Part shown: piece after piece, positions 1-64,000 of the stretch
Layout: each line of letters opens with the position of its first letter
How positions within the stretch are numbered: the first letter of the stretch is position 1
Program-made: the position numbers and the translations under genes
The notes under the pieces: model-generated
Databases searched by the model: none
What the model was told of the DNA's origin: nothing
What the model saw: only the letters and a program-made list of their open reading frames with translations
Origin: Bacteroidota bacterium
GTDB lineage: Bacteria; Bacteroidota; Bacteroidia; NS11-12g; UBA955
Reading direction: 5' to 3'
Assembly: GCA_023957335.1 (NCBI GenBank)
Contig: JAMLHC010000004.1
Span: 186,001 to 250,000, forward strand
Length of the DNA stretch: 64,000 bases

Positions 1-7
1 GAAAAAT

Positions 8-139
8 ATGCCTTATAAACCACCAACAGATTACCTGTTCCTTGACGAAAAAAGAAAACTCGGTTTAGTGAAGCGTATCCGAAAACAAATTACTAAATTT
101 GAACTCACTAATCAAGACTTAGGATTGGCAACAACCTGA
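8..139 (+). CDS. small hypothetical protein, possibly the 3' end of a longer gene
   Basis: An open frame of 43 codons starts at ATG 8 and ends at TGA 137-139. It encodes a Lys/Arg-rich peptide that begins MPYKPPTDY. The same frame is open back to the window edge, so this may be the tail of a gene that begins outside. I do not recognise the family. A CGTTAG motif at 161-166 resembles the right end of the attC-like repeat described at 958-1087, so this ORF could be the previous cassette in a series, but that is inference. Confidence 0.3.
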   Translation: MPYKPPTDYLFLDEKRKLGLVKRIRKQITKFELTNQDLGLATT

Positions 140-211
140 TTATGAACAACAATAAAAAAACGTTAGTCAGAATTATAGCGGACAACTACAATCAATGAAA
201 AAAATATTATA

Positions 212-952
212 ATGACGGAGGATAAACTAGCAGTATTAATTGACGCAGATAATGTTCCATACGCAAATGTGAAAGAGATGCTCGAAGAAATTGCAAAAAA
301 TGGAACACCAACTATAAAGCGAATCTATGCGGACTGGACTAAACCAACGGTTGCTGGCTGGAAAAATGTCCTTTTGGAAAATGCAATCACACCGATTCAA
401 CAATACAGCTATACTACAGGAAAGAATTCTAGTGATAGTGCAATGATAATTGATGCAATGGACATTCTTTACTCTGGAAAAGTGAACGGTTTTTGTATTG
501 TATCTAGTGACAGTGACTTTACTAGATTAGCTACTCGTCTTAGAGAAGCAGGAATGACTGTAATTGGATTTGGAGAGAAGAAAACACCACAGCCTTTCAT
601 TTCAGCCTGCGACAAATTTATTTATATAGAAATTTTGAAAATGCCAGTTTTAGAAAGCGCCACTAATACTAAAGCTGTTGCAAAAGCTCAAAGTGAAAAA
701 CCACTCAGTAAAGTAGATGCTGAAACAATTAGAATTCTAACAGAAAGTGTGAACGATTTGGCAGACGAAACAGGCTGGACATTTTTGGCAAACCTCGGCA
801 ATTATATTCTTAAGAAGAAACCCAATTTTGACCCAAGGAATTATGGGTTTGCTAAATTATTACCCCTAATAAAAGACACAAAAAAGTTTGATATTGATGA
901 ACGAGAAACAGTAGTAGGTAACGTTAGACATATCTACATAAGGCAAAAATAA
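212..952 (+). CDS. NYN-domain (LabA/PIN-like) protein with C-terminal OST-HTH/LOTUS domain
   Basis: The 246-residue protein has an N-terminal NYN nuclease-fold domain. The motif LIDADN (residues 9-14) supplies D11 and D13, D75/D81/D84 lie in the SDSAMIIDAMD segment, and SSDSDF is at 98-103. These are the clustered acidic residues of the PIN/NYN metal site. Residues about 170-246 fit an OST-HTH/LOTUS fold (TGWTFLANLGNYI, then a basic DPRNYGF segment), which in known proteins binds RNA. NYN-LOTUS proteins are common in bacteria and are generally presumed RNA-processing or RNA-degrading; no substrate is evident here. The gene stands alone and is followed after only 5 nt by an attC-like inverted repeat, so it looks like a mobile single-gene cassette. 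The family call is firm and the biological role is open. Confidence 0.85.
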   Translation: MTEDKLAVLIDADNVPYANVKEMLEEIAKNGTPTIKRIYADWTKPTVAGWKNVLLENAITPIQQYSYTTGKNSSDSAMIIDAMDILYSGKVNGFCIVSSDSDFTRLATRLREAGMTVIGFGEKKTPQPFISACDKFIYIEILKMPVLESATNTKAVAKAQSEKPLSKVDAETIRILTESVNDLADETGWTFLANLGNYILKKKPNFDPRNYGFAKLLPLIKDTKKFDIDERETVVGNVRHIYIRQK

Positions 953-957
953 CTACC

Positions 958-1087
958 GCTAACAAAGGTTTTGCAATAGTGGGGCTGAAAGTTATGGGTT
1001 CAGCATTTGTACTACTATTGAGATTTAGTGCAACATCAACTGACGTTCTTCGATTGCCCCACCATCGCAAAGCCCTTTTCCGTTAGC
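958..1087. repeat. attC-like imperfect inverted repeat 1 (cassette recombination site?)
   Basis: A 130-bp element begins GCTAAC (958-963) and ends CGTTAGC (1081-1087). Its outer arms pair imperfectly: GGTTTTGCAATAGTGGGGC (967-985) against GCCCCACCATCGCAAAGCCC on the right side, with bulged positions. A long middle section contains GCATTTGT and TTCTTCGATTG. Short complementary AAC/GTT core boxes at the ends of a long folded stem, lying just after a gene, are the hallmark of integron attC sites. The core boxes do not match the RYYYAAC/GTTRRRY consensus fully, and no integrase is present in the window. Related copies lie at 3530-3656 and, more degraded, at 35307-35428. Confidence 0.55.
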
Positions 1088-1204
1088 AGACACCCCACGA
1101 GCGACCGTGCAAATATCAACAGTCTGACAAATTTCTACATCGGACTGACTTCAAACAGAAATTAAAATCGTAAATTTGAGGCGTAACTTACGAAATTGAG
1201 TAAA

Positions 1205-2119
1205 ATGACAAATAATAAAATAGCAAAACCGTTTTTGAAGTGGGCAGGTGGAAAAACCCAACTCATTAACGACATTGAACGGACTTTGCCGACAGACATA
1301 ACGCAGACGAATTTTACATACATCGAACCATTTGTTGGGAGTGGTGCGGTACTTTTTTGGGTCTTGGACAACTTCCCAAAACTAAAAAAAGCGGTAGTCA
1401 ACGACATCAACGAGGATTTAATAAACACTTATAAAACGATTGCTTCACAACCAAAAGAGTTAATTTCAATTCTGCAAGTTCTGCAAAACGAGTATCACAA
1501 TTTGGAGGGAAACGAAGACAACAAAAAGCTCTATTACTATCAAAAAAGAGAATTGTACAACATAAGAAAAGAAGAACAAAGCGGACAAGCCGCTTTGTTT
1601 ATTTTTCTTAATCGCACTTGCTTCAATGGTTTGTATCGAGTTAATCGCAAGAACGAATACAATGTTCCAATGGGCGGTTACAAAAAGCCAACTATTTGCG
1701 ACAAAGAGAATATTTTGGCAGTAAGCGAAGTATTACAAAAAGTAGAAATTTTGTGTGGCGATTTTGAGCAGACACTAAATTATGTGGACAATAATTCATT
1801 GTTTTATTTTGACCCACCATACAAGCCGTTAAGCGAAACTTCAAGTTTCAATTCGTATGCAAAAGATGAATTTAACGACAGCGAACAAATTCGCTTAAAG
1901 GCTTTTTGCTCAAAATTAGACGGATTAAATCACACTTGGATTTTAAGTAATTCAGATGTAAAAGGCAAAGATGAAAACGATAATTTCTTTGACGATTTGT
2001 ATGCTGACTTTTCAATTTCGAGAGTGAACACAAAAAGGAGTATTAACGCAAATCCTGAAAAAAGAGGATTATTGACAGAATTATTAATTACAAACAACGC
2101 AGTAGCTTTAACAATATGA
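1205..2119 (+). CDS. DNA adenine methyltransferase, D12 class (Dam/DpnM type)
   Basis: This is an alpha-class N6-adenine methyltransferase using S-adenosylmethionine. FLKWAGGK (residues 10-17) is the SAM-binding motif, and DPPY (203-206) in FYFDPPYKPL is the catalytic motif. About 304 residues is a little longer than E. coli Dam. I chose ATG 1205; an in-frame TTG at 1196 would add three residues, and no ribosome-binding motif decides between them. The stop overlaps the next gene's start by 4 nt (ATGA), and the third gene is coupled in the same way, so 1205-3560 is a three-gene restriction-modification operon. Alpha-type plus beta-type methylases with one nuclease is the arrangement of the DpnII/MboI systems that act on GATC; GATC specificity is inferred, not shown. 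Confidence 0.85.
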   Translation: MTNNKIAKPFLKWAGGKTQLINDIERTLPTDITQTNFTYIEPFVGSGAVLFWVLDNFPKLKKAVVNDINEDLINTYKTIASQPKELISILQVLQNEYHNLEGNEDNKKLYYYQKRELYNIRKEEQSGQAALFIFLNRTCFNGLYRVNRKNEYNVPMGGYKKPTICDKENILAVSEVLQKVEILCGDFEQTLNYVDNNSLFYFDPPYKPLSETSSFNSYAKDEFNDSEQIRLKAFCSKLDGLNHTWILSNSDVKGKDENDNFFDDLYADFSISRVNTKRSINANPEKRGLLTELLITNNAVALTI

Positions 2120-2637
2120 TTTTTGGAGGTAAAGGAGGTGGAAACACCAAAACAGGATTAGTATTTGAAGGAACGACAGACCTTTCTGAATTTTTAAATT
2201 CGCAAAAAGGTTACAAGGTTCAAGATGGAAATGTTTCTTACAATAACGAACTTGTCGGCAGAATTTTTAAGAAACACGGTTTTTATAAATTTCTTGATGA
2301 ATTAAACATTGAATGGAAAGGTTTAATTTCTAAGCGATTGCTTCCTGATGATAGCATTTTTGTTATCATAGCTAATACACTTTTTATTATAGAGTGCAAA
2401 TTTCAACAAGTTGCAGGTTCAGTTGATGAAAAGTTACAAACTTGCGATTTTAAAAGAAAGCAGTATCAAAAACTTTTAGCACCAGCAAACATTGAAGTTG
2501 AGTATATCTATCTGTTGAGTGATTGGTTTAGAAAACCGGAATACAAGGATGTTTTAGATTACATTCATAGCGTTCATTGTTATTACTTTTTTGAATATAT
2601 TCCATTAGTTAAACTTGGTTTACCAGTTCCAAAATGA
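2116..2637 (+). CDS. putative type II restriction endonuclease, PD-(D/E)xK fold
   Basis: This 173-residue protein lies between two methylase genes and overlaps both by 4 nt, the position expected of the cognate nuclease. It carries a PDD...ECK signature: P77-D78-D79, then E93-C94-K95 at the end of a hydrophobic beta strand (FVIIANTLFIIECK), matching the PD-(D/E)xK catalytic core. It does not resemble the DpnII or MboI nucleases, which are near 280 residues, so the recognition site is uncertain. The N-terminus is Gly-rich (GGKGGG). I recognise the fold and the context but not a specific named subfamily. Confidence 0.65.
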   Translation: MIFGGKGGGNTKTGLVFEGTTDLSEFLNSQKGYKVQDGNVSYNNELVGRIFKKHGFYKFLDELNIEWKGLISKRLLPDDSIFVIIANTLFIIECKFQQVAGSVDEKLQTCDFKRKQYQKLLAPANIEVEYIYLLSDWFRKPEYKDVLDYIHSVHCYYFFEYIPLVKLGLPVPK

Positions 2638-3560
2638 TTGAGCCATTTTTCAAATCTGACGACAAAAACTTCTATCTTCTAAAAGGAGATACAATGAATC
2701 TTTTGCCTCAATTTGATCACAAGTTCGATATGATTTTTGCTGATCCACCCTATTTTTTATCGAACAACGGACTGTCAATACAAAATGGAGAAATTGTAAG
2801 TGTAAACAAAGGAAAATGGGACAAATCCGAAGGGTTTGAGTTTATTAATGACTTCAACAGAAAATGGCTTTCATTGGTTCGTGATAAAATGAAAGATGAC
2901 GCAACCATTTGGATAAGCGGAACAATGCACAATATTTTTTCGGTTGGACAAATCTTGACCGAATTAGGCTTTAAAATATTGAATATTGTAACTTGGGAAA
3001 AGACCAATCCACCTCCAAATTTTTCGTGTCGTTATTTCACTTATTCAACCGAACAAATTATTTGGGCAAGAAAAAGCGAAAAAGTACCGCATTACTTCAA
3101 CTATGACTTAATGAAGCAACTCAATGGCGACAAACAAATGAAAGATGTTTGGAAATTACCTGCCATTGCACCTTGGGAAAAATCTTGTGGCAAACACCCG
3201 ACACAAAAACCATTATCGGTTTTGACACGACTTATCTTAGCTTCTACAAAACCAAACGCTTGGATTTTAGACCCATTTGCAGGTAGTTCAACAACAGGAA
3301 TTGCAGCTAATTTAGCGAATAGAAGATTTTTAGGCATTGACCAAGAAGAAGAATTTTTGACAATTAGCAAAAACCGTAAACTTGAAATAGAAAATCCGAA
3401 AATTGCAACAACATACAGACAAAAAATTGGCGGGTTCAACAATAAAAAAGAACTTGAATTATTCCTTGTCGAAGAACCAAGAACAGAATATAAAACAGAA
3501 ATAAACTTTGACCGAAAACGGGGCGATCTGCTAACATCGGTTTTGCAAGAGAGCGGGTGA
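2634..3560 (+). CDS. DNA methyltransferase, beta class (DpnA/M2.MboI-like)
   Basis: The 308-residue SAM-dependent amino-methyltransferase has motif IV DPPYFLS near the N-terminus (DPPY at 37-40) and the SAM-binding motif DPFAGS at 213-218. This order marks a beta-class N6A/N4C enzyme. The segment after DPPY (FLSNNGLS...SVNKGKWDK) is characteristic of the second methylases of DpnII/MboI-type systems, which can modify single-stranded DNA; that role is taken from the family. It is the third gene of the operon, with a 4-nt overlap to the nuclease gene. Its last 10 codons run into the attC-like repeat that starts at 3530. Confidence 0.85.
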   Translation: MIEPFFKSDDKNFYLLKGDTMNLLPQFDHKFDMIFADPPYFLSNNGLSIQNGEIVSVNKGKWDKSEGFEFINDFNRKWLSLVRDKMKDDATIWISGTMHNIFSVGQILTELGFKILNIVTWEKTNPPPNFSCRYFTYSTEQIIWARKSEKVPHYFNYDLMKQLNGDKQMKDVWKLPAIAPWEKSCGKHPTQKPLSVLTRLILASTKPNAWILDPFAGSSTTGIAANLANRRFLGIDQEEEFLTISKNRKLEIENPKIATTYRQKIGGFNNKKELELFLVEEPRTEYKTEINFDRKRGDLLTSVLQESG

Positions 3561-3656
3561 AGTGCTTCGTATGAAACTTTTTGCTAAATTTGAACTTCGG
3601 TTCTTCGATTGAGCATTTGTGCTAAAAATCCGCTCCCTCGCAAAGCCAAAAACCGT
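3530..3656. repeat. attC-like imperfect inverted repeat 2
   Basis: The element begins GCTAAC (3530-3535) inside the 3' end of the methylase gene and runs to CCGT at 3653-3656, 7 bp before the left end of the insertion sequence. GGTTTTGCAAGAGAGCGGG on the left pairs imperfectly with TCCGCTCCCTCGCAAAGCC on the right. The middle carries TTCTTCGATTG and GCATTTGT, which are also present in repeat 1, so the two are the same family. The right core box is altered (CCGTCAAAC instead of CCGTTAGC), perhaps a result of the IS arrival. Confidence 0.5.
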
Positions 3657-3662
3657 CAAACT

Positions 3663-5382
3663 GTCTAATAACCTCTTACTTTTTAACACACAGATTGTTA
3701 ATAAGTTATATCGAAATTAGTTGCTTAACGAATTGATTGTCAGTATATTTACTGCATGAAATTCATACAAGGCAAGGACAGAAATCAAATCACTTTCTTT
3801 TGTTTGGAAGAGCAAATTGAGCATAATAATGAAATCAGGTTTATTGAGCTGTTTGTGAACAGCATCAATTTAGCTGATGCGGGTTTTAAATTGGACTTTA
3901 TTGAAAATGGGCGTCCCGCCTATCACCCTGCTGATTTGTTGAAGCTGTTTTTGTATGGTTATTTGAACCGCATACGCTCCTCGCGTCAGTTGGAAAAAGA
4001 ATGTAAACGAAACATAGAATTGATGTGGCTCATGCGTGGTCTTGTTCCTGATCACAATACCATTGCCAACTTTAGAAAAGACAATCCTCAAGCCATTAAA
4101 AATGTGTTTCGTTCAACCGTCAAACTCGCACAACATTTTCAGTTGATTGGCGGTAAGTTGATTGCCGGTGACGGAACCAAACTCCGTGCACAAAACTCCA
4201 AGAAAAACAACTTTAACGAAAAAAAAATAGAGCGGCACATTGCCTATATCGATAACAAACTTGATGAGTACAACTCTATATTAGCAAGCGAAGACAAGGA
4301 TTTAAGTGAGGAGAAAAAGCAAGAAATCAACAGCAAAATCAATAAGCATCAGCTGCATAAAAAACAATACCAAGATTTTCAAAAGCAATTAGAGGCAACA
4401 GGTGAAGTTCAAATTTCTACTTCTGACCCTGAATCCAGACAAATGATTGTTCGCAACAACATTACCGAGGTGGCTTATAACATCCAAAGTACCGTGGATG
4501 CCAAACTCAACATTCCAATTAATTACGAAGTTACCAATGAGAATGATTCCAAAGCCATGGGAAGCATGCTCCAGCAAGCCGTTGAAGTATTAGGAAATAA
4601 TGAATTTACTGCCGTTTTTGACAAAGGCTACCACACCGGAAGTGAGTTCAAAAAAGCAGATGGACTGGGCGTAGATGTGGTGGTGGCTATTCCCGATATT
4701 TCTTCCTCTTCTATGGCTCCTGACCCTTCATACAACGTAGCCAACTTTGTTTTCAATGAAGAAGAAAACGTTTACATCTGTCCGCAGGGAAACGCACTTT
4801 CTACCAATGGTAAATGGTACAAAAAAGACCGCAATTATGAAGGAAGAAAAAAGCAGCCACCGATTTTGGTTCAGCATTACAAAACAACAGCCTGCAAAAC
4901 CTGTCCACTCATCAACTCCTGCACCAAAAACACAAGAGGTAGAGGCAGAGTTATTGAGCGAACAGAATTTGCACCATACATAGAAAAAAACAAACTTCGT
5001 ATGCAACAAGCCGGTGATCTCTACAGAAAACGACAAGCCATTGTGGAACACCCTTTCGGGATTATCAAACGCCAGTGGGATTTTTACTATGTCATGACCA
5101 AACAAGGAATATCAAGAGCCTCTGCCGATGTAGGCTTGATTTTCACCGCCTTTAACCTACGTAGAATCTTTAATCTTCTTGACCCAAATCTGCTTAAAAA
5201 GTTCCTCAAAGAACTTGGCTTTATTTTTTCCATTCAGAGGAGTCAATTTAAGGCGTTTTACGACACTTTCTTTTTCAAAAAGTGGGGATCATCTTCTAAA
5301 ATAAATCTCATTTTAAGTTCCTGAAAGTGGAGTTATTTGCATAGTATTGCGAAAGGATTAATGAGAAATTAGGTTATTAGAC
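3663..5382 (+). mobile_element. IS1182-family insertion sequence, apparently complete
   Basis: Perfect 12-bp terminal inverted repeats, GTCTAATAACCT at 3663-3674 and its complement AGGTTATTAGAC at 5371-5382, enclose one intact transposase gene. The 1720-bp length suits the family. No clear target-site duplication is visible; both flanks share only a short ACT. The left end abuts attC-like repeat 2 and the right end leads into the region upstream of the AbiE operon. Confidence 0.8.
3756..5324 (+). CDS. IS1182-family DDE transposase
   Basis: The 522-residue transposase has an N-terminal DUF772-type DNA-binding region (HPADLLKLFLYGYLNRIRSSRQLE) and a C-terminal DDE catalytic domain. The likely triad is D139 (IAGDGTKL), D289 (AVFDKGYH) and E431 (IVEHPFGIIKRQW). 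A four-cysteine segment (ACKTCPLINSC) and a charged, probably helical insertion around residues 160-220 are typical of this family. The reading frame is intact and flanked by matching terminal repeats, so the element is potentially active. It is the only transposase gene in the window. Confidence 0.92.
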   Translation: MKFIQGKDRNQITFFCLEEQIEHNNEIRFIELFVNSINLADAGFKLDFIENGRPAYHPADLLKLFLYGYLNRIRSSRQLEKECKRNIELMWLMRGLVPDHNTIANFRKDNPQAIKNVFRSTVKLAQHFQLIGGKLIAGDGTKLRAQNSKKNNFNEKKIERHIAYIDNKLDEYNSILASEDKDLSEEKKQEINSKINKHQLHKKQYQDFQKQLEATGEVQISTSDPESRQMIVRNNITEVAYNIQSTVDAKLNIPINYEVTNENDSKAMGSMLQQAVEVLGNNEFTAVFDKGYHTGSEFKKADGLGVDVVVAIPDISSSSMAPDPSYNVANFVFNEEENVYICPQGNALSTNGKWYKKDRNYEGRKKQPPILVQHYKTTACKTCPLINSCTKNTRGRGRVIERTEFAPYIEKNKLRMQQAGDLYRKRQAIVEHPFGIIKRQWDFYYVMTKQGISRASADVGLIFTAFNLRRIFNLLDPNLLKKFLKELGFIFSIQRSQFKAFYDTFFFKKWGSSSKINLILSS

Positions 5383-5703
5383 GGACTGACGTTATGGGCA
5401 AGCGTAGGACACAGCTACGAACCAAGCGACATCTTGGCGAAAAAGTGCAGACAATAAATTGCAAACCATTTTGACAGCGGACAGCAAAGCTGAATTTTAA
5501 TTTAAGATTTATTTTTTCCCACCACACAGAAAAATTTTGAAGTTCTAAAACCAACGCACAAACGGCACATTTGCAAACCGCACCAAGCCCACCCACCACC
5601 CAAAGTTTGCAAAAGAGCCGTTTTTTGCCACCCACCGACAAATATGTTTCATATCTTAATTATCAGTTAAAATCTGATTTTTCAACATCAGACAATATTT
5701 TTA
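5383..5703. other. gene-free stretch between the IS and the AbiE operon
   Basis: About 320 bp between the right end of the IS and the AbiE promoter holds no credible gene. It contains a GACGTTATGGGC motif (5388-5399) like some attC right ends, and pyrimidine/purine-skewed DNA with repeated CACC/CCCA runs (about 5580-5640). Open frames here have implausible composition. It may be debris of earlier cassettes. Confidence 0.4.
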
Positions 5704-5733
5704 TTGCTTCTAATTACATTTTTCATATCTTTG
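5704..5733 (+). promoter_or_regulatory. predicted promoter of the AbiE operon
   Basis: TTG (5704-5706), a 19-nt spacer and TATCTTTG (5726-5733) match the Bacteroidota sigma-A consensus TTG-N19/20-TAnnTTTG. Transcription would begin near 5740, about 20 nt before the AbiEi start codon. It is the only strong promoter seen ahead of the five overlapping genes. Confidence 0.6.
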
Positions 5734-5761
5734 TAGTCAGCAAATTCCTGATATTGTTTCT

Positions 5762-6583
5762 ATGAGAAATAAATACATATCAACACAATCAAACGAATTG
5801 TTGTCGTATTGCAACGAGCAGCAGCAGCCTTGTTTTGACTTTGCTTTGGCTCAAAAAGCATTGCCAAATTCAAAAGCGGGAGCAATTCGAGAGTTGTTGA
5901 GTGATATGACCAAGCGTGGACTATTGATGCGTTTGAAAGAAGGAATTTATCACGTCATTCCTTATGAAGCCAACGCAGAAACATTTATGCCCGATTGGCA
6001 TTTGATTGCCGAATACATCGTAAACGATGCACAGCATTACATCGGTTATTATTCGGCTTTGCAAATTCACAACTTGATTACACAGCCTTCTTTGAAAGAA
6101 CAAATCGTTGTTTCAAAACAATTACGACCTTCGGAAATTAAAATCAAAGAAGTCCCTTTTCAATTCATCTATCACAACGAGAAACATTTTTTCGGTGCAA
6201 AAAAAATGTGGATTGACAGTTTTCACAAAGTGTTGTGTTCCGACTTAGAAAAAACTTTTATTGATTGTTTGTTCAAACCTAACTACGCAGGAGGAATTGT
6301 TGAAATAGCAAGAGCAATCTTCGTTTCAAAAGACAAAATAAAATACGACACTTTACTTGAATACGCAAAGCGTTTTAATTCGCAAGCTGTGATAAAGCGG
6401 TTAGGTTTTTTGTTAGAATTGTTGGAAATAAAAACTAACATCATTGATGAATTACAGAAACTAAAAACGGTTTCATACATCACGCTTGATACAGAATTAC
6501 CAAAAACGGGAAAATACAACACACGTTGGAGTGTGTTACAAAATTTGGAAACAGAAACAATTAAATCAGCAATATACACGTGA
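5762..6583 (+). CDS. abiEi: AbiEi-type antitoxin / transcriptional repressor (type IV toxin-antitoxin)
   Basis: The 273-residue protein matches the AbiEi family. An N-terminal winged-helix region (residues about 15-65, with LLSDMTKRGLLMRLKEGIYHVIP) is followed by the antitoxin domain (HYIGYYSALQIHNL, EKTFIDCLFKPNYAGG). Known AbiEi proteins repress their own promoter and counteract the AbiEii nucleotidyltransferase toxin without direct binding. The gene opens an operon and overlaps abiEii by 4 nt. No inverted-repeat operator was identified upstream. Assignment rests on family motifs and the adjacent toxin. Confidence 0.88.
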   Translation: MRNKYISTQSNELLSYCNEQQQPCFDFALAQKALPNSKAGAIRELLSDMTKRGLLMRLKEGIYHVIPYEANAETFMPDWHLIAEYIVNDAQHYIGYYSALQIHNLITQPSLKEQIVVSKQLRPSEIKIKEVPFQFIYHNEKHFFGAKKMWIDSFHKVLCSDLEKTFIDCLFKPNYAGGIVEIARAIFVSKDKIKYDTLLEYAKRFNSQAVIKRLGFLLELLEIKTNIIDELQKLKTVSYITLDTELPKTGKYNTRWSVLQNLETETIKSAIYT

Positions 6584-7383
6584 TAAAACCGGGCGAAATA
6601 CAACAAAAAGCAAGAACAGCAGGCGTTCGAGACCAACAGATTGAAAAGGATTATATTCTTTCGTGGATTTTGTTTGGCGTTGCAAAGCACGAACAGCTTT
6701 CAAAAGCAATTGTGTTCAAAGGCGGAACGGTGTTGAAGAAAATCTATTTTGAAGATTACCGTTTTTCGGAAGACCTTGATTTCACTTTGCTGAACAACGA
6801 AACAACCAACGAACAAATTTTTGATTGGTTCAAACAAACATTTGACTTCATAAAAGAAGAAGCAAATATTCCCCTTGAAATTATTGACGACAACCAACAC
6901 GAAGACGGTGGAATCAATTTTTACATCAGCTACATTGGTCCGCTTGGCGGACAAGGCAGCAACAAGCGAGTGAAAGTGGACATTTCACGAAGTGAGCAAT
7001 TGGTTTTTGATTCTGTGATGAAAAACGTATTCACGGATTACACCGACTTGGAAGTGCATCAACTGTTGTGCTATCCGTTGGAAGAAGTGTTGGTTGAAAA
7101 AATGCGTTCGGTAATGCAACGAATGCAAGCAAGAGATTTTTACGACTTATGGTATTTGCTTACACAATACGAAATGGAAGTTGATTTCTACTTAAACGAA
7201 TTTAAAACCAAATGCGAAAGTAAGGGCTTGAAAGCAGAAGATTTTTCAACAAAACTAAACGAGCGTTTACCTCAATACAAAGGGCGTTGGCAATCTTCGT
7301 TGAAAGAACAAATAAAAGACCTGCCCGACTTTGAACAAGTAGAGAGAGAAACATTACGTTGTTTTAGGAATGTGAAACTATGA
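6580..7383 (+). CDS. abiEii: AbiEii-type nucleotidyltransferase toxin
   Basis: The 267-residue protein has the nucleotidyltransferase fold of AbiEii/AbiGii toxins. FKGGT (residues 46-50) is the nucleotide-binding GG motif, followed by RFSEDLDF with D65 and D67 as metal ligands. A later K-x-R segment and RDFYDLWYLL near residue 187 complete the family pattern. Homologues transfer nucleotides to RNA such as tRNA acceptor ends and cause growth arrest that aborts phage infection. Translation starts at GTG 6580 inside the antitoxin stop overlap, which suggests translational coupling. Its own stop overlaps the next gene by 4 nt, which is unusual because AbiE systems normally consist of two genes only. 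Confidence 0.9.
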   Translation: MIKPGEIQQKARTAGVRDQQIEKDYILSWILFGVAKHEQLSKAIVFKGGTVLKKIYFEDYRFSEDLDFTLLNNETTNEQIFDWFKQTFDFIKEEANIPLEIIDDNQHEDGGINFYISYIGPLGGQGSNKRVKVDISRSEQLVFDSVMKNVFTDYTDLEVHQLLCYPLEEVLVEKMRSVMQRMQARDFYDLWYLLTQYEMEVDFYLNEFKTKCESKGLKAEDFSTKLNERLPQYKGRWQSSLKEQIKDLPDFEQVERETLRCFRNVKL

Positions 7384-9368
7384 AATACTTAGAGTGGAAT
7401 AATATCATATCAGAATACTTTTTCAATCCTGCCAACGCAGGTAGGGACATTTATTTGTACCTAACCAAGAACGACATCATAAACATTGGGAGGCCACATT
7501 TTACTGATGAAACAGAAGAAAATATTTGGAATGATTTTATCACTTCTATCAAGCGTGGCATTCCGGGTTCAAACGGAAATACTATTGCAAAAGCAAAATT
7601 TGCTCATTCAAAAAACAACCTTGTTGGCTTAAAGAAATCGGACGGAACATTTGCTACAATAGATGATGTTCCTGTTATTTTTCCACCGTACATTTCATTC
7701 CTAATTTTCATTGTATTACCGTTAGTAGAAAATGTAGATGACACTAACTTAAGAGCAAACAACTATTATGGCAGACTGAATGCCTTTTTACAAAATCATC
7801 AAATAAATGAAAACATCGGGACAAACGATTTTAACAGCAATCAAATAAATTGTTTGTGGGAAGATTTAGCAACTTGGGCAAATATAAAAAACAACGGAGA
7901 TTTGGGAGTATTCAACCTCATTCCGTTTTCAAATACTAATTGGATTTATGTTGGGAAAGTTTTTTCGCAATGCGTTTTACCGCCAAAGTTTTTAAACCGT
8001 TTACCGGAATTATTTGAAGCTATCGGGTTAGTTCCTGATACTTTTTACGAAGACCGTTTTTTGCAAGAAAAAATCAAAAACAGCAGAACGGATTTAATTC
8101 CTAAAAACACATTAGACTTTTTGAAAAAAGATGATGAGTTAGCAAATTCTATCATTCAAACCATACAACGCCAATATAGGAAATGGACAGGCGAAACTCA
8201 CGAAGAAATTGAAGAGGGAACAACACTACGAAAGAAAAGAAATTACACGATTGCACCTTTGTTCCTTCAATTCAAAGTAAATACCAATGATGAAGAAATT
8301 AAGTTTTCGTACAGAATGTATTCTTCTAATGATTATCCCGAAGATTTGAAATTTGATACACTTGAAAACTTGTATGAAATAAATGGTTGGTCTAAAACGC
8401 TTCCGCTTGATTTCACAGAAGGACTTGAACTCAAAGACAATTTCAATAAATGGATTGCAAAATTCCCTGACCGTGATGTAAGATTATTTGTAAGTGCGGG
8501 AACACAACAATTAAGTAATGATTTTTGGATTGAAACAGACGTTCTTTCAAAAACAGACCGAATGTATTTGTTATGCAAAAATGGGAAACAAAAAGAAATA
8601 GAAGATTGGGGAAAAACATTTAGCAACGGAAATTTTAAAAAAGAAGATTTTGATGGTTTGCCTGAAAACTATTCGCTGTTTTGGTTTCGCAATCCAACAC
8701 AAGGTCTTTCTGAAATTTCAATTCTTACGCTCTACACTGAAAAACGGATTGAGTTGGTTGGTGGACTAAAAGTGAGTTTCAGAACGTACACCAATAACTT
8801 TTTGCCGGAAGTTGAAATTATCAATTCAGACGGCAATGAAACCGTGTATTTACAATACAAAGGAACTGACGAAAAGATATTTCTTTCTAAAAAAACATCA
8901 CTCAATGCTCGTTGGTTTTTACCCGAAAAAACGGCAATAAATACCGATTTTTACATAAAAGTTGAGAACGAAAATTTTGCAGGAAATGAGCTTGCATACA
9001 ATCTTTCTTCATCTGACAACACAGCATTAAAAATTGATGATTCTAAATTGCCGAAACGAGATTCCTTTGTAATCAACGGACACAACAAATCTGAAAGAAC
9101 TGGGATAATGTTCAGTATAGGGCTGATTAAAAGCCAATATATGGATTTTATTACCCAGATAGGAACAGACAGTGATTTAAGCTTGCCTCACTCAATCCCG
9201 AGAGTTGGAATAACAGGTGAAGAGATGTTGAGCGATGACAGCGACCAACGATACATCTCCGCTTCCATAAGCATTTTAGGTACAGGCTTGTCTGACTCCT
9301 TTGTTAGGAAGCCTGCCTCTCCCTCCCTCCAGATTTACAGTATAACCAATACCTCATATAATGTCTAA
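7380..9368 (+). CDS. large protein of unknown function, third gene of the AbiE operon
   Basis: I do not recognise this 662-residue protein. It has no signal peptide, no membrane helix clearly long enough, and no P-loop or obvious nuclease motif. The N-terminus (WNNIISEYFFNPANAGRDIYL) and a hydrophobic stretch PPYISFLIFIVLPLVE (about 100-115) precede an alpha-rich region. From about residue 270 the protein is rich in charged, probably beta-strand segments (residues 270-560). The start overlaps the toxin stop by 4 nt and its stop overlaps the next start by 8 nt, so it is co-translated with a toxin-antitoxin pair. A role in defence is inferred from position only. Base composition is similar to its neighbours. 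Confidence 0.8.
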   Translation: MKYLEWNNIISEYFFNPANAGRDIYLYLTKNDIINIGRPHFTDETEENIWNDFITSIKRGIPGSNGNTIAKAKFAHSKNNLVGLKKSDGTFATIDDVPVIFPPYISFLIFIVLPLVENVDDTNLRANNYYGRLNAFLQNHQINENIGTNDFNSNQINCLWEDLATWANIKNNGDLGVFNLIPFSNTNWIYVGKVFSQCVLPPKFLNRLPELFEAIGLVPDTFYEDRFLQEKIKNSRTDLIPKNTLDFLKKDDELANSIIQTIQRQYRKWTGETHEEIEEGTTLRKKRNYTIAPLFLQFKVNTNDEEIKFSYRMYSSNDYPEDLKFDTLENLYEINGWSKTLPLDFTEGLELKDNFNKWIAKFPDRDVRLFVSAGTQQLSNDFWIETDVLSKTDRMYLLCKNGKQKEIEDWGKTFSNGNFKKEDFDGLPENYSLFWFRNPTQGLSEISILTLYTEKRIELVGGLKVSFRTYTNNFLPEVEIINSDGNETVYLQYKGTDEKIFLSKKTSLNARWFLPEKTAINTDFYIKVENENFAGNELAYNLSSSDNTALKIDDSKLPKRDSFVINGHNKSERTGIMFSIGLIKSQYMDFITQIGTDSDLSLPHSIPRVGITGEEMLSDDSDQRYISASISILGTGLSDSFVRKPASPSLQIYSITNTSYNV

Positions 9369-10758
9369 CAACTATTTAAACATACAGAATGACAAAAAGG
9401 CTGTGAACCCAAATATCAGCATTGCGCAATTTATCAGTGATTTGAAAGTTGTAGAAGATATATATTTCAATGTTTTTGATGATAAAGATTTAAAAAAGAC
9501 CTGTACAAGAATTAGAGTACATTATTATGGTGATGCAATAAAATTTAATTCTATTCAAGCACCATTTATAGGAGATGTTTTTAACAATACTATCCCATTA
9601 GCATCTTATTATGATTCAGTGAATAATGAAAGAAGACTTTATTGGGAACACTTCTTTTTAATGAATAAATCAATAGTTTATGAAAGATTAACATCGCAAG
9701 CAAGTGAGAATGGAATAGGAGATAATCCTAGTCCTTATTTGGTACACAACGGGAATAAAATAGATTTAGGTCAGGTTCTATATGGGTTTGAATCATTGGT
9801 TTATCAAAAAGATGTCGGGGATTACAAGGAATATGATACATATCAGGAACCTAATCCTAATAGAAGTCCAAAAACATATAGCAGATCCTATAATTCAATA
9901 CCTTTAAGAAGGATTAATGATTTAGCGGGCTGGTTAGCAAATGTTGCAACACCAATATCAGAGGTATTACAACATAGAATAAATGGAGAGTCTAAGTATA
10001 AAGATGACAAAAAAATAAAAAATCCACCTGCTTCAGAAACAGAAAGAGATAGATATTATGAAATATCAGCTCCTGATGCTGATTTATTTGGAAATGTGGA
10101 TGCAATAGGTATCTATTACGCATATAAAAAATTAGAAAGTTATTATTTAAATAATAATAGCGAAAAACCCAGATTATCTGACGTTTTTGAATTATACTAC
10201 ACAGGTAAATCTCGCTTAAAATTCAACCACCTAGCTGCATTTATACCAGGAGAACCTCAACCTATGTCACATACAGCAGATAAAAGATGGTTGATATTTA
10301 GCATTCATTTTGGGTTTGCTAAATATATAGGTATGAATAAGTTTCAATGGATACCTGAAAGCGAAGCATGGCATATTTTTTTAACTGAAACTACAAAGGA
10401 ATCAAATCATATTAATCATAAGTCTTTGAATGAAAGGTTAACTTTGTTCGCTGAGTTTTGGGCTACAATATTACCCTTTTACGGCAAGGATGCTTTTTGG
10501 ATGTGGGGGAAGAAAAAAAGTGAAGGATTGAGGGTGGCAGACATTGGAGTTACGATGGCTGCTAATTTAGATCCCTTTGCTATTCCTTTTTTGGGATACA
10601 AAATATTTAAATTTGACTCTTCTAATGATATGTTAAACGCTACTGATTTAACAAATATTGAAAACAACAAGAAATATTTTTTTGAGACTAAATTTTTACC
10701 TTGGTTAAAGGCAAAAATCCTCACAGACATAACAGACATAACACTCACAAATGATTAA
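9361..10758 (+). CDS. unknown protein, fourth gene of the AbiE operon
   Basis: The 465-residue protein is not recognised. It appears cytosolic, with many aromatic and acidic residues (HYYGDAIKF, YYDSVNNERRLYWEHFF) and Trp-rich segments near the C-terminus (FWATILPFYGKDAFWMWGKKKSE, split around residue 375). No Walker, PD-(D/E)xK, HNH or HEPN motif was found. It overlaps the genes on both sides by 8 nt, so it is likely made in fixed ratio with the 662-residue protein and the following membrane protein. From 9361 on the DNA is noticeably more AT-rich than in the preceding genes, hinting that the block may have been assembled from more than one source. Confidence 0.78.
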   Translation: MSNNYLNIQNDKKAVNPNISIAQFISDLKVVEDIYFNVFDDKDLKKTCTRIRVHYYGDAIKFNSIQAPFIGDVFNNTIPLASYYDSVNNERRLYWEHFFLMNKSIVYERLTSQASENGIGDNPSPYLVHNGNKIDLGQVLYGFESLVYQKDVGDYKEYDTYQEPNPNRSPKTYSRSYNSIPLRRINDLAGWLANVATPISEVLQHRINGESKYKDDKKIKNPPASETERDRYYEISAPDADLFGNVDAIGIYYAYKKLESYYLNNNSEKPRLSDVFELYYTGKSRLKFNHLAAFIPGEPQPMSHTADKRWLIFSIHFGFAKYIGMNKFQWIPESEAWHIFLTETTKESNHINHKSLNERLTLFAEFWATILPFYGKDAFWMWGKKKSEGLRVADIGVTMAANLDPFAIPFLGYKIFKFDSSNDMLNATDLTNIENNKKYFFETKFLPWLKAKILTDITDITLTND

Positions 10759-11068
10759 ATATTTAAAATATATTGACTGGGCATTGTTTATTATCAATAT
10801 AGTAATTTTTGCGTTATTTATATTTACATTATTTATATCTCCAACTCGTTATGCAGCTTACACTCTTTCAGAAAGAATTGGTGATTTGTTTGGTTATGCC
10901 TTTATTTATGGTTATCCTATTGTATGGATTGTTTTGTGGCAATTAAAAAAACATCACATTACAAAGTCTTCACCTATTATTTGGACAATTAATACTTTCT
11001 TTTTTGTTATTTCATTGATTTTTCTTCTAACCGAATTTGTGGATTTTAACATTTTCAGGGTTTCTTAA
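10751..11068 (+). CDS. small three-helix membrane protein, fifth gene of the AbiE operon
   Basis: The 105-residue protein has three predicted transmembrane helices: about residues 8-30 (YIDWALFIINIVIFALFIF), 45-65 (GDLFGYAFIYGYPIVWIVL) and 76-96 (PIIWTINTFFFVISLIFLL). No family is recognised. It overlaps the 465-residue gene by 8 nt. Small membrane proteins at the end of anti-phage operons are often effectors that damage the membrane; here that is only an analogy, and a simple accessory or hitch-hiking gene is equally possible. Confidence 0.65.
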   Translation: MIKYLKYIDWALFIINIVIFALFIFTLFISPTRYAAYTLSERIGDLFGYAFIYGYPIVWIVLWQLKKHHITKSSPIIWTINTFFFVISLIFLLTEFVDFNIFRVS

Positions 11069-11078
11069 TTAATAACTT

Positions 11079-11390
11079 ATGCCTAAATTCTATCCCCGAG
11101 TATCAAAGTTAATATCGTCAGACCGGCTTCCCGCTTACTTTAGCGAGGTTAGCAATGTATTTGACAAGCTATATTTCAGAAACTTCCAAACAGTAAAAAG
11201 TCTTGATGGAGTGACTGTTTCATATGTAATTGAACTGATAAGTTACAAAGAGCTAAAAATAGAAATAGCTGGCTCTGGTTTTAGTTTATTGCTAAATCCT
11301 GACTTTGAAAGCGATGGGTATAGCGCTTTTCCACTTTCTTTTAGCACACGATGGGGGATTAGAAAATATATTAAAAACTTCAATATTTCT
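11079..11390 (+). pseudogene. unknown gene truncated by a MITE-like insertion
   Basis: An ATG 10 nt after the membrane-protein stop opens a frame of about 104 sensible codons (MPKFYPRVSKL...). At 11391 the frame runs straight into a hairpin repeat and continues with repeat-derived sequence to 11594. The first part (ELKIEIAGSGFSLLLNPDF) looks like a genuine alpha/beta protein but belongs to no family I know. It would have been the sixth gene of the AbiE operon. No continuation of the frame is recognised beyond the element, so the 3' part is lost or has diverged. Confidence 0.5.
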
Positions 11391-11689
11391 AGCCGTGGTT
11401 GGTGTTGTCACCAACCACACCAAGAAAAACCAACCGAATACCCTTACCTAAAACCTGCATTATCACAAAACTTTAAAAATCAGCATAAAATGGTTAAAAC
11501 CATTGTAAATATATTCGTGTACATTCATAGCCCACGGTTTAAACCGTGGGCTATGATGAAAATGAATAAACAAAAAACGTTTGAACGGTTTTAATTTTAC
11601 ATTCAAACAATCAATTATGCCACAATCATTCAATAAAATATGGATACTCGCCATTTTAGGAGTGGTTGGTGACAACACCAACCACGGCT
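11391..11689. mobile_element. MITE/REP-like element with hairpin terminal inverted repeats
   Basis: Two exactly complementary 28-bp sequences at 11391-11418 and 11662-11689 bound a 299-bp segment with no credible gene. Each terminal repeat is itself a hairpin (GTGGTTGGTG-TTGT-CACCAACCAC). In the centre is a perfect 32-bp palindrome at 11525-11556 (arms TCATAGCCCACGGTTT / AAACCGTGGGCTATGA). Short palindromes of this kind resemble REP sequences mobilised by IS200-like RAYT transposases in Bacteroidota; no such transposase is in the window. A shorter degenerate relative of the outer hairpin is at 32404-32419. The element interrupts the gene before it and lies directly ahead of the acetyltransferase gene. 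Confidence 0.7.
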
Positions 11690-11746
11690 ATAAAAGACAA
11701 GACACAAAACACGTATTTTGCAATTACGTTTAAAACAATTCATAAT

Positions 11747-12190
11747 TTGATTACGATAAGAGAATACCAAACAAATGACAAGAATGACGTAATTAATTTA
11801 ATCAAGTTAAATACACCAAAGTTTTTTGCACCTGAAGAAGAAGACGACTTAAAGAAATATTTAGAAACGGAAAGAGAACTTTATTTTGTTTTACTTTATG
11901 ACAAAAAAATTGTTGGATGTGGTGGAATCAACTTTACAGACGACAAGTCAATAGGCAAAATTAGTTGGGATATATTTCATCCTGATTATCAAGGAAAACA
12001 TTTAGGAACTCAACTCTTAAATTATAGAATCGAAAAACTAAAATCAATTAATACCATTAAAAAAGTAACGGTCAGGACTTCCCAATTCGCTTACAAATTC
12101 TATGAAAAAAGCGGATTTGAATTAACAGAAATAAAAAAGGATTTTTGGGCAAAAGGCATTGATATGTACAATATGGTGTTTAAAGGTTAA
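11747..12190 (+). CDS. GNAT-family N-acetyltransferase
   Basis: The frame encodes a GNAT fold of about 147 residues. It has an N-terminal strand-helix (ITIREYQTNDKNDVINLI), a central strand LLYDKKIVGCGGINF, the acetyl-CoA binding loop at HPDYQGKHLGTQLL (the Q/RxxGxG/A pattern is QGKHLGTQ), and the C-terminal FYEKSGFELTE. Substrate is unknown. The start is uncertain: the only upstream ATG (11666) lies within the terminal hairpin of the MITE-like element, so I prefer TTG 11747, which gives a normal family length. The original start region and promoter may have been replaced by the insertion. Confidence 0.7.
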   Translation: MITIREYQTNDKNDVINLIKLNTPKFFAPEEEDDLKKYLETERELYFVLLYDKKIVGCGGINFTDDKSIGKISWDIFHPDYQGKHLGTQLLNYRIEKLKSINTIKKVTVRTSQFAYKFYEKSGFELTEIKKDFWAKGIDMYNMVFKG

Positions 12191-12262
12191 AAACCAAAAG
12201 ATACAGGAACTGTTAGGCGTCCTGAGTTAGTCGAAGGAAGCCCCACTCGTCACCCTACAAGA

Positions 12263-13219
12263 CTAAAACACTGCCTTCGCAATCTGTCTGATATTGTCGC
12301 TTTTGCCCATTGAATAAAAATGCAGAACGGGCACACCAAATTCAATGAGTTCCTTGCACTGATTTATTGCCCACTCTATTCCTATTTGTTTGATAGCATG
12401 GTTGTCTTTGGCTGATTCTACTGCATTTATCAAGTCTTCTGGCAAGTCTATTTTAAATACTTTGGGAAGCATTTTCAGGTGTGTTTTGGTGGCAATGGGT
12501 TTGATTCCCGGAATAATGGGGACAGTAATTCCCAATGCTCTTGCTTCATTTACAAAACGAAAGAATTTTTTATTGTCAAAAAACATTTGGGTAACAACAT
12601 AATGCGCTCCTGCGTCAACTTTTTCTTTCAACCTTTGCAAATCATATTTCAGAGAAGGTGCTTCAATGTGTTTCTCCGGATAACCGGCTACACCAATGCA
12701 GAATTTTTTTTCGTATTCATGTGTAATTTCTCCGCTCAGGTATTTGCCATCACACAAATCGTTAAGATGTTTGACCAAGTCTTTTGCATAAGTATGTCCG
12801 CCTTCTGTGGGTTGAAAGTGTGTTTGACCTTTCATGGCATCTCCTCTAAGAGCCATTATGTTTTCGATTCCCAAATACAGACAGTCTATGAGCAAGTACT
12901 CCGTTTCTTCCTTGGTAAACCCTCCACAAAGCACATGGGGCACTGTATCCACGTTGTATTTGTGTTGTATGGAGGCACAGATTCCCAAGGTTCCCGGTCT
13001 CATTCGGGTGATTTTGCGCTCCATTAAACCATTTCCTCTGTCAATAAAGACATACTCTTCTCTGGAAGTAGTAACATCAATAAAAGGGGGTTTAAACTCC
13101 ATCAAGGGGTCTATATTATTATATAAATCTTCAATGCTTGTTCCTTTGGTAGGGGGGACAATTTCTGCGGAAAAAAGGGTCTTACCCTTTGCATTTTTAA
13201 TATGTTCTGTAATTTTCAT
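12263..13219 (-). CDS. metF: 5,10-methylenetetrahydrofolate reductase
   Basis: The 318-residue MetF reduces 5,10-methylene-THF to 5-methyl-THF with FAD, supplying the methyl donor for methionine synthase. Family features are the N-terminal strand SAEIVPPTKG, the conserved segment GDAMKGQTHFQPTEGGHTYA with the FAD/folate loop, CIGVAGYPEKHIEA, and TQMFFDNKKFF. It lies 18 nt downstream of metH on the same strand, so both enzymes of the last two steps of methionine synthesis are in one operon. The SAM riboswitch ahead of metH probably controls both. Confidence 0.95.
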   Translation of the reverse strand: MKITEHIKNAKGKTLFSAEIVPPTKGTSIEDLYNNIDPLMEFKPPFIDVTTSREEYVFIDRGNGLMERKITRMRPGTLGICASIQHKYNVDTVPHVLCGGFTKEETEYLLIDCLYLGIENIMALRGDAMKGQTHFQPTEGGHTYAKDLVKHLNDLCDGKYLSGEITHEYEKKFCIGVAGYPEKHIEAPSLKYDLQRLKEKVDAGAHYVVTQMFFDNKKFFRFVNEARALGITVPIIPGIKPIATKTHLKMLPKVFKIDLPEDLINAVESAKDNHAIKQIGIEWAINQCKELIEFGVPVLHFYSMGKSDNIRQIAKAVF

Positions 13220-13237
13220 TCTGAATTTTTTGTGGGT

Positions 13238-16200
13238 TTAATCAACAAGGTTTGCATTCAGCCATTTTTTGGCTTCATCCTCTGTTATGCCTCTTCTTTG
13301 GATATATTCTTGAAACTGGTCCGGCTGAATTTTTCCAACGCCAAAATACTTACTTTCCGGGTGGGCAAAATAATATCCACTCACGCTGGCTGCGGGCCAC
13401 ATAGCAAAACCGTGGGTGAGTTTAACTCCAATTTTTTCTTCCACTTGAAGCAAATCCCAAATGGTTTTTTTGTCCAAATGGTCGGGACAAGCGGGATAGC
13501 CGGGAGCCGGTCTGATGCCTCTGTAAGCCTCACGGATAATTTCTGTATTACTCAATTTCTCTGTGGCTGCATATCCCCAGTATTGTGTTCTAATCTGATG
13601 ATGCAAATACTCTGCAAATGCTTCTGCAAAGCGGTCTGCCAACGCCTGAACCAATATGGCATTATAATCATCCAGTTTGTTTTTGTATTCTGCAACCATT
13701 TCTTCTGTGCCAAATCCCGCACTCACACAGAAACAACCCATATAGTCAGTGATTCCGGTGTTTTCGGGTGCTACAAAATCGGCTAAGGCAAGGTAGCTAT
13801 TGTCTGATTTCTTGTATTGTTGGCGCAGGGTAATAAACTTGGCTATTTTATTTCCTTTTTCATCTTTCACAAAAAGATCATCATTGACAGAGTTGGCAGG
13901 AAAAAGACCAAAAATTGCCCTTGCTTTCAACCTCTTATTTTGAATGATGTCGCGAATGATAACTTGCGCATCATTAAACACTTCGGTGGCTTGTTTTCCA
14001 ATTTTCTCATCATTCAAAATATCCGGATATTTCCCGTGCAGTTCCCAGCTTCTGAAAAAAGGCGACCAATCGAAGAACTCCAACAATTTTTCCAAGTCTT
14101 GGTCTTCAATGATGGTAATTCCGAGCATATTTGGGGTTATAATGTCCTCTTGTCTAAACTCAATTTTATATCTGTTTTCTCTTGCAAATTCAAGACTGAC
14201 GTATTCTTTGTTACTCCTGCGATTCAGAAATTGTTGTCTAAAATCCTGATATTCGTTTTTAATTGCTAATCCGTAATCTGCATTTTTATCCTTGTTTAAC
14301 AGATTAGATACTACGCCCACCGCTCTGGAAGCATCATTCACATGAACAACAGTTTGAGTATAAACAGGGTCAATCTTAACGGAAGTGTGAGCCTTTGATG
14401 TGGTAGCACCACCAATCAGTAAAGGGAATTTTAATTGTTTTCTTTCTAATTCGGAAGCAACATGCACCATTTCATCTAAGCTGGGTGTAATCAAACCGCT
14501 CAGCCCAATGGCATCTGCATTCTCGTCAATTGCAGTTTGAATGATTTTTTCAGCCGGAACCATGACACCTAAGTCCACAATTTCGTAGTTGTTGCAACCC
14601 AACACAACAGACACAATGTTTTTGCCTATGTCGTGTACATCTCCCTTTACGGTTGCCATCACAATCTTCCCTGCAGAGGGTTTTGCCAGGTCTTTTTCAG
14701 CTTCAATAAAGGGTTGCAAGTAGGCTACAGCCTTTTTCATTACCCTTGCAGATTTGACCACTTGTGGCAAGAACATTTTTCCGCTTCCAAACAAATCTCC
14801 TACTACGCTCATCCCGTTCATCAGATTAATTTCTATGACATCTAAGGGTTTTGAGGCTTGTAGTCTGGCTGCTTCAACATCTTCAATTATAAATTTATCA
14901 ATGCCCTTGACCAATGCGTGTGTTATTTTGCTTTGCACATCTTGATTTCTCCATGCAAGGTCTTCTACTTTTTCTTTTTTGACTGATTGAATTGTTTCCG
15001 AATACTGCAATAATCTTTCTGTTGCATCTTCATTGCGGTTGAGCATAACGTCTTCAACCAATTTTAATAATTCTTTAGGAATATCATCATATACTGTCAA
15101 CAAAGATGGGTTCACAATACCCATATTCATTCCGGCTTTGATGGCATGAAACAAAAAAACCGAGTGCATAGCTTCTCGAACGGTATCATTTCCTCTAAAT
15201 GAAAAAGAAACGTTAGAAACACCTCCACTCACCGATACATAAGGCAAATTCTGGCGCACCCATTGTGTAGCTTCAATAAAATCAAGGGCGTTTCGTTTGT
15301 GTTCTTCTAAACCGGTTGCAACCGGAAATATATTTAAGTCAATGATAATATCCTCTGCCGGAAAATGTACTTTGTTGACCAGCAAATTATAGGAGCGTTT
15401 ACAAATTTCAATTCTTCTGCTCAAATTATCAGCTTGTCCGGTTTCGTCAAAAGCCATAACAATGACTGCCGCGCCATATCTTTTGATAACAGTGGCTTCG
15501 TGCACAAATTTTTCTTCTCCTTCTTTTAAAGAAATTGAATTTACCACACACTTGCCCTGCATCACTTGTAGTCCGGTTTCAAGAATTTCCCATTTGGAAG
15601 AATCAATCATCATGGGAATTTTGGCGATGTCCGGTTCAGAAGCAATCAGATTCAGAAATTTTCTCATGGCATAAACCCCGTCCAACAAACCATCATCCAT
15701 ATTCACATCCAATATTTGCGCACCTCCTTCTACTTGTTCTCTTGCAATATCAAGTGCTTCGGCATATTTTTCTTCTTTAATCAGTCTTAAGAATTTTTTT
15801 GAGCCGGCAACATTGGTTCTCTCTCCCACATTGATAAAGTTGGATTCTGCGGTAATTACCAAGGGTTCTAAACCGGATAAACGCAGGGGCTTAGTTTGCT
15901 CGGTTTGTTGTTGATTGGTATTGCGTAACTTGTAGGAAGTGTGTGCCACATAATCTGCAAAAGCTTTGATATGATCCGGGGTGGTTCCGCAACACCCCCC
16001 GAGAATATTGACCAAACCTTTGTCAATGTATTCTTTGACTTGCTCCAACATAAATTCCGGTGTGTCATCATATTGTCCAAAAGCATTGGGCAATCCGGCA
16101 TTGGGATACACTGAGGTGTAATAGCTTGTTTTATTTGCAATAGATTCTAAGTAAGGTGTCAACTGTTTTGCACCTAAAGCACAATTGAATCCGACACTCA

Positions 16201-16918
16201 ATAAATCAAGATGTGAAATGGATATTAAAAATGCTTCTGCTGTTTGTCCGGAGAGTGTTCTGCCGGAAGCATCTGTGATGGTTCCGCTCACCATAATGGG
16301 AATTTCAATTCCTTTTTCTTCTTGTATTTGGTCTATGGCAAAGAGGGCAGCTTTGGCATTGAGGGTGTCAAAAATGGTTTCGACAAGCAAGATATCTGCA
16401 CCACCGTCTATCAATGCTTCTGCTTGCTGTTTATAAGCTTTACGCAAATCTTCAAAGGTAATAGCCCGAAATCCGGGATCGTTAATATTGGGTGATAGCG
16501 AAGCGGTTCTATTGGTTGGACCCATAGCTCCTGCAACAAATCTGGGCTTTGATGGATTTTTGGCAGTAAATTCATCACAAGCCTCTCGTGCAATTTTGGC
16601 AGATTGATAATTCAGTTCATAGACAAATTCTTCCATGTGATAATCAGCCATAGCCACGGTTGTAGAAGAAAAGGTGTTGGTTTCTATAATGTCCGAACCG
16701 GCTTCAAGATATGCTCTGTGTATTGCCCCGATTATGTGCGGTTGTGTGAGAGACAGTAAATCATTATTGCCTTTGAGTGAATGTTTCCAATCCTTAAATC
16801 TTTCGCCTCTATAATCATCTTCGGTGAGTTTATAGCGCTGAATCATGGTGCCCATAGCACCATCGAGAATTAAAATTCTTTGTTCTAATAAGTCTGATAT
16901 CTTCTTCTTTGTGTTCAT
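13238..16918 (-). CDS. metH: cobalamin-dependent methionine synthase, full length
   Basis: The 1226-residue enzyme transfers the methyl group of 5-methyl-THF via cobalamin to homocysteine. All four modules are present in order. The homocysteine domain has zinc ligands C246 (GFNCALG), C309 and C310 (GGCCGTT). The pterin-binding domain spans about residues 355-620. The cobalamin domain has DVHDIGKN, with H762 as the lower cobalt ligand, and SGLITPS. The C-terminal activation domain has the SAM-binding [12 protein letters not shown] segment. E. coli MetH is of the same length. A SAM-I riboswitch precedes it, and metF follows. Confidence 0.97.
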
Positions 16919-16979
16919 TTCAATATTTATTTATAAACCGAAATGTTGTCAAGAAGTGATTGGGTCTTGAAATTATGGG

Positions 16980-17078
16980 TTATCTCTCCTGATTTCTCAA
17001 GTAGAATGTAGCACCGTTCTTTTAAAAAAGAGGTTGCCAAGGTTTCATAGGGTCCATTCCCTCCACCTTTCTTGATAA
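16980..17078 (-). promoter_or_regulatory. SAM-I (S-box) riboswitch upstream of metH
   Basis: On the minus strand the leader starts TTATCAAGAAAGGTGGAGGG, continues with GGACCCTATGAAACC and TTGGCAACC, and closes with GAGAGATAA about 100 nt later. These are the P1 strands and the conserved core of the SAM-I aptamer. The aptamer lies about 60 nt before the metH start. A weak TCAAG/CTTGA stem in the remaining leader (about 16948-16970) could belong to the expression platform; no run of T follows, so control may act on translation. A TACTTTTG -10-like box at 17110-17117 fits a promoter just upstream. High SAM would reduce expression of metH and metF. Confidence 0.9.
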
Positions 17079-17172
17079 CATTTCGAATGTAAATGAGCGA
17101 ATACGGGTGCAAAAGTAAGTAAATATTCCTTAAATAAAATCCTGTTTGTCAATAGAAATATGGGGTTGATGA

Positions 17173-17850
17173 CTATCCAAGTCTCCAATCAATGGGTTTT
17201 ATCCCGTTTTGAGACAAATACGCATTGGTTTTAGAGAAATGTCTGCTGCCAAAGAAACCTCTGTCAGCTGAGAATGGCGATGGGTGTGCAGATGCGAGTA
17301 TCAGGTGTTTGTCAGGGTCAATCAAGGGGATTTTGTCTTGGGCAAATTTTCCCCAGAGTATAAAAACAACATGTTCATTTCGTTCGCTGACTGTTTTGAT
17401 AATTTTGTCTGTAAACTGTTCCCAGCCTTTGTTTTGATGTGAGCCGGCTTCGGACTGTCGCACAGTCAAAGTAGCGTTTAATAACAACACACCCTGTTCT
17501 GCCCAATTTGTGAGGTTTCCCGAGCGTGGAAAAGGTATTGCCAAATCTGCTCCTAACTCTTTAAAAATATTCTGTAAAGAAGGAGGAAACTTTATATTAT
17601 CCGGAACCGAGAAGCTCAAACCATGCGCTTGTCCAATGCCATGATAGGGGTCTTGTCCCAGAATAAGAACTTTGACTTTGTTTAATGGTGTCAAATTAAG
17701 GGCTTGGAAGATTTGATTATTGGGCGGATATATGTTCTTTCCCGATTCTCTTTCCTTTTGCAAAAAGGCTTTCAGGTTTATCATATACTCGGATTCAAAC
17801 TCTTGTTTGAGATGTTCGAGCCATGATTCATGAAGCTTTACCACAGACAT
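17173..17850 (-). CDS. ung: uracil-DNA glycosylase
   Basis: The 225-residue family 1 UDG removes uracil from DNA in base-excision repair. GQDPYHG (residues 65-71) contains the catalytic Asp67. LLLNATLTV and the DNA-intercalation loop [14 protein letters not shown] near residue 190 are also intact. It starts 11 nt downstream of pyrH, so the two are probably co-transcribed. Length and motifs are standard. Confidence 0.96.
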
Positions 17851-17861
17851 GGGTAAACTTA

Positions 17862-18572
17862 TTAAGATACAAGAGTACCAACAGCTTCGCCTTTCATGAG
17901 TCGCAACAAGTTTCCGGGTTTGTTCATATCAAACACAAGAATAGGCAGGTTGTTCTCCTGACAAAGCGTAATAGCGGTTAAGTCCATAATGTTCAACCCT
18001 TTGCTATATACTTCCGCAAAGCTAATATTATCAAACTTTGTAGCCGAAGCGTCTTTCTCGGGGTCGGCAGAATAAACACCATCCACACGTGTACCTTTTA
18101 AAATTACATTTGCTTCTATTTCAACGGCTCTCAAAGAAGCGGCAGAGTCTGTGGTAAAATAAGGGTTTCCGGTTCCTGCACCAAAAATCACAACACGTCC
18201 TTTTTCAAGGTGTCTGACTGCTTTTCTGCGGATAAAAGGCTCACAAATTTGTTCCATTTTGATAGCGGATTGCAAACGAGTTGAAAGTCCTACTTTTTCT
18301 AATGCGCCTTGCAAAGCCATTGCATTGATAACAGTTGCCAGCATCCCCATATAATCTGCTTGGGCTCTGTCTGCCAGTCCTTTTTGAACCCCTTGCACAC
18401 CTCTAAAAATATTGCCACCTCCAATTACAATAGCAACCTCTACTCCCAAGTCCACAACGGATTTAACCTCGTTTGCATATTGTTCAAGAATATTGGGATC
18501 TATACCAAATTGGTTATTTCCCATCAAGGATTCTCCACTGAGTTTAAGAAGGATTCTATTGTATTTTTTCAT
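17862..18572 (-). CDS. pyrH: UMP kinase
   Basis: The 236-residue hexameric uridylate kinase makes UDP from UMP in pyrimidine nucleotide synthesis. Motifs are [11 protein letters not shown] at the N-terminus, [26 protein letters not shown], and [11 protein letters not shown] near residue 165. I chose ATG at 18572, which gives the family-typical [14 protein letters not shown] start; an upstream ATG at 18602 would place the start within the terminator hairpin. The gene follows tsf but is separated by an intrinsic terminator, so it depends on read-through or on its own promoter. Confidence 0.95.
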
Positions 18573-18600
18573 GTTTAAAACTGTACTTGAATGTTTGGGC

Positions 18601-18628
18601 AAAAAAAAAGCTCCTTTGGGAGCTTTTC
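18601..18628 (-). terminator. intrinsic terminator after tsf
   Basis: On the minus strand a 9-bp stem AAAAGCTCC/GGAGCTTTT with a 4-nt loop is followed by a run of nine T residues. It ends the ribosomal-protein operon about 20 nt after the tsf stop and lies 28 nt ahead of the pyrH start. Confidence 0.8.
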
Positions 18629-18647
18629 AAGTTTTTCTTAATTAATA

Positions 18648-19484
18648 TTATGCACCTAAGCCAACACGCTTAAATCCTACAACTGCAAGATTTGATTCAG
18701 TATCGGCAAGCATTTTCTTGATAGATTTAGAAGAGTCTTTAACAAATTCCTGATTAATCAAAGTGTATTCTTTGTAGAATTTAGAAAGTCTTCCCATTGC
18801 GATTTTTTCAGCCATTTCAGCAGGTTTTCCTTCTTGGATTGCTTGTTCCTTTCCAAGGTTAATTTCGCGTTGTTTCACTTCTTCAGAAACAGATGTTTCG
18901 TCCAAAGCAATGGGGTTCATAGCTGCAATTTGCATAGCTACGTCCTTTCCTGCAGCAGTATTTGCATCTGATGGAGCGTTAGACAAAGCAACCAACACAC
19001 CAATTCTGTTTCCTGCATGGATATAAGAAATGATGTTATTGCCTTCCAAAACCTCATAAGAAGAGATATCCATTTTCTCACCGGTCTTTCCCATTTCTTC
19101 TACTATTTTTTGCTCTACAGTGAGGTTATCAATAGAAAGAGCTTTGAGAGCTGCAATATCAGAAGGCTTTTTGGTTAATGCAAGATTGGCAATTTGGTTA
19201 GCAAAAGCAACAAAATCAGCATTCTTTGCCACAAAGTCAGTTTCGCAGTTTAGCTCAATAACCACTCCGGATTTTTTATCAGCAGAGGTAAGCGCTATAA
19301 CGGCTCCTTCTTGAGCATCTCTGTCTGCTCTGTTCATAGAAATTTTTTGTCCTTTTTTTCTAAGCAGTTCAATGGCTTTGTCAAAATCACCACCTGCTTC
19401 TACAAGAGCTTTTTTGCAGTCCATCATACCTGCTCCTGTCATTTGTCTGAGTTTGTTTACGTCAGATGCACTTATTGTTGTCAT
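18648..19484 (-). CDS. tsf: translation elongation factor Ts
   Basis: The 278-residue guanine-nucleotide exchange factor acts on EF-Tu. The N-terminal UBA-like part (VNKLRQMTGAGMMDCKKALVEAGGDFDKAIELLR) and the core motif ELNCETDFVAKNADF are intact. It is directly downstream of rpsB (53-nt gap), the near-universal bacterial order. An intrinsic terminator follows the stop. Confidence 0.97.
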   Translation of the reverse strand: MTTISASDVNKLRQMTGAGMMDCKKALVEAGGDFDKAIELLRKKGQKISMNRADRDAQEGAVIALTSADKKSGVVIELNCETDFVAKNADFVAFANQIANLALTKKPSDIAALKALSIDNLTVEQKIVEEMGKTGEKMDISSYEVLEGNNIISYIHAGNRIGVLVALSNAPSDANTAAGKDVAMQIAAMNPIALDETSVSEEVKQREINLGKEQAIQEGKPAEMAEKIAMGRLSKFYKEYTLINQEFVKDSSKSIKKMLADTESNLAVVGFKRVGLGA

Positions 19485-19537
19485 AAATGAATTAATACTT
19501 TAAAATACAAAATGAATGATACCCGAAAGAGTTGCTA

Positions 19538-20299
19538 TTACGCTTCTGTTTCAAGTTCTTTAGCTGAATCCTTTTCAGCCTTTTTCTTTGCTACTTCTTC
19601 GTCCTTTTCTGCTTTGTGTTCTTGAGCTGCTTCTTTTATTGTGTCCACAATCTGGTTTACAATAAATTGAATTGAGTTAGCAGAGTCGTCATTAGCAGGG
19701 ATAACATAGTCAATCTTAGTAGGGTCTGAGTTAGTGTCCACCATGCCAATGGTAGGAATATTAAGTTTCAAAGCCTCTGCAACCGCAATATGTTCTTTTT
19801 TCACATCAACTATGAAAATCAATGCAGGCAATTTGTGCATGTTTTCGATTCCACTGAAGAATTTAACCAGTTTTTCTTGCTCTCTTGAAAGAACCAACTT
19901 CTCTTTTTTAGCCAAGGCTTCAAAAGTTCCGTCTTTCATGTTCTTTTCGATGGTTTGCATCTTTTTGATAGACTTCTTAACAGTAGCAAAATTAGTTAGC
20001 ATACCCCCCAGCCATCTTTCGGTGACATAAGGCATGTCAACAGACTTAGCAGCTTCTGCAACAATTTCTTTAGCTTGTTTTTTGGTTGCAACAAACAGTA
20101 CTTTTCTGCCTGATTTAACCATGTTTTTAATCACTTGTTTAGCTTCTTCAATCTTAACAAGGGTTTTGTTGAGGTCAATCAAGTGGATACCGTCTTTTTC
20201 CATAAAGATATAGGGTGCCATCTTAGGGCTCCATTTATGGGTAAGGTGTCCAAAGTGACAACCTGCGTCTAATAAATCTTTTGTGCTTATTTGTGACAT
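19538..20299 (-). CDS. rpsB: 30S ribosomal protein S2
   Basis: The 253-residue S2 protein has the signature region LLDAGCHFGHLTHKWSPKMAPYIF near the N-terminus and PTIGMVDTNSDPTKIDYVIPAN DD downstream. A charged Lys/Glu tail (residues about 225-253) extends past the conserved fold, as is common in Bacteroidota. It lies 10 nt after rpsI and before tsf in the rplM-rpsI-rpsB-tsf operon. Confidence 0.97.
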   Translation of the reverse strand: MSQISTKDLLDAGCHFGHLTHKWSPKMAPYIFMEKDGIHLIDLNKTLVKIEEAKQVIKNMVKSGRKVLFVATKKQAKEIVAEAAKSVDMPYVTERWLGGMLTNFATVKKSIKKMQTIEKNMKDGTFEALAKKEKLVLSREQEKLVKFFSGIENMHKLPALIFIVDVKKEHIAVAEALKLNIPTIGMVDTNSDPTKIDYVIPANDDSANSIQFIVNQIVDTIKEAAQEHKAEKDEEVAKKKAEKDSAKELETEA

Positions 20300-20309
20300 T
20301 GTAATAATC

Positions 20310-20696
20310 TTAACGTTTAGAGAATTGGAAGCGTTTTCTTGCTTTCTTTTGACCGAATTTCTTTCTTTCTACCATGCGTGGGTCTCTGGTAAGAAGTTTG
20401 TGTTGTTTAAGAACCGGACGATTTTCAGGGTCGATTTCGCATAATGCTCTTGCGATAGCAAGCTTAATTGCGTCTGCCTGTCCGGTAATTCCGCCTCCTG
20501 AAACATTTACATCTATATCAAAAGATTCGTTTGCGTTAAGAAGTGAAAGTGGTAATGTCACCATGTTTTGGTGAGTTGCAACAGGAAAGTACTCTTTCAG
20601 CGTTTTGCTGTTTATTTGGACTTTTCCTTTACCGGGTTTAAAATAAATCCTTGCAATTGAGGATTTTCTTCTGCCAATGGTGTTTATTGCTTCCAT
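20310..20696 (-). CDS. rpsI: 30S ribosomal protein S9
   Basis: The 128-residue protein has the S9 signature GGGITGQADAIKLAIARAL (about residues 67-85) and the basic C-terminus KKARKRFQFSKR that reaches the P-site tRNA. It is 9 nt downstream of rplM, with which it is paired in nearly all bacteria. Confidence 0.97.
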   Translation of the reverse strand: MEAINTIGRRKSSIARIYFKPGKGKVQINSKTLKEYFPVATHQNMVTLPLSLLNANESFDIDVNVSGGGITGQADAIKLAIARALCEIDPENRPVLKQHKLLTRDPRMVERKKFGQKKARKRFQFSKR

Positions 20697-20705
20697 TTTA
20701 TTATA

Positions 20706-21155
20706 TTAGATATCAAATTTTAATTCTTGTGGTTTTTGAGCCTGATGTGGGTGTTCGCTACCAACATATACAAACATGTTGTGGAATATTTTTCTTCCCA
20801 ATCTGTTTTTGGGCAACATACCTCTAACTGCTTCTTCTACAAGGGCAAAAGGCTTCTTGTTTAAAAGCTCTTGGGGTGTTATTCTTCTTTGTCCACCGGG
20901 GTATCCTGAGTGGGAGATATATTCCTTTTGGGTCATTCTTCCATCCGGAATGTGGACTTTCTCTGCATTGACAACTATTACATAATCTCCACAATCTACG
21001 TGGGGTGTAAAGTCGGGCTTGTTTTTGCCTCTTAGGACACTTGCAATCTGAGAAGATAATCTTCCCAAGTTTTGACCTTCAGCATCTACAATAAACCATC
21101 TCTTGTTTACTGTCGCAGAATTTGCTGATATTGTTTTGTAGCTCAGGGTATTCAC
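20706..21155 (-). CDS. rplM: 50S ribosomal protein L13
   Basis: The 149-residue L13 begins NTLSYKTISANSATV after a GTG start and contains the VDAEGQNLGRLSSQIASVLRGK and GMLPKNRLGRK motifs. I chose GTG at 21155. A TTG at 21182 would extend the frame, but the -7 promoter box (21180-21187) overlaps that codon, so it cannot be in the transcript. L13 is the first gene of the rplM-rpsI-rpsB-tsf operon. Confidence 0.95.
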   Translation of the reverse strand: MNTLSYKTISANSATVNKRWFIVDAEGQNLGRLSSQIASVLRGKNKPDFTPHVDCGDYVIVVNAEKVHIPDGRMTQKEYISHSGYPGGQRRITPQELLNKKPFALVEEAVRGMLPKNRLGRKIFHNMFVYVGSEHPHQAQKPQELKFDI

Positions 21156-21179
21156 GTCTAACCTATTTTTTTGGGGTTG

Positions 21180-21211
21180 CAAATATAGAAAGACTATAAA
21201 TACTAAACAAA
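21180..21211 (-). promoter_or_regulatory. promoter of the rplM-rpsI-rpsB-tsf operon
   Basis: On the minus strand TTTG (21211-21208), a 20-nt spacer and TATATTTG (21187-21180) match the Bacteroidota primary-sigma consensus. Initiation would be near 21173, giving a leader of roughly 18 nt before the GTG start of rplM. Confidence 0.7.
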
Positions 21212-21243
21212 TGAACTTTGAAAATTATTTTGTAAACATTTTT

Positions 21244-22395
21244 TCAAACATAGTTCTCATATAAATCAAGGAGTTTAGCCTTTTCTGATTCCCAATTGAA
21301 CTTTTTTTGGGCGCAATAGATTGCATTTTGTGAGAACTTTTTTATTAATTCTTCGTCTGCAATCAACTTTTGAATAGCATCTGAAATTTGTTTTATGTTT
21401 TCCGGGTTGACTGTTAAACCTGTTTCTGTTTCTTCCACTAACTTACGATAAAGTGGAAAATGGCTGGTAATAATCGGAAGTCCGCATGCCATATATTCAA
21501 ATAGTTTAGTGGGTTTGGATTCCACAGAGTTTTTCATGGGTTTGATAAGACATAAACCAATGCCACATTGTTTAGAAATAGTGTATCCGGCCTCGAGATT
21601 CATTCTGCCGTAGAAGTGCAAATAAGGTTTGAGCTTAGGATAATATCGGTGCGAAATGATGCTGCTTTCTATGCGAGAGTACAAACGTCCGACACAATGA
21701 AAATGAACGGGCAAATTTTTTGTATGCAGTTCGTTCATAGATTCCATTATTTCACTAATACATCGGCTTTCCAAAATTATTCCAATGTAAAAAAGATGCA
21801 GGGGGTTTCTGTTGTTGCTTTTAAACTGTTCAAATAATTCGGGTTCAACATAATTTTGAATTACGGTTATATTGGGTGCAAACTCAGAATATCTTTTCAA
21901 ATAGGATTCTTCTGCTAAAACAACGGGAACATTTTTGCAAGCAATACGCTCCACATAGTCAAATATTCTGAATGTTGCTCTTTTGTTGTGTACCCATTCT
22001 TTATCGAATATATCGTCTGCAATATTTTCATGTACATCTATGATTACTTTCTTGCCAATCAAACGAAGTAAGATGGCACAAGGCATCAATTCCGGATCAT
22101 GAATATGATACAAATCGGCTTTGATTCTCAGGGCTTTAAAAAACATTAAAAGCCAAGAAGTAAATATTCTCAAACTTCTGTTTCTGTATTCTCTGAATGG
22201 TATAATTTGAACCCCTTTGATTGTTTCTTTTTGGGAGTGAATTCCCACAACAACAACTTTATATTTTTGGACAAGACTAAGCGCGTATTTATAAAAAATA
22301 CGAGTATCCAGCGCATAATGTAATGAGCTGAGTTGACAAACTGTTGGGGTATTGGTTGAATACACTAATTCCAAGTACTCTGCTTTCGGCTGCAA
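21244..22395 (-). CDS. glycosyltransferase, family 4-like (GT-B fold)
   Basis: The 383-residue enzyme has a GT-B layout. The N-terminal half contains LYHIHDPELMPCAILL and VIDVHENI, typical of the acceptor domain. The C-terminal half has LFYIGIILESRCISEIMESM and the nucleotide-sugar site PTKLFEYMACGLPIITSHFPLYRKLVEE with the conserved E-x-M-A-x-G-x-P pattern. Donor and acceptor are unknown; a role in surface glycan synthesis is likely. It is not linked to other sugar genes in this region. Confidence 0.85.
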   Translation of the reverse strand: MQPKAEYLELVYSTNTPTVCQLSSLHYALDTRIFYKYALSLVQKYKVVVVGIHSQKETIKGVQIIPFREYRNRSLRIFTSWLLMFFKALRIKADLYHIHDPELMPCAILLRLIGKKVIIDVHENIADDIFDKEWVHNKRATFRIFDYVERIACKNVPVVLAEESYLKRYSEFAPNITVIQNYVEPELFEQFKSNNRNPLHLFYIGIILESRCISEIMESMNELHTKNLPVHFHCVGRLYSRIESSIISHRYYPKLKPYLHFYGRMNLEAGYTISKQCGIGLCLIKPMKNSVESKPTKLFEYMACGLPIITSHFPLYRKLVEETETGLTVNPENIKQISDAIQKLIADEELIKKFSQNAIYCAQKKFNWESEKAKLLDLYENYV

Positions 22396-22486
22396 AGAAA
22401 AGACTATTTCATTAATGAATTATTCCCGACTTAATTCAAGAATAAATTGAAAGGTAAGATTTATTGGGGGATTAAATTATACAAGC

Positions 22487-23548
22487 TCAAAGAAATGCAT
22501 TGAGCATCATATAAAAAATTCCGGCTATGATGGCAGAGACGGGAATGGTGAGAATCCAAGCCCAGAGTAATTTGATGGTAATACCCCAACGAACAGCCGA
22601 TACGCGCTTGGTAACTCCCACGCCAATGATACCTCCTGTGATGACATGCGTAGTAGAAACAGGTATTCCGAAATGTTCGGCTACATAGAGTGTGATAGCA
22701 CCGGCAGTTTCTGCTCCTACACCCTCCAAAGAGTTTACTCTGGTAATTTTGGAACCCATTGTTTTAATGATTTTCCATCCGCCCGACATCGTTCCGAGTC
22801 CTATTACAACAAAACTCACTAAGGGAACCCAGCCCCATTCTTCAACAAAGTGTCCAAATTGGTCCGGAGCATTAACCCATTCTGTGTGCCCTCCCTGAAC
22901 ATGGTAATAAATTACGGCAGCACCAATAATACCCATTACTTTTTGTGCATCGTTGGCGCCATGCCCTAAGCTAAACAAAGCAGAAGATACGAGTTGAAGC
23001 CCTCTAAACCATTTTTCTGCCTTATAGAATACTGTATTTCGGCAAATCCACATGATGGCAACGGTAATAAAATAAGCGATAACGAGCCCGATATTGGGTG
23101 CCAGAAAAATAAAAAGTACGATGGGGATTACTTTGGCGTAATTGACCACATCTCCCATATCACCACCCGACATGTATGCATGCATGAGTGCCGCACCCAT
23201 AAAACCTCCAATAAGGGTATGCGAGGAAGAAGAAGGGATACCGAATTTCCATGTTATCAGACTCCATGATATAGCAGCTAATAAACCGGCTAAAATAACC
23301 TCAAGATTAATAAAATCGGGGTGTACAGTTTTGGCAATGGTATTTCCTATTTTAAATCCCCCTATCCAATATAGAGAAATAAAATACGCCATAAAATTGA
23401 AAAATGCAGCCCATAAAACCGCCTGTAAAGGAGTTAGAACACGTGTGGCAACTATTGTGGCAATAGAATTGGCAGCGTCATGAAAGCCATTTAGATAATC
23501 AAAGACAAGAGCTACAACGATGACGATGGTTAATAATGTTAATTCCAT
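22487..23548 (-). CDS. pit: inorganic phosphate transporter, PiT family
   Basis: The 353-residue membrane protein has about ten hydrophobic helices and the two PiT signature repeats: FDYLNGFHDAANSIATIVATRVL near the N-terminus and SLGHGANDAQKVMGIIG in the second half, plus GIPVSTTHVITGGIIGVG. PiT carriers import phosphate as a metal-phosphate complex with protons or Na+. The start overlaps the stop of the DUF47 gene by one base, so the two are translationally coupled. Confidence 0.94.
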   Translation of the reverse strand: MELTLLTIVIVVALVFDYLNGFHDAANSIATIVATRVLTPLQAVLWAAFFNFMAYFISLYWIGGFKIGNTIAKTVHPDFINLEVILAGLLAAISWSLITWKFGIPSSSSHTLIGGFMGAALMHAYMSGGDMGDVVNYAKVIPIVLFIFLAPNIGLVIAYFITVAIMWICRNTVFYKAEKWFRGLQLVSSALFSLGHGANDAQKVMGIIGAAVIYYHVQGGHTEWVNAPDQFGHFVEEWGWVPLVSFVVIGLGTMSGGWKIIKTMGSKITRVNSLEGVGAETAGAITLYVAEHFGIPVSTTHVITGGIIGVGVTKRVSAVRWGITIKLLWAWILTIPVSAIIAGIFYMMLNAFL

Positions 23549-24195
23549 TATGAATATTTAACCGAAATAGCTTCCAAAACATGGGAGACACTTTTGCATT
23601 TGTCTGTTGCAGATTCTAAAGCGGAAAGAACTTCTTTGTATTGAATAATCTTTTTTGCATCTGTTTCATTCTCAAATAGTTTCTCTATCGCTTTATCAAA
23701 TATCTCATCCGCTTTTGTTTCAAGTTTGTTTATTTTTTTACAATTAACGGCTACCCTGTCAAACCTATGGTCTCTAAGGTCAATGACACATTCTGCAATA
23801 AGTTTTGTGGCTTCTAAATTTAATTCGGTGAGCTTCTTTATCGGTTTGGTGATTTTCTCTACTTGATACATTCTCATTCTGCTGGCAGAGTCGTGCATAA
23901 AATCAGTAACACCGTCAATGGATGTTATCATGGCATGGATGTCTTCTCGATCAAAGGGTGTGAGAAAGTTTTTGCTCAGTTCAATGAGTGTTTTGTGTGT
24001 TATTTTTTCGATTTCTGCATCCAACTCTACTATCTGTTGATAGTGCATTTCTCTTTCTTCTACCGTTGCATTTGCTGCATCATTGAGATTGGATGTTAGT
24101 TTTACAAGCTTGGTGGTTGCTTGTTCAAATAAAGGAAAAAACTTTTTGTCTTTGGGAACTAAAAACTGAAAGATATCATTGAGAGAAAATCCCAT
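23548..24195 (-). CDS. DUF47 (PhoU-like) phosphate transport accessory protein
   Basis: The 215-residue helical protein is of the DUF47/PhoU_div family. It has LVPKDKKFFPLFEQA at the N-terminus, the metal-contacting segment TPFDREDIHAMITSIDGVTDFMHDSA in the middle, and ALESATDKCKSVSHVLEAI at the end. These proteins are the usual partners of PiT transporters and are believed to regulate them. It is encoded immediately upstream of pit with a one-base overlap. Confidence 0.92.
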   Translation of the reverse strand: MGFSLNDIFQFLVPKDKKFFPLFEQATTKLVKLTSNLNDAANATVEEREMHYQQIVELDAEIEKITHKTLIELSKNFLTPFDREDIHAMITSIDGVTDFMHDSASRMRMYQVEKITKPIKKLTELNLEATKLIAECVIDLRDHRFDRVAVNCKKINKLETKADEIFDKAIEKLFENETDAKKIIQYKEVLSALESATDKCKSVSHVLEAISVKYS

Positions 24196-24331
24196 AATTC
24201 ATTTTTAAGAATGGTGCAAAGCTAAACAGATTTAACCAATAAAATGAAGGAAAGTTTTTTAGAAAATTACTTGATTTCCATCCATTATTAATAACCGGAT
24301 ACTATGGCTATTGACTAACTTTGCAGGTGCT

Positions 24332-25045
24332 ATGGATGATATTGTTCACAACCTTAAAGTGGTTCATCAACGTATTGAAAACGCTTGTAAAAAATTCGGA
24401 AGAAATCCTGCTGATGTCAGATTGTTGCTGGCAACAAAGACTGTTGATCCTGAAAGAATTAAAATTGCTGTTGATGCCGGTGAGAAACTCATTGGCGAAA
24501 ATAAAGTGCAGGAACTGAAAGATAAAGATGAGGTATTATCAAAACTCAATATTGAAAGACATTTTATAGGTAATCTGCAAACCAATAAAATCAAAGAAGT
24601 AATTAAATATGCAGATTGTATTCAATCTTTGGATAGGATAGATGTTGCTGAACAACTTGACAGACGCTTACAGAATTTGGCTAAGAGCATAGATATATTT
24701 GTTCAGATAAATACCTCGAATGAAGAAAGTAAATTTGGCATCCCGCCTGAAAGGGCAATTTCATTTATTAAGGAATTAAAGCCTTTTGAAACGCTCAAAG
24801 TAAGGGGGTTGATGACAATAGGTCTTTTGGATTCTGATTTTGAAGTTATGCGTCCTTGCTTGAAACTACTCAAAAAAACGCGAGATAATGTTCTGAATCA
24901 AGGGATTGAGGGGATTGACTCTCTTATGCTTTCGATGGGAATGTCTCACGATATTGAAATAGCGATTGAAGAGGGTACAAATATGGTGCGTGTCGGCTCC
25001 GCCATCTTTGGCAATAGAATTCCCGGAAACCAAGTTTGGCATTAA
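24332..25045 (+). CDS. yggS: YggS/PROSC-family pyridoxal phosphate homeostasis protein
   Basis: The 237-residue alanine-racemase-fold protein binds PLP through K36 in LLLATKTVDPERI. Other marks are GENKVQELKDK, HFIGNLQTNKIKEV, and SMGMSHDIEIAIEEGTNMVRVGSAIFG at the C-terminus. It keeps free PLP and amino-acid pools balanced. I chose ATG 24332, because a TAACTTTG promoter-like box (24316-24323) lies between this ATG and an upstream in-frame TTG (24311), which would therefore not be transcribed. Confidence 0.94.
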   Translation: MDDIVHNLKVVHQRIENACKKFGRNPADVRLLLATKTVDPERIKIAVDAGEKLIGENKVQELKDKDEVLSKLNIERHFIGNLQTNKIKEVIKYADCIQSLDRIDVAEQLDRRLQNLAKSIDIFVQINTSNEESKFGIPPERAISFIKELKPFETLKVRGLMTIGLLDSDFEVMRPCLKLLKKTRDNVLNQGIEGIDSLMLSMGMSHDIEIAIEEGTNMVRVGSAIFGNRIPGNQVWH

Positions 25046-25061
25046 TTAGCTATTGTTTCTT

Positions 25062-25751
25062 TTAGTGAGGAATAGGATTGGTCTCTAGCACTATCTCTTG
25101 CTTTATCCATTTTTTCTTGTCTTTTTTCCAGAAGTATTTTTCTCCCTTTGAATCCTCTATAGTCTTTGCCGGAAGCCGTTTTTCTACTTTTGTTAATGGC
25201 TCATTGTCTTGGTCAAAAGTGTAGTACGTTTCATACCAATACATGCTTGCACCTGGATTGGTGCTTGTTATTGCTGTTTTTACCGTATTGTCTTCTCTTA
25301 ATCCCAAACTTGTTGAAATTCTATAACTTAGGTTGATGTTTTCAAATGTGTATATGATTTGCCCTTGCATACCATATATTCTGATAAGTTGCCGGTTTTC
25401 TCTTCTGACTCCAAAAGTTACTGATATTCTTCCATCTTTCAGTTTTATTGTGTTTGTGTCGGTTTGGGTATTTATCGTTGGTTTTGACAACTTAACCGGT
25501 TTTTTTTCTTCTTTCTTTTTAGGCTTCTTTTCAGGTTTGGGTTGCTTTTTATTTATACTATCCTGCTTGACAGTGCCTTTAATACTATCTTGCACCTGTG
25601 CTTTATTATTTTTCTGCATTTCTTCTATAACCCTCTTCAATGAATCAATTTTTTCTTTTGAACTTTCTTCCACAGTATTTGTGTAATAATGATTCTCCTG
25701 AAAACAAGAGAGTAGAAATAGAGATAACAATAGAAACAGTACCTTTTTCAT
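25062..25751 (-). CDS. probable lipoprotein with Lys/Pro-rich linker
   Basis: The 229-residue protein starts MKKVLFLLLSLFLLSCFQ, a signal peptide with a lipobox LLSC (Cys16). A coiled, charged stretch (about 30-60) and a Lys/Pro-rich linker (about 68-90, KKQPKPEKKPKKKEEKKP) lead to a C-terminal domain with aromatic beta-type strands (SMYWYETYYTFDQDNEP). The linker could span the peptidoglycan. No family is recognised. An upstream ATG (25811) would add 20 residues before the signal peptide and is rejected. It borders the possible replication origin. Confidence 0.75.
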   Translation of the reverse strand: MKKVLFLLLSLFLLSCFQENHYYTNTVEESSKEKIDSLKRVIEEMQKNNKAQVQDSIKGTVKQDSINKKQPKPEKKPKKKEEKKPVKLSKPTINTQTDTNTIKLKDGRISVTFGVRRENRQLIRIYGMQGQIIYTFENINLSYRISTSLGLREDNTVKTAITSTNPGASMYWYETYYTFDQDNEPLTKVEKRLPAKTIEDSKGEKYFWKKDKKKWIKQEIVLETNPIPH

Positions 25752-25827
25752 TTGATTTTGATTTGCAAATATTAATTCTTTTGTTGTTTTAAAGGTAAAT
25801 TTGTTGCACAACTAAGCGCTCCCATGT

Positions 25828-26160
25828 TTACCCACATATCTTGTTAATATTTGGGTATAAGTTTGGATAAGTGACTTTTTTCACGTTTTCAAAAAATCCT
25901 TTGTTAATCTCTGTGGATGAAACTCACATATACCTACACCCTACCCACATTATTTGTTGGCAAAAGAATACCACATTTATCTTTATTCACAGGTTGATGA
26001 GATTGTGAATAGTGTTATTATTCAAGGAGTTTTACCCTGTTCTAGCGTTAATGATTTGTTGATTTTCATATAATCAAATGATGATGAAACAATTTTTACC
26101 ACTATTCACATCGGTAACTAACAAATAATAAATTTAAATTTCTTTATTATTATTTTCTTT
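25828..26160. other. possible replication origin (DnaA-box cluster plus AT-rich tract)
   Basis: This stretch lies in a roughly 500-bp gap with no gene between divergently oriented neighbours. It contains six 9-mers at or one or two mismatches from TTATNCACA: TTACCCACA (25828), TCATCCACA reversed (25912-25920), CTACCCACA (25941), TTATTCACA (25983-25991), CTATTCACA reversed (26004-26012) and CTATTCACA (26102). An AT-rich tract at 26119-26160 could be the unwinding element. Most genes to the left (12.3-25.8 kb) read leftward and pheS, purK and rpoD read rightward, as expected at an origin. GC-skew analysis of the chromosome would settle it. Confidence 0.55.
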
Positions 26161-26249
26161 TGTTGGAATCGTAATTGACCACTCTTGATGAATAAGTCCG
26201 CAAAAAACAAAAGCTTGGTTATTTTTGCACTCTCTTACACACCAAAAAA

Positions 26250-27263
26250 ATGATTGAGAAAATTAAAGAGGTTTTACAACAGGTTGATGAGTTTGTTATT
26301 GACTCTGCTAAATCAAACGAAGATTTCAGAATAAAATTTTTAGTAAAAAAAGGTTTGGTAAACGAGTTGGTTGAAGACTTCCGAAATATTGACAACAATC
26401 AAAAAAAAGAAGTTGGAAAAACGCTTAATCAATTAAAAGAAAAAGCGAGAATAAAGTGGGAAGAAGCAAAAGAAAAATATGAAGGAGCTGCGGTTAAACA
26501 AGATAAAAAAATAGATTTATCGTTACCTGTAAACAGTATGAATTTTGGTGGAAAACACCCAATTTCAGTAGTGATGCAGGAAATAAGCGAAATTTTTAAA
26601 AGAATAGGTTTTTCAACAGAAGAAGGTCCAGATATTGAAGACGATTATCACAATTTCTCAGCCTTGAATTTTGCAGAAAACCATCCGGCAAGAGATATGC
26701 AAGACACATTTTTTGTGGATGATAATTTTGCTATCAGAACACATACATCCTCTGTTCAAATCAGGGTAATGGAAAAACAAAAACCTCCCATAAGGGTAAT
26801 TTGTCCCGGAAGAGTTTACAGAAATGAAGATGTATCAGCACGTTCCAACTGTTTTTTTCATCAGATTGAAGGTTTGTATGTGGACAAGAATGTAAGTTTT
26901 GCTGACCTTAAACAAACTTTATACTTTTTTGTAAGAGAATTTTTTGGAAAAGACCTTCCCGTAAGGTTTAGAGCATCCTATTTTCCATTCACAGAACCAA
27001 GCGCAGAAATGGATGTTTTTTTAGGAACTGAAACCGAAGAAGATTACCGTTTGACAAAAGGAACCGGTTGGCTTGAAATACTTGGTTGTGGAATGGTAGA
27101 TGTAAGTGTTTTGAAGAATGTAAATATAGACACAGAACAATATTCAGGTTTTGCATTTGGATTAGGTGTTGATAGAATAGCGATGCTCAAATATGGTATT
27201 AAAGATATCCGAACTATGTTTTATAATGATATCCGATTCTTGTCACAATTCTCTCACTTTTAA
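26250..27263 (+). CDS. pheS: phenylalanyl-tRNA synthetase alpha subunit
   Basis: The 337-residue class II synthetase subunit charges tRNA-Phe together with PheT, which is not nearby. An N-terminal coiled coil (residues 1-85) that grips tRNA is followed by the catalytic core: HPISVVMQEISEIFKRIGFS (motif 1 region), RVYRNEDVSARSNCFFHQIEG (motif 2) and GFAFGLGVDRIAMLKYGIKDIR (motif 3) near the C-terminus. Length matches the family. It is the first gene to the right of the possible origin; a TATTTTTG box at 26220-26227 may be its -7 element. Confidence 0.97.
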   Translation: MIEKIKEVLQQVDEFVIDSAKSNEDFRIKFLVKKGLVNELVEDFRNIDNNQKKEVGKTLNQLKEKARIKWEEAKEKYEGAAVKQDKKIDLSLPVNSMNFGGKHPISVVMQEISEIFKRIGFSTEEGPDIEDDYHNFSALNFAENHPARDMQDTFFVDDNFAIRTHTSSVQIRVMEKQKPPIRVICPGRVYRNEDVSARSNCFFHQIEGLYVDKNVSFADLKQTLYFFVREFFGKDLPVRFRASYFPFTEPSAEMDVFLGTETEEDYRLTKGTGWLEILGCGMVDVSVLKNVNIDTEQYSGFAFGLGVDRIAMLKYGIKDIRTMFYNDIRFLSQFSHF

Positions 27264-27287
27264 AATAACATAAACCAAAGCGCTAAC

Positions 27288-28436
27288 ATGTTGCCATCGG
27301 AAAAAAGAATAGGGATAATAGGAGGAGGACAATTGGGAAAAATGTTGGCAGAAGCCGGTTCTCCGTGGTTAGTTAAGTACAATTTTTTAGATGCTGCAAA
27401 TTCACCATGCTCGTTAATGGGAGGAAACTTTATTGAAGGAAAAATTACATCCGAAGAAGATATAAGAAGACTGTCAGAAGCCTCAGATATTTTGACATTT
27501 GAAATCGAACATATCAATACAGAAGCCATTGCCGGTTTGGAAAAAGAAGGAAAACAAATTATTCCAAAACCATCTGTGCTTCAAATCATTAATGATAAAG
27601 GGATTCAAAACGAATATTTGGAAAAGAAAGGAATTGCTATTCCTAAATTTTATAATCTCACAGAAGAAAAAGACTGGGTAGAAAAATTAGAAATATTTTC
27701 AGGAGAAAAGATAGTAGTAAAATCCCGCAAAGGAGGTTATGATGGCAAAGGAGTAAGCATCATGACAAAAGAAAAAATAAGAAAAGGAGCCAGACCCTTT
27801 GCCACCACCCAAAATACACTCTTTGAGCAATTCATAGAAAATGTTATAGAAATTTCGGTCATAGTTGCCATCGATCAAAAAGGGAATTCTTGCACATTTC
27901 CATTAGTGGCTATGGAGTTTGACCCGATAAGTAATCTGGTTATGTTTCTTCACACGGAAGTTGATTTGCCCGCAGCTGTTCAAGCAGAATGTAAAGATAT
28001 TTCGCAAAAAGCTGCACTATCATTCCATTCGCCCGGATTGTTTGCTGTAGAATTATTTGTAAAAGGCAGTCAGGTTTTGGTAAACGAAATTGCTCCACGA
28101 CCACATAACTCAGGTCATCACACCATTGAAGCTTGTTATACATCTCAGTTTGAACAATTGAACCGAATACTACTTGGTTTACCTCTTGGAAACACAGAAA
28201 AAATTTGTGCTGCAGCCATGTTAAATCTTGTGGGACCGGAAGATTTTTCGGGAAAATATACGCTTAGTCAAACTGATGAAGCACTCGCAGAACCAGGAAT
28301 TTATGTGCACTTATATGGCAAAACCGAGAGCAGACCTCACCGAAAATTAGGACATATAACAGTGTTAGCAAAAGACAAACAAGCTCTTTTTGAGAAGGTA
28401 AAATTGGCACAAAAAATTAAAGCCATAGCCAAGTGA
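27288..28436 (+). CDS. purK: N5-carboxyaminoimidazole ribonucleotide synthase
   Basis: The 382-residue ATP-grasp enzyme carboxylates AIR with ATP and bicarbonate in purine synthesis. Marks are IGIIGGGQLGKMLAEAG at the N-terminus, VVKSRKGGYDGKGV (ATP-grasp loop), and VNEIAPRPHNSGHHTIEAC with the metal and substrate residues. It lies 24 nt after pheS and may be co-transcribed with it. Its partner gene purE is not in the window, while another purine gene, purD, is at 45 kb. Confidence 0.95.
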   Translation: MLPSEKRIGIIGGGQLGKMLAEAGSPWLVKYNFLDAANSPCSLMGGNFIEGKITSEEDIRRLSEASDILTFEIEHINTEAIAGLEKEGKQIIPKPSVLQIINDKGIQNEYLEKKGIAIPKFYNLTEEKDWVEKLEIFSGEKIVVKSRKGGYDGKGVSIMTKEKIRKGARPFATTQNTLFEQFIENVIEISVIVAIDQKGNSCTFPLVAMEFDPISNLVMFLHTEVDLPAAVQAECKDISQKAALSFHSPGLFAVELFVKGSQVLVNEIAPRPHNSGHHTIEACYTSQFEQLNRILLGLPLGNTEKICAAAMLNLVGPEDFSGKYTLSQTDEALAEPGIYVHLYGKTESRPHRKLGHITVLAKDKQALFEKVKLAQKIKAIAK

Positions 28437-28533
28437 AATTTGCATAGGTAAATTATGTAATTTTGCACCCTTGCAATAAAAGCAAGCAAAATAGGTTTTA
28501 TTCAAACATAAATTTTAATCACAGCCGGTACGA

Positions 28534-29397
28534 ATGAGACAACTCAAAATAAGTAAACAGTTTACGAATAGGGAAAATAAATCCCTCGACAAATACCTCA
28601 ACGAAATCAGTAAAGTTCCAATGATTGATGCGCAAGAAGAGGTGGAACTTGCAAGAAGAATTAGAGAAGGCGACCAAAAAGCATTAGAAAAATTGGTAAA
28701 CGCTAACCTCAGATTCGTAGTTTCCGTTTCCAAACAATATCAAAACCAAGGATTAACATTGGGCGACCTTATCAACGAAGGAAACTTTGGATTGATAAAA
28801 GCAGCCAGAAGATTTGATGAAACCCGTGGTTTTAAATTCATTTCGTATGCAGTATGGTGGATTCGCCAATCCATTCTTCAGGCATTAGCAGACCAGTCAA
28901 GAATTGTTAGATTACCGCTAAATAAAGTTAGTTCAATAGGTAAAATTGCTGCAGCAGCAGCCAAATTAGAACAAGAACTAGAAAGACCGCCAACATCAGA
29001 AGAGATTGCAAAAGAATTGGATATTTCTGTTGTAGAAGTTGAAAATGCTTTCAAATCCTCAGGACGTCATTTATCCATTGATGCTCCTTTGACCGAAGGA
29101 GAAGATAATACCCTATTGGGAATATTGGACAACAATGACGAACCCGATCCCGATTCACCTTTGCTAAATGAATCTTTGCAAAAAGAAATTAACCGTGTTA
29201 TTAGCACGCTTTCCGACAAAGAAAGAGATGTGTTGAGATATTATTACGGACTTGACGGAGGTCCTGTTCATACCTTAGAAGATATCAGCGAAAAGGTAGG
29301 ACTTACCAGAGAGCGTGTAAGACAAATCAAAGAGAAAGCGCTCAGAAGGCTCCGAAAATCATCAAAAAGTAAAATACTTAAAACCTATTTGGGATAA
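28534..29397 (+). CDS. rpoD: primary RNA polymerase sigma factor (RpoD/SigA, Bacteroidota type)
   Basis: The 287-residue sigma-70 lacks the long region 1.1 and non-conserved insert, as is usual for Bacteroidota housekeeping sigma factors. Region 1.2 ([15 protein letters not shown]), region 2 ([51 protein letters not shown]), region 3 ([17 protein letters not shown]) and region 4 ([28 protein letters not shown]) are complete. It is the polymerase subunit expected to read the TAnnTTTG promoters noted here. A TAATTTTG box at 28458-28465 may be its own -7 element. A strong terminator follows. Confidence 0.96.
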
Positions 29398-29410
29398 ACA
29401 AAATAAAGAA

Positions 29411-29436
29411 GGGAGCAAAAAAACGCTCCCTTTTTT
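29411..29436 (+). terminator. intrinsic terminator after rpoD
   Basis: GGGAGC (29411-29416), an A-rich 8-nt loop, GCTCCC (29425-29430) and six T residues form a standard Rho-independent terminator 14 nt after the rpoD stop. Confidence 0.85.
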
Positions 29437-29548
29437 ATTTACAAATAACATAATCGCAGTACATCGCCTGTCTTTGTTGTAACCCGTATTTACAAGAAAT
29501 TGGTAGGCTCCTATTAAAAACATGTCCATAATACAAATCAACTTGAGA

Positions 29549-30397
29549 TTATGATGGGTTAAGTGGCTTTAATAATAATGTCAAACAAGCTCCCAAAACA
29601 AAAGGGAAGGTCAAAGCAATAATGTTGAATTTCATCATAAGAACCGTAAAAATTACGGAGAACACAACGGATAGCATTGCGCTAAAAAAATTTTTATAAT
29701 CCTTTCCGGCAAAAACTATTGCGCACAGTACAGCATTGTAACTTATCAATCCGTTAGCTATTGTTTCTGTTGGTACAAAAGGATAAGCAAGAATTCCTGC
29801 TAAAAGCGCCCCCGTCAAACCATATATGCCGGCAATTGGAGAATGAATGAATACCCCAAGTATAAATAAGCCCCCGGACCAAATACCGACTTGAAAAATG
29901 ACTTGTCCAAATCCTTTAACAGCAAATAAATAATTGTCTATTTGAGAGGAGGTGAACAATGTTTTATCATTTAAAATGCTTGGATAAACATAGATTGCCA
30001 AATAGATAAAAAACCAAGTAACCAATACAAAGGGTAAAGTAAACACGGGTATTTTGCGTTTGAAAAAGAAGTGCTGAATCACAACTGCCATTACTGAACC
30101 TAACATAATAATAATCCAACTAAGCAAAACAGGTTTAAAAAACAGCATGACAGCTACACCCACCAAAGCAGGACTGAATCCATATAAGCCTTTTTCTATA
30201 TTATCTTTTTCGTATTTGAATAGATGAGCGGTAACAGTAGCAGTTGATGTTGCCAAAATTGCGCCTAATCCCATATATGTAGAGCCAAAGAATATACCAA
30301 GCAAAAAAAGCATACCGGTATAAATGTTTTCTTGCAGCATAATCTGACTGATGCTGTTAAAACCACTTTTTATGAATTTTGAAATAGAAATTTCCAT
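29549..30397 (-). CDS. urea transporter (UT family)
   Basis: The 282-residue membrane protein has about ten hydrophobic helices in two homologous halves. The UT signature LPxxTxPF is recognisable twice in related form, as KIPVFTLPFVLVTW in the first half and NIIALTFPFVLGAC in the second. GLYGFSPALVGVAV and GLISYNAVLCAIVF are the paired conserved segments lining the pore. Such channels let urea cross the inner membrane down its gradient. No urease genes are nearby, so urea use may be encoded elsewhere. It is a single gene on the minus strand. Confidence 0.85.
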   Translation of the reverse strand: MEISISKFIKSGFNSISQIMLQENIYTGMLFLLGIFFGSTYMGLGAILATSTATVTAHLFKYEKDNIEKGLYGFSPALVGVAVMLFFKPVLLSWIIIMLGSVMAVVIQHFFFKRKIPVFTLPFVLVTWFFIYLAIYVYPSILNDKTLFTSSQIDNYLFAVKGFGQVIFQVGIWSGGLFILGVFIHSPIAGIYGLTGALLAGILAYPFVPTETIANGLISYNAVLCAIVFAGKDYKNFFSAMLSVVFSVIFTVLMMKFNIIALTFPFVLGACLTLLLKPLNPS

Positions 30398-30470
30398 TTT
30401 GGAAGTTTATTAACGATTGATACCCTATTTATTAATAATCGTCCACGGTATATCAGATTCAAAATCATAT

Positions 30471-30515
30471 TTATTGCACATTGCCTTGACCTTTTAGCGT
30501 GCGGTATCGGTTGCG
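30471..30515 (-). repeat. displaced copy of the last 15 codons of the TPR gene
   Basis: This 45-bp segment reads on the minus strand as RNRYRTLKGQGNVQ plus stop, identical in protein to the end of the TPR gene (32438-32482), but the DNA differs at four positions, all silent. The two copies have the same orientation and enclose the restriction-modification island 30516-32437. Similarity stops sharply upstream of the 15 codons. This is the trace expected when an incoming element brings its own copy of a gene's 3' end. Confidence 0.85.
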
Positions 30516-30579
30516 TTTTGCTTTTATTTTGCCCGATGTCATGGTTGAATTGCGGTTGCTGATATTAGCAATACGTTTT

Positions 30580-31323
30580 TTATATTGTTTCGTAAGTGTC
30601 GTACAAATTCTTGAAGTTTGCCGCCTTCACTCTGAAACCACTTCCGTGGTCGTGGGTTTTGCCATAGTTTTTGCCGGAATTGTACACACCAATTCTGATG
30701 TCAAACATTATTCCTCCCTTTTCAATTTCTTTCAAAAATTTGTCAAAGTCAAAATCCTTATAAATTTCGCCTGCGGTAAAATGATATTGATTTTTCTTTT
30801 TTACTGTTTTTGTATCTGCAAAAACCAAAAATAAATCTTTCATTTTTGAAGATGCCTTTTTCAAAGTTTCAAAATCCCACGAAACTGTTGAAAGATTTCT
30901 GTCTTTTAAGTCGCTGATTACAAGATCTAATTTTTTGTTTCGTCTATCAACTTTTAGTTTCATTTTGTACTTTGAATATATTGTTGATGCACGATGTCCA
31001 AAAACTGATGCATACAATTTTTTCTTGTTGGAATGGTTTTCATCGCGAATTTCCGCAAAATTTTCACGTAGATAAGAATTAGCTTGTTTAGGGTTGTCAG
31101 GTGATTTGGTAAATAATGAAACGAAAGAACTGTTAAAAAGTCTTTTGCTTTTTACTTCAAACCCTTTAAAATCAGCTTCTTTTTTATTATTTTCGGTAAC
31201 GCCCAATAAATCTTCAAACGTATTTCCAATCCCACCATCCGTATTATTTGGTCTTGTACATTCTACAAAACCCAATTTTTTAATTCGGTTAAATTCTTTC
31301 TTCAACGTAACTAAATTCTTCAT
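30580..31323 (-). CDS. MvaI/BcnI-family type II restriction endonuclease
   Basis: The 247-residue nuclease matches the MvaI/BcnI family. The active site is visible at GGIGNTFEDLLG (E37), then EADFKGFEVKSKR, giving D51-x4-E56-x-K58, the same spacing as in MvaI. MvaI cuts CCWGG and BcnI CCSGG; the exact site of this enzyme cannot be read from sequence. It overlaps the HTH gene by 4 nt and is transcribed away from a methyltransferase whose SPPY motif suits N4-cytosine methylation, in keeping with this family. Confidence 0.88.
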   Translation of the reverse strand: MKNLVTLKKEFNRIKKLGFVECTRPNNTDGGIGNTFEDLLGVTENNKKEADFKGFEVKSKRLFNSSFVSLFTKSPDNPKQANSYLRENFAEIRDENHSNKKKLYASVFGHRASTIYSKYKMKLKVDRRNKKLDLVISDLKDRNLSTVSWDFETLKKASSKMKDLFLVFADTKTVKKKNQYHFTAGEIYKDFDFDKFLKEIEKGGIMFDIRIGVYNSGKNYGKTHDHGSGFRVKAANFKNLYDTYETI

Positions 31324-31547
31324 AAACTTTCTTTTGGTAATAAATCTTTTGGGCTGATTCCTAATGCCTTTGAAATTTTGTTAATGTGGTTAAGGTTGTA
31401 TTTTGAATTGTATTTTAAACTCTCTATTTTACCTATAAAACCAAACGACACACCAATCCTGTCAGATAATTCGGCTTGTGAAACTTTTTTTTCTGTTCTA
31501 GATTCCCTTACTTTGTTGATGACAAATAATTCTATTTCTGTTAGCAT
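31320..31547 (-). CDS. XRE-type HTH regulator, probable controller protein of the R-M system
   Basis: The 75-residue protein is a single helix-turn-helix domain (KKVSQAELSDRIGVSFGFIGKIES, split around residue 22). Its size and place, directly ahead of the nuclease gene with a 4-nt overlap and divergent from the methylase gene, are those of C proteins in restriction-modification systems. C proteins delay nuclease synthesis until the host DNA is methylated. A palindrome in the shared promoter region (31598-31614) is a candidate binding site. Confidence 0.82.
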   Translation of the reverse strand: MLTEIELFVINKVRESRTEKKVSQAELSDRIGVSFGFIGKIESLKYNSKYNLNHINKISKALGISPKDLLPKESL

Positions 31548-31597
31548 ATTTTCTATTAGGAAACTTACGAACTTCTATTATATGGTGTATTTTTGCA

Positions 31598-31614
31598 ACT
31601 TACTATGAGTAAGT
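31598..31614. promoter_or_regulatory. candidate C-protein operator between divergent R-M genes
   Basis: ACTTAC-TATGA-GTAAGT is a perfect 6-bp inverted repeat with a 5-bp spacer, ending 10 nt before the methylase start. A half-site ACTTAC recurs at about 31563. A TATTTTTG box (31588-31595) just upstream suits a promoter for the methylase, so a bound regulator would sit at the transcription start. Confidence 0.45.
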
Positions 31615-31624
31615 GTTTTTTTAA

Positions 31625-32365
31625 ATGGAAGTAAATAAAGTCTATAACGAAAGTTGTTTGGATACGCTCAAGCGCATTCCTGACAATTCCATTGATTTGG
31701 TTATAACATCGCCACCTTACAATATGAATTTGCGAATCCGTAATGGTGAGTATTGTTCACGTCAAATTGTAAAAGAGTTTAGTACCAAATATGAAGGATT
31801 TGATGATAATTTGCCAATCGAAGAATATTTTAAATTTCATTTAAGTGTCTTAAAAGAATTGCTAAGAACTTCAAATGTTATTTTTTACAATATTCAAATT
31901 GTTACAGGCAGTAAAAGAGCAATTTTTAAGATAATAGGAGAATTATCTGATTATTTGAAAGATATAATTGTTTGGGACAAAGGCTATGCACAACCTGCAA
32001 TGGCTCCAAAAGTTTTAAATCGTAGAACAGAATTGATTTTAGTTTTTGACAGAGATAACGGTATTAGTCGTCAGTTTGAGAAAGCTAACTTTGAAAGAGG
32101 TACGTTAGACGATTTATGGCTAATTAAAAGAGGTAAAAAAGTCATAGATAGTCATTCTGCTGTTTTTCCTGAAGAATTAGTTAAAACAATAATTGAAAAT
32201 TTTTCTAATGAAGGCGATTTGGTTTATGACCCATTTATGGGAACGGGAACTACTGCGATTGTCGCAAAGAAATTAAATCGTAATTATTTAGGAAGTGAAT
32301 TGACAGAAAAATATTTCAAAGTCATAAGCGAAAGATTGCAAGTATTTGAAAATGAACTTTTTTAA
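31625..32365 (+). CDS. DNA methyltransferase (probably N4-cytosine) of the MvaI/BcnI-type system
   Basis: The 246-residue beta-class enzyme has motif IV as TSPPYN (SPPYN at residues 29-33), which is typical of N4-cytosine methylases, and the SAM-binding motif YDPFMGTGTTA (DPFMGTG at 202-208). It is divergent from the HTH and nuclease genes. The three genes form a compact 1.9-kb island inserted at the 3' end of the TPR gene. Methylation would protect host sites from the linked nuclease. Confidence 0.88.
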   Translation: MEVNKVYNESCLDTLKRIPDNSIDLVITSPPYNMNLRIRNGEYCSRQIVKEFSTKYEGFDDNLPIEEYFKFHLSVLKELLRTSNVIFYNIQIVTGSKRAIFKIIGELSDYLKDIIVWDKGYAQPAMAPKVLNRRTELILVFDRDNGISRQFEKANFERGTLDDLWLIKRGKKVIDSHSAVFPEELVKTIIENFSNEGDLVYDPFMGTGTTAIVAKKLNRNYLGSELTEKYFKVISERLQVFENELF

Positions 32366-32403
32366 GTATTTCGTTTAAGATACACTTTTTTGCCTATTCA
32401 TAG

Positions 32404-32419
32404 TTGGTAACAACACCAA
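32404..32419. repeat. REP-like hairpin, degenerate relative of the MITE ends
   Basis: TTGGT-AACAAC-ACCAA is a short stem-loop that differs by one base in its core from the TTGGTGACAACACCAA found at the ends of the 11391-11689 element. It lies between the methylase gene and the right boundary of the R-M island, so it may be linked to the island's arrival. Confidence 0.45.
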
Positions 32420-32437
32420 GCACGTTAAAAAAAACAT

Positions 32438-34288
32438 TTATTGCACATTGCCTTGCCCTTTGAGTGTGCGGTATCGGTTGCGGGCTTCAAATGAATACAA
32501 GCTGCCACTATAGTCTAATAGAATTTTCTCATAGGTTTCTATTGCTTTTTGTTTGTCGCCCAACCTGAAATCATAGAGTCTGGCTAATGAAATCAAGGCA
32601 TCGTCTGCCAAAATATCAAAGTAATATTTCTGTACCAAGTCTTTGTAAAGACTTACGGCTGAATCAAGATTGCCGGTTTTTTCGGCTATTCGGGCTTTCA
32701 GAAAAAGGATGTCATCTGAAAGCTCATTATAGCTGTATGTTGCTTGCAAAGAATCAAGCACCGCAATACTTTGAGAAATCTTATTCTGAAACAGTAAAAA
32801 TTCTGCACGCGCATACATTTTCAAGGGTTCTTCGGTGGTGTCAAGCCCTGTGTTTTCAATAATTTGCAAGGACAATTCTATCGCATTATTTGAAATTAAC
32901 TGTGTTGTAGCGCCTTTGAGCACTTCAAGTTGTGTGAGCGCCCATTCAAAATCTCCACGGAAATAACAAAGTCTTGCAAACTTAAATCGCGCTTCTTGTC
33001 CCAGAGGGTCATCCTTAAAATCGGTTTCAATTTGTTTGTAGAGCAAGTGAGCATCCCATTCTTCACCGGCAATCAGATAAGCATCTGCTAATTTGAGTTT
33101 GGCAGAACCTTTTTGTAGCTTAGACAAGGAACCTGTTTCTATGTATTTTTGGAGTTCTGCTATTCCTTTTTGAGGCTGATTCAGATATTGAATATAAAGG
33201 TCTGCAAGGTCAAGACGGGCGTTTTCTGCTCCGGGCAAATACCCTCTGTTTTCAAGGAAAACAATATAATCCTGTGCCAGTTTTTCTAATTCTTGTTTGT
33301 CAGCTCCGGCACCTTTTTGGATTTTGAGCAAGCGGGTTTTGAGCATTCCGCTCATGGCGTTGTTGTAATAATAAAAATCCTCGCCCCTTTCCACCAGATT
33401 TTGATAGCATTTGATAGCGGTTGCATATGCCTCGTTGTCCAAACAAGTTTGAGCGAGTTCAATCAGTTTGCGCCCTGATTTTCCGCTACGCAAGTCTAAT
33501 GCGCGTGTTTGCAAAAAGGCTCCTTCCCAGTCTTTTTGTTGCACAAAAGTCCAGAACAGCAATTCTTGATAGGCTTCATTGTCCGGGTTTTTTTGCAGTC
33601 GGGAAATAAGCTCTTTTTTAAGTTGTTCATAGTGTTTGTCTTCGGTCAGATAGAGCTGCAACCTCGATTTGACCTGATCCAAGTAAAAGGAATTGAATTC
33701 GAGATATTGCAAATATTCGCCAAACACAGCCCCATATTCGCCTTTGTTTGCATACAAATCCGCCAACTCCATGGTATAAGCCCGATCGTTTTTGCTGTAT
33801 TTACGCGCCTCCATATAGGTTTGGATTGCCAAATCTGTATAACCCCTTTTTTCAAAGGCAGTGGCTACTTGAGGCGCTTGTCCTTTGTAATAAATATTTT
33901 CATCTGAGAGTAATTCCGAAAAAACCTTCTGGGCTTTTTTGTTATCTCCCGATTTGTCCAAAGTCCAACCCATATCAACCTTAAGTGCGGGGTTGTCAGG
34001 AAAATGCTTAGATTGTTTCTGGGTAAATTTTATGGCATCCTTGTAATTATCAAGTTTTACCAAACATTGCAGGTAGTTTTCGTAATAGGTATAAGAATAG
34101 CGGTTTTTGCTGAGCAATTCTTCATACAGTGTCAATGCTTTCTCGTATTCACCCGAAGCAAAATACGTGGCAGCAAGCCTTTCTTTGTTGTCATTTGGGT
34201 TTGATTGGGCAAAAGCGTGTTGCAATCCTGCCAAGGTCAGTACCACCGAAACGACACACAGTCTGCTATAAAACACAAATTTTGTCAA
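32438..34288 (-). CDS. exported tetratricopeptide-repeat protein
   Basis: The 616-residue protein begins with a signal peptide (FVFYSRLCVVSVVLTLAGLQHAFAQS, split about residue 28) and is then almost wholly TPR-like helix pairs: AATYFASGEYEKALTLYEELL, VDMGWTLDKSGDNKKAQKVFSELL, ADLYANKGEYGAVFGEYL and others to the C-terminus. Such proteins act as periplasmic scaffolds; the partner is unknown. Its last 15 codons are duplicated beyond the R-M island at 30471-30515, so the 3' end seen here was probably supplied or spared by the insertion. It lies 6 nt downstream of nfu on the same strand. Confidence 0.85.
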   Translation of the reverse strand: MTKFVFYSRLCVVSVVLTLAGLQHAFAQSNPNDNKERLAATYFASGEYEKALTLYEELLSKNRYSYTYYENYLQCLVKLDNYKDAIKFTQKQSKHFPDNPALKVDMGWTLDKSGDNKKAQKVFSELLSDENIYYKGQAPQVATAFEKRGYTDLAIQTYMEARKYSKNDRAYTMELADLYANKGEYGAVFGEYLQYLEFNSFYLDQVKSRLQLYLTEDKHYEQLKKELISRLQKNPDNEAYQELLFWTFVQQKDWEGAFLQTRALDLRSGKSGRKLIELAQTCLDNEAYATAIKCYQNLVERGEDFYYYNNAMSGMLKTRLLKIQKGAGADKQELEKLAQDYIVFLENRGYLPGAENARLDLADLYIQYLNQPQKGIAELQKYIETGSLSKLQKGSAKLKLADAYLIAGEEWDAHLLYKQIETDFKDDPLGQEARFKFARLCYFRGDFEWALTQLEVLKGATTQLISNNAIELSLQIIENTGLDTTEEPLKMYARAEFLLFQNKISQSIAVLDSLQATYSYNELSDDILFLKARIAEKTGNLDSAVSLYKDLVQKYYFDILADDALISLARLYDFRLGDKQKAIETYEKILLDYSGSLYSFEARNRYRTLKGQGNVQ

Positions 34289-34294
34289 ATGAAT

Positions 34295-34855
34295 TTAGAT
34301 TTCTGCTTCCACAGCCCTCACTTCGGGCACCATACGCTTGAGCAAGCTTTCTATACCTGCTTTCAACGTAAATGTAGATGAAGGACAGCCGCTGCAAGAG
34401 CCTTTCATGACAACTGTTACAACACCATCGTGAAAAGATTTGAATGAAATTGCCCCCCCGTCCATTTCAACGGCAGGTTTTACATGGTCGTCTAACAGTT
34501 GCTTGATTTTCATAACCACTTCACTTTCTTCTTCATCGCTCAAAGAGTGTGATTGGGACACTATTTCAATACCGCTTTCGACTAAGTTCTTCACCGCTTC
34601 TTTAATAACAGGAGCAAGCTCTTGCCAATCTGCAGAGGGTTTTTTGGTAACAGAAACAAAGTTATTCATAATAAAAATGCCATCCACATCCGAGTATGCA
34701 AAAAGAGCAAGTGCGAGGGGAGAGTTACTTGCGTCTGATTTGCTTCTAAAATCGGCACTGTCATTGGGTAATATCATTTTGTTAAGAACAAATTTCAAAG
34801 AGTCGGGATTGGGTGTTCCTTCAACAAAAACGCTGATTGTTTGTAGGTTCATCAT
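34295..34855 (-). CDS. nfu: NifU-family iron-sulfur scaffold protein (Nfu type)
   Basis: The 186-residue protein has an N-terminal Nfu_N domain (TPNPDSLKFVLNKMIL, residues about 15-30) and a C-terminal NifU domain with the cluster-binding CSGC (GSCSGCPSSTFTLKAGIESLL, split around residue 155). Nfu proteins deliver Fe-S clusters to client enzymes. Two adjacent Met codons are possible starts. A 52-bp part of this gene (codons about 9-25) is perfectly repeated 640 bp upstream at 35423-35474. Confidence 0.93.
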   Translation of the reverse strand: MMNLQTISVFVEGTPNPDSLKFVLNKMILPNDSADFRSKSDASNSPLALALFAYSDVDGIFIMNNFVSVTKKPSADWQELAPVIKEAVKNLVESGIEIVSQSHSLSDEEESEVVMKIKQLLDDHVKPAVEMDGGAISFKSFHDGVVTVVMKGSCSGCPSSTFTLKAGIESLLKRMVPEVRAVEAEI

Positions 34856-35082
34856 TTTTTTGATAGATAATTAAATTGACTTGCAAAGATACTGTACAAA
34901 ACACCACAAAAGTCTATGCAATGATTGATAATAAACATCCTTTTGTCGAACCGTCAAGGAGCATATTGTTTGTGTGGTGGGTGAATATAGTAAGCTGCGG
35001 TTTGAAGAAAACAGACATTAATCAAAATTCCTAAAAGTATTTGTTTTTGCAAAGTTTTAGGAATTTAGTTTACCTTAGTCTT

Positions 35083-35352
35083 ATGAAAGAAATACCCAGA
35101 AAACGGTATTTAGAAACACTTCAAGTACTCAAAGACAAGAATTTAATTAAGGTTGCCACGGGCGTTAGGCGTTGTGGTAAATCAACTTTAATGACACAAT
35201 TTCAAGACTTGTTGCGTAAAGAAAATGCCAAAGTCTCCATTTTGGCAATCAATATGGATATGTCCGAATTTCGGTTTTTGGCAGAAAAAAATAAACGCAT
35301 TGGATTGGCTGACAAAGACAGAAATATAAGGGCGAAACTCACAGCGGTTTGA
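35083..35352 (+). pseudogene. N-terminal remnant of an AAA (DUF4143-type) ATPase
   Basis: About 73 residues match the beginning of AAA_14/DUF4143 ATPases: MKEIPRKRYLETLQVLKD, then the Walker A GVRRCGKSTLM and a following strand. The frame then breaks off in sequence unrelated to the family and stops at 35352, whereas complete members are near 400 residues (one is at 58364-59560). The break coincides with the left side of an attC-like element. Non-functional in all likelihood. Confidence 0.65.
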
Positions 35353-35428
35353 ACACAAGCAGGAGTAAATTGCACCGTTTGAACTTTTGTGATAAAAACC
35401 GCCACTTCGCAAAGCCGCGAAATGTTAA
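35307..35428. repeat. possible attC-like element 3, degenerate
   Basis: GCTGACAAAG at the left and CTTCGCAAAGCCGCG...GTTAAG at the right resemble the ends of repeats 1 and 2, and a GCGGTTT/AAACCGC inverted pair lies inside (35344-35350 and 35396-35402). The match is partial, so membership in the family is tentative. It follows the ATPase remnant, and its right end meets the start of the 52-bp nfu duplication. Confidence 0.35.
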
Positions 35429-35474
35429 GAACAAATTTCAAAGAGTCGGGATTGGGTGTTCCTTCAACAAAAAC
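35423..35474. repeat. perfect 52-bp duplicate of an internal nfu segment
   Basis: This segment is identical over 52 bp to 34780-34831 inside nfu, in the same orientation. The identity begins TGTTAAG and ends AAAAAC. The left edge coincides with the putative GTT core of the attC-like element 3. Perfect identity suggests a recent event. Confidence 0.92.
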
Positions 35475-35497
35475 ACGCCTATTGTTACCTAATGTGT
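35469..35497 (+). repeat. short direct repeat flanking the 35.5-38.1 kb segment, copy 1
   Basis: AAAAACACGCCTATTG and the following bases to 35497 recur at 38113-38141 with two mismatches over 29 bp. In the same frame both read TRLL(L/F)PNV. The copies bracket the two exported-protein genes (35516-37626) and look like ends of a once continuous or duplicated gene. Confidence 0.7.
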
Positions 35498-35515
35498 ACT
35501 TGGTGGAGTGGGTTT

Positions 35516-37192
35516 TTAGTCTATGGTAGCAACTTCAATTTTATATCTAACAAGGAAAATATTACCCCTATCCCTGTAATTAAATGACAGGATGTTATCT
35601 TTAAAACTAACACCAATTAACTCCATAAGGCTATCAGGGTTTGGAAAAAACTCGTAGTTATTTAACACTGTATATCCTATGCTTTTATATTCTGAATCAA
35701 ATACCTCTATGCAAAACTGGTTATCCACCCTAAAAAACACCATAATATGATTACTATTAATATCTTTGTTAATCCCGAGAATATAATAATTGCAATATAA
35801 GGCTTCATTGTAAGAAAGATTTTCAAGTATGTTTTCTTTTTTCAGGGTATTTTTGTCCCTTACTATATCAATCAGGACAGCATTGGAATCAACAAAGTAA
35901 TAGTCATAAGTACCAAAAGAATACGTCAAATGCTCATTTATTCTTTTTATTTTAATATAAGCATTAAAAATTTCTCTCTGTTTAAAATTTTTGGGGTATG
36001 GGAATTTGCACAAAGAATTGAATACATAACAAGAATCCTTGTTAAGAGAAAACTTGCCGATACAGTAGTCTAAATCCTTGTCTGTACTTTCTGTTTCATA
36101 CGGTGTCAAATAGCTGTACATTACACCCGAATTATCAATAAGAAAGCCAAAATCCACTCCTGCAACAATACGTTTACCTTTCGTATTGTATAGGTCGTCA
36201 TCTAAAATGGGAATGTATTCAATGAAATTTAGCTCTCTGTCAAACTTTAAGATCACGGATAGCTGATTACCAACCACTTCGCCTTTTTTTATAGTATCTC
36301 GTTTGCCAATATCGTTAATAAATGTATGGTCGGCTTGGTTTACCCTGTGAGCAAAAAAATTAGCTGCAATAAATATGTTAGAATCTCCAATATAGGCGCT
36401 TGTGAAAAAAGAAGCCTCCTTAGCTATTCTCTTTAATGAGCCTGCGTGCGATTTGGCAATATTGCAATCCTCCTCATTCTTTGAATAGTATTTGCAGTAA
36501 ACCTCTATCGGGTTAAAAAAATTGCATGGGTATTCTTTTAAGGTTAGTTTTTTGTTTGCATAGTCAAGCAGGATGATCTTATTGTAATAATCATCTAACA
36601 GCAAAACCTTATTTGAATCAATCACTTCAATTCCATTATTATCCGAAAAAACCTTTTTCCGTATGTTGGTTTTATCTAACAATGTTATTTCTACGTTGGT
36701 TTTTCCTTGCTCACAAGTGATTTTATCCTTAAACTCGGACAGATTATCGTCCCATTTGCATGTGCCTAAAGCTATCGGAATACCTGATTTGTAAAAGCGG
36801 TATTTTGCCAACCCTTTTACATCAGGAAACGAATTGAAAAGCGAATCAGACAATATAATATTGATGTTCCAAAGGTTTGTATCTACTACAAACCGAGATT
36901 TAAACTCCGCTTGTTCTTTACTATTTTCAAAAACATATTCAGGCAGAACAATGTTTACAGTATTCTTTACCTTTGGCAAAATATCATTGCACACATTCAG
37001 GAAATATGTAATGTTGTTAAAGTAAGATTGGGCGGTGTTATCAATATCAAAGTAAACAAACAAGGTTATGCAATCAGTATGTTTGTTTATGGGCTTGGGA
37101 GTATTCCCATTTATTGAGTATCCCGTTGAAGAAAATAAAAGGAGAGCAATAATAGCTCCCCTTTTAAACAGTTGTCGTAATCCCTCAATCAT
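35516..37192 (-). CDS. exported protein of unknown function, possibly propeller-like
   Basis: The 558-residue protein starts with a probable signal peptide (GAIIALLLFSSTGYS, about residues 12-26). The rest is strand-rich, with recurring D-S-N-x-V-L-L-L/ILLDYANKKL and FKFDRELNFIEYIPIL motifs that resemble blades of a beta-propeller. No catalytic motif is visible and I do not recognise a family. Its start overlaps the stop of the 145-residue gene by 4 nt, so the two are co-translated. In Bacteroidota, exported propeller proteins are often paired with a small exported peptide; the arrangement here is similar, but that is analogy. Confidence 0.7.
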   Translation of the reverse strand: MIEGLRQLFKRGAIIALLLFSSTGYSINGNTPKPINKHTDCITLFVYFDIDNTAQSYFNNITYFLNVCNDILPKVKNTVNIVLPEYVFENSKEQAEFKSRFVVDTNLWNINIILSDSLFNSFPDVKGLAKYRFYKSGIPIALGTCKWDDNLSEFKDKITCEQGKTNVEITLLDKTNIRKKVFSDNNGIEVIDSNKVLLLDDYYNKIILLDYANKKLTLKEYPCNFFNPIEVYCKYYSKNEEDCNIAKSHAGSLKRIAKEASFFTSAYIGDSNIFIAANFFAHRVNQADHTFINDIGKRDTIKKGEVVGNQLSVILKFDRELNFIEYIPILDDDLYNTKGKRIVAGVDFGFLIDNSGVMYSYLTPYETESTDKDLDYCIGKFSLNKDSCYVFNSLCKFPYPKNFKQREIFNAYIKIKRINEHLTYSFGTYDYYFVDSNAVLIDIVRDKNTLKKENILENLSYNEALYCNYYILGINKDINSNHIMVFFRVDNQFCIEVFDSEYKSIGYTVLNNYEFFPNPDSLMELIGVSFKDNILSFNYRDRGNIFLVRYKIEVATID

Positions 37193-37626
37193 AATTCATA
37201 AGTTACATAAACACCTTCCTCGTCTTCACATTCGTATATTTCAGTCTGAATTTGATTCTCAGGGTCGAAATAGCCTGTTTCGGTTGGTAGCGCAAATGTC
37301 ATCTCTAAGATGTCTCCCGAACCAGATAAATCTGCCCAAACTTTACCCCTGGCGCAAAGACCATCTTTCTTTCTGCACTTTCTCATAAACTTCCCTTGTC
37401 CGTAGCAGCTAACATCATAAACATAAGCATAAGGATTGCCATTTCTAACCTCTATATGCAAATAGGTAACTCCGTAGAAAACAGGGTTTGCATAAAATTG
37501 ATTAAGATTTGTAATTGCATTACAATTTTGAGATTTTGCAACATTTGGCACTAAGGCTAAAACAAAACTTGCAACAAGCAGTTTAAAGCCTTTTTGAATT
37601 TTTGGAGATTTAAATAACTTTTTCAT
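37189..37626 (-). CDS. small cysteine-containing exported protein
   Basis: The 145-residue protein has a signal peptide (GFKLLVASFVLALVPNVAKSQ, about residues 13-33) and a short mature part with six cysteines (QNCNAI, VSCYGQ, MRKCRKKDGLCARG, YECEDEE). The spacing suggests disulfides outside the cytoplasm. No family is recognised. It is the first gene of a two-gene unit with the 558-residue protein. Confidence 0.68.
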   Translation of the reverse strand: MKKLFKSPKIQKGFKLLVASFVLALVPNVAKSQNCNAITNLNQFYANPVFYGVTYLHIEVRNGNPYAYVYDVSCYGQGKFMRKCRKKDGLCARGKVWADLSGSGDILEMTFALPTETGYFDPENQIQTEIYECEDEEGVYVTYEL

Positions 37627-37951
37627 TTTTCTGATTTATTAAGTTTTTAAAATAGAGAATTGACCGCTCTCGTGTGCGGGGCTAACCCCTTTTTATTGGC
37701 TTGGTGCTTAGTTGCCATGTTTCACCTTTTTTGGCTTTCTGTCCTGTGCAAAAGAGCAGTTTTGTTTTTGCTTCGCTTTTGTGTTTTTGCTGGAAGCCTG
37801 TTTTGCTCTTTGTTGCCTTGCTCTGTCCGCCTTTGGTCTGCAGCCCGCAGGTTTTCAAAACCTTTTGACAAATTACCACCAATCGTTACTTTGTTTTTTA
37901 ATTGTTTAAGTAAAGCAAAGCTACCCCCCCCCCTTGTAAAAAACCAAATAA
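37627..37951. other. gene-free stretch with a C10 tract
   Basis: No credible gene is seen here. The segment 37660-37870 has strong T/G-rich skew on the plus strand, and its open frames have unnatural composition in both directions. A run of ten C residues occupies 37924-37933. Such a run could be slippage-prone or a sequencing/assembly weak point. The promoter of the 145-residue gene should lie near 37640-37700 but no clear TAnnTTTG box was identified. Confidence 0.4.
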
Positions 37952-38149
37952 AAACAAATTACTTATCAACAAAACTTCAACAGTAGCCAACTGTATTACC
38001 AAACCATTCACAGTAAAAAGATAATAGGAGGCTACCTTAGCCGCCTGCCCGAAAGCACCTACACGTTTTACAAAGACTCTTTGGGCATTGACTCAACAGG
38101 CTACCCAAGCGCAAAAACACGCCTGTTGTTTCCTAATGTGTTTTCTTAA
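37952..38149 (+). pseudogene. 3' fragment of a gene, probably for a membrane glycosyltransferase-like protein
   Basis: An open frame without a start reads ...QLYYQTIHSKKIIGGYLSR, then LPESTYTFYKDSLGID and TRLLFPNVFS, ending at TAA 38147-38149. The YYQTIHxKxIxGGYLSR pattern is natural protein sequence reminiscent of large multi-helix membrane enzymes of the glycosyltransferase type; the family call is tentative. Upstream is only repeat-like DNA and the C tract, so the 5' part is lost. A second trace of the same C-terminal end is at 35464-35499. Confidence 0.45.
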
Positions 38150-38166
38150 AATTGAAATGAAGGGAA

Positions 38167-39639
38167 TTATTTATTCTGACTAAAAACCTCAATCGCTAAA
38201 ATACCATATCTTTCTTCTACAATATTTGCTCCTAAATGAGATGGAATTTCATCCAATAAATTTGCTTGGAGCAGGAGAACTCTATCTCCATCTTCCCACT
38301 CTGCCGGAGTCTTAAAAACCATTGCTTGATTGTATTTTCGTTGATACATTTCTTTATAAAAAACAGGAATTGCTTTGTATGCGAATTGAGTACTCATAAT
38401 GTATCCTGCATAGTTCTTCCCATTTTGGATTCCTTCTTTTAAAAAAAATGCTATTTGATTGGATTCTGTACAGTACTCACAAGTAGGGATACCCTTCAGT
38501 ATATTTTCTGAAATTTGTTTTCCAGATATTAGGATAACAATAATGCAAAAGACCGGAAAGCTTTTTTGCAAGACTTTAGAATGAGACTGTTTGTATTTCT
38601 GTTCCAATTCACAAAATAGCAACCCACCCAAGATAGCAGTCAGAGGAAACATAGGTACATCATACCATACTAACTTTGTTTTTGCTATGCTGATGAAAAA
38701 GAGCCAAGAAAAGTTTAAAACCCCAAAATACACCAAGGGAGTGAGCCAAATGTGTTTTCTTTTGATAGTAAAAAGCCGCAAGGTGTAAGAAAGTAAAATA
38801 ATAGGAACCCATGGCAATGCTCTTTCACTTAGCAATCCAATGAGATAGTAATTCCATGCTCCGCTATTTCCCTCCTTTACTTTGTTAAATCTGCCTCCCA
38901 GCTCATTGTCATAAATAACTTGTAAAAATCCCTGTGAATGATACTCTCTGTACCCGTAATAAAGTATAATCACTAAGAGAGAAGATAAGAGTACGATCCA
39001 GAAAACAGGCATACGAGTGATGGAAAAAATTTTTCCGGAAAATAAAGCATAAAGAAACAATCCGGGAAGGAACATAAATGCGGTAATCCCTTTGCTCAAT
39101 ACACTCAATGTAAAAAATATAAAAAAGAGGAAAAGAGAGTTTTTATCCTCCTTTTTTAAGAATTTGTAAAAATAGAGAATAAACAAGGTTGCAAACAGGG
39201 TCAAAAAACCTTCATAATCCCCCGTTCGCACTCCGTGGTAACCATTGTAACCCGATATGGAAAGCAGGATGGAAACAGCGATAAAAGCTCCCCAATAGCT
39301 TTTGTATTCATGGATAAAAAAACGGAAGACCCCCAAACATAATAGCAAAGCTGCAAGAGCGGTTGGAAGTCTAAGCGCAAACTCACTGATTCCCAATACT
39401 GCAAAAGAAAGAGATTGAGTGGCAACAAGAAGAGAGGGCTTTGTGTTCCACAAATCCACCTCGCCTTCATAGGTTGTAATGAATGGATTTTTGTGGTCTA
39501 ACATTTCCACTGCATTTACCGCTTGTCTGCTTTCATCCCAACACGCCAGAGGGTCTGTTACCAAATTTGCAAAAAGAGCAATGCTTGCAAGGAAAAAGAA
39601 AGAAAAATAAGCCCAATATTTTTGTATGGTAACAAACAT
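38167..39639 (-). CDS. glycosyltransferase family 39 (ArnT/PMT-like) membrane protein
   Basis: The 490-residue protein has about eleven hydrophobic helices. After the first helix comes DPLACWDESRQAVNAVEML, where D-E-x-x is the catalytic acidic pair of GT-C enzymes of the ArnT/PMT type, and later TKPSLLVATQSLSF. Such enzymes transfer a sugar from a polyprenyl phosphate carrier on the outer face of the inner membrane, to lipid A or to proteins. I chose ATG 39639; a start at 39825 would add 62 residues of non-membrane sequence that lacks family character. Confidence 0.85.
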   Translation of the reverse strand: MFVTIQKYWAYFSFFFLASIALFANLVTDPLACWDESRQAVNAVEMLDHKNPFITTYEGEVDLWNTKPSLLVATQSLSFAVLGISEFALRLPTALAALLLCLGVFRFFIHEYKSYWGAFIAVSILLSISGYNGYHGVRTGDYEGFLTLFATLFILYFYKFLKKEDKNSLFLFFIFFTLSVLSKGITAFMFLPGLFLYALFSGKIFSITRMPVFWIVLLSSLLVIILYYGYREYHSQGFLQVIYDNELGGRFNKVKEGNSGAWNYYLIGLLSERALPWVPIILLSYTLRLFTIKRKHIWLTPLVYFGVLNFSWLFFISIAKTKLVWYDVPMFPLTAILGGLLFCELEQKYKQSHSKVLQKSFPVFCIIVILISGKQISENILKGIPTCEYCTESNQIAFFLKEGIQNGKNYAGYIMSTQFAYKAIPVFYKEMYQRKYNQAMVFKTPAEWEDGDRVLLLQANLLDEIPSHLGANIVEERYGILAIEVFSQNK

Positions 39640-39845
39640 TGATAAGCAAAAGCAATATTGGAGATTTTTGCTGATGTACACAAATGTAATTGCACCTGTA
39701 CTTTTGCAGAACAAGTAGAGAATATTGTTGTGGAATGTGACGGGGGTGGGGGAAATGGCGATTAACCAAAGGTTTAATTCCGAATCCCCAACTATTTTAC
39801 TCTTAGGAAAATTACTATTGCACAATATCTTTGCGGCTGTAATCG

Positions 39846-40661
39846 ATGCGTATCATTATCAAATCAATTTTATTGGGTTCTTTTCTATTATTGGGAATGG
39901 TAGGAACTTTGTTTTCTCAAACATCCGGGAAAAAACCACGTTCACAAAGCAAAAGATTTACAAAGGAACCTAACTTACCGGTAGTACAACTCGAATTTAA
40001 CTATGCTTTTCATCAGCCCTTTGGCTTACTGAATGAGCGTTTTACCAATTTTAGCGGATTTGGTGCCGGAGCAAGCTATCGCTGGGAAAACAAATGGATG
40101 GCAGGTTTCAACTTCGGTGCGATGTGGGGGGGCGGTGTCAAAGACAATGCAGCCTTAGATACGATAATAGGTCCTTCGCAAAACCTGATTGACAATAATG
40201 GAAATTTGGCTATCATCAGGCTTTTCTCGAGGGGATATCACACAAATGCTTATGTGGGCTATTTACTTAACTTGAAAAAGAAAAACCCCAATTCGGGCAT
40301 TGTTTTCCGAGCCGGTGCCGGATATTTGGAACACAAAATCAAGTATCAGCACACGATGAATATCATGCCGCAGTTGGAGAATGGTATGTACAAAGGCTAT
40401 GACAGACTCACAAGTGGGTGGATGCTAACGCAGTTTATAGGTTATCAATATAGTTCCTATTTAAGGAAGATACATTTTTGGGGTGGAATTGAATTCTCCG
40501 AAGGGTTTACCAAAAACCGCAGAGGCTTTAATTACGACACCCGTCAGTTTGATACTAAGTTGAGGCACGACAATTTGATAAGCTTTCGCCTCGGATTTAT
40601 GATTCCTATTTACAGCTACGGAAGAGGCGAAAAAGAAGGCACTGAAATTTATTTTGATTGA
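39846..40661 (+). CDS. outer membrane beta-barrel-like protein
   Basis: The 271-residue protein has a signal peptide (IKSILLGSFLLLGMVGTLFSQ, residues about 5-25) and a mature part of alternating aromatic strands: LEFNYAFHQPFG, GAGASYRWENKWMAGFNFGAMWGG, AYVGYLLNL, FRAGAGYLEHKIKY, FIGYQYSSYLRKIHFWGGIEF and ISFRLGFMIPIYSYG, in keeping with an 8- to 10-strand barrel. The family is not named. It overlaps waaA by 8 nt, so it may be tied to lipopolysaccharide assembly. A TATCTTTG box at 39826-39833 is a likely -7 element. Confidence 0.78.
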   Translation: MRIIIKSILLGSFLLLGMVGTLFSQTSGKKPRSQSKRFTKEPNLPVVQLEFNYAFHQPFGLLNERFTNFSGFGAGASYRWENKWMAGFNFGAMWGGGVKDNAALDTIIGPSQNLIDNNGNLAIIRLFSRGYHTNAYVGYLLNLKKKNPNSGIVFRAGAGYLEHKIKYQHTMNIMPQLENGMYKGYDRLTSGWMLTQFIGYQYSSYLRKIHFWGGIEFSEGFTKNRRGFNYDTRQFDTKLRHDNLISFRLGFMIPIYSYGRGEKEGTEIYFD

Positions 40662-41877
40662 TATGTTTGGGTTGTTGTATCGCATAGGTATTGAATTGTA
40701 TTTTTTGCTTGTGCGTATAGTTTCGCCTTTTAACAAAAAAGCGACACTTTTTCTTATCGGGCGCGCGAAAACATTCGCTTCATTAGCCGCACTGCCACCC
40801 AAATCAAGCAGTAGAATTTGGTTTCACTGCGCTTCTTTGGGCGAGTTTGAGCAAGTAAAACCGATAATCGAAAAACTCAAACAAAAACAACCCCACGTAT
40901 TTATTGCTGTTTCATTCTTTTCCCCATCGGGATACGAATCATCTAAACAATACAAACACGCAGACTGGATGGGCTATCTGCCAAAGGATACCAAACAAAA
41001 TGCAAGAAAATTTATCAATCTGCTGCAACCTGACAAAGCTGTTTATGTGAAATATGAAATCTGGTATTTTTTGCTCAAAGAGCTTCATAAATACGCCCTT
41101 GCCACCTATCTTATTTCCGCCAAATTCCGAGAAGGCGGGTTGTTGAACCCTTTAATCAAACCGTATTTCCTGCCCTTGCTCAAAGGCATCAAGAAGATTT
41201 ATTTGCAAGACAACAGTTCGTATGTATTGCTCAAAAAGGAAGGATTTACACAAATTGAATTATCGGGTGATACAAGGGTGGACAGGGTGTTGGGAATAGC
41301 CGCACAGGATTTTGACACAAGTCAGTTTCAGTCCTTTATACAGGGTTGCAAAGTGTTGATGGGCGGAAGCACTTGGCAACACGAAGAAAATTTGTTGTTG
41401 GAGGCTTTGGCAAAACTTCCCCTGTTTGTCAAGTTAATCATTGCCCCACACGATATCAAACGCAGTGCAGAAATTCAGAAAAAATTTGCAAAATATAGCA
41501 CCGCATTATTTTCACAATGGAACGCAGAAGCAGAAACAAGGGTTCTGATAATAGACAGCATAGGTAACTTATCAAAGCTATACAGAATTGCCAATATTGC
41601 CTTGGTTGGAGGGGGTTATCACAACGCATTGCACAATATTTATGAACCGTCTGTATATGGTATTCCGGTGCTCTATGGCAACAATGCGCCCAAATACCCT
41701 GAAGCCTCATTGTTTGCGGAGAAAGGAATAGGTTTTCAGGTAACAACTTCCGGGGAAATTTACAATTATACCCTTGCTGCGGATTCGTTTTACAAAGAGG
41801 TCAAGGATAAATCCATAAGATTTTTCAACGAAAACAAAGGTATTTGCCTGCGGATATCTAATGAGTTGTTGGGGTAA
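40654..41877 (+). CDS. waaA: 3-deoxy-D-manno-octulosonic acid (Kdo) transferase
   Basis: The 407-residue GT-B enzyme adds Kdo to lipid IV-A at the inner membrane. Family features are an N-terminal membrane anchor (residues about 1-25), IWFHCASLGEFEQVKPII with the catalytic Glu, AVSFFSPSGYE, the second-domain start GGSTWQHEENLLLEAL, IAPHDIKR, and the nucleotide site NIALVGGGYHNALHNIYEPSVYGIPVLYG (split at 20 residues in the original). The 8-nt overlap with the barrel-protein gene suggests co-expression. Confidence 0.93.
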   Translation: MIDMFGLLYRIGIELYFLLVRIVSPFNKKATLFLIGRAKTFASLAALPPKSSSRIWFHCASLGEFEQVKPIIEKLKQKQPHVFIAVSFFSPSGYESSKQYKHADWMGYLPKDTKQNARKFINLLQPDKAVYVKYEIWYFLLKELHKYALATYLISAKFREGGLLNPLIKPYFLPLLKGIKKIYLQDNSSYVLLKKEGFTQIELSGDTRVDRVLGIAAQDFDTSQFQSFIQGCKVLMGGSTWQHEENLLLEALAKLPLFVKLIIAPHDIKRSAEIQKKFAKYSTALFSQWNAEAETRVLIIDSIGNLSKLYRIANIALVGGGYHNALHNIYEPSVYGIPVLYGNNAPKYPEASLFAEKGIGFQVTTSGEIYNYTLAADSFYKEVKDKSIRFFNENKGICLRISNELLG

Positions 41878-41966
41878 ATTTGTGTATTAAACCTGAAACA
41901 TAGCTTGCGGTTTTTCTGTCTTATTTGTTTATTTTTGCATGACTTCACGAAAAGAGTAAAAGTAAC

Positions 41967-42386
41967 ATGGAATTAACAGGAAAAATCATCAAAGTATTGC
42001 CAATGCAGTCTGGAACAAGCACTAAGGGAGAATGGAGAAAACAGGAATTTGTAATTGAAGTTCCCGGAACATATCCCAAAAAAGTAGCTCTGTCTGCTTG
42101 GAATGAAAAAGCACAAGAAGTTCAATCCTTAGGTTTGGGACAAGAAATCAAAGCCCAGATTGATATTGAATCCAGAGAATACAACGAAAGATGGTACACA
42201 GACATCAGAGCATGGAAGATAGAAAAAGCAGGTACTACTACAACTGCCCCAAGCAGCAATGCTCCAACCAATAACAATGCAGTCAACAACCCATCCCCGT
42301 TTGACTCTCCGGCTGACCAAAACAACAATCCTTTTGGTGACAACAACGACCCCTCAAAATCTCAAGAAGACGACCTGCCATTCTAA
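41967..42386 (+). CDS. DUF3127 protein (OB-fold-like, with disordered acidic tail)
   Basis: The 139-residue protein begins MELTGKIIKVLPMQSGTSTKG and contains KQEFVIEVPGTYPKKVALSAW, the DUF3127 pattern that is nearly confined to Bacteroidota. The fold resembles single-strand-binding OB domains. Residues about 92-139 are Asn/Pro/Asp-rich and end in the acidic EDDLPF, like the tips of SSB proteins that bind partners. DNA binding is suggested by the family and by that tail, not shown. It has its own terminator. Confidence 0.88.
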   Translation: MELTGKIIKVLPMQSGTSTKGEWRKQEFVIEVPGTYPKKVALSAWNEKAQEVQSLGLGQEIKAQIDIESREYNERWYTDIRAWKIEKAGTTTTAPSSNAPTNNNAVNNPSPFDSPADQNNNPFGDNNDPSKSQEDDLPF

Positions 42387-42412
42387 GCAGTAACGATATT
42401 TTAGTATGAAAA

Positions 42413-42440
42413 GGGAGCAAGTGTTTGTTCCCTTTTTTTT
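42413..42440 (+). terminator. intrinsic terminator after the DUF3127 gene
   Basis: GGGAGCAA and TTGTTCCC form an 8-bp stem with one G-T pair and a short loop, followed by eight T residues. It lies 27 nt after the stop. Confidence 0.8.
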
Positions 42441-42443
42441 GCA

Positions 42444-43403
42444 TTAAACTTTAATCCTTATTAAATCTCTTATAAATCCTGCGTTTGCGCACTTTATTTT
42501 GCTTAAATAGAAAATAGAATGAAAACGAACCGCTTTCAGAACCTGATAAGTATAAAATGCTCTCAGATATCGTTTTTCCAAATCAAAATTACTTAGCTCC
42601 TTAGATTCAACAATCACTTTCAGTATATCAAATGCTTGCTTCATTTCGGTTTTATTGCAGGAGCGCATATCTCTCAAAAACTTGTTTAATGCGTGAATTT
42701 GCTTGTCATCACAAGTAATTCCGATTTGCTGTAATTTTTGTTTTTGGGTATAAAGCTGCTCATCAATCGTATGTTCAAAATCGGGTTTCTGAGCAGATTG
42801 AACCAAACGGTATTTAACCAAAGGCTGCTCAATGATTCCTATATCCCCCTTTTGACTTAACAACCACAAATAAGCAAAATCTTGTGTGCGTTTAAGAAAA
42901 AGGTCAAAACCAATATCCTCATATTTCCTTGCCATACAGGAGCTAAAGAAAACGGGTTGTTTAAAAAAAAGAATATGTTTGATTAGTGCAGGCTTGTTAG
43001 GGAATCGGGCAACATAACTATGAGAATCATCAAACACTGTAACATCCGTGAAACACGCACTCATACGGGGCTTAGCTGCCATAAATTGCACTTGTTTTTC
43101 AATCCTTTCGGGACAGGCAATATCATCAGCATCTAACCAAGCTACTAAAGTGCCGGTAGATTTTTGCAAAAGTTCGTTTCTGGACACGGGAATCCCTAAT
43201 CTTGAATCATGTGTAAATACGCAAATCCTATTGTCATCAAATGATTGAATGATTTGAGCCGTATTGTCGTCAGAGCCGTCATTGCAAATGAGTAATTCAA
43301 AATGGGAATAGCTTTGATTGAGAACAGATTGAATGGCTTCTGCAATGAATTTTTCCCCATTGTAAACAGGCATAAGAACCGATACCAAGGGGGTAGGCTG
43401 CAT
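42444..43403 (-). CDS. glycosyltransferase family 2
   Basis: The 319-residue GT-A enzyme has VSVLMPVYNGEKFIAEAIQS at the N-terminus, ELLICNDGSDDNT (nucleotide binding) and LVAWLDADDIACPERIEKQ with the D-x-D-D metal site around residue 92. A HxxR-like acceptor region is less clear. Donor and acceptor are unknown. It starts 5 nt after rlmB on the same strand and the two may be co-transcribed. Confidence 0.88.
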   Translation of the reverse strand: MQPTPLVSVLMPVYNGEKFIAEAIQSVLNQSYSHFELLICNDGSDDNTAQIIQSFDDNRICVFTHDSRLGIPVSRNELLQKSTGTLVAWLDADDIACPERIEKQVQFMAAKPRMSACFTDVTVFDDSHSYVARFPNKPALIKHILFFKQPVFFSSCMARKYEDIGFDLFLKRTQDFAYLWLLSQKGDIGIIEQPLVKYRLVQSAQKPDFEHTIDEQLYTQKQKLQQIGITCDDKQIHALNKFLRDMRSCNKTEMKQAFDILKVIVESKELSNFDLEKRYLRAFYTYQVLKAVRFHSIFYLSKIKCANAGFIRDLIRIKV

Positions 43404-43408
43404 TTGAT

Positions 43409-44158
43409 TTATTGAGATTGTTTGAACACTTCGTAAGCCAAAATCCCTGCGGCAACAGACACGTTAAGACTATCCAAATCTCCGGTCCTAGGAATTTGAA
43501 CTAAGTTGTCACAAAGTTTGAGTACAGCATTTGAAATACCTTCGTCCTCTGACCCCACAACCAAAGCCACCGGAGCGCTCAGGTCAATATCCCAAATGGG
43601 TTTTTCGGCTTTTTCGGAAGCACCCACTATGCGCAAACCCGAATGTTTCATAAAAAAAACAGCTTGTTTGAGAACATGTGTTCTACACACAGGAATTTTG
43701 AGTAAAGCTCCTGCAGATGCCTTGACCGCTTCTTCATTGAATCTTGCATTGCCTCTTGCAGGAATAACCAAAGCATGGAAGCCCAAAAACAATGCAGTCC
43801 GGGCAATAGCACCAAAATTTCTAACATCAGTAACACCGTCTAACACCATGATTTTGGGAGCTTCTCCCCTTTCGATAATATCAGGAATCAAATTTTCGAT
43901 GTCTCCATAAGCAATCGGGCTGATATATGCTACAACTCCTTGATGGTTGCGTGTTCCGGCTATGCGGTCAAGTTTGCGCGAATCCACCACAAAACAGGGT
44001 ATTTTTAATCCTCTGCTCTTTTTGATAAGCTCTTTTATTCCTTGTCCTGAAATATCGTCTTTAACAAAAACCTTCTCAACATTATCGGGGTTTTCCAAAG
44101 CTTCTTCTACGGGATGGATGCCATATATAACCAGGTTATCTTTTTCTTGATGTGTCAT
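43409..44158 (-). CDS. rlmB: 23S rRNA (guanosine-2'-O-)-methyltransferase, TrmH/SpoU family
   Basis: The 249-residue SPOUT methyltransferase has an N-terminal substrate domain (YGIHPVEEALENPDNVEKVFV) and the SPOUT core: LDGVTDVRNFGAIARTALFLG (motif 1), ALVVGSEDEGISNAVLK (motif 2) and IPRTGDLDSLNVSVAAGILAYE (motif 3), which forms the SAM-binding knot. By these motifs and its size it is RlmB, which methylates G2251 of 23S rRNA; other TrmH-type specificities cannot be fully excluded. Confidence 0.88.
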   Translation of the reverse strand: MTHQEKDNLVIYGIHPVEEALENPDNVEKVFVKDDISGQGIKELIKKSRGLKIPCFVVDSRKLDRIAGTRNHQGVVAYISPIAYGDIENLIPDIIERGEAPKIMVLDGVTDVRNFGAIARTALFLGFHALVIPARGNARFNEEAVKASAGALLKIPVCRTHVLKQAVFFMKHSGLRIVGASEKAEKPIWDIDLSAPVALVVGSEDEGISNAVLKLCDNLVQIPRTGDLDSLNVSVAAGILAYEVFKQSQ

Positions 44159-44187
44159 CAGCGTTGCAAATGTAGCCGTTTTGCAGG

Positions 44188-44514
44188 TCAGTGAGAGACA
44201 AATTTAAGACCCGCAATAGAGGCAATTAAGGTTGTCAAAAAGAATAAACGCCAGAAGTCGGTAGGTTCATCAAAAACAAAAATCCCTACCAATACAGTTC
44301 CCACCGCACCAATTCCTGTCCAAACCGCATAGGCAGTGCCAATAGGAAGTGTTTGGGTTGCCTTTACCAACAAAATCATACTGACAGTAAGTGATACAAC
44401 AAATCCGGTGTACCACCAGAATGATTCCATTCCCGTGGTTTCTTTGGCTTTGCCAAGACAAGATGCAAATCCTACTTCAAACAAACCCGCAATGATGATA
44501 AATACCCAATTCAT
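44188..44514 (-). CDS. small multidrug resistance (SMR) family transporter
   Basis: The 108-residue protein has four transmembrane helices. GLFEVGFASCLGKAKET carries the essential Glu of helix 1 (E13), followed by the SMR core GTAYAVWTGIGAVGTVLVGIFVF. Members are proton-coupled dual-topology dimers. The GuDMX-like (guanidinium exporter, SugE) or QacE-like subtype cannot be told securely; no guanidine riboswitch is seen upstream. Confidence 0.9.
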   Translation of the reverse strand: MNWVFIIIAGLFEVGFASCLGKAKETTGMESFWWYTGFVVSLTVSMILLVKATQTLPIGTAYAVWTGIGAVGTVLVGIFVFDEPTDFWRLFFLTTLIASIAGLKFVSH

Positions 44515-44580
44515 TCGGCAAAAATCAATAAATTATATCGGATAATAAAACCGCTCGGAATGAACTCCGGTAAAAAACAC

Positions 44581-44955
44581 TTACTTCTCAATCAACCACA
44601 AACCAAACATCAAAGCAGCTATTCCCAAAACAACACTTGCAATGGTATAGGTAGCAAAATTCAGGTATTGTCCATCGTGCAACAACCTGATATTGTCGGC
44701 AGCAAAGGTTGAAAAAGTGGTGTAACCTCCACAGAATCCGGTAATCACAAATAAGCGCCATTCCAGACCAAACCAATCGGTTTGTTCCAGCAATCCAAAA
44801 GCAATTCCAATCAGCAAACACCCCAAAATATTGACCGCAAAAGTGCCAAATGGAAATACTGAAGGAATGAGCTTTGAAGCGGCCATATCGGTCAGAAAAC
44901 GGCAGATACTTCCTAAGGCTCCTCCTATCCCTATGATTAACAACATTCTGAACAT
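44581..44955 (-). CDS. crcB: fluoride exporter CrcB/Fluc
   Basis: The 124-residue four-helix membrane protein has GGALGSICRFL near the start, FGTFAVNILGCLLIGIAFG in helix 2 and GFCGGYTTFSTFAADN in helix 3, the conserved pore residues of Fluc fluoride channels. I prefer ATG 44955; ATG 44994 would add 13 residues. It exports fluoride. No fluoride riboswitch was identified in the short upstream region. Confidence 0.93.
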   Translation of the reverse strand: MFRMLLIIGIGGALGSICRFLTDMAASKLIPSVFPFGTFAVNILGCLLIGIAFGLLEQTDWFGLEWRLFVITGFCGGYTTFSTFAADNIRLLHDGQYLNFATYTIASVVLGIAALMFGLWLIEK

Positions 44956-45062
44956 CGTTCTTTCAATAATTGCGACAAAAATACTGTTAATCATGCTAAT
45001 CTGTTTATAATAACAAAGCTTAGTTTTTTTATAAAACCCATCCTTTGAATTACCTTTGCAGC

Positions 45063-46340
45063 ATGAATATCCTCATCTTGGGTACAGGCGCAAGAGAACA
45101 CGTTTTTGCATGGAAAATCAGCCAAAGCCCATTGTGTACCAAGCTTTATATTGCAAGCGGCAATGCAGGAACCGCACAACACGGCACAAACATTAATATC
45201 AACCCGAATGATTTTGAATCCATAGCAGCTTTTTGTATTGAAAAAAAGATTGATTTGGTAGTACCCGGAAATGAAGATCCCTTGGTAATGGGAATTACAG
45301 ATTATCTTGAGAAAAAGATTGAAGGAATCATGGTGGCGGGACCCTCCAAAAAAGGAGCGCAATTAGAAGGAAGTAAGGATTTTGCCAAAGAGTTTATGCT
45401 CAAACATAATATTCCGACAGCGCGTTTCTCGACCTTTACTAAATCAACCATTAGCCAAGCCTATCAGTTCTTGGAAACACTCACAGCACCTTATGTACTT
45501 AAAGCGGATGGTCTTGCTGCCGGAAAAGGGGTTTTGATTTGTGCTACACTCGAAGAGGCAAAAACGAATTTGGCTGACATGCTCGAAAACAATAGATTTG
45601 GCAAAGCTTCTGAAAAAGTAGTGATTGAAGAATTTTTGACCGGAATAGAACTTTCTTGCTTTGTTTTGACAGACGGAAAAAACTATGTGCTTTTGCCCGA
45701 AGCCAAAGATTACAAACGAATTGGCGAAGGTGATACAGGATTAAATACGGGAGGTATGGGCGCAGTTTCTCCGGTTCCTTTTGCAGACAAGCCATTTATG
45801 GATAAGGTCATTAACAATATTGTGAAACCTACCATTGCCGGTATTCGCAAAGACAAACTCAACTACAAAGGATTTATCTTTTTTGGATTGATAAACTATA
45901 TGGGCGAACCCTATGTTATTGAATACAACGCTCGTATGGGAGATCCCGAAACCGAAGTGGTTATTCCTCGTGTTGAAAATGATTTGGTGGAACTGCTTGT
46001 TGCAAGCTGTACCAAAGGTCTTGACAAACATAAAATAAAAATCAAAAAAGAGGTTGCCACGACCGTTTTCACCGTAAGCGGAGGCTATCCGGCAGATTAT
46101 AAAAAAGGAATGGAAATAACCGGTTTGGAATACATGAAAGATTGCCTTGCATTTCATGCCGGAACCCAAGAATCAAACGGCAAAATTATAACATCGGGAG
46201 GCAGGGTGATTGCGCTCACTGCGCTTGACAATAACATGATGGAGGCTTTGATTAAATCCTATAAAGCTGCACACACTGTTACATTCCAAGGCAAATATTA
46301 CCGCAACGATATTGGCAAAGACCTGATAGATTATCTATAA
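45063..46340 (+). CDS. purD: phosphoribosylamine-glycine ligase
   Basis: The 425-residue ATP-grasp GAR synthetase catalyses step 2 of purine synthesis. It begins MNILILGTGAREHVFAWK and shows VVPGNEDPLVMG, VLKADGLAAGKGVLI (ATP-grasp loop), GGMGAVSPVPF, EYNARMGDPETEVV and the C-terminal SGGRVIALTAL. I chose ATG 45063, the conserved start; a frame-extending ATG at 45045 lies ahead of a TACCTTTG promoter-like box (45051-45058). It stands alone from the other purine gene here (purK). Confidence 0.95.
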   Translation: MNILILGTGAREHVFAWKISQSPLCTKLYIASGNAGTAQHGTNININPNDFESIAAFCIEKKIDLVVPGNEDPLVMGITDYLEKKIEGIMVAGPSKKGAQLEGSKDFAKEFMLKHNIPTARFSTFTKSTISQAYQFLETLTAPYVLKADGLAAGKGVLICATLEEAKTNLADMLENNRFGKASEKVVIEEFLTGIELSCFVLTDGKNYVLLPEAKDYKRIGEGDTGLNTGGMGAVSPVPFADKPFMDKVINNIVKPTIAGIRKDKLNYKGFIFFGLINYMGEPYVIEYNARMGDPETEVVIPRVENDLVELLVASCTKGLDKHKIKIKKEVATTVFTVSGGYPADYKKGMEITGLEYMKDCLAFHAGTQESNGKIITSGGRVIALTALDNNMMEALIKSYKAAHTVTFQGKYYRNDIGKDLIDYL

Positions 46341-46345
46341 CTAAT

Positions 46346-46915
46346 ATGAGCCTCAACAATAAATATTCAAATATCTCCAACAAACTTCTGACATGGTTTT
46401 TCAGAGGATTGTTAATTGTTCTACCCATATCCGTTACCATTTATTTACTTATCTCCATTTTTTCGTGGCTTGATGGTTTATTGGGATTCAAACATACCGG
46501 ACTTGGCGTCTTATTATTGTTTGCAATCATAATTGTAATCGGGATGTTTGGCACCAGCCTTATCACAAAACCGTTTATTAATTTGATAGAAACATTGATA
46601 GAGAAAACACCCGGAATCAAATTGATTTATACCTCTATCAAAGACTTATTAGCGGCATTTGTAGGTGACAAAAAGAAATTTAACAAACCGGTGATGATTA
46701 ATGTAGAAGGAGAATCTGTTTACAAAATCGGATTTATAACCTCAGAAAGTCTTAAAGACTTGAATATGGAGGGTTATTGCTCGGTTTATATTCCTTTTTC
46801 TTATACATTTTCCGGTCATCTTTACATAGTACATACAAGCAAAATCAAGCCTATTGACGGCAACCCCGCAGATTTGATGAAGTTTGTGGCTTCCGGTGGT
46901 GTAACACAGCTATAA
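46346..46915 (+). CDS. DUF502 membrane protein
   Basis: The 189-residue protein has two transmembrane helices (about residues 17-39 LLIVLPISVTIYLLISIF and 52-73 GVLLLFAIIIVIGMFGTSL). These are followed by a soluble domain with TPGIKLIYTSIKDLLAAF, VMINVEGESVYKIGFIT and CSVYIPFSYTFSGHLYIV, the DUF502 pattern. Function is unknown. It starts 5 nt after purD and is probably co-transcribed with it; a bidirectional terminator follows. Confidence 0.9.
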   Translation: MSLNNKYSNISNKLLTWFFRGLLIVLPISVTIYLLISIFSWLDGLLGFKHTGLGVLLLFAIIIVIGMFGTSLITKPFINLIETLIEKTPGIKLIYTSIKDLLAAFVGDKKKFNKPVMINVEGESVYKIGFITSESLKDLNMEGYCSVYIPFSYTFSGHLYIVHTSKIKPIDGNPADLMKFVASGGVTQL

Positions 46916-46936
46916 GAGTTAAGTGTAAAAAAAAAA

Positions 46937-46966
46937 GGTTTTCGACTTGTCGAAAACCCTTTTTTT
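46937..46966. terminator. bidirectional terminator between the DUF502 gene and tRNA-Val
   Basis: GGTTTTCGA (46937-46945), a 4-nt loop and TCGAAAACC form a 9-bp stem. A-rich sequence lies on the left and seven T residues on the right, so it can end both the plus-strand DUF502 transcript and the minus-strand tRNA transcript. Confidence 0.8.
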
Positions 46967-46969
46967 GTG

Positions 46970-47044
46970 TGGGAGTTGAGGGGCTCGAACCCCCGACCCT
47001 CTGCTTGTAAGGCAGATGCTCTGAACCAACTGAGCTAAACTCCC
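46970..47044 (-). tRNA. tRNA-Val (anticodon TAC)
   Basis: On the minus strand the 75-nt sequence folds as a cloverleaf: acceptor GGGAGTT/AACTCCC, D-arm TAGCTCAGTTGGTTCAGAGC, anticodon stem CTGCC/GGCAG-type with loop CTTACAA (anticodon TAC), and T-arm GGGGGTTCGAGCCCCTC. The discriminator is A; CCA is not encoded. It is an isolated tRNA gene with its own promoter (47078-47106). Confidence 0.96.
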
Positions 47045-47077
47045 TTTTTTAAAGAACTTCCCTTGTCTAAGGGGCTG

Positions 47078-47106
47078 CAAATATAAGTCTGTAATTCAAT
47101 TTCCAA
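47078..47106 (-). promoter_or_regulatory. promoter of tRNA-Val
   Basis: On the minus strand TTG (47106-47104), an 18-nt spacer and TATATTTG (47085-47078) match the Bacteroidota consensus. Initiation would lie near 47071, leaving a leader of about 27 nt. Confidence 0.55.
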
Positions 47107-47213
47107 AAAAAAATTTAAGATATAAATTAGAGTGTTGATTTGTGCATTAGTTTTTTATGGGAGACACTACTCTTGTGTTGTTTTGCGTTTTCTTGTAGAA
47201 AGAAATTTTCATT

Positions 47214-49727
47214 TTGAAAAAAGCACTTAAAATCATAGCATTTTCGCTTTGTATCATTGCAGTTTCACTTACTGCAACGGTTTATTACATGTCAGATAAA
47301 ATTCAACAGGTTTTATTAAAAGAAATCAATGAGCAACTTGCGGTAGAAGGCTCTTTCAAAAAAGTAGATATAACATTCTGGCAAACTTTCCCCAAAGTGG
47401 GATTGCGTATGGAAAAACTTACACTCAAGGAGTCGTCTCCTTTATTGAAAAAATTCTTATTAGAAGCGGATGAATTTTATCTCCAATTCAATTTGATAGA
47501 AGCCATTCTCGGCAAGTATGAGTTGGAAAAAGTTTCTGCCGATGATATTGTGATTCGCCTTGCTGTGAAAGGAGATAAAGAGAATTATATGCTCTTCAAA
47601 AGTAACAACACAGACTCCATCAATGACAAGAGAATTAAAATTGACTTAAAAGCCATTCATCTCAACAATGCCATTATTGAGTATCATGATTTACTAGATA
47701 CCACCACTATTGTTTATGATTTCGATAGAATCAAATCAAAAGGTGAAATAGAAACGGATAAAATAAAGTTCAAGTTAGACGCAAAAGGCAAGGGCAACAC
47801 ATTTGTTCTTACAAATGATACGCTACCCATTGATAAAACAAGCACTTTGAATGTGCTTGTTGAATACAATATCCCAAAAGAAGAACTTGTGTTGAAGAAT
47901 GGAAGTTTTAGCATTGATAAAACCGACTTTAACGTAGATGGCTTCTTTGTATTTGCCGATCGAGATTCAATGGATTTAAGATTTGAATCACATGAAAGCA
48001 AAATCAGCCGGATTGCAGGATTGATGCCCAAAGACATTGGAGATAAGTTGAGCAGTTTAAAGTCCGAGGGTGATTTGAATATCAAAGCCAGAATAGCCGG
48101 TGTTTTTGGAGGAAATAATATACCTACAACCGAAGCGCAACTTAAAATAAATGAGGGCAAAATCTTTCCTAATAAAGGTCAAAAACCGATGGAAAAAATT
48201 AACCTGAATGCCCATATTATTCTGAACAAGAACAAATCATACATTCAGATTCCGGTATTCAGTTTTAAACTTGGCGAACATTCTTTCAGTGGTAATTTTG
48301 ATATGAATGGTTTGAGCGACCCTTATATTGACGGCAATTTTAAAGGTAAGATTGACCTTGGATATTTGAGAGATTTGTTTGATTTTGAGGGAGTTGAAAT
48401 GTCGGGATTGATGAGTTGTGACTTTAATGTGAAAGGTAAAATTTCTGAACTTAGTACAGGCAAGCAGTTTCAGGAAAAAGGAATTTTTGGTATGATGCAA
48501 TGGGAACAACTCTCCTTCAAAAGCAAAGATGAAGTGCTGAAAGACTGGGTCTTGACTGCGTGTGATGCAAGCTGGAAAATGAATGGAAATCAGATTTTTG
48601 CCAATAATATTATTGGAAAAGTAAACAATGCCGGCTTTAAGATGAACATCTCCTTAGACCATATTCTGCCTTATATTTTCAGCAATAGCAAAGCAGAAAT
48701 ATATGCAGATATTGCTGCTGATAAGATTGAATTACCCGCATCGCTTACAGGGCAAGGAGAAACGGGCGAGAGCGAAGCTGATACAACAACCGATTTATAT
48801 ACGATGTTTCCTGCAAATACCACAATTGATTTAACTTTTAATATCGCAGACTTTAAAGCACGTGGTGTATCAGTAGCAAATCTCAAAGGTTCCTTGTATG
48901 CCAGCGAAAGCCAAATCAAATTTAAAAAAGTTTCAGGCAAAAGTATTGAAGGGGAGTTTGAAGGCTCTGTTCTCATTCAAAAACGTGAAGACAACACCCT
49001 CTTTAGCAGTATTGACCTTGATGGTAAAGGATTGAACATTTATGAATTGTTTAAGACCTTTGATAATTTTGGGCAAGAAGAGATTACCTATAAAAACCTT
49101 GAAGGCAAACTCGATATCAATACCCAAATGGTACTCATCATTGGGAGAGATGGTTCGATGGCAAAAGAAAATATGTATGCATTTTCCGAACTCACAATAA
49201 AAAATGGGGTATTGAAAAACTACGAACCCATGAAGTCATTGTCTGATTATGCTGAAATATCTGAATTAGAAAATATCAAATTTGGGGTACTCACCAACAC
49301 CATCGAAATCAAAGATGGAGAAATTAACTTCCCTTTTATGGATATGGGTAATAGTATTCTCAATATTAAAATCAAAGGAAATCACAAGTTTGATAACTAT
49401 ATGGATTACACTTTTAGGGTAAGATTATCAGATGCGTTGGCGGCTAAATATCATTTACGCTCTAAAAAGAATAAAGAAGATTTTGAGGACTTGGGTGAAA
49501 AAGGTGTTGCACTCTATATTCGAATGACGGGATATCCTGATAATCTGAAGTTTAACTTTGAAAAAGTAGGAATTAAACCATTGATAACCCAAGAGTCAGT
49601 TAAAACAGAAATTAAAAATGCTCGAGAAGAATTTAAACAAACCATAAAACAAGAATTTTCTATTGAAACAAGAGAAGAAAAGAAAAAACAAGAAGCTGAA
49701 AATGAGAAAGTTGATTGGGATGAATGA
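47214..49727 (+). CDS. AsmA-family protein
   Basis: The 837-residue protein has a single N-terminal membrane helix (KIIAFSLCIIAVSLTATVYY, about residues 5-24). A long beta-rich periplasmic part follows, with the AsmA-type opening VEGSFKKVDITFWQTFPKVGLRMEKLTL and repeated amphipathic strands ending in YTFRVRLSDALAAKY. AsmA-like proteins are elongated bridges thought to move phospholipids to the outer membrane. A coiled, charged tail (about 800-837) is rich in Glu and Lys. The start is TTG 47214, because the MKKALKIIAF sequence that follows is a normal beginning and no ATG precedes it. Confidence 0.82.
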   Translation: MKKALKIIAFSLCIIAVSLTATVYYMSDKIQQVLLKEINEQLAVEGSFKKVDITFWQTFPKVGLRMEKLTLKESSPLLKKFLLEADEFYLQFNLIEAILGKYELEKVSADDIVIRLAVKGDKENYMLFKSNNTDSINDKRIKIDLKAIHLNNAIIEYHDLLDTTTIVYDFDRIKSKGEIETDKIKFKLDAKGKGNTFVLTNDTLPIDKTSTLNVLVEYNIPKEELVLKNGSFSIDKTDFNVDGFFVFADRDSMDLRFESHESKISRIAGLMPKDIGDKLSSLKSEGDLNIKARIAGVFGGNNIPTTEAQLKINEGKIFPNKGQKPMEKINLNAHIILNKNKSYIQIPVFSFKLGEHSFSGNFDMNGLSDPYIDGNFKGKIDLGYLRDLFDFEGVEMSGLMSCDFNVKGKISELSTGKQFQEKGIFGMMQWEQLSFKSKDEVLKDWVLTACDASWKMNGNQIFANNIIGKVNNAGFKMNISLDHILPYIFSNSKAEIYADIAADKIELPASLTGQGETGESEADTTTDLYTMFPANTTIDLTFNIADFKARGVSVANLKGSLYASESQIKFKKVSGKSIEGEFEGSVLIQKREDNTLFSSIDLDGKGLNIYELFKTFDNFGQEEITYKNLEGKLDINTQMVLIIGRDGSMAKENMYAFSELTIKNGVLKNYEPMKSLSDYAEISELENIKFGVLTNTIEIKDGEINFPFMDMGNSILNIKIKGNHKFDNYMDYTFRVRLSDALAAKYHLRSKKNKEDFEDLGEKGVALYIRMTGYPDNLKFNFEKVGIKPLITQESVKTEIKNAREEFKQTIKQEFSIETREEKKKQEAENEKVDWDE

Positions 49728-49821
49728 GTGGTTTTTTTGAATTTTATTTGTAACCGAAAAAAATATTGGTATGAATTTTGAATTTTTAATGTCAAAATCG
49801 TTCAATTTAAATGATATCTAT

Positions 49822-52800
49822 ATGAAAGACTATACAAACCTATGCCTCAGAGGCACTGTATTAACCATCTTTTCAGCTTTCCTGCTGACTCCCAATGCAA
49901 ATGCACAGGAACAGTTAGGGTTAATCAATTCTAATTTTTCTGGAACCAACGCAATTTATCTGAATCCTGCTAACATTGCTACTCCTGCAAACATCGCCTA
50001 TGTAAATTTTTGGTCCAGAGGCATTGGCTTTCAGAATAATTTTATGAAATACAATGCTCCGTTTAAAATAAACAAATGGGCAAACGGTACAATACCCGAT
50101 CAGTATTTGAACTACGGTAATTTAGATTTAAAACAACCTTGGTTGCAACCATTAAACCTCAACGGCAATGCAAAATCATTTAACTTTAATCAAGATATCA
50201 GGACATTCTCTTTAATGCTTCCTGTTTCCAATAAATCATTCATCTCGTTGAACCTTCGCCAAAGAACCGGAATTCAGATTTTGGGTTTGGACGAAAACAT
50301 TGCCCGCATTGCCCGATATGGAATCAATAACTCCAAAAATACCCTCTTTGGCAGCGGAAGCGACCAACTGCAGTATGGACAAAGCTATGGAACAGATAAA
50401 GGTTTCAAAGCCCATTTCGAATCTTGGCAGGAATACAGCTTTTCTTATGGGGCTGTGATGAAGGAGGATAAGACCCATATTCTTTCCGGAGGTTTTACAA
50501 TCAAATATTTGAGAGGAATGGGAATGGGGCATTTGAGTAGCAGCGACATGAAGTTTACTGTCGAAAATGGAGACTCTATAACCTTTAACTCCGGAAGCCT
50601 TGATTATGCTCACACATCCGAAGATGCCATGATGGGACCGCTGATGAATCCTATTGATTGGTTTGACCAAGTTACAACCGGACATGGTGTAGGTTTTGAT
50701 TTAGGATTTAATTGGATAAAAAAACGAAGCCGTAGTTCATTCAAACACAATGCTTTTTGGGATTGGGGCTGTGATTATTATCAGCAATATGATTGGAAGT
50801 TTGGGGCTGCATTTATGGATTTGGGATTTATTCAACATGGAAAAGATGTCAAAGCCTATAATGTTGACTTTGCTTCACCCTTTGGATTAGGTACAAGAAG
50901 CGGAATGTTTACCGGTTTTAATAACAAATACCGCGATGGATTTGATGATATTGATGCAGATGTAATCAACAAAATGCCCTCTTCATCCGTTACCGAAAAA
51001 AACACCTTTACCACATATCTTCCTGCGGCTTTCACAGCACAAGGAGATTTCAGACTTGGAAACAGAACATACTTAGGAGTAAACTATCAACAGAGTATCA
51101 AATCAATTACTTCCAATGGATTAAATGCTGCTAATTTTATTTCTTTTATTCCGCGAATTGAAGGATATTTTGCCGAAGCAGCTTTACCTATTACAGTTTC
51201 TAATACTTTTCAGACTCTTAATGTAGGATTCTTTGCCAAACTATGGATATTCCATATTGGGTCAGACAACCTTGGCGGTTTGTTCAAACTAAGCACCAAC
51301 AAGGCGTTTACCGGTGCTTCACTTTACGGTGGATTTTCACTCCCCATCCCTTACTGCACCGGTGGTTCTTGGTTTGAACACAAAACCGACAGAACTATTA
51401 TAAGACATCCGGATGAACAAAAACCCGAAGAAAAACCTCAAAATGAACAAAAACCGGATTCCACCCAACAACAACAAAAACCGGATACTGTTTTTATTAC
51501 AGTTAAAGATACCGTTTCTGTTCCACAACAAGATACAACTTGGAAGAAGAAAGAGCAAGAGTATATTGCCAGACAAAAAGAATTGGAGAAACGTATTCAA
51601 GACTTAGAAAAAAACAAACCCGGCACACAAACAAATTGTATTGAATGTGAGAAAAACTTGCGTAATGAGCGATTGGAGAATGACAAAATCCGCAAAGATT
51701 TGACTTATGAAAAAGACAAAAACAACAATTTGGAAAGAGAGAATATTTGGCTCAAAGACAAGTTAAAAGTAATAGAAACCGAAAAAATAAAATGCGAATC
51801 CGACAGAGATAGAAATGCCAGAGAGATTGATAATCTTCAAAAGAAAATCATTGCTATCCAGAAAGAGTTGGATGATTGCAGAAAACGAACCTCACCCGAA
51901 ACTCCGGATGAAGAAGTAAAAAGGCTGAACATCAAAATCACTCAACTCGAAAACGAGAAAAAAGACCTCGAGAACCAAAGAGATAAGTGCAAGCAAACCC
52001 AAGATGATTTGACCGTTAAAATAACCCAATTGCAAAATGATGCAGACAAATGCAAAAAAGACTTGGCAGAATACAAAGCCAAAGTGGACAAGCTAACCAA
52101 AGAAAATGACAAACTCTATGCTGACATTACAGCAGCACGCGACAGCATCATTTTTTATCAAGCCAAAGTAAAAGAACAAGATTGCTCTAAACAGTTGGAT
52201 GAACTGAACAAAAAGATTGCAACACTCGAAGCTGAAAAGAAAAAATGCAATGATAATAATGCACAGAAAGACAAACGCATCCAAGAACTGAGCGACTCAC
52301 TCAACAATATTACCATCAATCTTAAAACATGCAAAGACCAATATGACAATGCTTTGAAAGAGTACCAATATGCAATGCAAAAAGTACAAGACTTGCAAAA
52401 ACAACTCAAAGATTGTCAAGACAAAGCAGCCAAAGGCGACAATAGCGGTGGAACAGATGATGCCCAAATAAAAGACTTGCAGAAAAAACTCCAAGATGCA
52501 CAGGATAGAGTGGCAACACTTGAAAAACAAGTAACTGATTGCCAAAATCAAAAGAAGGATTTAGAAGAAAGTTACAAAAAGACTATTGACAGCAAAGACA
52601 AGCGTATCAAAGAATTGAGCGACTCTCTGAGCAGCATTACCAATAGTCTGAAATCGTGCAAAGACCAATACGACAATGCTTTGAAAGAGTACCAATTTGC
52701 AATGCAAAAAGTACAAGACTTGCAAAAACAACTCAAAGAATGTCAAGACCAAAAAGGCACAGGTTCAAGCGGTTCAAATGATGCACAAATACAAGATTTG

Positions 52801-53631
52801 CAGAAAAAACTACAAGATGCGCAAGACAAAGTAAAAACGCTTGAAACTAAGGTTGCAGAACAAGAAACACAGATTTCAACTTTGCAGAAAAAACAAGATG
52901 AGTTAAGCAAAAAAGTAAAAGAATGCGAAGACTCAAAAACGAATAATGACCAAAGCGCCAAAATCAAAGAATTGGAAAACAAAGTGGCTGAATTGCAATC
53001 CAAATTGACAAGTACACAAACAGAGCTTACCCAATCCAAGACCAAACAAACAGAGCTCGAAGCTAAGATAAAAGCCTGCGAAGATGAAAAAACCAAGCTG
53101 GGAGCAGGAAACACTTCTTCTGATGAGCTGACTAAAAAAGTAGCTGACTTGCAAAAACAGTTAGATGATACTAAAAAACAAGTTCAAGCCAAAGAAACCG
53201 AGATTGCTAATCTCAATCAACAAGTACAAAGTCAAAAAGGTCAGTTAGAGGAATGTAAGAGAACTCAAAACCTATATAACAAGGTAATGCACGACAAAGA
53301 TTCCATCCAACGTGCCAATATCAAGCTGCAAAATGATTTGCGAAACTGTGAACAAGGCAAAGGAGGTCAGGGCAGTGTTATTCCCGGAACAAATAAACCT
53401 GCCGAAAATAATGGCGCAGGTTCAACCAATACCGGTTCAAACTCCTCAACAAACAGGACTACAAATATTCCTTCCGGAATAAATGGAAGTAACAGCAGTT
53501 CTTCAAGCAGCAGGAACAGCAATAACAGCACGCAAACCAACAAATCCGGAGGAAGGGATTCGGGCGCAGGGAGCGGTACAGAATCCAATAACCAAAACAA
53601 CTCCAACTCCAATCGGGGTGGCAGGAGGTAA
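49822..53631 (+). CDS. large exported DUF5723-type barrel protein with long coiled-coil domain
   Basis: The 1269-residue protein begins with a signal peptide (CLRGTVLTIFSAFLLTPNANAQ). Residues about 25-510 form a DUF5723-type outer membrane barrel (NSNFSGTNAIYLNPANIATPANIAY at the start, aromatic strands throughout). A Pro/Gln/Lys linker (about 527-575) leads to a coiled coil of about 600 residues (575-1176), rich in Lys/Glu/Gln with regular cysteines. It ends in a Ser/Asn/Gly-rich tail (1180-1269). Within the coil a 109-residue unit is tandemly duplicated (starts at about 818 and 927). I chose ATG 49822 so that the signal peptide is N-terminal. Cell-surface or periplasmic scaffolding is plausible. 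Confidence 0.8.
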   Translation: MKDYTNLCLRGTVLTIFSAFLLTPNANAQEQLGLINSNFSGTNAIYLNPANIATPANIAYVNFWSRGIGFQNNFMKYNAPFKINKWANGTIPDQYLNYGNLDLKQPWLQPLNLNGNAKSFNFNQDIRTFSLMLPVSNKSFISLNLRQRTGIQILGLDENIARIARYGINNSKNTLFGSGSDQLQYGQSYGTDKGFKAHFESWQEYSFSYGAVMKEDKTHILSGGFTIKYLRGMGMGHLSSSDMKFTVENGDSITFNSGSLDYAHTSEDAMMGPLMNPIDWFDQVTTGHGVGFDLGFNWIKKRSRSSFKHNAFWDWGCDYYQQYDWKFGAAFMDLGFIQHGKDVKAYNVDFASPFGLGTRSGMFTGFNNKYRDGFDDIDADVINKMPSSSVTEKNTFTTYLPAAFTAQGDFRLGNRTYLGVNYQQSIKSITSNGLNAANFISFIPRIEGYFAEAALPITVSNTFQTLNVGFFAKLWIFHIGSDNLGGLFKLSTNKAFTGASLYGGFSLPIPYCTGGSWFEHKTDRTIIRHPDEQKPEEKPQNEQKPDSTQQQQKPDTVFITVKDTVSVPQQDTTWKKKEQEYIARQKELEKRIQDLEKNKPGTQTNCIECEKNLRNERLENDKIRKDLTYEKDKNNNLERENIWLKDKLKVIETEKIKCESDRDRNAREIDNLQKKIIAIQKELDDCRKRTSPETPDEEVKRLNIKITQLENEKKDLENQRDKCKQTQDDLTVKITQLQNDADKCKKDLAEYKAKVDKLTKENDKLYADITAARDSIIFYQAKVKEQDCSKQLDELNKKIATLEAEKKKCNDNNAQKDKRIQELSDSLNNITINLKTCKDQYDNALKEYQYAMQKVQDLQKQLKDCQDKAAKGDNSGGTDDAQIKDLQKKLQDAQDRVATLEKQVTDCQNQKKDLEESYKKTIDSKDKRIKELSDSLSSITNSLKSCKDQYDNALKEYQFAMQKVQDLQKQLKECQDQKGTGSSGSNDAQIQDLQKKLQDAQDKVKTLETKVAEQETQISTLQKKQDELSKKVKECEDSKTNNDQSAKIKELENKVAELQSKLTSTQTELTQSKTKQTELEAKIKACEDEKTKLGAGNTSSDELTKKVADLQKQLDDTKKQVQAKETEIANLNQQVQSQKGQLEECKRTQNLYNKVMHDKDSIQRANIKLQNDLRNCEQGKGGQGSVIPGTNKPAENNGAGSTNTGSNSSTNRTTNIPSGINGSNSSSSSSRNSNNSTQTNKSGGRDSGAGSGTESNNQNNSNSNRGGRR

Positions 53632-53697
53632 TTTTTTTCAAAACATATTTGTTTTATCACAAGTTTGAGTAATTTTGTTGCTCAAACTTGTGATTAG

Positions 53698-54228
53698 GTG
53701 ATAGACGCACTCATATCTTCTAAAACACGTATTAAACTGCTGCTCAAATTCTTTTTGAACGCAAGTACCACTGCTTATTTGCGCGGATTGGAAGAAGAAT
53801 TTGGAGAGTCCACAAACGGAATCAGAGTTGAGTTAAACCGGTTGTCAGAAGCCGGCATGCTCAAGACCTTTTCCAAAGGAAACAAGAAGTTTTTTAAGGT
53901 AAATACCGGACATCCGCTTTTTCATGATTTACATAATATCGTCCTCAAATTTGTAGGACTTGACAAGATTGTAGAGTCTATCATAAACAGGCTTGGAGAC
54001 TTGGAAGAAGTATATGTAATCGGAAACTTTGCGCGCGGCTTGGACAGCGAAATTATTGACCTTGTTTTTGTGGGACAAGTGGACAAAAATTACTTGTTGG
54101 AATTGGTAGAAAAAGCTGAAAATAAAATAAATAGAAAAATTCGCTTTGTTACTTTTGACACGGCAGAATTTTCTATTGAAAAAATCAAAGACGGATTAGC
54201 TGAACCACTGCTGTTGTGGAAAAAGTAG
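53698..54228 (+). CDS. winged-helix regulator with nucleotidyltransferase-like C-terminal domain
   Basis: The 176-residue protein has an N-terminal winged HTH (residues about 8-70; LLKFFLNASTTAYLRGLEEE, then STNGIRVELNRLSEAGMLKTFSKGNKKFFKVN). The C-terminal domain (LEEVYVIGNFARGLDSEIIDLVFVG, then IRFVTFDTAEF) resembles a minimal nucleotidyltransferase fold in which the usual GSFARG/D-x-D residues are partly kept (GNFARG, D-x-E). Translation starts at GTG 53698. Such proteins often precede polysaccharide clusters of Bacteroidota, and this one is just ahead of the UpxY gene. Confidence 0.78.
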   Translation: MIDALISSKTRIKLLLKFFLNASTTAYLRGLEEEFGESTNGIRVELNRLSEAGMLKTFSKGNKKFFKVNTGHPLFHDLHNIVLKFVGLDKIVESIINRLGDLEEVYVIGNFARGLDSEIIDLVFVGQVDKNYLLELVEKAENKINRKIRFVTFDTAEFSIEKIKDGLAEPLLLWKK

Positions 54229-54325
54229 CTTAAAGCCGTTTTTGTAATATATTGAAAATGAACAGCCTGCTTGGTCAAATGTGACTGAGGAGGCGGAGCA
54301 GTGAAAGAAGGATAAAGAATTTTTT

Positions 54326-54868
54326 TTGATAAAAACGCCACTATTGCACATCTTAGACAAATACCTGATTTGGAATGCACTCTATCTGAAGTCCAGACAA
54401 GAAAAGAAAGTAGCAAGAGAATATGAAAAATTCGGACTTGATTTTTATCTGCCATTAGCAAAAAGACTGAGCGTTTGGTCTGACAGAAAAAAATGGGTTG
54501 AAGACCCTCTTTTTAGAGGATATATTTTTGTTCCGCAAAGGCTGAAAGATGCCGACAAATTTTTATACATACCGGGAGTCGTTGGTTATGTGAACTATAA
54601 CGGGAAGCGTGCAGAAATAAAGCAAGTTGAACTTAAAATCATTCAAGAGTTTATTGAAAAGGGGTATCATGTCGAAGCTGCTTCAAAAGAAGACTTGGAA
54701 AAAGGTGATAAAGTCGCAATAGCATCAGGTACATTGAAAGGATTAGAAGGAACCGTAATCGAATCGCAAGGAGAATCCTATTTTATGATAGCTGTAGAAG
54801 GAATCGGACAAGTGATAAAAGTAAAAGTTCCTAAAGAAGTTTTAATTAAAATGCCGGATGAAACATGA
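54326..54868 (+). CDS. UpxY-family transcription antiterminator (NusG-like)
   Basis: The 180-residue NusG paralogue has the NGN domain: WNALYLKSRQEKKVAREYEK, DFYLPLAKRLSVWSDRKKWVEDPLFRGYIFV (split near residue 57) and the C-terminal KOW domain KGDKVAIASGTLKGLEGTVIE. UpxY proteins are encoded first in Bacteroidota surface-polysaccharide operons and let RNA polymerase read through the long 5' leader. The start is uncertain: TTG 54326 is used, and the conserved part begins near WNALYLK. The short upstream region (54229-54325) is not recognised. Confidence 0.88.
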   Translation: MIKTPLLHILDKYLIWNALYLKSRQEKKVAREYEKFGLDFYLPLAKRLSVWSDRKKWVEDPLFRGYIFVPQRLKDADKFLYIPGVVGYVNYNGKRAEIKQVELKIIQEFIEKGYHVEAASKEDLEKGDKVAIASGTLKGLEGTVIESQGESYFMIAVEGIGQVIKVKVPKEVLIKMPDET

Positions 54869-54974
54869 AGATATTTTAGAACAATGTTCAGTACCCCTTT
54901 CTGGGGATTTTGACCAGAGTCAAATGACTTTTGAGAATATTGAAAAATTGCTAAATTCCGGATTGCAATCATAA
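54858..54974 (+). CDS. short ORF between the UpxY and phosphoethanolamine-transferase-like genes
   Basis: A 38-codon frame starts at an ATG overlapping the UpxY stop by 11 nt and ends 1 nt before the next start. It encodes an acidic, soluble peptide (MKHEDILEQCSVPL, then FDQSQMTFENIEKLLNSG). The fit between neighbours is tight, as for coupled genes, and composition is natural, but there is no family match and it could be coincidental. Confidence 0.4.
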   Translation: MKHEDILEQCSVPLSGDFDQSQMTFENIEKLLNSGLQS

Positions 54975-54975
54975 A

Positions 54976-56673
54976 ATGCGTGCTCTTATCTTTCTTTCGC
55001 TCTTTTTTCCCATTGCAATATGGTGGTACATCATGAGCAATTGTACGGTGTCACCGGTTTTGCCGGAGCGATTGATTTTTTTACATGCTTTATTTTATGC
55101 CTCAGCTTTATTATTGCCGACAAAAACATGGCGTTCGGTTTATATCAAAGGATTCTATGTTATTTCAACTTTCTTTATTTTTGTTGAAACCGCTTATGCC
55201 CTGATATACAAAGACACGATCACCACTTCCATTGCCTATATTTTATTAGAAACTAATTTTTCTGAAGCCAAAGGATATCTTAGCATCTATTTGAATTGGC
55301 AAATACTAATATTGTTCTTGGTTTATCTGATTCCTTCCATTTTTATTTTCAAAGGAGTGAGATGGTTGCTAAACAACAAAAATAAGAGTTCCACTTGGGA
55401 TATAAACGAAGGTATTAAAACAGAACAAACTAAGATTCCTTCTTTTTTAAAGAATCATGAAAAACGAATAAAGAAATCTTTTCTCTTTCTTTTCGCATCG
55501 CTTGGAACTATCATTTACATCAATGCCCATCATTTTGAGCATCATGTTCTGAATAAAATCATTACAGGGATTGAAATGTACAAAAAAGAATCTCGACAAT
55601 ATGCGGATTTTATTGCTAATTCAAAAGAAAGCAAGTTTCTAAACTCTGTTGTGAAACAAGCAGACTCTTCACGTAAAACCTTGATTTTTCTGATTGGAGA
55701 AGCGAGTACCCGAAGCCATTTTGGAATTTATGGATACTATCGCAATACCACACCCGGATTAGAAGCAATGAGCGGACAGCTTGCAGTTTTCCGAGACGTG
55801 ATAAGCCCGTTTAACAGCACCATTCCTTCTTTAGAAAATGTTTTGACTTTTGCATCCGTATCAAATCCGGAAGATATTCGGCAAGGAAGTATAGTTCAAT
55901 TAGTAAAAAATGCAGGTTTTAAAACCTTTTGGATTTCCAACCAAATTCCTTTGGGATTATATGAAACACTTGTAACCATGATTGGCAAAACAGCAGACCA
56001 AAGTTTTTTTATAAACATGGGAAGTGCGGAAGTGCAACACTCTTATGATGAAAATCTTTTTCCTTTTATTGAAAAAGCATTGGAAGACAAAGCTGCCAAA
56101 AAAGTAATCTTTGTTCATATTCTCGGCACTCATTCTCTTTATGATTTGCGATACCCGAAAGAATATCAAGTTTTTACAGATAAGCCCCAAACAAAATTTC
56201 CTTCTTCTAAGTCTCACGAAGTGATAAACCAATATGATAATGCAGTCTTATACAATGATTTTGTAGTGAGCCAAATTATTACCATCTTGAATGAACATGC
56301 TCAAACAGAAGAAGAACAGCATTTGATATACTTTTCTGACCATGGAGAAGAAGTGTATCAGACTATGAACTTTGAGGGACATGCAGATGCAATAGCTTCT
56401 CAACCAATGTTTGAGATTCCTTTTATTTATTGGTCCAACCAAAGTGAAAAAGTTCAGGAATATCAGGGTTATACCAACCGAGCTTATGTAAGCGATAATC
56501 TCATTTACTCTGTGGCAGATGTATTGAACATTAGTTTTGGTGGAATGACCCCCGAGAAAAGTATTTTTAGTGCAGCATTTATTGCAAAACCGCGTATGGT
56601 TAAGAATGGACAGGACTACGACAAACTTTTTTCTCAAAAAAACGAAAACACAAGCTTAGAATTAATCAAATAA
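54976..56673 (+). CDS. sulfatase-fold membrane enzyme, phosphoethanolamine-transferase-like
   Basis: The 565-residue protein has about five N-terminal membrane helices and a periplasmic alkaline-phosphatase-fold domain. LIFLIGEASTRSHFGIYGYYRNTTPG is the region of the metal and nucleophile site, FVHILGTHSLYD and YFSDHGEEVY supply further metal ligands. Family members modify lipid A or glycans with phosphoethanolamine. The usual nucleophile position after GE is Ala243 here, with S244 and T245 beside it. It begins 1 nt after the short ORF and precedes the sugar dehydrogenase gene. Confidence 0.82.
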   Translation: MRALIFLSLFFPIAIWWYIMSNCTVSPVLPERLIFLHALFYASALLLPTKTWRSVYIKGFYVISTFFIFVETAYALIYKDTITTSIAYILLETNFSEAKGYLSIYLNWQILILFLVYLIPSIFIFKGVRWLLNNKNKSSTWDINEGIKTEQTKIPSFLKNHEKRIKKSFLFLFASLGTIIYINAHHFEHHVLNKIITGIEMYKKESRQYADFIANSKESKFLNSVVKQADSSRKTLIFLIGEASTRSHFGIYGYYRNTTPGLEAMSGQLAVFRDVISPFNSTIPSLENVLTFASVSNPEDIRQGSIVQLVKNAGFKTFWISNQIPLGLYETLVTMIGKTADQSFFINMGSAEVQHSYDENLFPFIEKALEDKAAKKVIFVHILGTHSLYDLRYPKEYQVFTDKPQTKFPSSKSHEVINQYDNAVLYNDFVVSQIITILNEHAQTEEEQHLIYFSDHGEEVYQTMNFEGHADAIASQPMFEIPFIYWSNQSEKVQEYQGYTNRAYVSDNLIYSVADVLNISFGGMTPEKSIFSAAFIAKPRMVKNGQDYDKLFSQKNENTSLELIK

Positions 56674-56702
56674 AAAATCTAATAATTTAATAAATAGTAT
56701 TT

Positions 56703-58010
56703 ATGTCAAAACATAAAAAGATAGCAGTGATAGGCCTCGGATATGTAGGAATGCCACTCGCATTAGAATTTTCAAAACATCATCCGGTACTCGGATTTGA
56801 TATTAACAAAAACCGTATTGAAGAACTCAAACGCGGAGAAGACCATACCAAAGAAGCGGATACAGACGAGCTTAAAAAAGCGATTGCTCTTGGCGAACAT
56901 CACAAAGGCAATACTCAAGCAGAAGCACTTGGACTGACCTTTTCGTATAATGAAGAAGATTTAGAAAATTGTAATGTTTACATCGTAACTGTTCCAACTC
57001 CAATCAACAACTTCAAGGCACCCGACTTGACTCCACTCATCAAAGCATCTGAAACCATTGGCAAACATCTCAAAAAAGGAGATATTGTGATTTATGAATC
57101 AACAGTTTACCCGGGATGTACAGAGGAAGATTGTGTACCGGTTTTAGAAAAATTTTCCGGTTTGAAATTCAACCAAGATTTCTTCTGCGGATATTCACCG
57201 GAGAGGATTAACCCCGGAGACAAAGTAAACACACTGACCAAAATCAAGAAAGTAACCTCCGGTTCCACTCCCGAAATTGCGATTGAAGTAAACAATCTAT
57301 ATAAATCTATTATCACAGCCGGAACACATTTAGCTCCAAGCATGAAAGTGGCAGAGGCGTCCAAAGCGATTGAAAACGCCCAACGTGATTTGAATATCAG
57401 CTTTATGAACGAACTTTCTTTGATTTTTGAAAAACTTGGAATTGACACCACAGACGTAATTGAAGCAGCCGGAACTAAATGGAATTTCTTGAAATATAGA
57501 CCAGGATTAGTGGGTGGACACTGCATTGGCGTAGATCCATATTATTTGGCACACAAAGCAGAAGCAGTGGGATATTATCCTCAAGTGATTTTATCTGGCA
57601 GAAGAGTGAATGACAATATGGGCTTATTTGTTGCCAACAGAACCGTGAAACTGATGATAGAAAAAGGGCATAAAGTGAAAGGAGAAAATGTGTTGATTTT
57701 AGGAGTAACATTCAAAGAAAACTGCCCGGATATTCGCAATACCAAAGTAACTGACATTTACAATGAACTAACTCAATTTGGCTTAAACGTGGATGTATAT
57801 GACCCATGGGCTAGTGCAGATGAAGTGAAACATGAATACGGAATAAATTTGATTCCGGAAATCAACGGCAAAAAGTATAATGCAATCATCTTAGCAGTCT
57901 CTCACAATGAATTTTTGAGCTTAGACTTTGCAAAACTCTCCGAACCGGAAGCTGTGATTTTTGACACAAAATCATTCTTGCCACGAGAGATTGTGGATGC
58001 GAGGTTGTAG
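56703..58010 (+). CDS. UDP-sugar dehydrogenase (WbpA/TviB-like nucleotide sugar dehydrogenase)
   Basis: The 435-residue NAD-dependent enzyme oxidises C6 of a UDP-hexose, probably UDP-N-acetylhexosamine, to the uronic acid. It has GLGYVGMPLALEF (Rossmann), VTVPTPINNFKAPDLTPL, YESTVYPGCTEEDC, the catalytic Cys in GGHCIGVDPYYLAHKAE and NCPDIRNTKV in the C-terminal domain. The substrate is inferred from similarity to Vi-antigen and O-antigen dehydrogenases. It is part of the polysaccharide locus. Confidence 0.92.
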   Translation: MSKHKKIAVIGLGYVGMPLALEFSKHHPVLGFDINKNRIEELKRGEDHTKEADTDELKKAIALGEHHKGNTQAEALGLTFSYNEEDLENCNVYIVTVPTPINNFKAPDLTPLIKASETIGKHLKKGDIVIYESTVYPGCTEEDCVPVLEKFSGLKFNQDFFCGYSPERINPGDKVNTLTKIKKVTSGSTPEIAIEVNNLYKSIITAGTHLAPSMKVAEASKAIENAQRDLNISFMNELSLIFEKLGIDTTDVIEAAGTKWNFLKYRPGLVGGHCIGVDPYYLAHKAEAVGYYPQVILSGRRVNDNMGLFVANRTVKLMIEKGHKVKGENVLILGVTFKENCPDIRNTKVTDIYNELTQFGLNVDVYDPWASADEVKHEYGINLIPEINGKKYNAIILAVSHNEFLSLDFAKLSEPEAVIFDTKSFLPREIVDARL

Positions 58011-58363
58011 GGAGCTGAAGGCGTTAGGCTGAAGGGCACAGGCTGAAGGGATGTAGGCGGTAGAGTGTCCAACTGTCATGGTGCTTACGGTTTTTTCGAG
58101 ATGTCATGGTGAGTGATTTTGCTTTAGCAAAATTGTATCGAACCATGAATAGGAGGAATAATGATATCCAACTATGTGGGCACTTCGACTATCCTTCGAC
58201 TGCGCTCTGGACAGGCTTCTCAGCGACAGCTTTTCAATCAACTCTATTCAACACATTCTCAATACATTCATAAAAGCTAAGAAAATTGCTAATTACACGG
58301 AATGTGCTTATTACATTAAGCAAAATAAACTATATTTGCTGTTTCTATTAAGCAAAAAGAATC
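58011..58363. other. repeat-rich gap without gene
   Basis: No real gene. Just after the dehydrogenase stop the motif GGCTGAAGGG recurs (58029-58058), then a perfect stem ATTTTGC-TTTA-GCAAAAT lies at about 58115-58132 and a TTCGACT direct repeat at about 58187-58203. A TATATTTG box at 58331-58338 is a likely promoter element for the ATPase gene. The stretch looks like an insertion scar that separates the dehydrogenase from the exporter genes. Confidence 0.5.
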
Positions 58364-59560
58364 ATGAATGAACTCATTGATATATTTGAAAGGCAAATAG
58401 CAGCAACAGATATAACATTTGTTAGAAGTGTAATTTCTACAATAAATTGGAATGCCCGATTGATTGGGATACGTGGCGCAAGAGGAATTGGAAAGACTAC
58501 TTTGCTTCTGCAGTACATAAAGATAAACTTAACAAATGAACTAAATAAAGTCCTTTATGTAAGTTTAGATAATGTCTGGTTTAACAATAATAGACTCATT
58601 GATTTAGCAATAACATTTGAGAAATCCGGTGGTAAATACCTGTTTCTTGATGAAGTACATAAATATCCAAATTGGTCACAAGAGATTAAAAACATATATG
58701 ACACACTACCTTCTCTAAAAGTGGTATTTACCGGTTCTTCATTGTTGGAAATACTTAACTCTAGAGCTGATTTGAGCAGAAGAGCTGTAGTATATGAAAT
58801 GAAAGGATTGTCTTTTAGAGAATACTTGAGCATTGAAACGGGAGTTGAATTAAATACAGTTTCCTTAAATGATATACTTGAGAATAGTTCAGATGTTTCT
58901 CGTGATATTTTAAAAGAAATTAAGCCGTTTCAGTATTTTGAAGCATATCTAAAGTTTGGATATTATCCTTTTTACAAAGAAGAGAAAGAACTGTATTATT
59001 TGCGACTTGGAGAGGTGGTAAACCTTATGTTGGAAATTGAATTGCCAATGCTCAGAAAGGTAGAAGTTGCGTATATTCCTAAAATCAAACAACTTTTGTC
59101 AATCATTGCTTCTGCAGTTCCTTTTATTCCCAATGTTTCAAAACTGAGTCAGAAGATTGATATAAATAGAAATACATTATTATCATATTTCCATTATTTG
59201 GATGAGATAGGGTTGACACAGAATTTATTTAAAGAAAACACCGGAATAAGTCTTTTGCAAAAGCCAATGAAAGTCTTTTTGGAAAACACCAATCTAATGT
59301 ATCTATTAGCAAAGGAAAATACCAATACAGGAAACCTTAGAGAAACCTTTTTTGCAAATCAAGTTTCCTATCAAAATAGTATAAACTTCATAGAGCAAAC
59401 GGATTTTTTAGTAAATGAAAAATTCAAATTCGAAATTGGTGGTAAGAATAAAATGAATGAACAAATAAAAGACCTTGAAGACTCATTTTTGGTATTAGAT
59501 AATATTGAAATAGGACGCGATAGAACCATTCCGCTATGGCTATTTGGGTTTTTGTATTGA
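58364..59560 (+). CDS. AAA ATPase of the DUF4143/AAA_14 type
   Basis: The 398-residue ATPase has Walker A GARGIGKTTLL near residue 45, Walker B YLFLDEVHK around residue 90 and sensor-like VVFTGSSLLEI. A winged-helix region (ISLLQKPMKVFLENTNLMYLL) and a C-terminal nuclease-like domain (KFEIGGKNKMNEQIKDLEDSF) end the protein. DUF4143 ATPases are very common accessory genes of unknown role. The gene interrupts the polysaccharide locus, with its own repeat-rich upstream DNA, and a relict relative is at 35083-35352. Confidence 0.88.
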   Translation: MNELIDIFERQIAATDITFVRSVISTINWNARLIGIRGARGIGKTTLLLQYIKINLTNELNKVLYVSLDNVWFNNNRLIDLAITFEKSGGKYLFLDEVHKYPNWSQEIKNIYDTLPSLKVVFTGSSLLEILNSRADLSRRAVVYEMKGLSFREYLSIETGVELNTVSLNDILENSSDVSRDILKEIKPFQYFEAYLKFGYYPFYKEEKELYYLRLGEVVNLMLEIELPMLRKVEVAYIPKIKQLLSIIASAVPFIPNVSKLSQKIDINRNTLLSYFHYLDEIGLTQNLFKENTGISLLQKPMKVFLENTNLMYLLAKENTNTGNLRETFFANQVSYQNSINFIEQTDFLVNEKFKFEIGGKNKMNEQIKDLEDSFLVLDNIEIGRDRTIPLWLFGFLY

Positions 59561-59664
59561 AGTGATTAAGGTTTTCGCTCCTGTCGCTTTCGATACAACC
59601 TCACGCCTTCACCCTCCAGCCTATTGCATTAAAAACATACATATATAAATTTTAAAATTAAGAA

Positions 59665-60501
59665 ATGAATTGGACAACCGTTATCAAACCAAAATCAAAA
59701 TGGTATGACATAGACTTCAAATCCCTATGGCAGTACAGGGATTTGCTGATGCTCTTTGTGCGTAGAGATTTTGTGGCTGTATATAAACAAACTGTGCTGG
59801 GTCCCATTTGGTTCTTTGTACAACCAATCTTGACAACCATCACCTTTACATTCATCTTTGGGAATTTTGCAAAAATACCTACAGATGGAGTACCTCCCAT
59901 AATTTTTTATCTTAGTGGTCTTACATTTTGGAACTATTTTGCAGGTTGCTTGCAAGGAACTAGTAATACTTTTGTATCCAATGCAGGAATTTTTGGAAAA
60001 GTATATTTTCCGAGACTGATTACTCCAATTTCTATTACCATATCTAACCTCATAAAGTTTGGTATTCAGTTTCTTTTATTCTTAGCAGTATTCTTCTATT
60101 ATTGGGCAGACGGAGCGGTACAACCCAATTGGACTTTGGTTTTCTTGCCCTTGTTTATTGCGATGATGGCAGGTTTGGGATTGGGTTTTGGAATTTTAAT
60201 CAGCTCTTTAACCACAAAATATAGGGATTTTTCTTTTTTGGTAGGTTTTGGAATCCAGTTGTTGATGTATGCTTCTCCAATTATTTACCCTTTCAGTTTA
60301 TTAGAACCCAAATGGCGTATGGTGCTAAACCTCTTGAATCCGATGAGCTCCATTATTGAAGCATTAAAATATGGTTTTTTGGGACAAGGAGTTTTTAGCC
60401 CAACTTATTTGGCTATAAGCTTTTTGTATATGTGTATATTGCTATTCGTTGGAATAGTACTTTTCCATAGAGTAGAAAAAAGCTTTATGGATACGGTGTA
60501 A
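59665..60501 (+). CDS. ABC-2 type polysaccharide exporter permease (Wzm-like)
   Basis: The 278-residue membrane protein has the ABC-2 permease layout of six helices after an N-terminal DLLMLFVRRDFVAVYKQTVLGPIWFF. Central parts include FWNYFAGCLQGTSNTFVSNAGIFGKVYFPRLITP and FSFLVGFGIQLLMYASPIIYPFSLL. Wzm permeases export O-antigen or capsule chains with Wzt. It is 33 nt ahead of the ATP-binding partner. Confidence 0.92.
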   Translation: MNWTTVIKPKSKWYDIDFKSLWQYRDLLMLFVRRDFVAVYKQTVLGPIWFFVQPILTTITFTFIFGNFAKIPTDGVPPIIFYLSGLTFWNYFAGCLQGTSNTFVSNAGIFGKVYFPRLITPISITISNLIKFGIQFLLFLAVFFYYWADGAVQPNWTLVFLPLFIAMMAGLGLGFGILISSLTTKYRDFSFLVGFGIQLLMYASPIIYPFSLLEPKWRMVLNLLNPMSSIIEALKYGFLGQGVFSPTYLAISFLYMCILLFVGIVLFHRVEKSFMDTV

Positions 60502-60534
60502 AATATTAAATAAACGAGTTGACTTTGTAAAATA

Positions 60535-61824
60535 ATGAGTGAAGTAGTAATAAAAGTTGAAAATGTCTCCAAGCAGTATCGTTTGGGACAGGTTTCTTCC
60601 AAAACTCTTTCGGGAGATTTAAAGCGCTGGTGGTATAAGACCAGAGGTAAAGAAGACCCTTTTCTAAAAATTGGAGAGGTAAATGATAGGACTAAATCTG
60701 GACTATCAGAATATGTTTGGGCACTTAAAGATATTAATTTTGAAGTTAGACAAGGAGAAGTATTAGGAATTATTGGTAAAAATGGAGCAGGAAAGAGTAC
60801 TTTATTAAAACTACTTTCAAGAGTTACAACTCCAACAACGGGAGCCATGAGTATAAAAGGGCGTCTTGCTGCATTATTAGAGGTTGGAACAGGTTTTCAT
60901 CCAGAATTAACAGGAAGAGAGAATGTATTTTTAAATGGTGCAATAATGGGAATGAATAAAGCTGAGATTAAATCTAAATTTGATGAAATTGTTGATTTTG
61001 CCGGAGTTGAGAGATATATTGATACCCCGGTAAAAAGATACTCTTCAGGCATGCATGTTCGTTTAGGTTTTGCAGTTGCCGCACATTTAGAGCCGGAAAT
61101 CCTTATTGTAGATGAAGTGCTGGCAGTTGGAGATGTGGAATTTCAGAGAAAATGTCTTGGCAAGATGAAATCAGTAAGTGGTGAGGGAAGAACCGTATTA
61201 TTTGTGAGCCATAATATGGGGGCTGTCAAAACTTTATGTTCACGCGGAATATTATTAGAAGATGGAGTAGTAAAAACCGAAGGCACTGTCGATGAAATAG
61301 TAAATCACTATATTCAATCCAATATAGTACAAAGTTCAAATGGTCGTGCAATTATTGATGATAATGGAATAACAGGTACTGGTGAGGCCCGAATTTATTT
61401 TGTTGAACTAATCAATGAACTAAATGAATATTCTGATATTATTCTTTTTAAGGAGTCAATAAAATTGAATATTCATGTTGATTCTAAAATCAATCTGGAA
61501 TCATTGGCTGTAGATATTAAAATACTTGATAAAAATGCTAATTCATTATTTTATATTCAAAGCATAATGAGCGGTTATAAACTAGAATTAAAAAAAGGAA
61601 AAAATTATTTTTCAGTTGAAATCCCTAACTTCTTGTTACCTGGGGTATTCTATCTCTCCATAGGAATACATAATTCATCAACTTATATGACTATAGATCA
61701 ACATGAGGAAGTGTTGAGATTTGTAGTTGATAGTGCGGCAAGAGATGCATCAAATAGCTATAGGTCTCAATGGGTTCATGCTTCATCTCTTATAGAGGGT
61801 AAATGGTCAATGATGAACAATTAA
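60535..61824 (+). CDS. ABC transporter ATP-binding protein with Wzt C-terminal domain
   Basis: The 429-residue protein has an ABC ATPase domain (residues about 1-260) with Walker A GKNGAGKST, a signature YSSGMHVRLGFAVAAHLEPE, Walker B ILIVDEVLAVGD and the H-loop VSHNMG. Residues about 285-415 form a Wzt-type beta-sandwich that in known exporters recognises the modified end of the chain. It couples ATP to the upstream permease. The last bases lie 11 nt before the preferred aminotransferase start. Confidence 0.92.
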   Translation: MSEVVIKVENVSKQYRLGQVSSKTLSGDLKRWWYKTRGKEDPFLKIGEVNDRTKSGLSEYVWALKDINFEVRQGEVLGIIGKNGAGKSTLLKLLSRVTTPTTGAMSIKGRLAALLEVGTGFHPELTGRENVFLNGAIMGMNKAEIKSKFDEIVDFAGVERYIDTPVKRYSSGMHVRLGFAVAAHLEPEILIVDEVLAVGDVEFQRKCLGKMKSVSGEGRTVLFVSHNMGAVKTLCSRGILLEDGVVKTEGTVDEIVNHYIQSNIVQSSNGRAIIDDNGITGTGEARIYFVELINELNEYSDIILFKESIKLNIHVDSKINLESLAVDIKILDKNANSLFYIQSIMSGYKLELKKGKNYFSVEIPNFLLPGVFYLSIGIHNSSTYMTIDQHEEVLRFVVDSAARDASNSYRSQWVHASSLIEGKWSMMNN

Positions 61825-61835
61825 ATAAATCTTAT

Positions 61836-62936
61836 ATGCAAAATTTTATTCCAATCACCAGACCTTGGATAACGGAAGGTGATATCCAAGCTGTTACAGA
61901 TGTTCTTAGAACGGGAATGTTAGTTCAGGGAGCAAAAGTTGCTGAACTTGAATATCAAGTATCAAAATATTTGGGCACAAAAGAAGCTGTTGCAGTATCT
62001 AGTGGAACAGCTACTTTACACCTAATTCTAAAAGCTTATGGAATAAGCGAAGGTGATGAAGTTATTGTTCCGGCATTCTCTTTTGTTGCTACTGCCAATG
62101 TGGTTGAACTTGTTGGTGCAAAGCCTGTATTTGTAGATATAAATATAGAAACACTCAATATTGATATAGCTCGAATTGAGGAGAAAATAACGGATAGAAC
62201 TAAAGCAATCATTCCGGTACATGAATTTGGATTGGCATCTGATGCGAAAGCATTGATGCAGTTATGTGAGAAGTATAATTTATTATTGATTGAAGATGCA
62301 GCTTGCGCTTTGGGAGCCAGTTTGGAGCAAAAGAAAACAGGCACTCTTGGTAATGCTGCTTCATTCTCTTTTCATCCTAGAAAGGCGATTACTTCGGGGG
62401 AAGGAGGTATGATAGTTACCGATGATAGCGACTTAGCAGAAAAGTGTAGAATACTAAGAAATCATGGAATTGATTCTAATAAGGGAAAGACCGGATTTGT
62501 AGAGGCTGGATTTAATTATAGAATGACAGATTTTCAAGCCGCATTATTGCTTTCTCAGCTACCACGCTTAGAGGAGATTATGAGCGCAAAAGACAAGATT
62601 GTAGAAAGATATTTGAATGAGATAGTGCATCCTTCCATTGAGTTGCCGGTTATTCCTAAAGGATATAGACATTCTTGGCAGTCTTTTCATATTATTGTTA
62701 ATCATTTGAGCCAAACGGAAGCTGTAGAAAAATTGCGAAAGAGTGGTATTGGTGCTAATTATGGAGCACAATGTATTCCCGAAGTAGATTTCTATAAGAA
62801 CAAATATGGTTTTGAACCGGAGAAAGAGTTTCCAAACGCTCACAAAGCGTTTCACAAAGGTTTAGTTATTCCATTGTACCCTCAAATGACTTCAGAAGAA
62901 ATTACCCATGTTATTCAATCAATAAACAGTTTATAA
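61836..62936 (+). CDS. DegT/DnrJ/EryC1/StrS-family PLP-dependent aminotransferase
   Basis: The 366-residue enzyme aminates a nucleotide keto-sugar. It contains [35 protein letters not shown] and the PLP-lysine region [19 protein letters not shown], with [10 protein letters not shown] beyond. I chose ATG 61836 ([11 protein letters not shown]), the usual start for the family; an upstream ATG at 61803 would overlap wzt by 22 nt. With the epimerase it probably makes an amino sugar for the polysaccharide. Confidence 0.92.
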
Positions 62937-62940
62937 GAAA

Positions 62941-63894
62941 ATGAAAAATAAAAAAATATTTATTACTGGCGGTGCAGGCTTTATTGCCAATACGCTAATC
63001 AGAAGGTTGATTCACGATAATCAAATTACCGTTTATGATAATTTTCACAGAGACACTCTTACAGAGAGTGGGTATGCGAACCATCCCAATATGAAAGTTA
63101 TCAAAGGGGATGTATTAGATTATCCATTTTTGGCTGAATCTGTAAAGGGACATAATATAATTGTTCATGCTGCAGGGATTGCGGGTATTGATACAGTTAT
63201 CAAAGACCCTGTGAGAACTATGAGAGTTAATATGATTGGAACAGCTAATATATTGGAAGCTGCGCATCAAGTTGGAGGTATTGAGAGGTTAATAGATTTT
63301 TCTACCTCAGAAGTTTTTGGTTCTATGGCTTTCAGGTCGTCAGAAACTGATCAGACTGTTGCCGGCACAACAGGTGAGGCACGTTGGACTTATGCTGTTA
63401 GCAAATTGGCAGGAGAGCATTTAACTTTTGCATATTATGAAAAGTATAATTTGCCTATAACTACTGTAAGACCTTTTAATGTTTATGGACCGGGTCAAAC
63501 TGGAGAAGGTGCTTTGCAGATTTTCATCAAAAAGGCACTCAATAATGAAACCATTTATATAGATGGAGATGGTAATCAAATAAGAGCATGGTGTTATGTA
63601 GATGATTTTGTGGACTGTCTATTTGAATGTTTGGAAAATGAAAAGGCAATTGGTCAGAGTTTTAATATTGGAAATGCACGTGCAGTGATAACGATTCTAG
63701 GACTAGCTCAGACCGTTTGCCGAGTATTAAATTCAAGTTCTAAAATTGAATTTAAGCCGCCACTTTCTGCGGATATTGCATTGAGAATACCGAGTGTAGA
63801 AAAGGCTAAAGAAGTTTTAGGGTTTAAGGCAAAAGTGGATTTGGAAGAAGGAATTCTGAAAACTGCGCAATACTTTAAAGAACATCGTATCTAA
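62941..63894 (+). CDS. NAD-dependent epimerase/dehydratase (extended SDR)
   Basis: The 317-residue extended short-chain dehydrogenase has [13 protein letters not shown] (NAD binding) at the N-terminus, the catalytic YAVSK, and [15 protein letters not shown] for substrate binding. Product cannot be told; such enzymes epimerise or dehydrate nucleotide sugars. It lies 4 nt after the aminotransferase gene. Confidence 0.92.
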
Positions 63895-63908
63895 ACACTT
63901 TAAATTAA

Positions 63909-64000
63909 GTGAAAAAAATTGCTGTATTAGGAGCAGGGCTCTATAATATTGGAGTATATAAAGAACTCAAAACAGGAGGATTTTATACCATTGCTATCGA
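63909..64000 (+). CDS. start of a further polysaccharide-locus gene (cut by the window edge)
   Basis: A GTG start 14 nt after the epimerase stop opens a frame, VKKIAVLGAGLYNIGVYKEL, then KTGGFYTIAI, and runs off the window. The GAGxYNxxxxKE and FYTIAI pattern resembles the beginning of an ATP-grasp or Rossmann-type enzyme, but 30 residues are too few for a firm call. Confidence 0.5.
   Translation, partial: MKKIAVLGAGLYNIGVYKELKTGGFYTIAI

Follow-up and report, generated by a model that had tools for sequence, protein, structure and literature searches.

Near the start of a 64,000-nt stretch of a Bacteroidota genome (the window, which begins at G000:C4:186001, on contig C4 of the genome here called G000), two imperfect hairpins lie at the ends of genes. 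The locus raises the question of whether these are recombination sites of mobile gene cassettes of the integron kind and, if so, which recombinase moves the cassettes.

Two attC-like sites and their cassettes

The preliminary description of this locus reported inverted GCTAAC/GTTAGC boxes, an imperfect stem and a position 5 nt after a stop codon, noted a second copy of the same family behind a restriction-modification (R-M) operon, and proposed a cassette array carrying an NYN gene and that operon. Each of these points was borne out. The features of the array in the window are as follows.

162..1082, +, cassette 1 (NYN cassette); start at GTTAG (162) tentative
212..952, +, NYN + OST-HTH (LOTUS) protein gene, cassette 1 cargo (Pfam NYN 1.4e-40, OST-HTH 8e-16)
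958..1087, +, attC-like site 1 (boxes, folding, 28-site alignment, covariance model R1)
1083..3655, +, cassette 2 (R-M cassette); start GTTAGCAGA, left flank TCTGCTAAC
1196..2119, +, D12-class adenine methyltransferase, cassette 2 cargo (Pfam MethyltransfD12 4.6e-66; PADLOC MTase_II)
2116..2637, +, PD-(D/E)XK nuclease, probable restriction endonuclease, cassette 2 cargo (Pfam PDDEXK_11 7.2e-8)
2634..3560, +, N6/N4 DNA methyltransferase, cassette 2 cargo (Pfam N6_N4_Mtase 1.9e-58)
3530..3655, +, attC-like site 2, broken at G|TT by an insertion sequence (R1 121.7 bits)
3656..5390, +, DUF772/DDE (IS1182-like) insertion sequence at the site 2 crossover, between G and TT (transposase 3756-5324)
5391..5414, +, next cassette start (GTTATGGGCAAGCGTAGGACACAG; GTTATGGGCAAGCG), parted from site 2 by the insertion sequence; fits the cassette-start consensus

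Site 1, with GCTAAC at 958-963 and GTTAGC at 1082-1087, begins 5 nt beyond the NYN stop codon (950-952). As a single strand it has a folding energy that beats shuffled sequences (z -2.6; 1/200 shuffles equally good), and its crossover probably falls between G1082 and T1083. Site 2 follows the D12 methyltransferase, PD-(D/E)XK nuclease and N6/N4 methyltransferase operon, the final codons of which fall within the site, and terminates at G3655 because the insertion sequence (about 3656-5390) splits its G from TT. Covariance model R1, described below, scores the two sites at 86 and 122 bits, respectively. Folded alone and in place, site 2 is no better than its shuffles (z -0.6), since its right arm belongs to another element; rebuilt in circular form, it folds well, as one hairpin. 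The R-M cassette start, GTTAGCAGA, directly 3' of site 1, pairs at 9/9 positions with the left flank of its own site 2, TCTGCTAAC. The start of cassette 1 is only tentatively placed, as GTTAGTCAGAATTAT at 162 is a partial match to the reverse complement of the site 1 left flank (GTTAGCGGTAGTTAT) and a degenerate IS110-like element abuts this presumed start. That remnant, which was identified by eye and has no Pfam match, occupies L015:8800-10150, just upstream of window position 160. A weak R1 match at 35337-35429 (24.5 bits) was taken as chance, and an Rfam search of the window and of one array of 14+ sites gave no match to the sites.

The window is the distal part of an array damaged by insertion sequences. 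The DUF772/DDE element at site 2 has the same G|TT junction at a different site of the genome, G000:C3:488676 (L126:4677), and exact insertion at G|TT in two sites suggests that the element targets cassette sites. Insertion sequences adjoin several copies of the site; in this genome, a second DUF772 element has its end, ...CAACAGGTACAT, just before the L arm at the same position in three sites (L015:6627-8420, L016:5872-7668 and L071).

For the cassette start at 5391, a matching left flank was not found within the window. Directly after this start are a probable antitoxin gene and an AbiEii-type toxin gene (5762-7383; Pfam 2.4e-37), with two large genes of unknown family next (7380-10758); a search of the window for a matching closing site gave none. 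Elsewhere in the window are a SAM riboswitch (16977-17081) and a tRNA (46970-47044), both on the minus strand and ordinary, and a pair of 41-nt inverted repeats (11386-11426 and 11654-11694) that are 90% complementary and 227 nt apart.

A hairpin site family and the logic of its cassettes

One family of ~124-nt hairpin sites includes both 958-1087 and 3530-3655. The preliminary description had named an alignment of the copies as a check, and an alignment of 28 sites supports the family, with the layout NNNTAAC-A-[GCCGTTTTGC]-4 nt-[GCGGGG]-about 65 nt-[CCCCGC]-4 nt-[GCAAAGCGGC]-about 5 nt-GTTANNN. In this alignment, 95.2% of cells are paired, both sides have changed in 9 pairs, and covariation is 0.185, versus 0.058 when shuffled, with 0/500 shuffles as high; when the pairing is slid as a control, paired cells fall to 40-49%. 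From AAC to GTT, 85/143 sites measure 124 nt and nearly all others 123-125 nt.

The spread of the family was gauged by several searches. Plain BLAST with site 1 reached only 2/70 genomes of the taxonomic family and is too insensitive, while a gapped pattern search found the sites in 19/395 genomes of the class, with 0 matches for a reversed control pattern. Covariance model R1, built after that search and covering one site subfamily, detects the site at E <= 0.001 in 229/395 genomes sampled from the class, representing 123/196 genera, and also in other classes of the phylum. The window's own genome has 24 copies (R1, E < 1e-4). Neighboring sites less than 7 kb apart share one orientation in 109 cases and are opposed in 0. 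One example of these arrays is L112, with at least 14 sites on one strand in about 17 kb; L111, L115, and L120 are similar.

An integron cassette is cut at GTT, such that the sequence following a site's G is the next cassette. The outer arm of a site should therefore find its complement at the start of the cassette to which the site belongs, at a distance of one gene. This is what we find: the 6 nt after GTT are fully complementary (6/6) to the left flank of the cassette's own site in 81/105 consecutive site pairs, whereas an equally good match between the two ends of a single site is seen in only 3/143 sites. A match to the cassette's own start, rather than to the abutting sequence, is what would follow from a cut at GTT and re-formation of the site once the cassette is a circle. 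When cassette starts were re-dealt in 2000 permutation trials, the mean was 3.1 matches and the maximum 11, against the 81 observed. The matching flanks comprise 43 distinct 9-mers from 18 genomes, and the matching cassettes have an invariant unpaired A at position 10, followed by about four further paired positions. Without selection for matches, the left flank forms a duplex of -17.4 kcal/mol with its own start, compared to -8.8 with the in-place flank and -8.5 with random sequence (p 6e-15), and whole sites fold better in circular form than in place (-27.2 versus -22.3; p 2e-14). Missed sites or decayed cassettes likely lie behind the 24/105 consecutive pairs that lack complementarity.

The 84 validated cassettes have a median length of 1.1 kb; the longest open reading frame (ORF) runs forward in 79, and the median distance from its stop codon to the site is 28 nt. 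Cassette cargo includes R-M systems, a TIR effector, metal transport and an aminoglycoside adenylyltransferase-like gene. Plasmids carry the system as well, and cassettes are common to different families and genomes: pairs share 96.7% (G150 and G166), 97.4% (the window's genome and G365), 95.8% (the window's genome and G271), and 98.5% (G365 and G377) identity. In cassettes common to distant genomes, the downstream end of the shared stretch lies <=7 nt from GTT. A tandem duplicate cassette in G375 has identical site flanks and differing sequence after the last GTT.

The recombinase at the array head and its entry point

The preliminary description read the array as having no nearby integrase and proposed a genome search for an IntI-like recombinase. 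Inside the window the first statement holds; 6.8 kb upstream, a tyrosine recombinase heads the array, although it lacks the IntI-specific insertion. The two features are as follows.

G000:C4:178159-179193, intact 344-aa tyrosine recombinase heading the window's array, 6.8 kb upstream of the window's first base
G000:C4:179300, attI-like entry point, 109 nt after the integrase stop

From this gene, one of seven tyrosine recombinase genes in the genome, same-strand sites lead into the window. Relatives of the enzyme stand at the heads of arrays L109, L113, L116, L122, L131, and L134. Among 80 named integrase loci, 18/20 sites lie downstream of the integrase on its strand; of the two exceptions, the site at L172 fits the divergent subtype of L116 and that at L183 is 9 kb away. 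Integrase loci from phyla other than Bacteroidota among these 80 have no R1 site. Across the 395 genomes, the integrase (E <= 1e-75) and the site occur together in 149, the site only in 80, the integrase only in 48, and neither in 118 (Fisher p 1e-12), where the site-only and integrase-only counts were obtained with an R1 model of one subfamily, few candidates scored per genome and many draft genomes.

If cassettes enter beside the integrase, the start of the first cassette should be found there. Using the first site's left flank alone as the query and seeking an exact 9-10 nt match near the integrase, we located the first-cassette start 48-151 nt after the integrase stop in 10/14 loci. In L116, where the integrase is divergent, the start borders the 5' side of the integrase reading frame; the start in L193 is 1037 nt from the integrase, and in 2/14 loci an exact left-flank match was not found. 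Several attI-like entry sites have GCATATANACAA immediately before GTT. Two sister Chryseobacterium plasmids, with up to 96% identity, have backbone, integrase, and attI in common as far as ...CATATAAACAAGTT (...GACATATAAACAAGTT), after which their DNA differs; this divergence point is 107 nt after the integrase, and one of the two plasmids has five R1 sites in a single orientation.

Eight integrases analyzed by profile all contain an N-terminal SAM-like domain (PF13495) and a catalytic domain (PF00589), as does canonical IntI, and their best NCBIfam family is XerA/integron integrase NF040815, with 4/8 above its cut-off. They have in addition an extra N-terminal domain of about 60-80 residues with a K..W..W pattern. 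Pfam gives weak matches of this domain to DUF5710 (5.6e-4) and HARP (1.3e-3). A structure search with the domain alone returned no significant match, the first two hits being the HARP substrate-recognition domain of SMARCAL1 (E 0.36-0.43), and its profile found nothing among PDB sequences. We speculate that the domain aids recognition of folded DNA. In the integrase tree, which does not fix the deep order, site-associated integrases are scattered over several Bacteroidota branches, and we therefore claim an origin neither inside nor outside the IntI lineage.

Genomes often have one to three copies of the array-head enzyme, which is also found on plasmids. In the window's genome, a near copy at G000:C2:532004-533041 has one in-frame TGA and is probably a pseudogene, with a site about 4.4 kb away (C2:537467). 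Many Acinetobacter plasmids (H57-H81) encode a tyrosine recombinase, named TnpF in one record, that is 49% identical to this integrase family over residues 123-359. Relatives including the N-terminal extension also occur in Undinarchaeales, Spirochaetota, and Firmicutes metagenome-assembled genomes (L181, L187, and L189), with no R1 sites detected; these may use other site types.

We consider it highly probable (roughly 0.88) that the sites serve cassette recombination in an integron-like Bacteroidota system, with a tyrosine recombinase at the array head and an attI-like entry point. The site family, its covariation, the arrays, the cassette logic, the placement of integrase and attI, and the sharing of cassettes between genomes can all be read directly in the sequences, and the anatomy and cassette logic are well supported; catalysis is what we infer from them. 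The array-head recombinase, with its extra N-terminal domain, would capture circular cassettes at the attI-like site, which in most loci lies about 100 nt beyond the recombinase stop codon, and would exchange them at the hairpin sites, presumably acting on folded single-stranded DNA. The crossover would fall at the invariant GTT or inside it, and its simplest placement, the one known from integrons, is between G and TT. Sites in an array would be split, the sequence after GTT forming part of the next cassette; upon excision, the circle would bring the start of the cassette back to its own site and complete the long hairpin. The predicted hairpin consists of an R arm (about 13-15 bp, specific to the cassette, with a single A that is always unpaired), an asymmetric gap of 1 and 5 nt, an L arm of 10 bp, a 4x4 internal loop, and an inner GC stem that encloses ~65 nt. 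The window would hold the NYN and R-M cassettes of the IS-damaged distal part of such an array.

Rival readings and known systems

Could these be canonical integron cassettes, that is, ordinary attC sites moved by a standard IntI and seen here as a cluster lacking its integrase (CALIN)? The topology is the same, with gene-plus-site cassettes, GTT crossover, hairpins, and arrays of one orientation, and the AlphaFold model of the recombinase (pLDDT 86) has as its top structural match IntI4 bound to hairpin DNA (2a3v). However, the insertion that IntI has around patch III is absent: IntI4 aligns only as two segments, the roughly 42 residues between them having no counterpart, and the spacing from KGxKDR to HxLRH is 65-66 residues in the array-head integrases, compared to 107 in IntI1 and an Allochromatium IntI. 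The IntI model TIGR02249 scores them at 186-211 bits, below its cut-off of 265, with the match split in two; it exceeds the cut-off in 1/198 genomes of the class, and no site was detected in that genome. On the DNA side, the R box GTTRRRY begins 12/150 starts (9.4 expected by chance), the left box RYYYAAC is found in 8/148, and R1 gives no match on a class 1 integron locus. We regard this reading as improbable.

A bystander role for the array-head recombinase, with another enzyme such as host XerC/XerD moving the cassettes, would accommodate the 80 genomes that have sites and no integrase above threshold, as well as the seven tyrosine recombinases of the window's genome. Against it are the position of the entry point within 48-151 nt of the integrase gene in 10 loci, the location of sites downstream of the integrase, and the sister-plasmid breakpoint 107 nt beyond it, and it too seems to us a poor prospect. 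Dispersed miniature transposons (MITE, REP or IS decoys) lying behind genes by chance would explain the inverted repeats, the many copies, and the adjoining insertion sequences, but not the 109:0 orientation count; the outer repeats differ from cassette to cassette yet are complementary within each (the 43 distinct 9-mers), a pattern beyond any transposase that relies on fixed terminal repeats, and this cassette-specific complementarity contradicts the idea, leaving it scarcely credible. RNA elements or terminators are hardly tenable: the sites do fold and follow stop codons, but the covarying partner of the left flank is about 1 kb (a whole cassette) away rather than at the same transcript end, and Rfam has no match in the window or in the array of 14+ sites.

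The integron-like reading is the one we carry forward, with a limit on its name. The IntI-specific insertion has been called a defining trait of IntI (PMC9668308). Judged by sequence, the cassette system appears to work like an integron. Two defining features were tested, the IntI insertion and the GTTRRRY R box; the first is absent and the second at chance level, which places the system outside the canonical IntI/attC class. The attC identity proposed in the preliminary description accordingly stands for an attC-like recombination site and falls for a canonical attC. Shared with the canonical attC hairpin are paired R and L arms, an unpaired central region, and extrahelical bases, as seen in the covariation, the circular folding, and the unpaired A; shared with integrons in function are the one-orientation tandem array, the GTT boundary within the site, and attI beside the integrase.

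Survey tools that rely on the IntI insertion and the R box may miss a cassette system of Bacteroidota. Published surveys treat integrons as almost absent from Bacteroidetes: IntegronFinder 2.0 reported a complete integron there only in Salinibacter ruber, together with In0 elements in Bacteroidetes (PMC9024848). Such scarce reports suggest that the attC covariance model may recognize these sites poorly. If our reading is correct, integron-like sites are present in over half of the genomes sampled from the class, and cassettes can be moved through hairpin sites by a route other than the IntI-specific insertion, which has been regarded as essential. A bolder proposal, to which we give somewhat less than even odds, is that this is a second, phylum-wide integron class that arose or diverged outside the IntI lineage, recognizes folded sites without the IntI insertion, perhaps through a HARP-like N-terminal domain binding fork or hairpin DNA, and is the main cassette platform of Bacteroidota, unseen by integron surveys. 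A literature search, with preprints and subscription journals outside its scope, found no description of such a Bacteroidota system, so an earlier description is possible.

Among known enzymes, XerA and archaeal Xer (NF040815, PDB 5hxy) represent the best NCBIfam family of the integrase and likewise lack the IntI insertion. XerA, however, acts at dif on chromosome dimers, whereas the Bacteroidota enzyme is found at cassette arrays, also on plasmids, and has an extra N-terminal domain. IS1111-attC insertion sequences insert at cassette recombination sites, as do the elements described here, which in contrast are DUF772 (IS1182-like), at least at window site 2 and at G000:C3:488676. The Salinibacter ruber integron and the Bacteroidetes In0 elements are integron components in the same phylum group, but the former is a single complete case, compared to sites in 229/395 sampled genomes of the class here (PMC9024848).

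Integrons themselves, of classes 1-3 or as chromosomal superintegrons (the Vibrio VCR array, for example), are also close to the Bacteroidota system. In both systems a tyrosine recombinase stands at the head, next to attI, followed by gene-plus-site cassettes in the same orientation, with a GTT crossover and hairpin sites completed in the circular cassette, and the integrase may be co-oriented or divergent. In contrast to integrons, the Bacteroidota integrase has no IntI-specific insertion and carries an extra N-terminal domain, and its sites do not follow RYYYAAC/GTTRRRY; they have a long, cassette-specific R arm (about 13-15 bp) with an invariant unpaired A, an asymmetric gap between R and L (1 versus 5 nt), a length nearly fixed at 124 nt, and a conserved interior.
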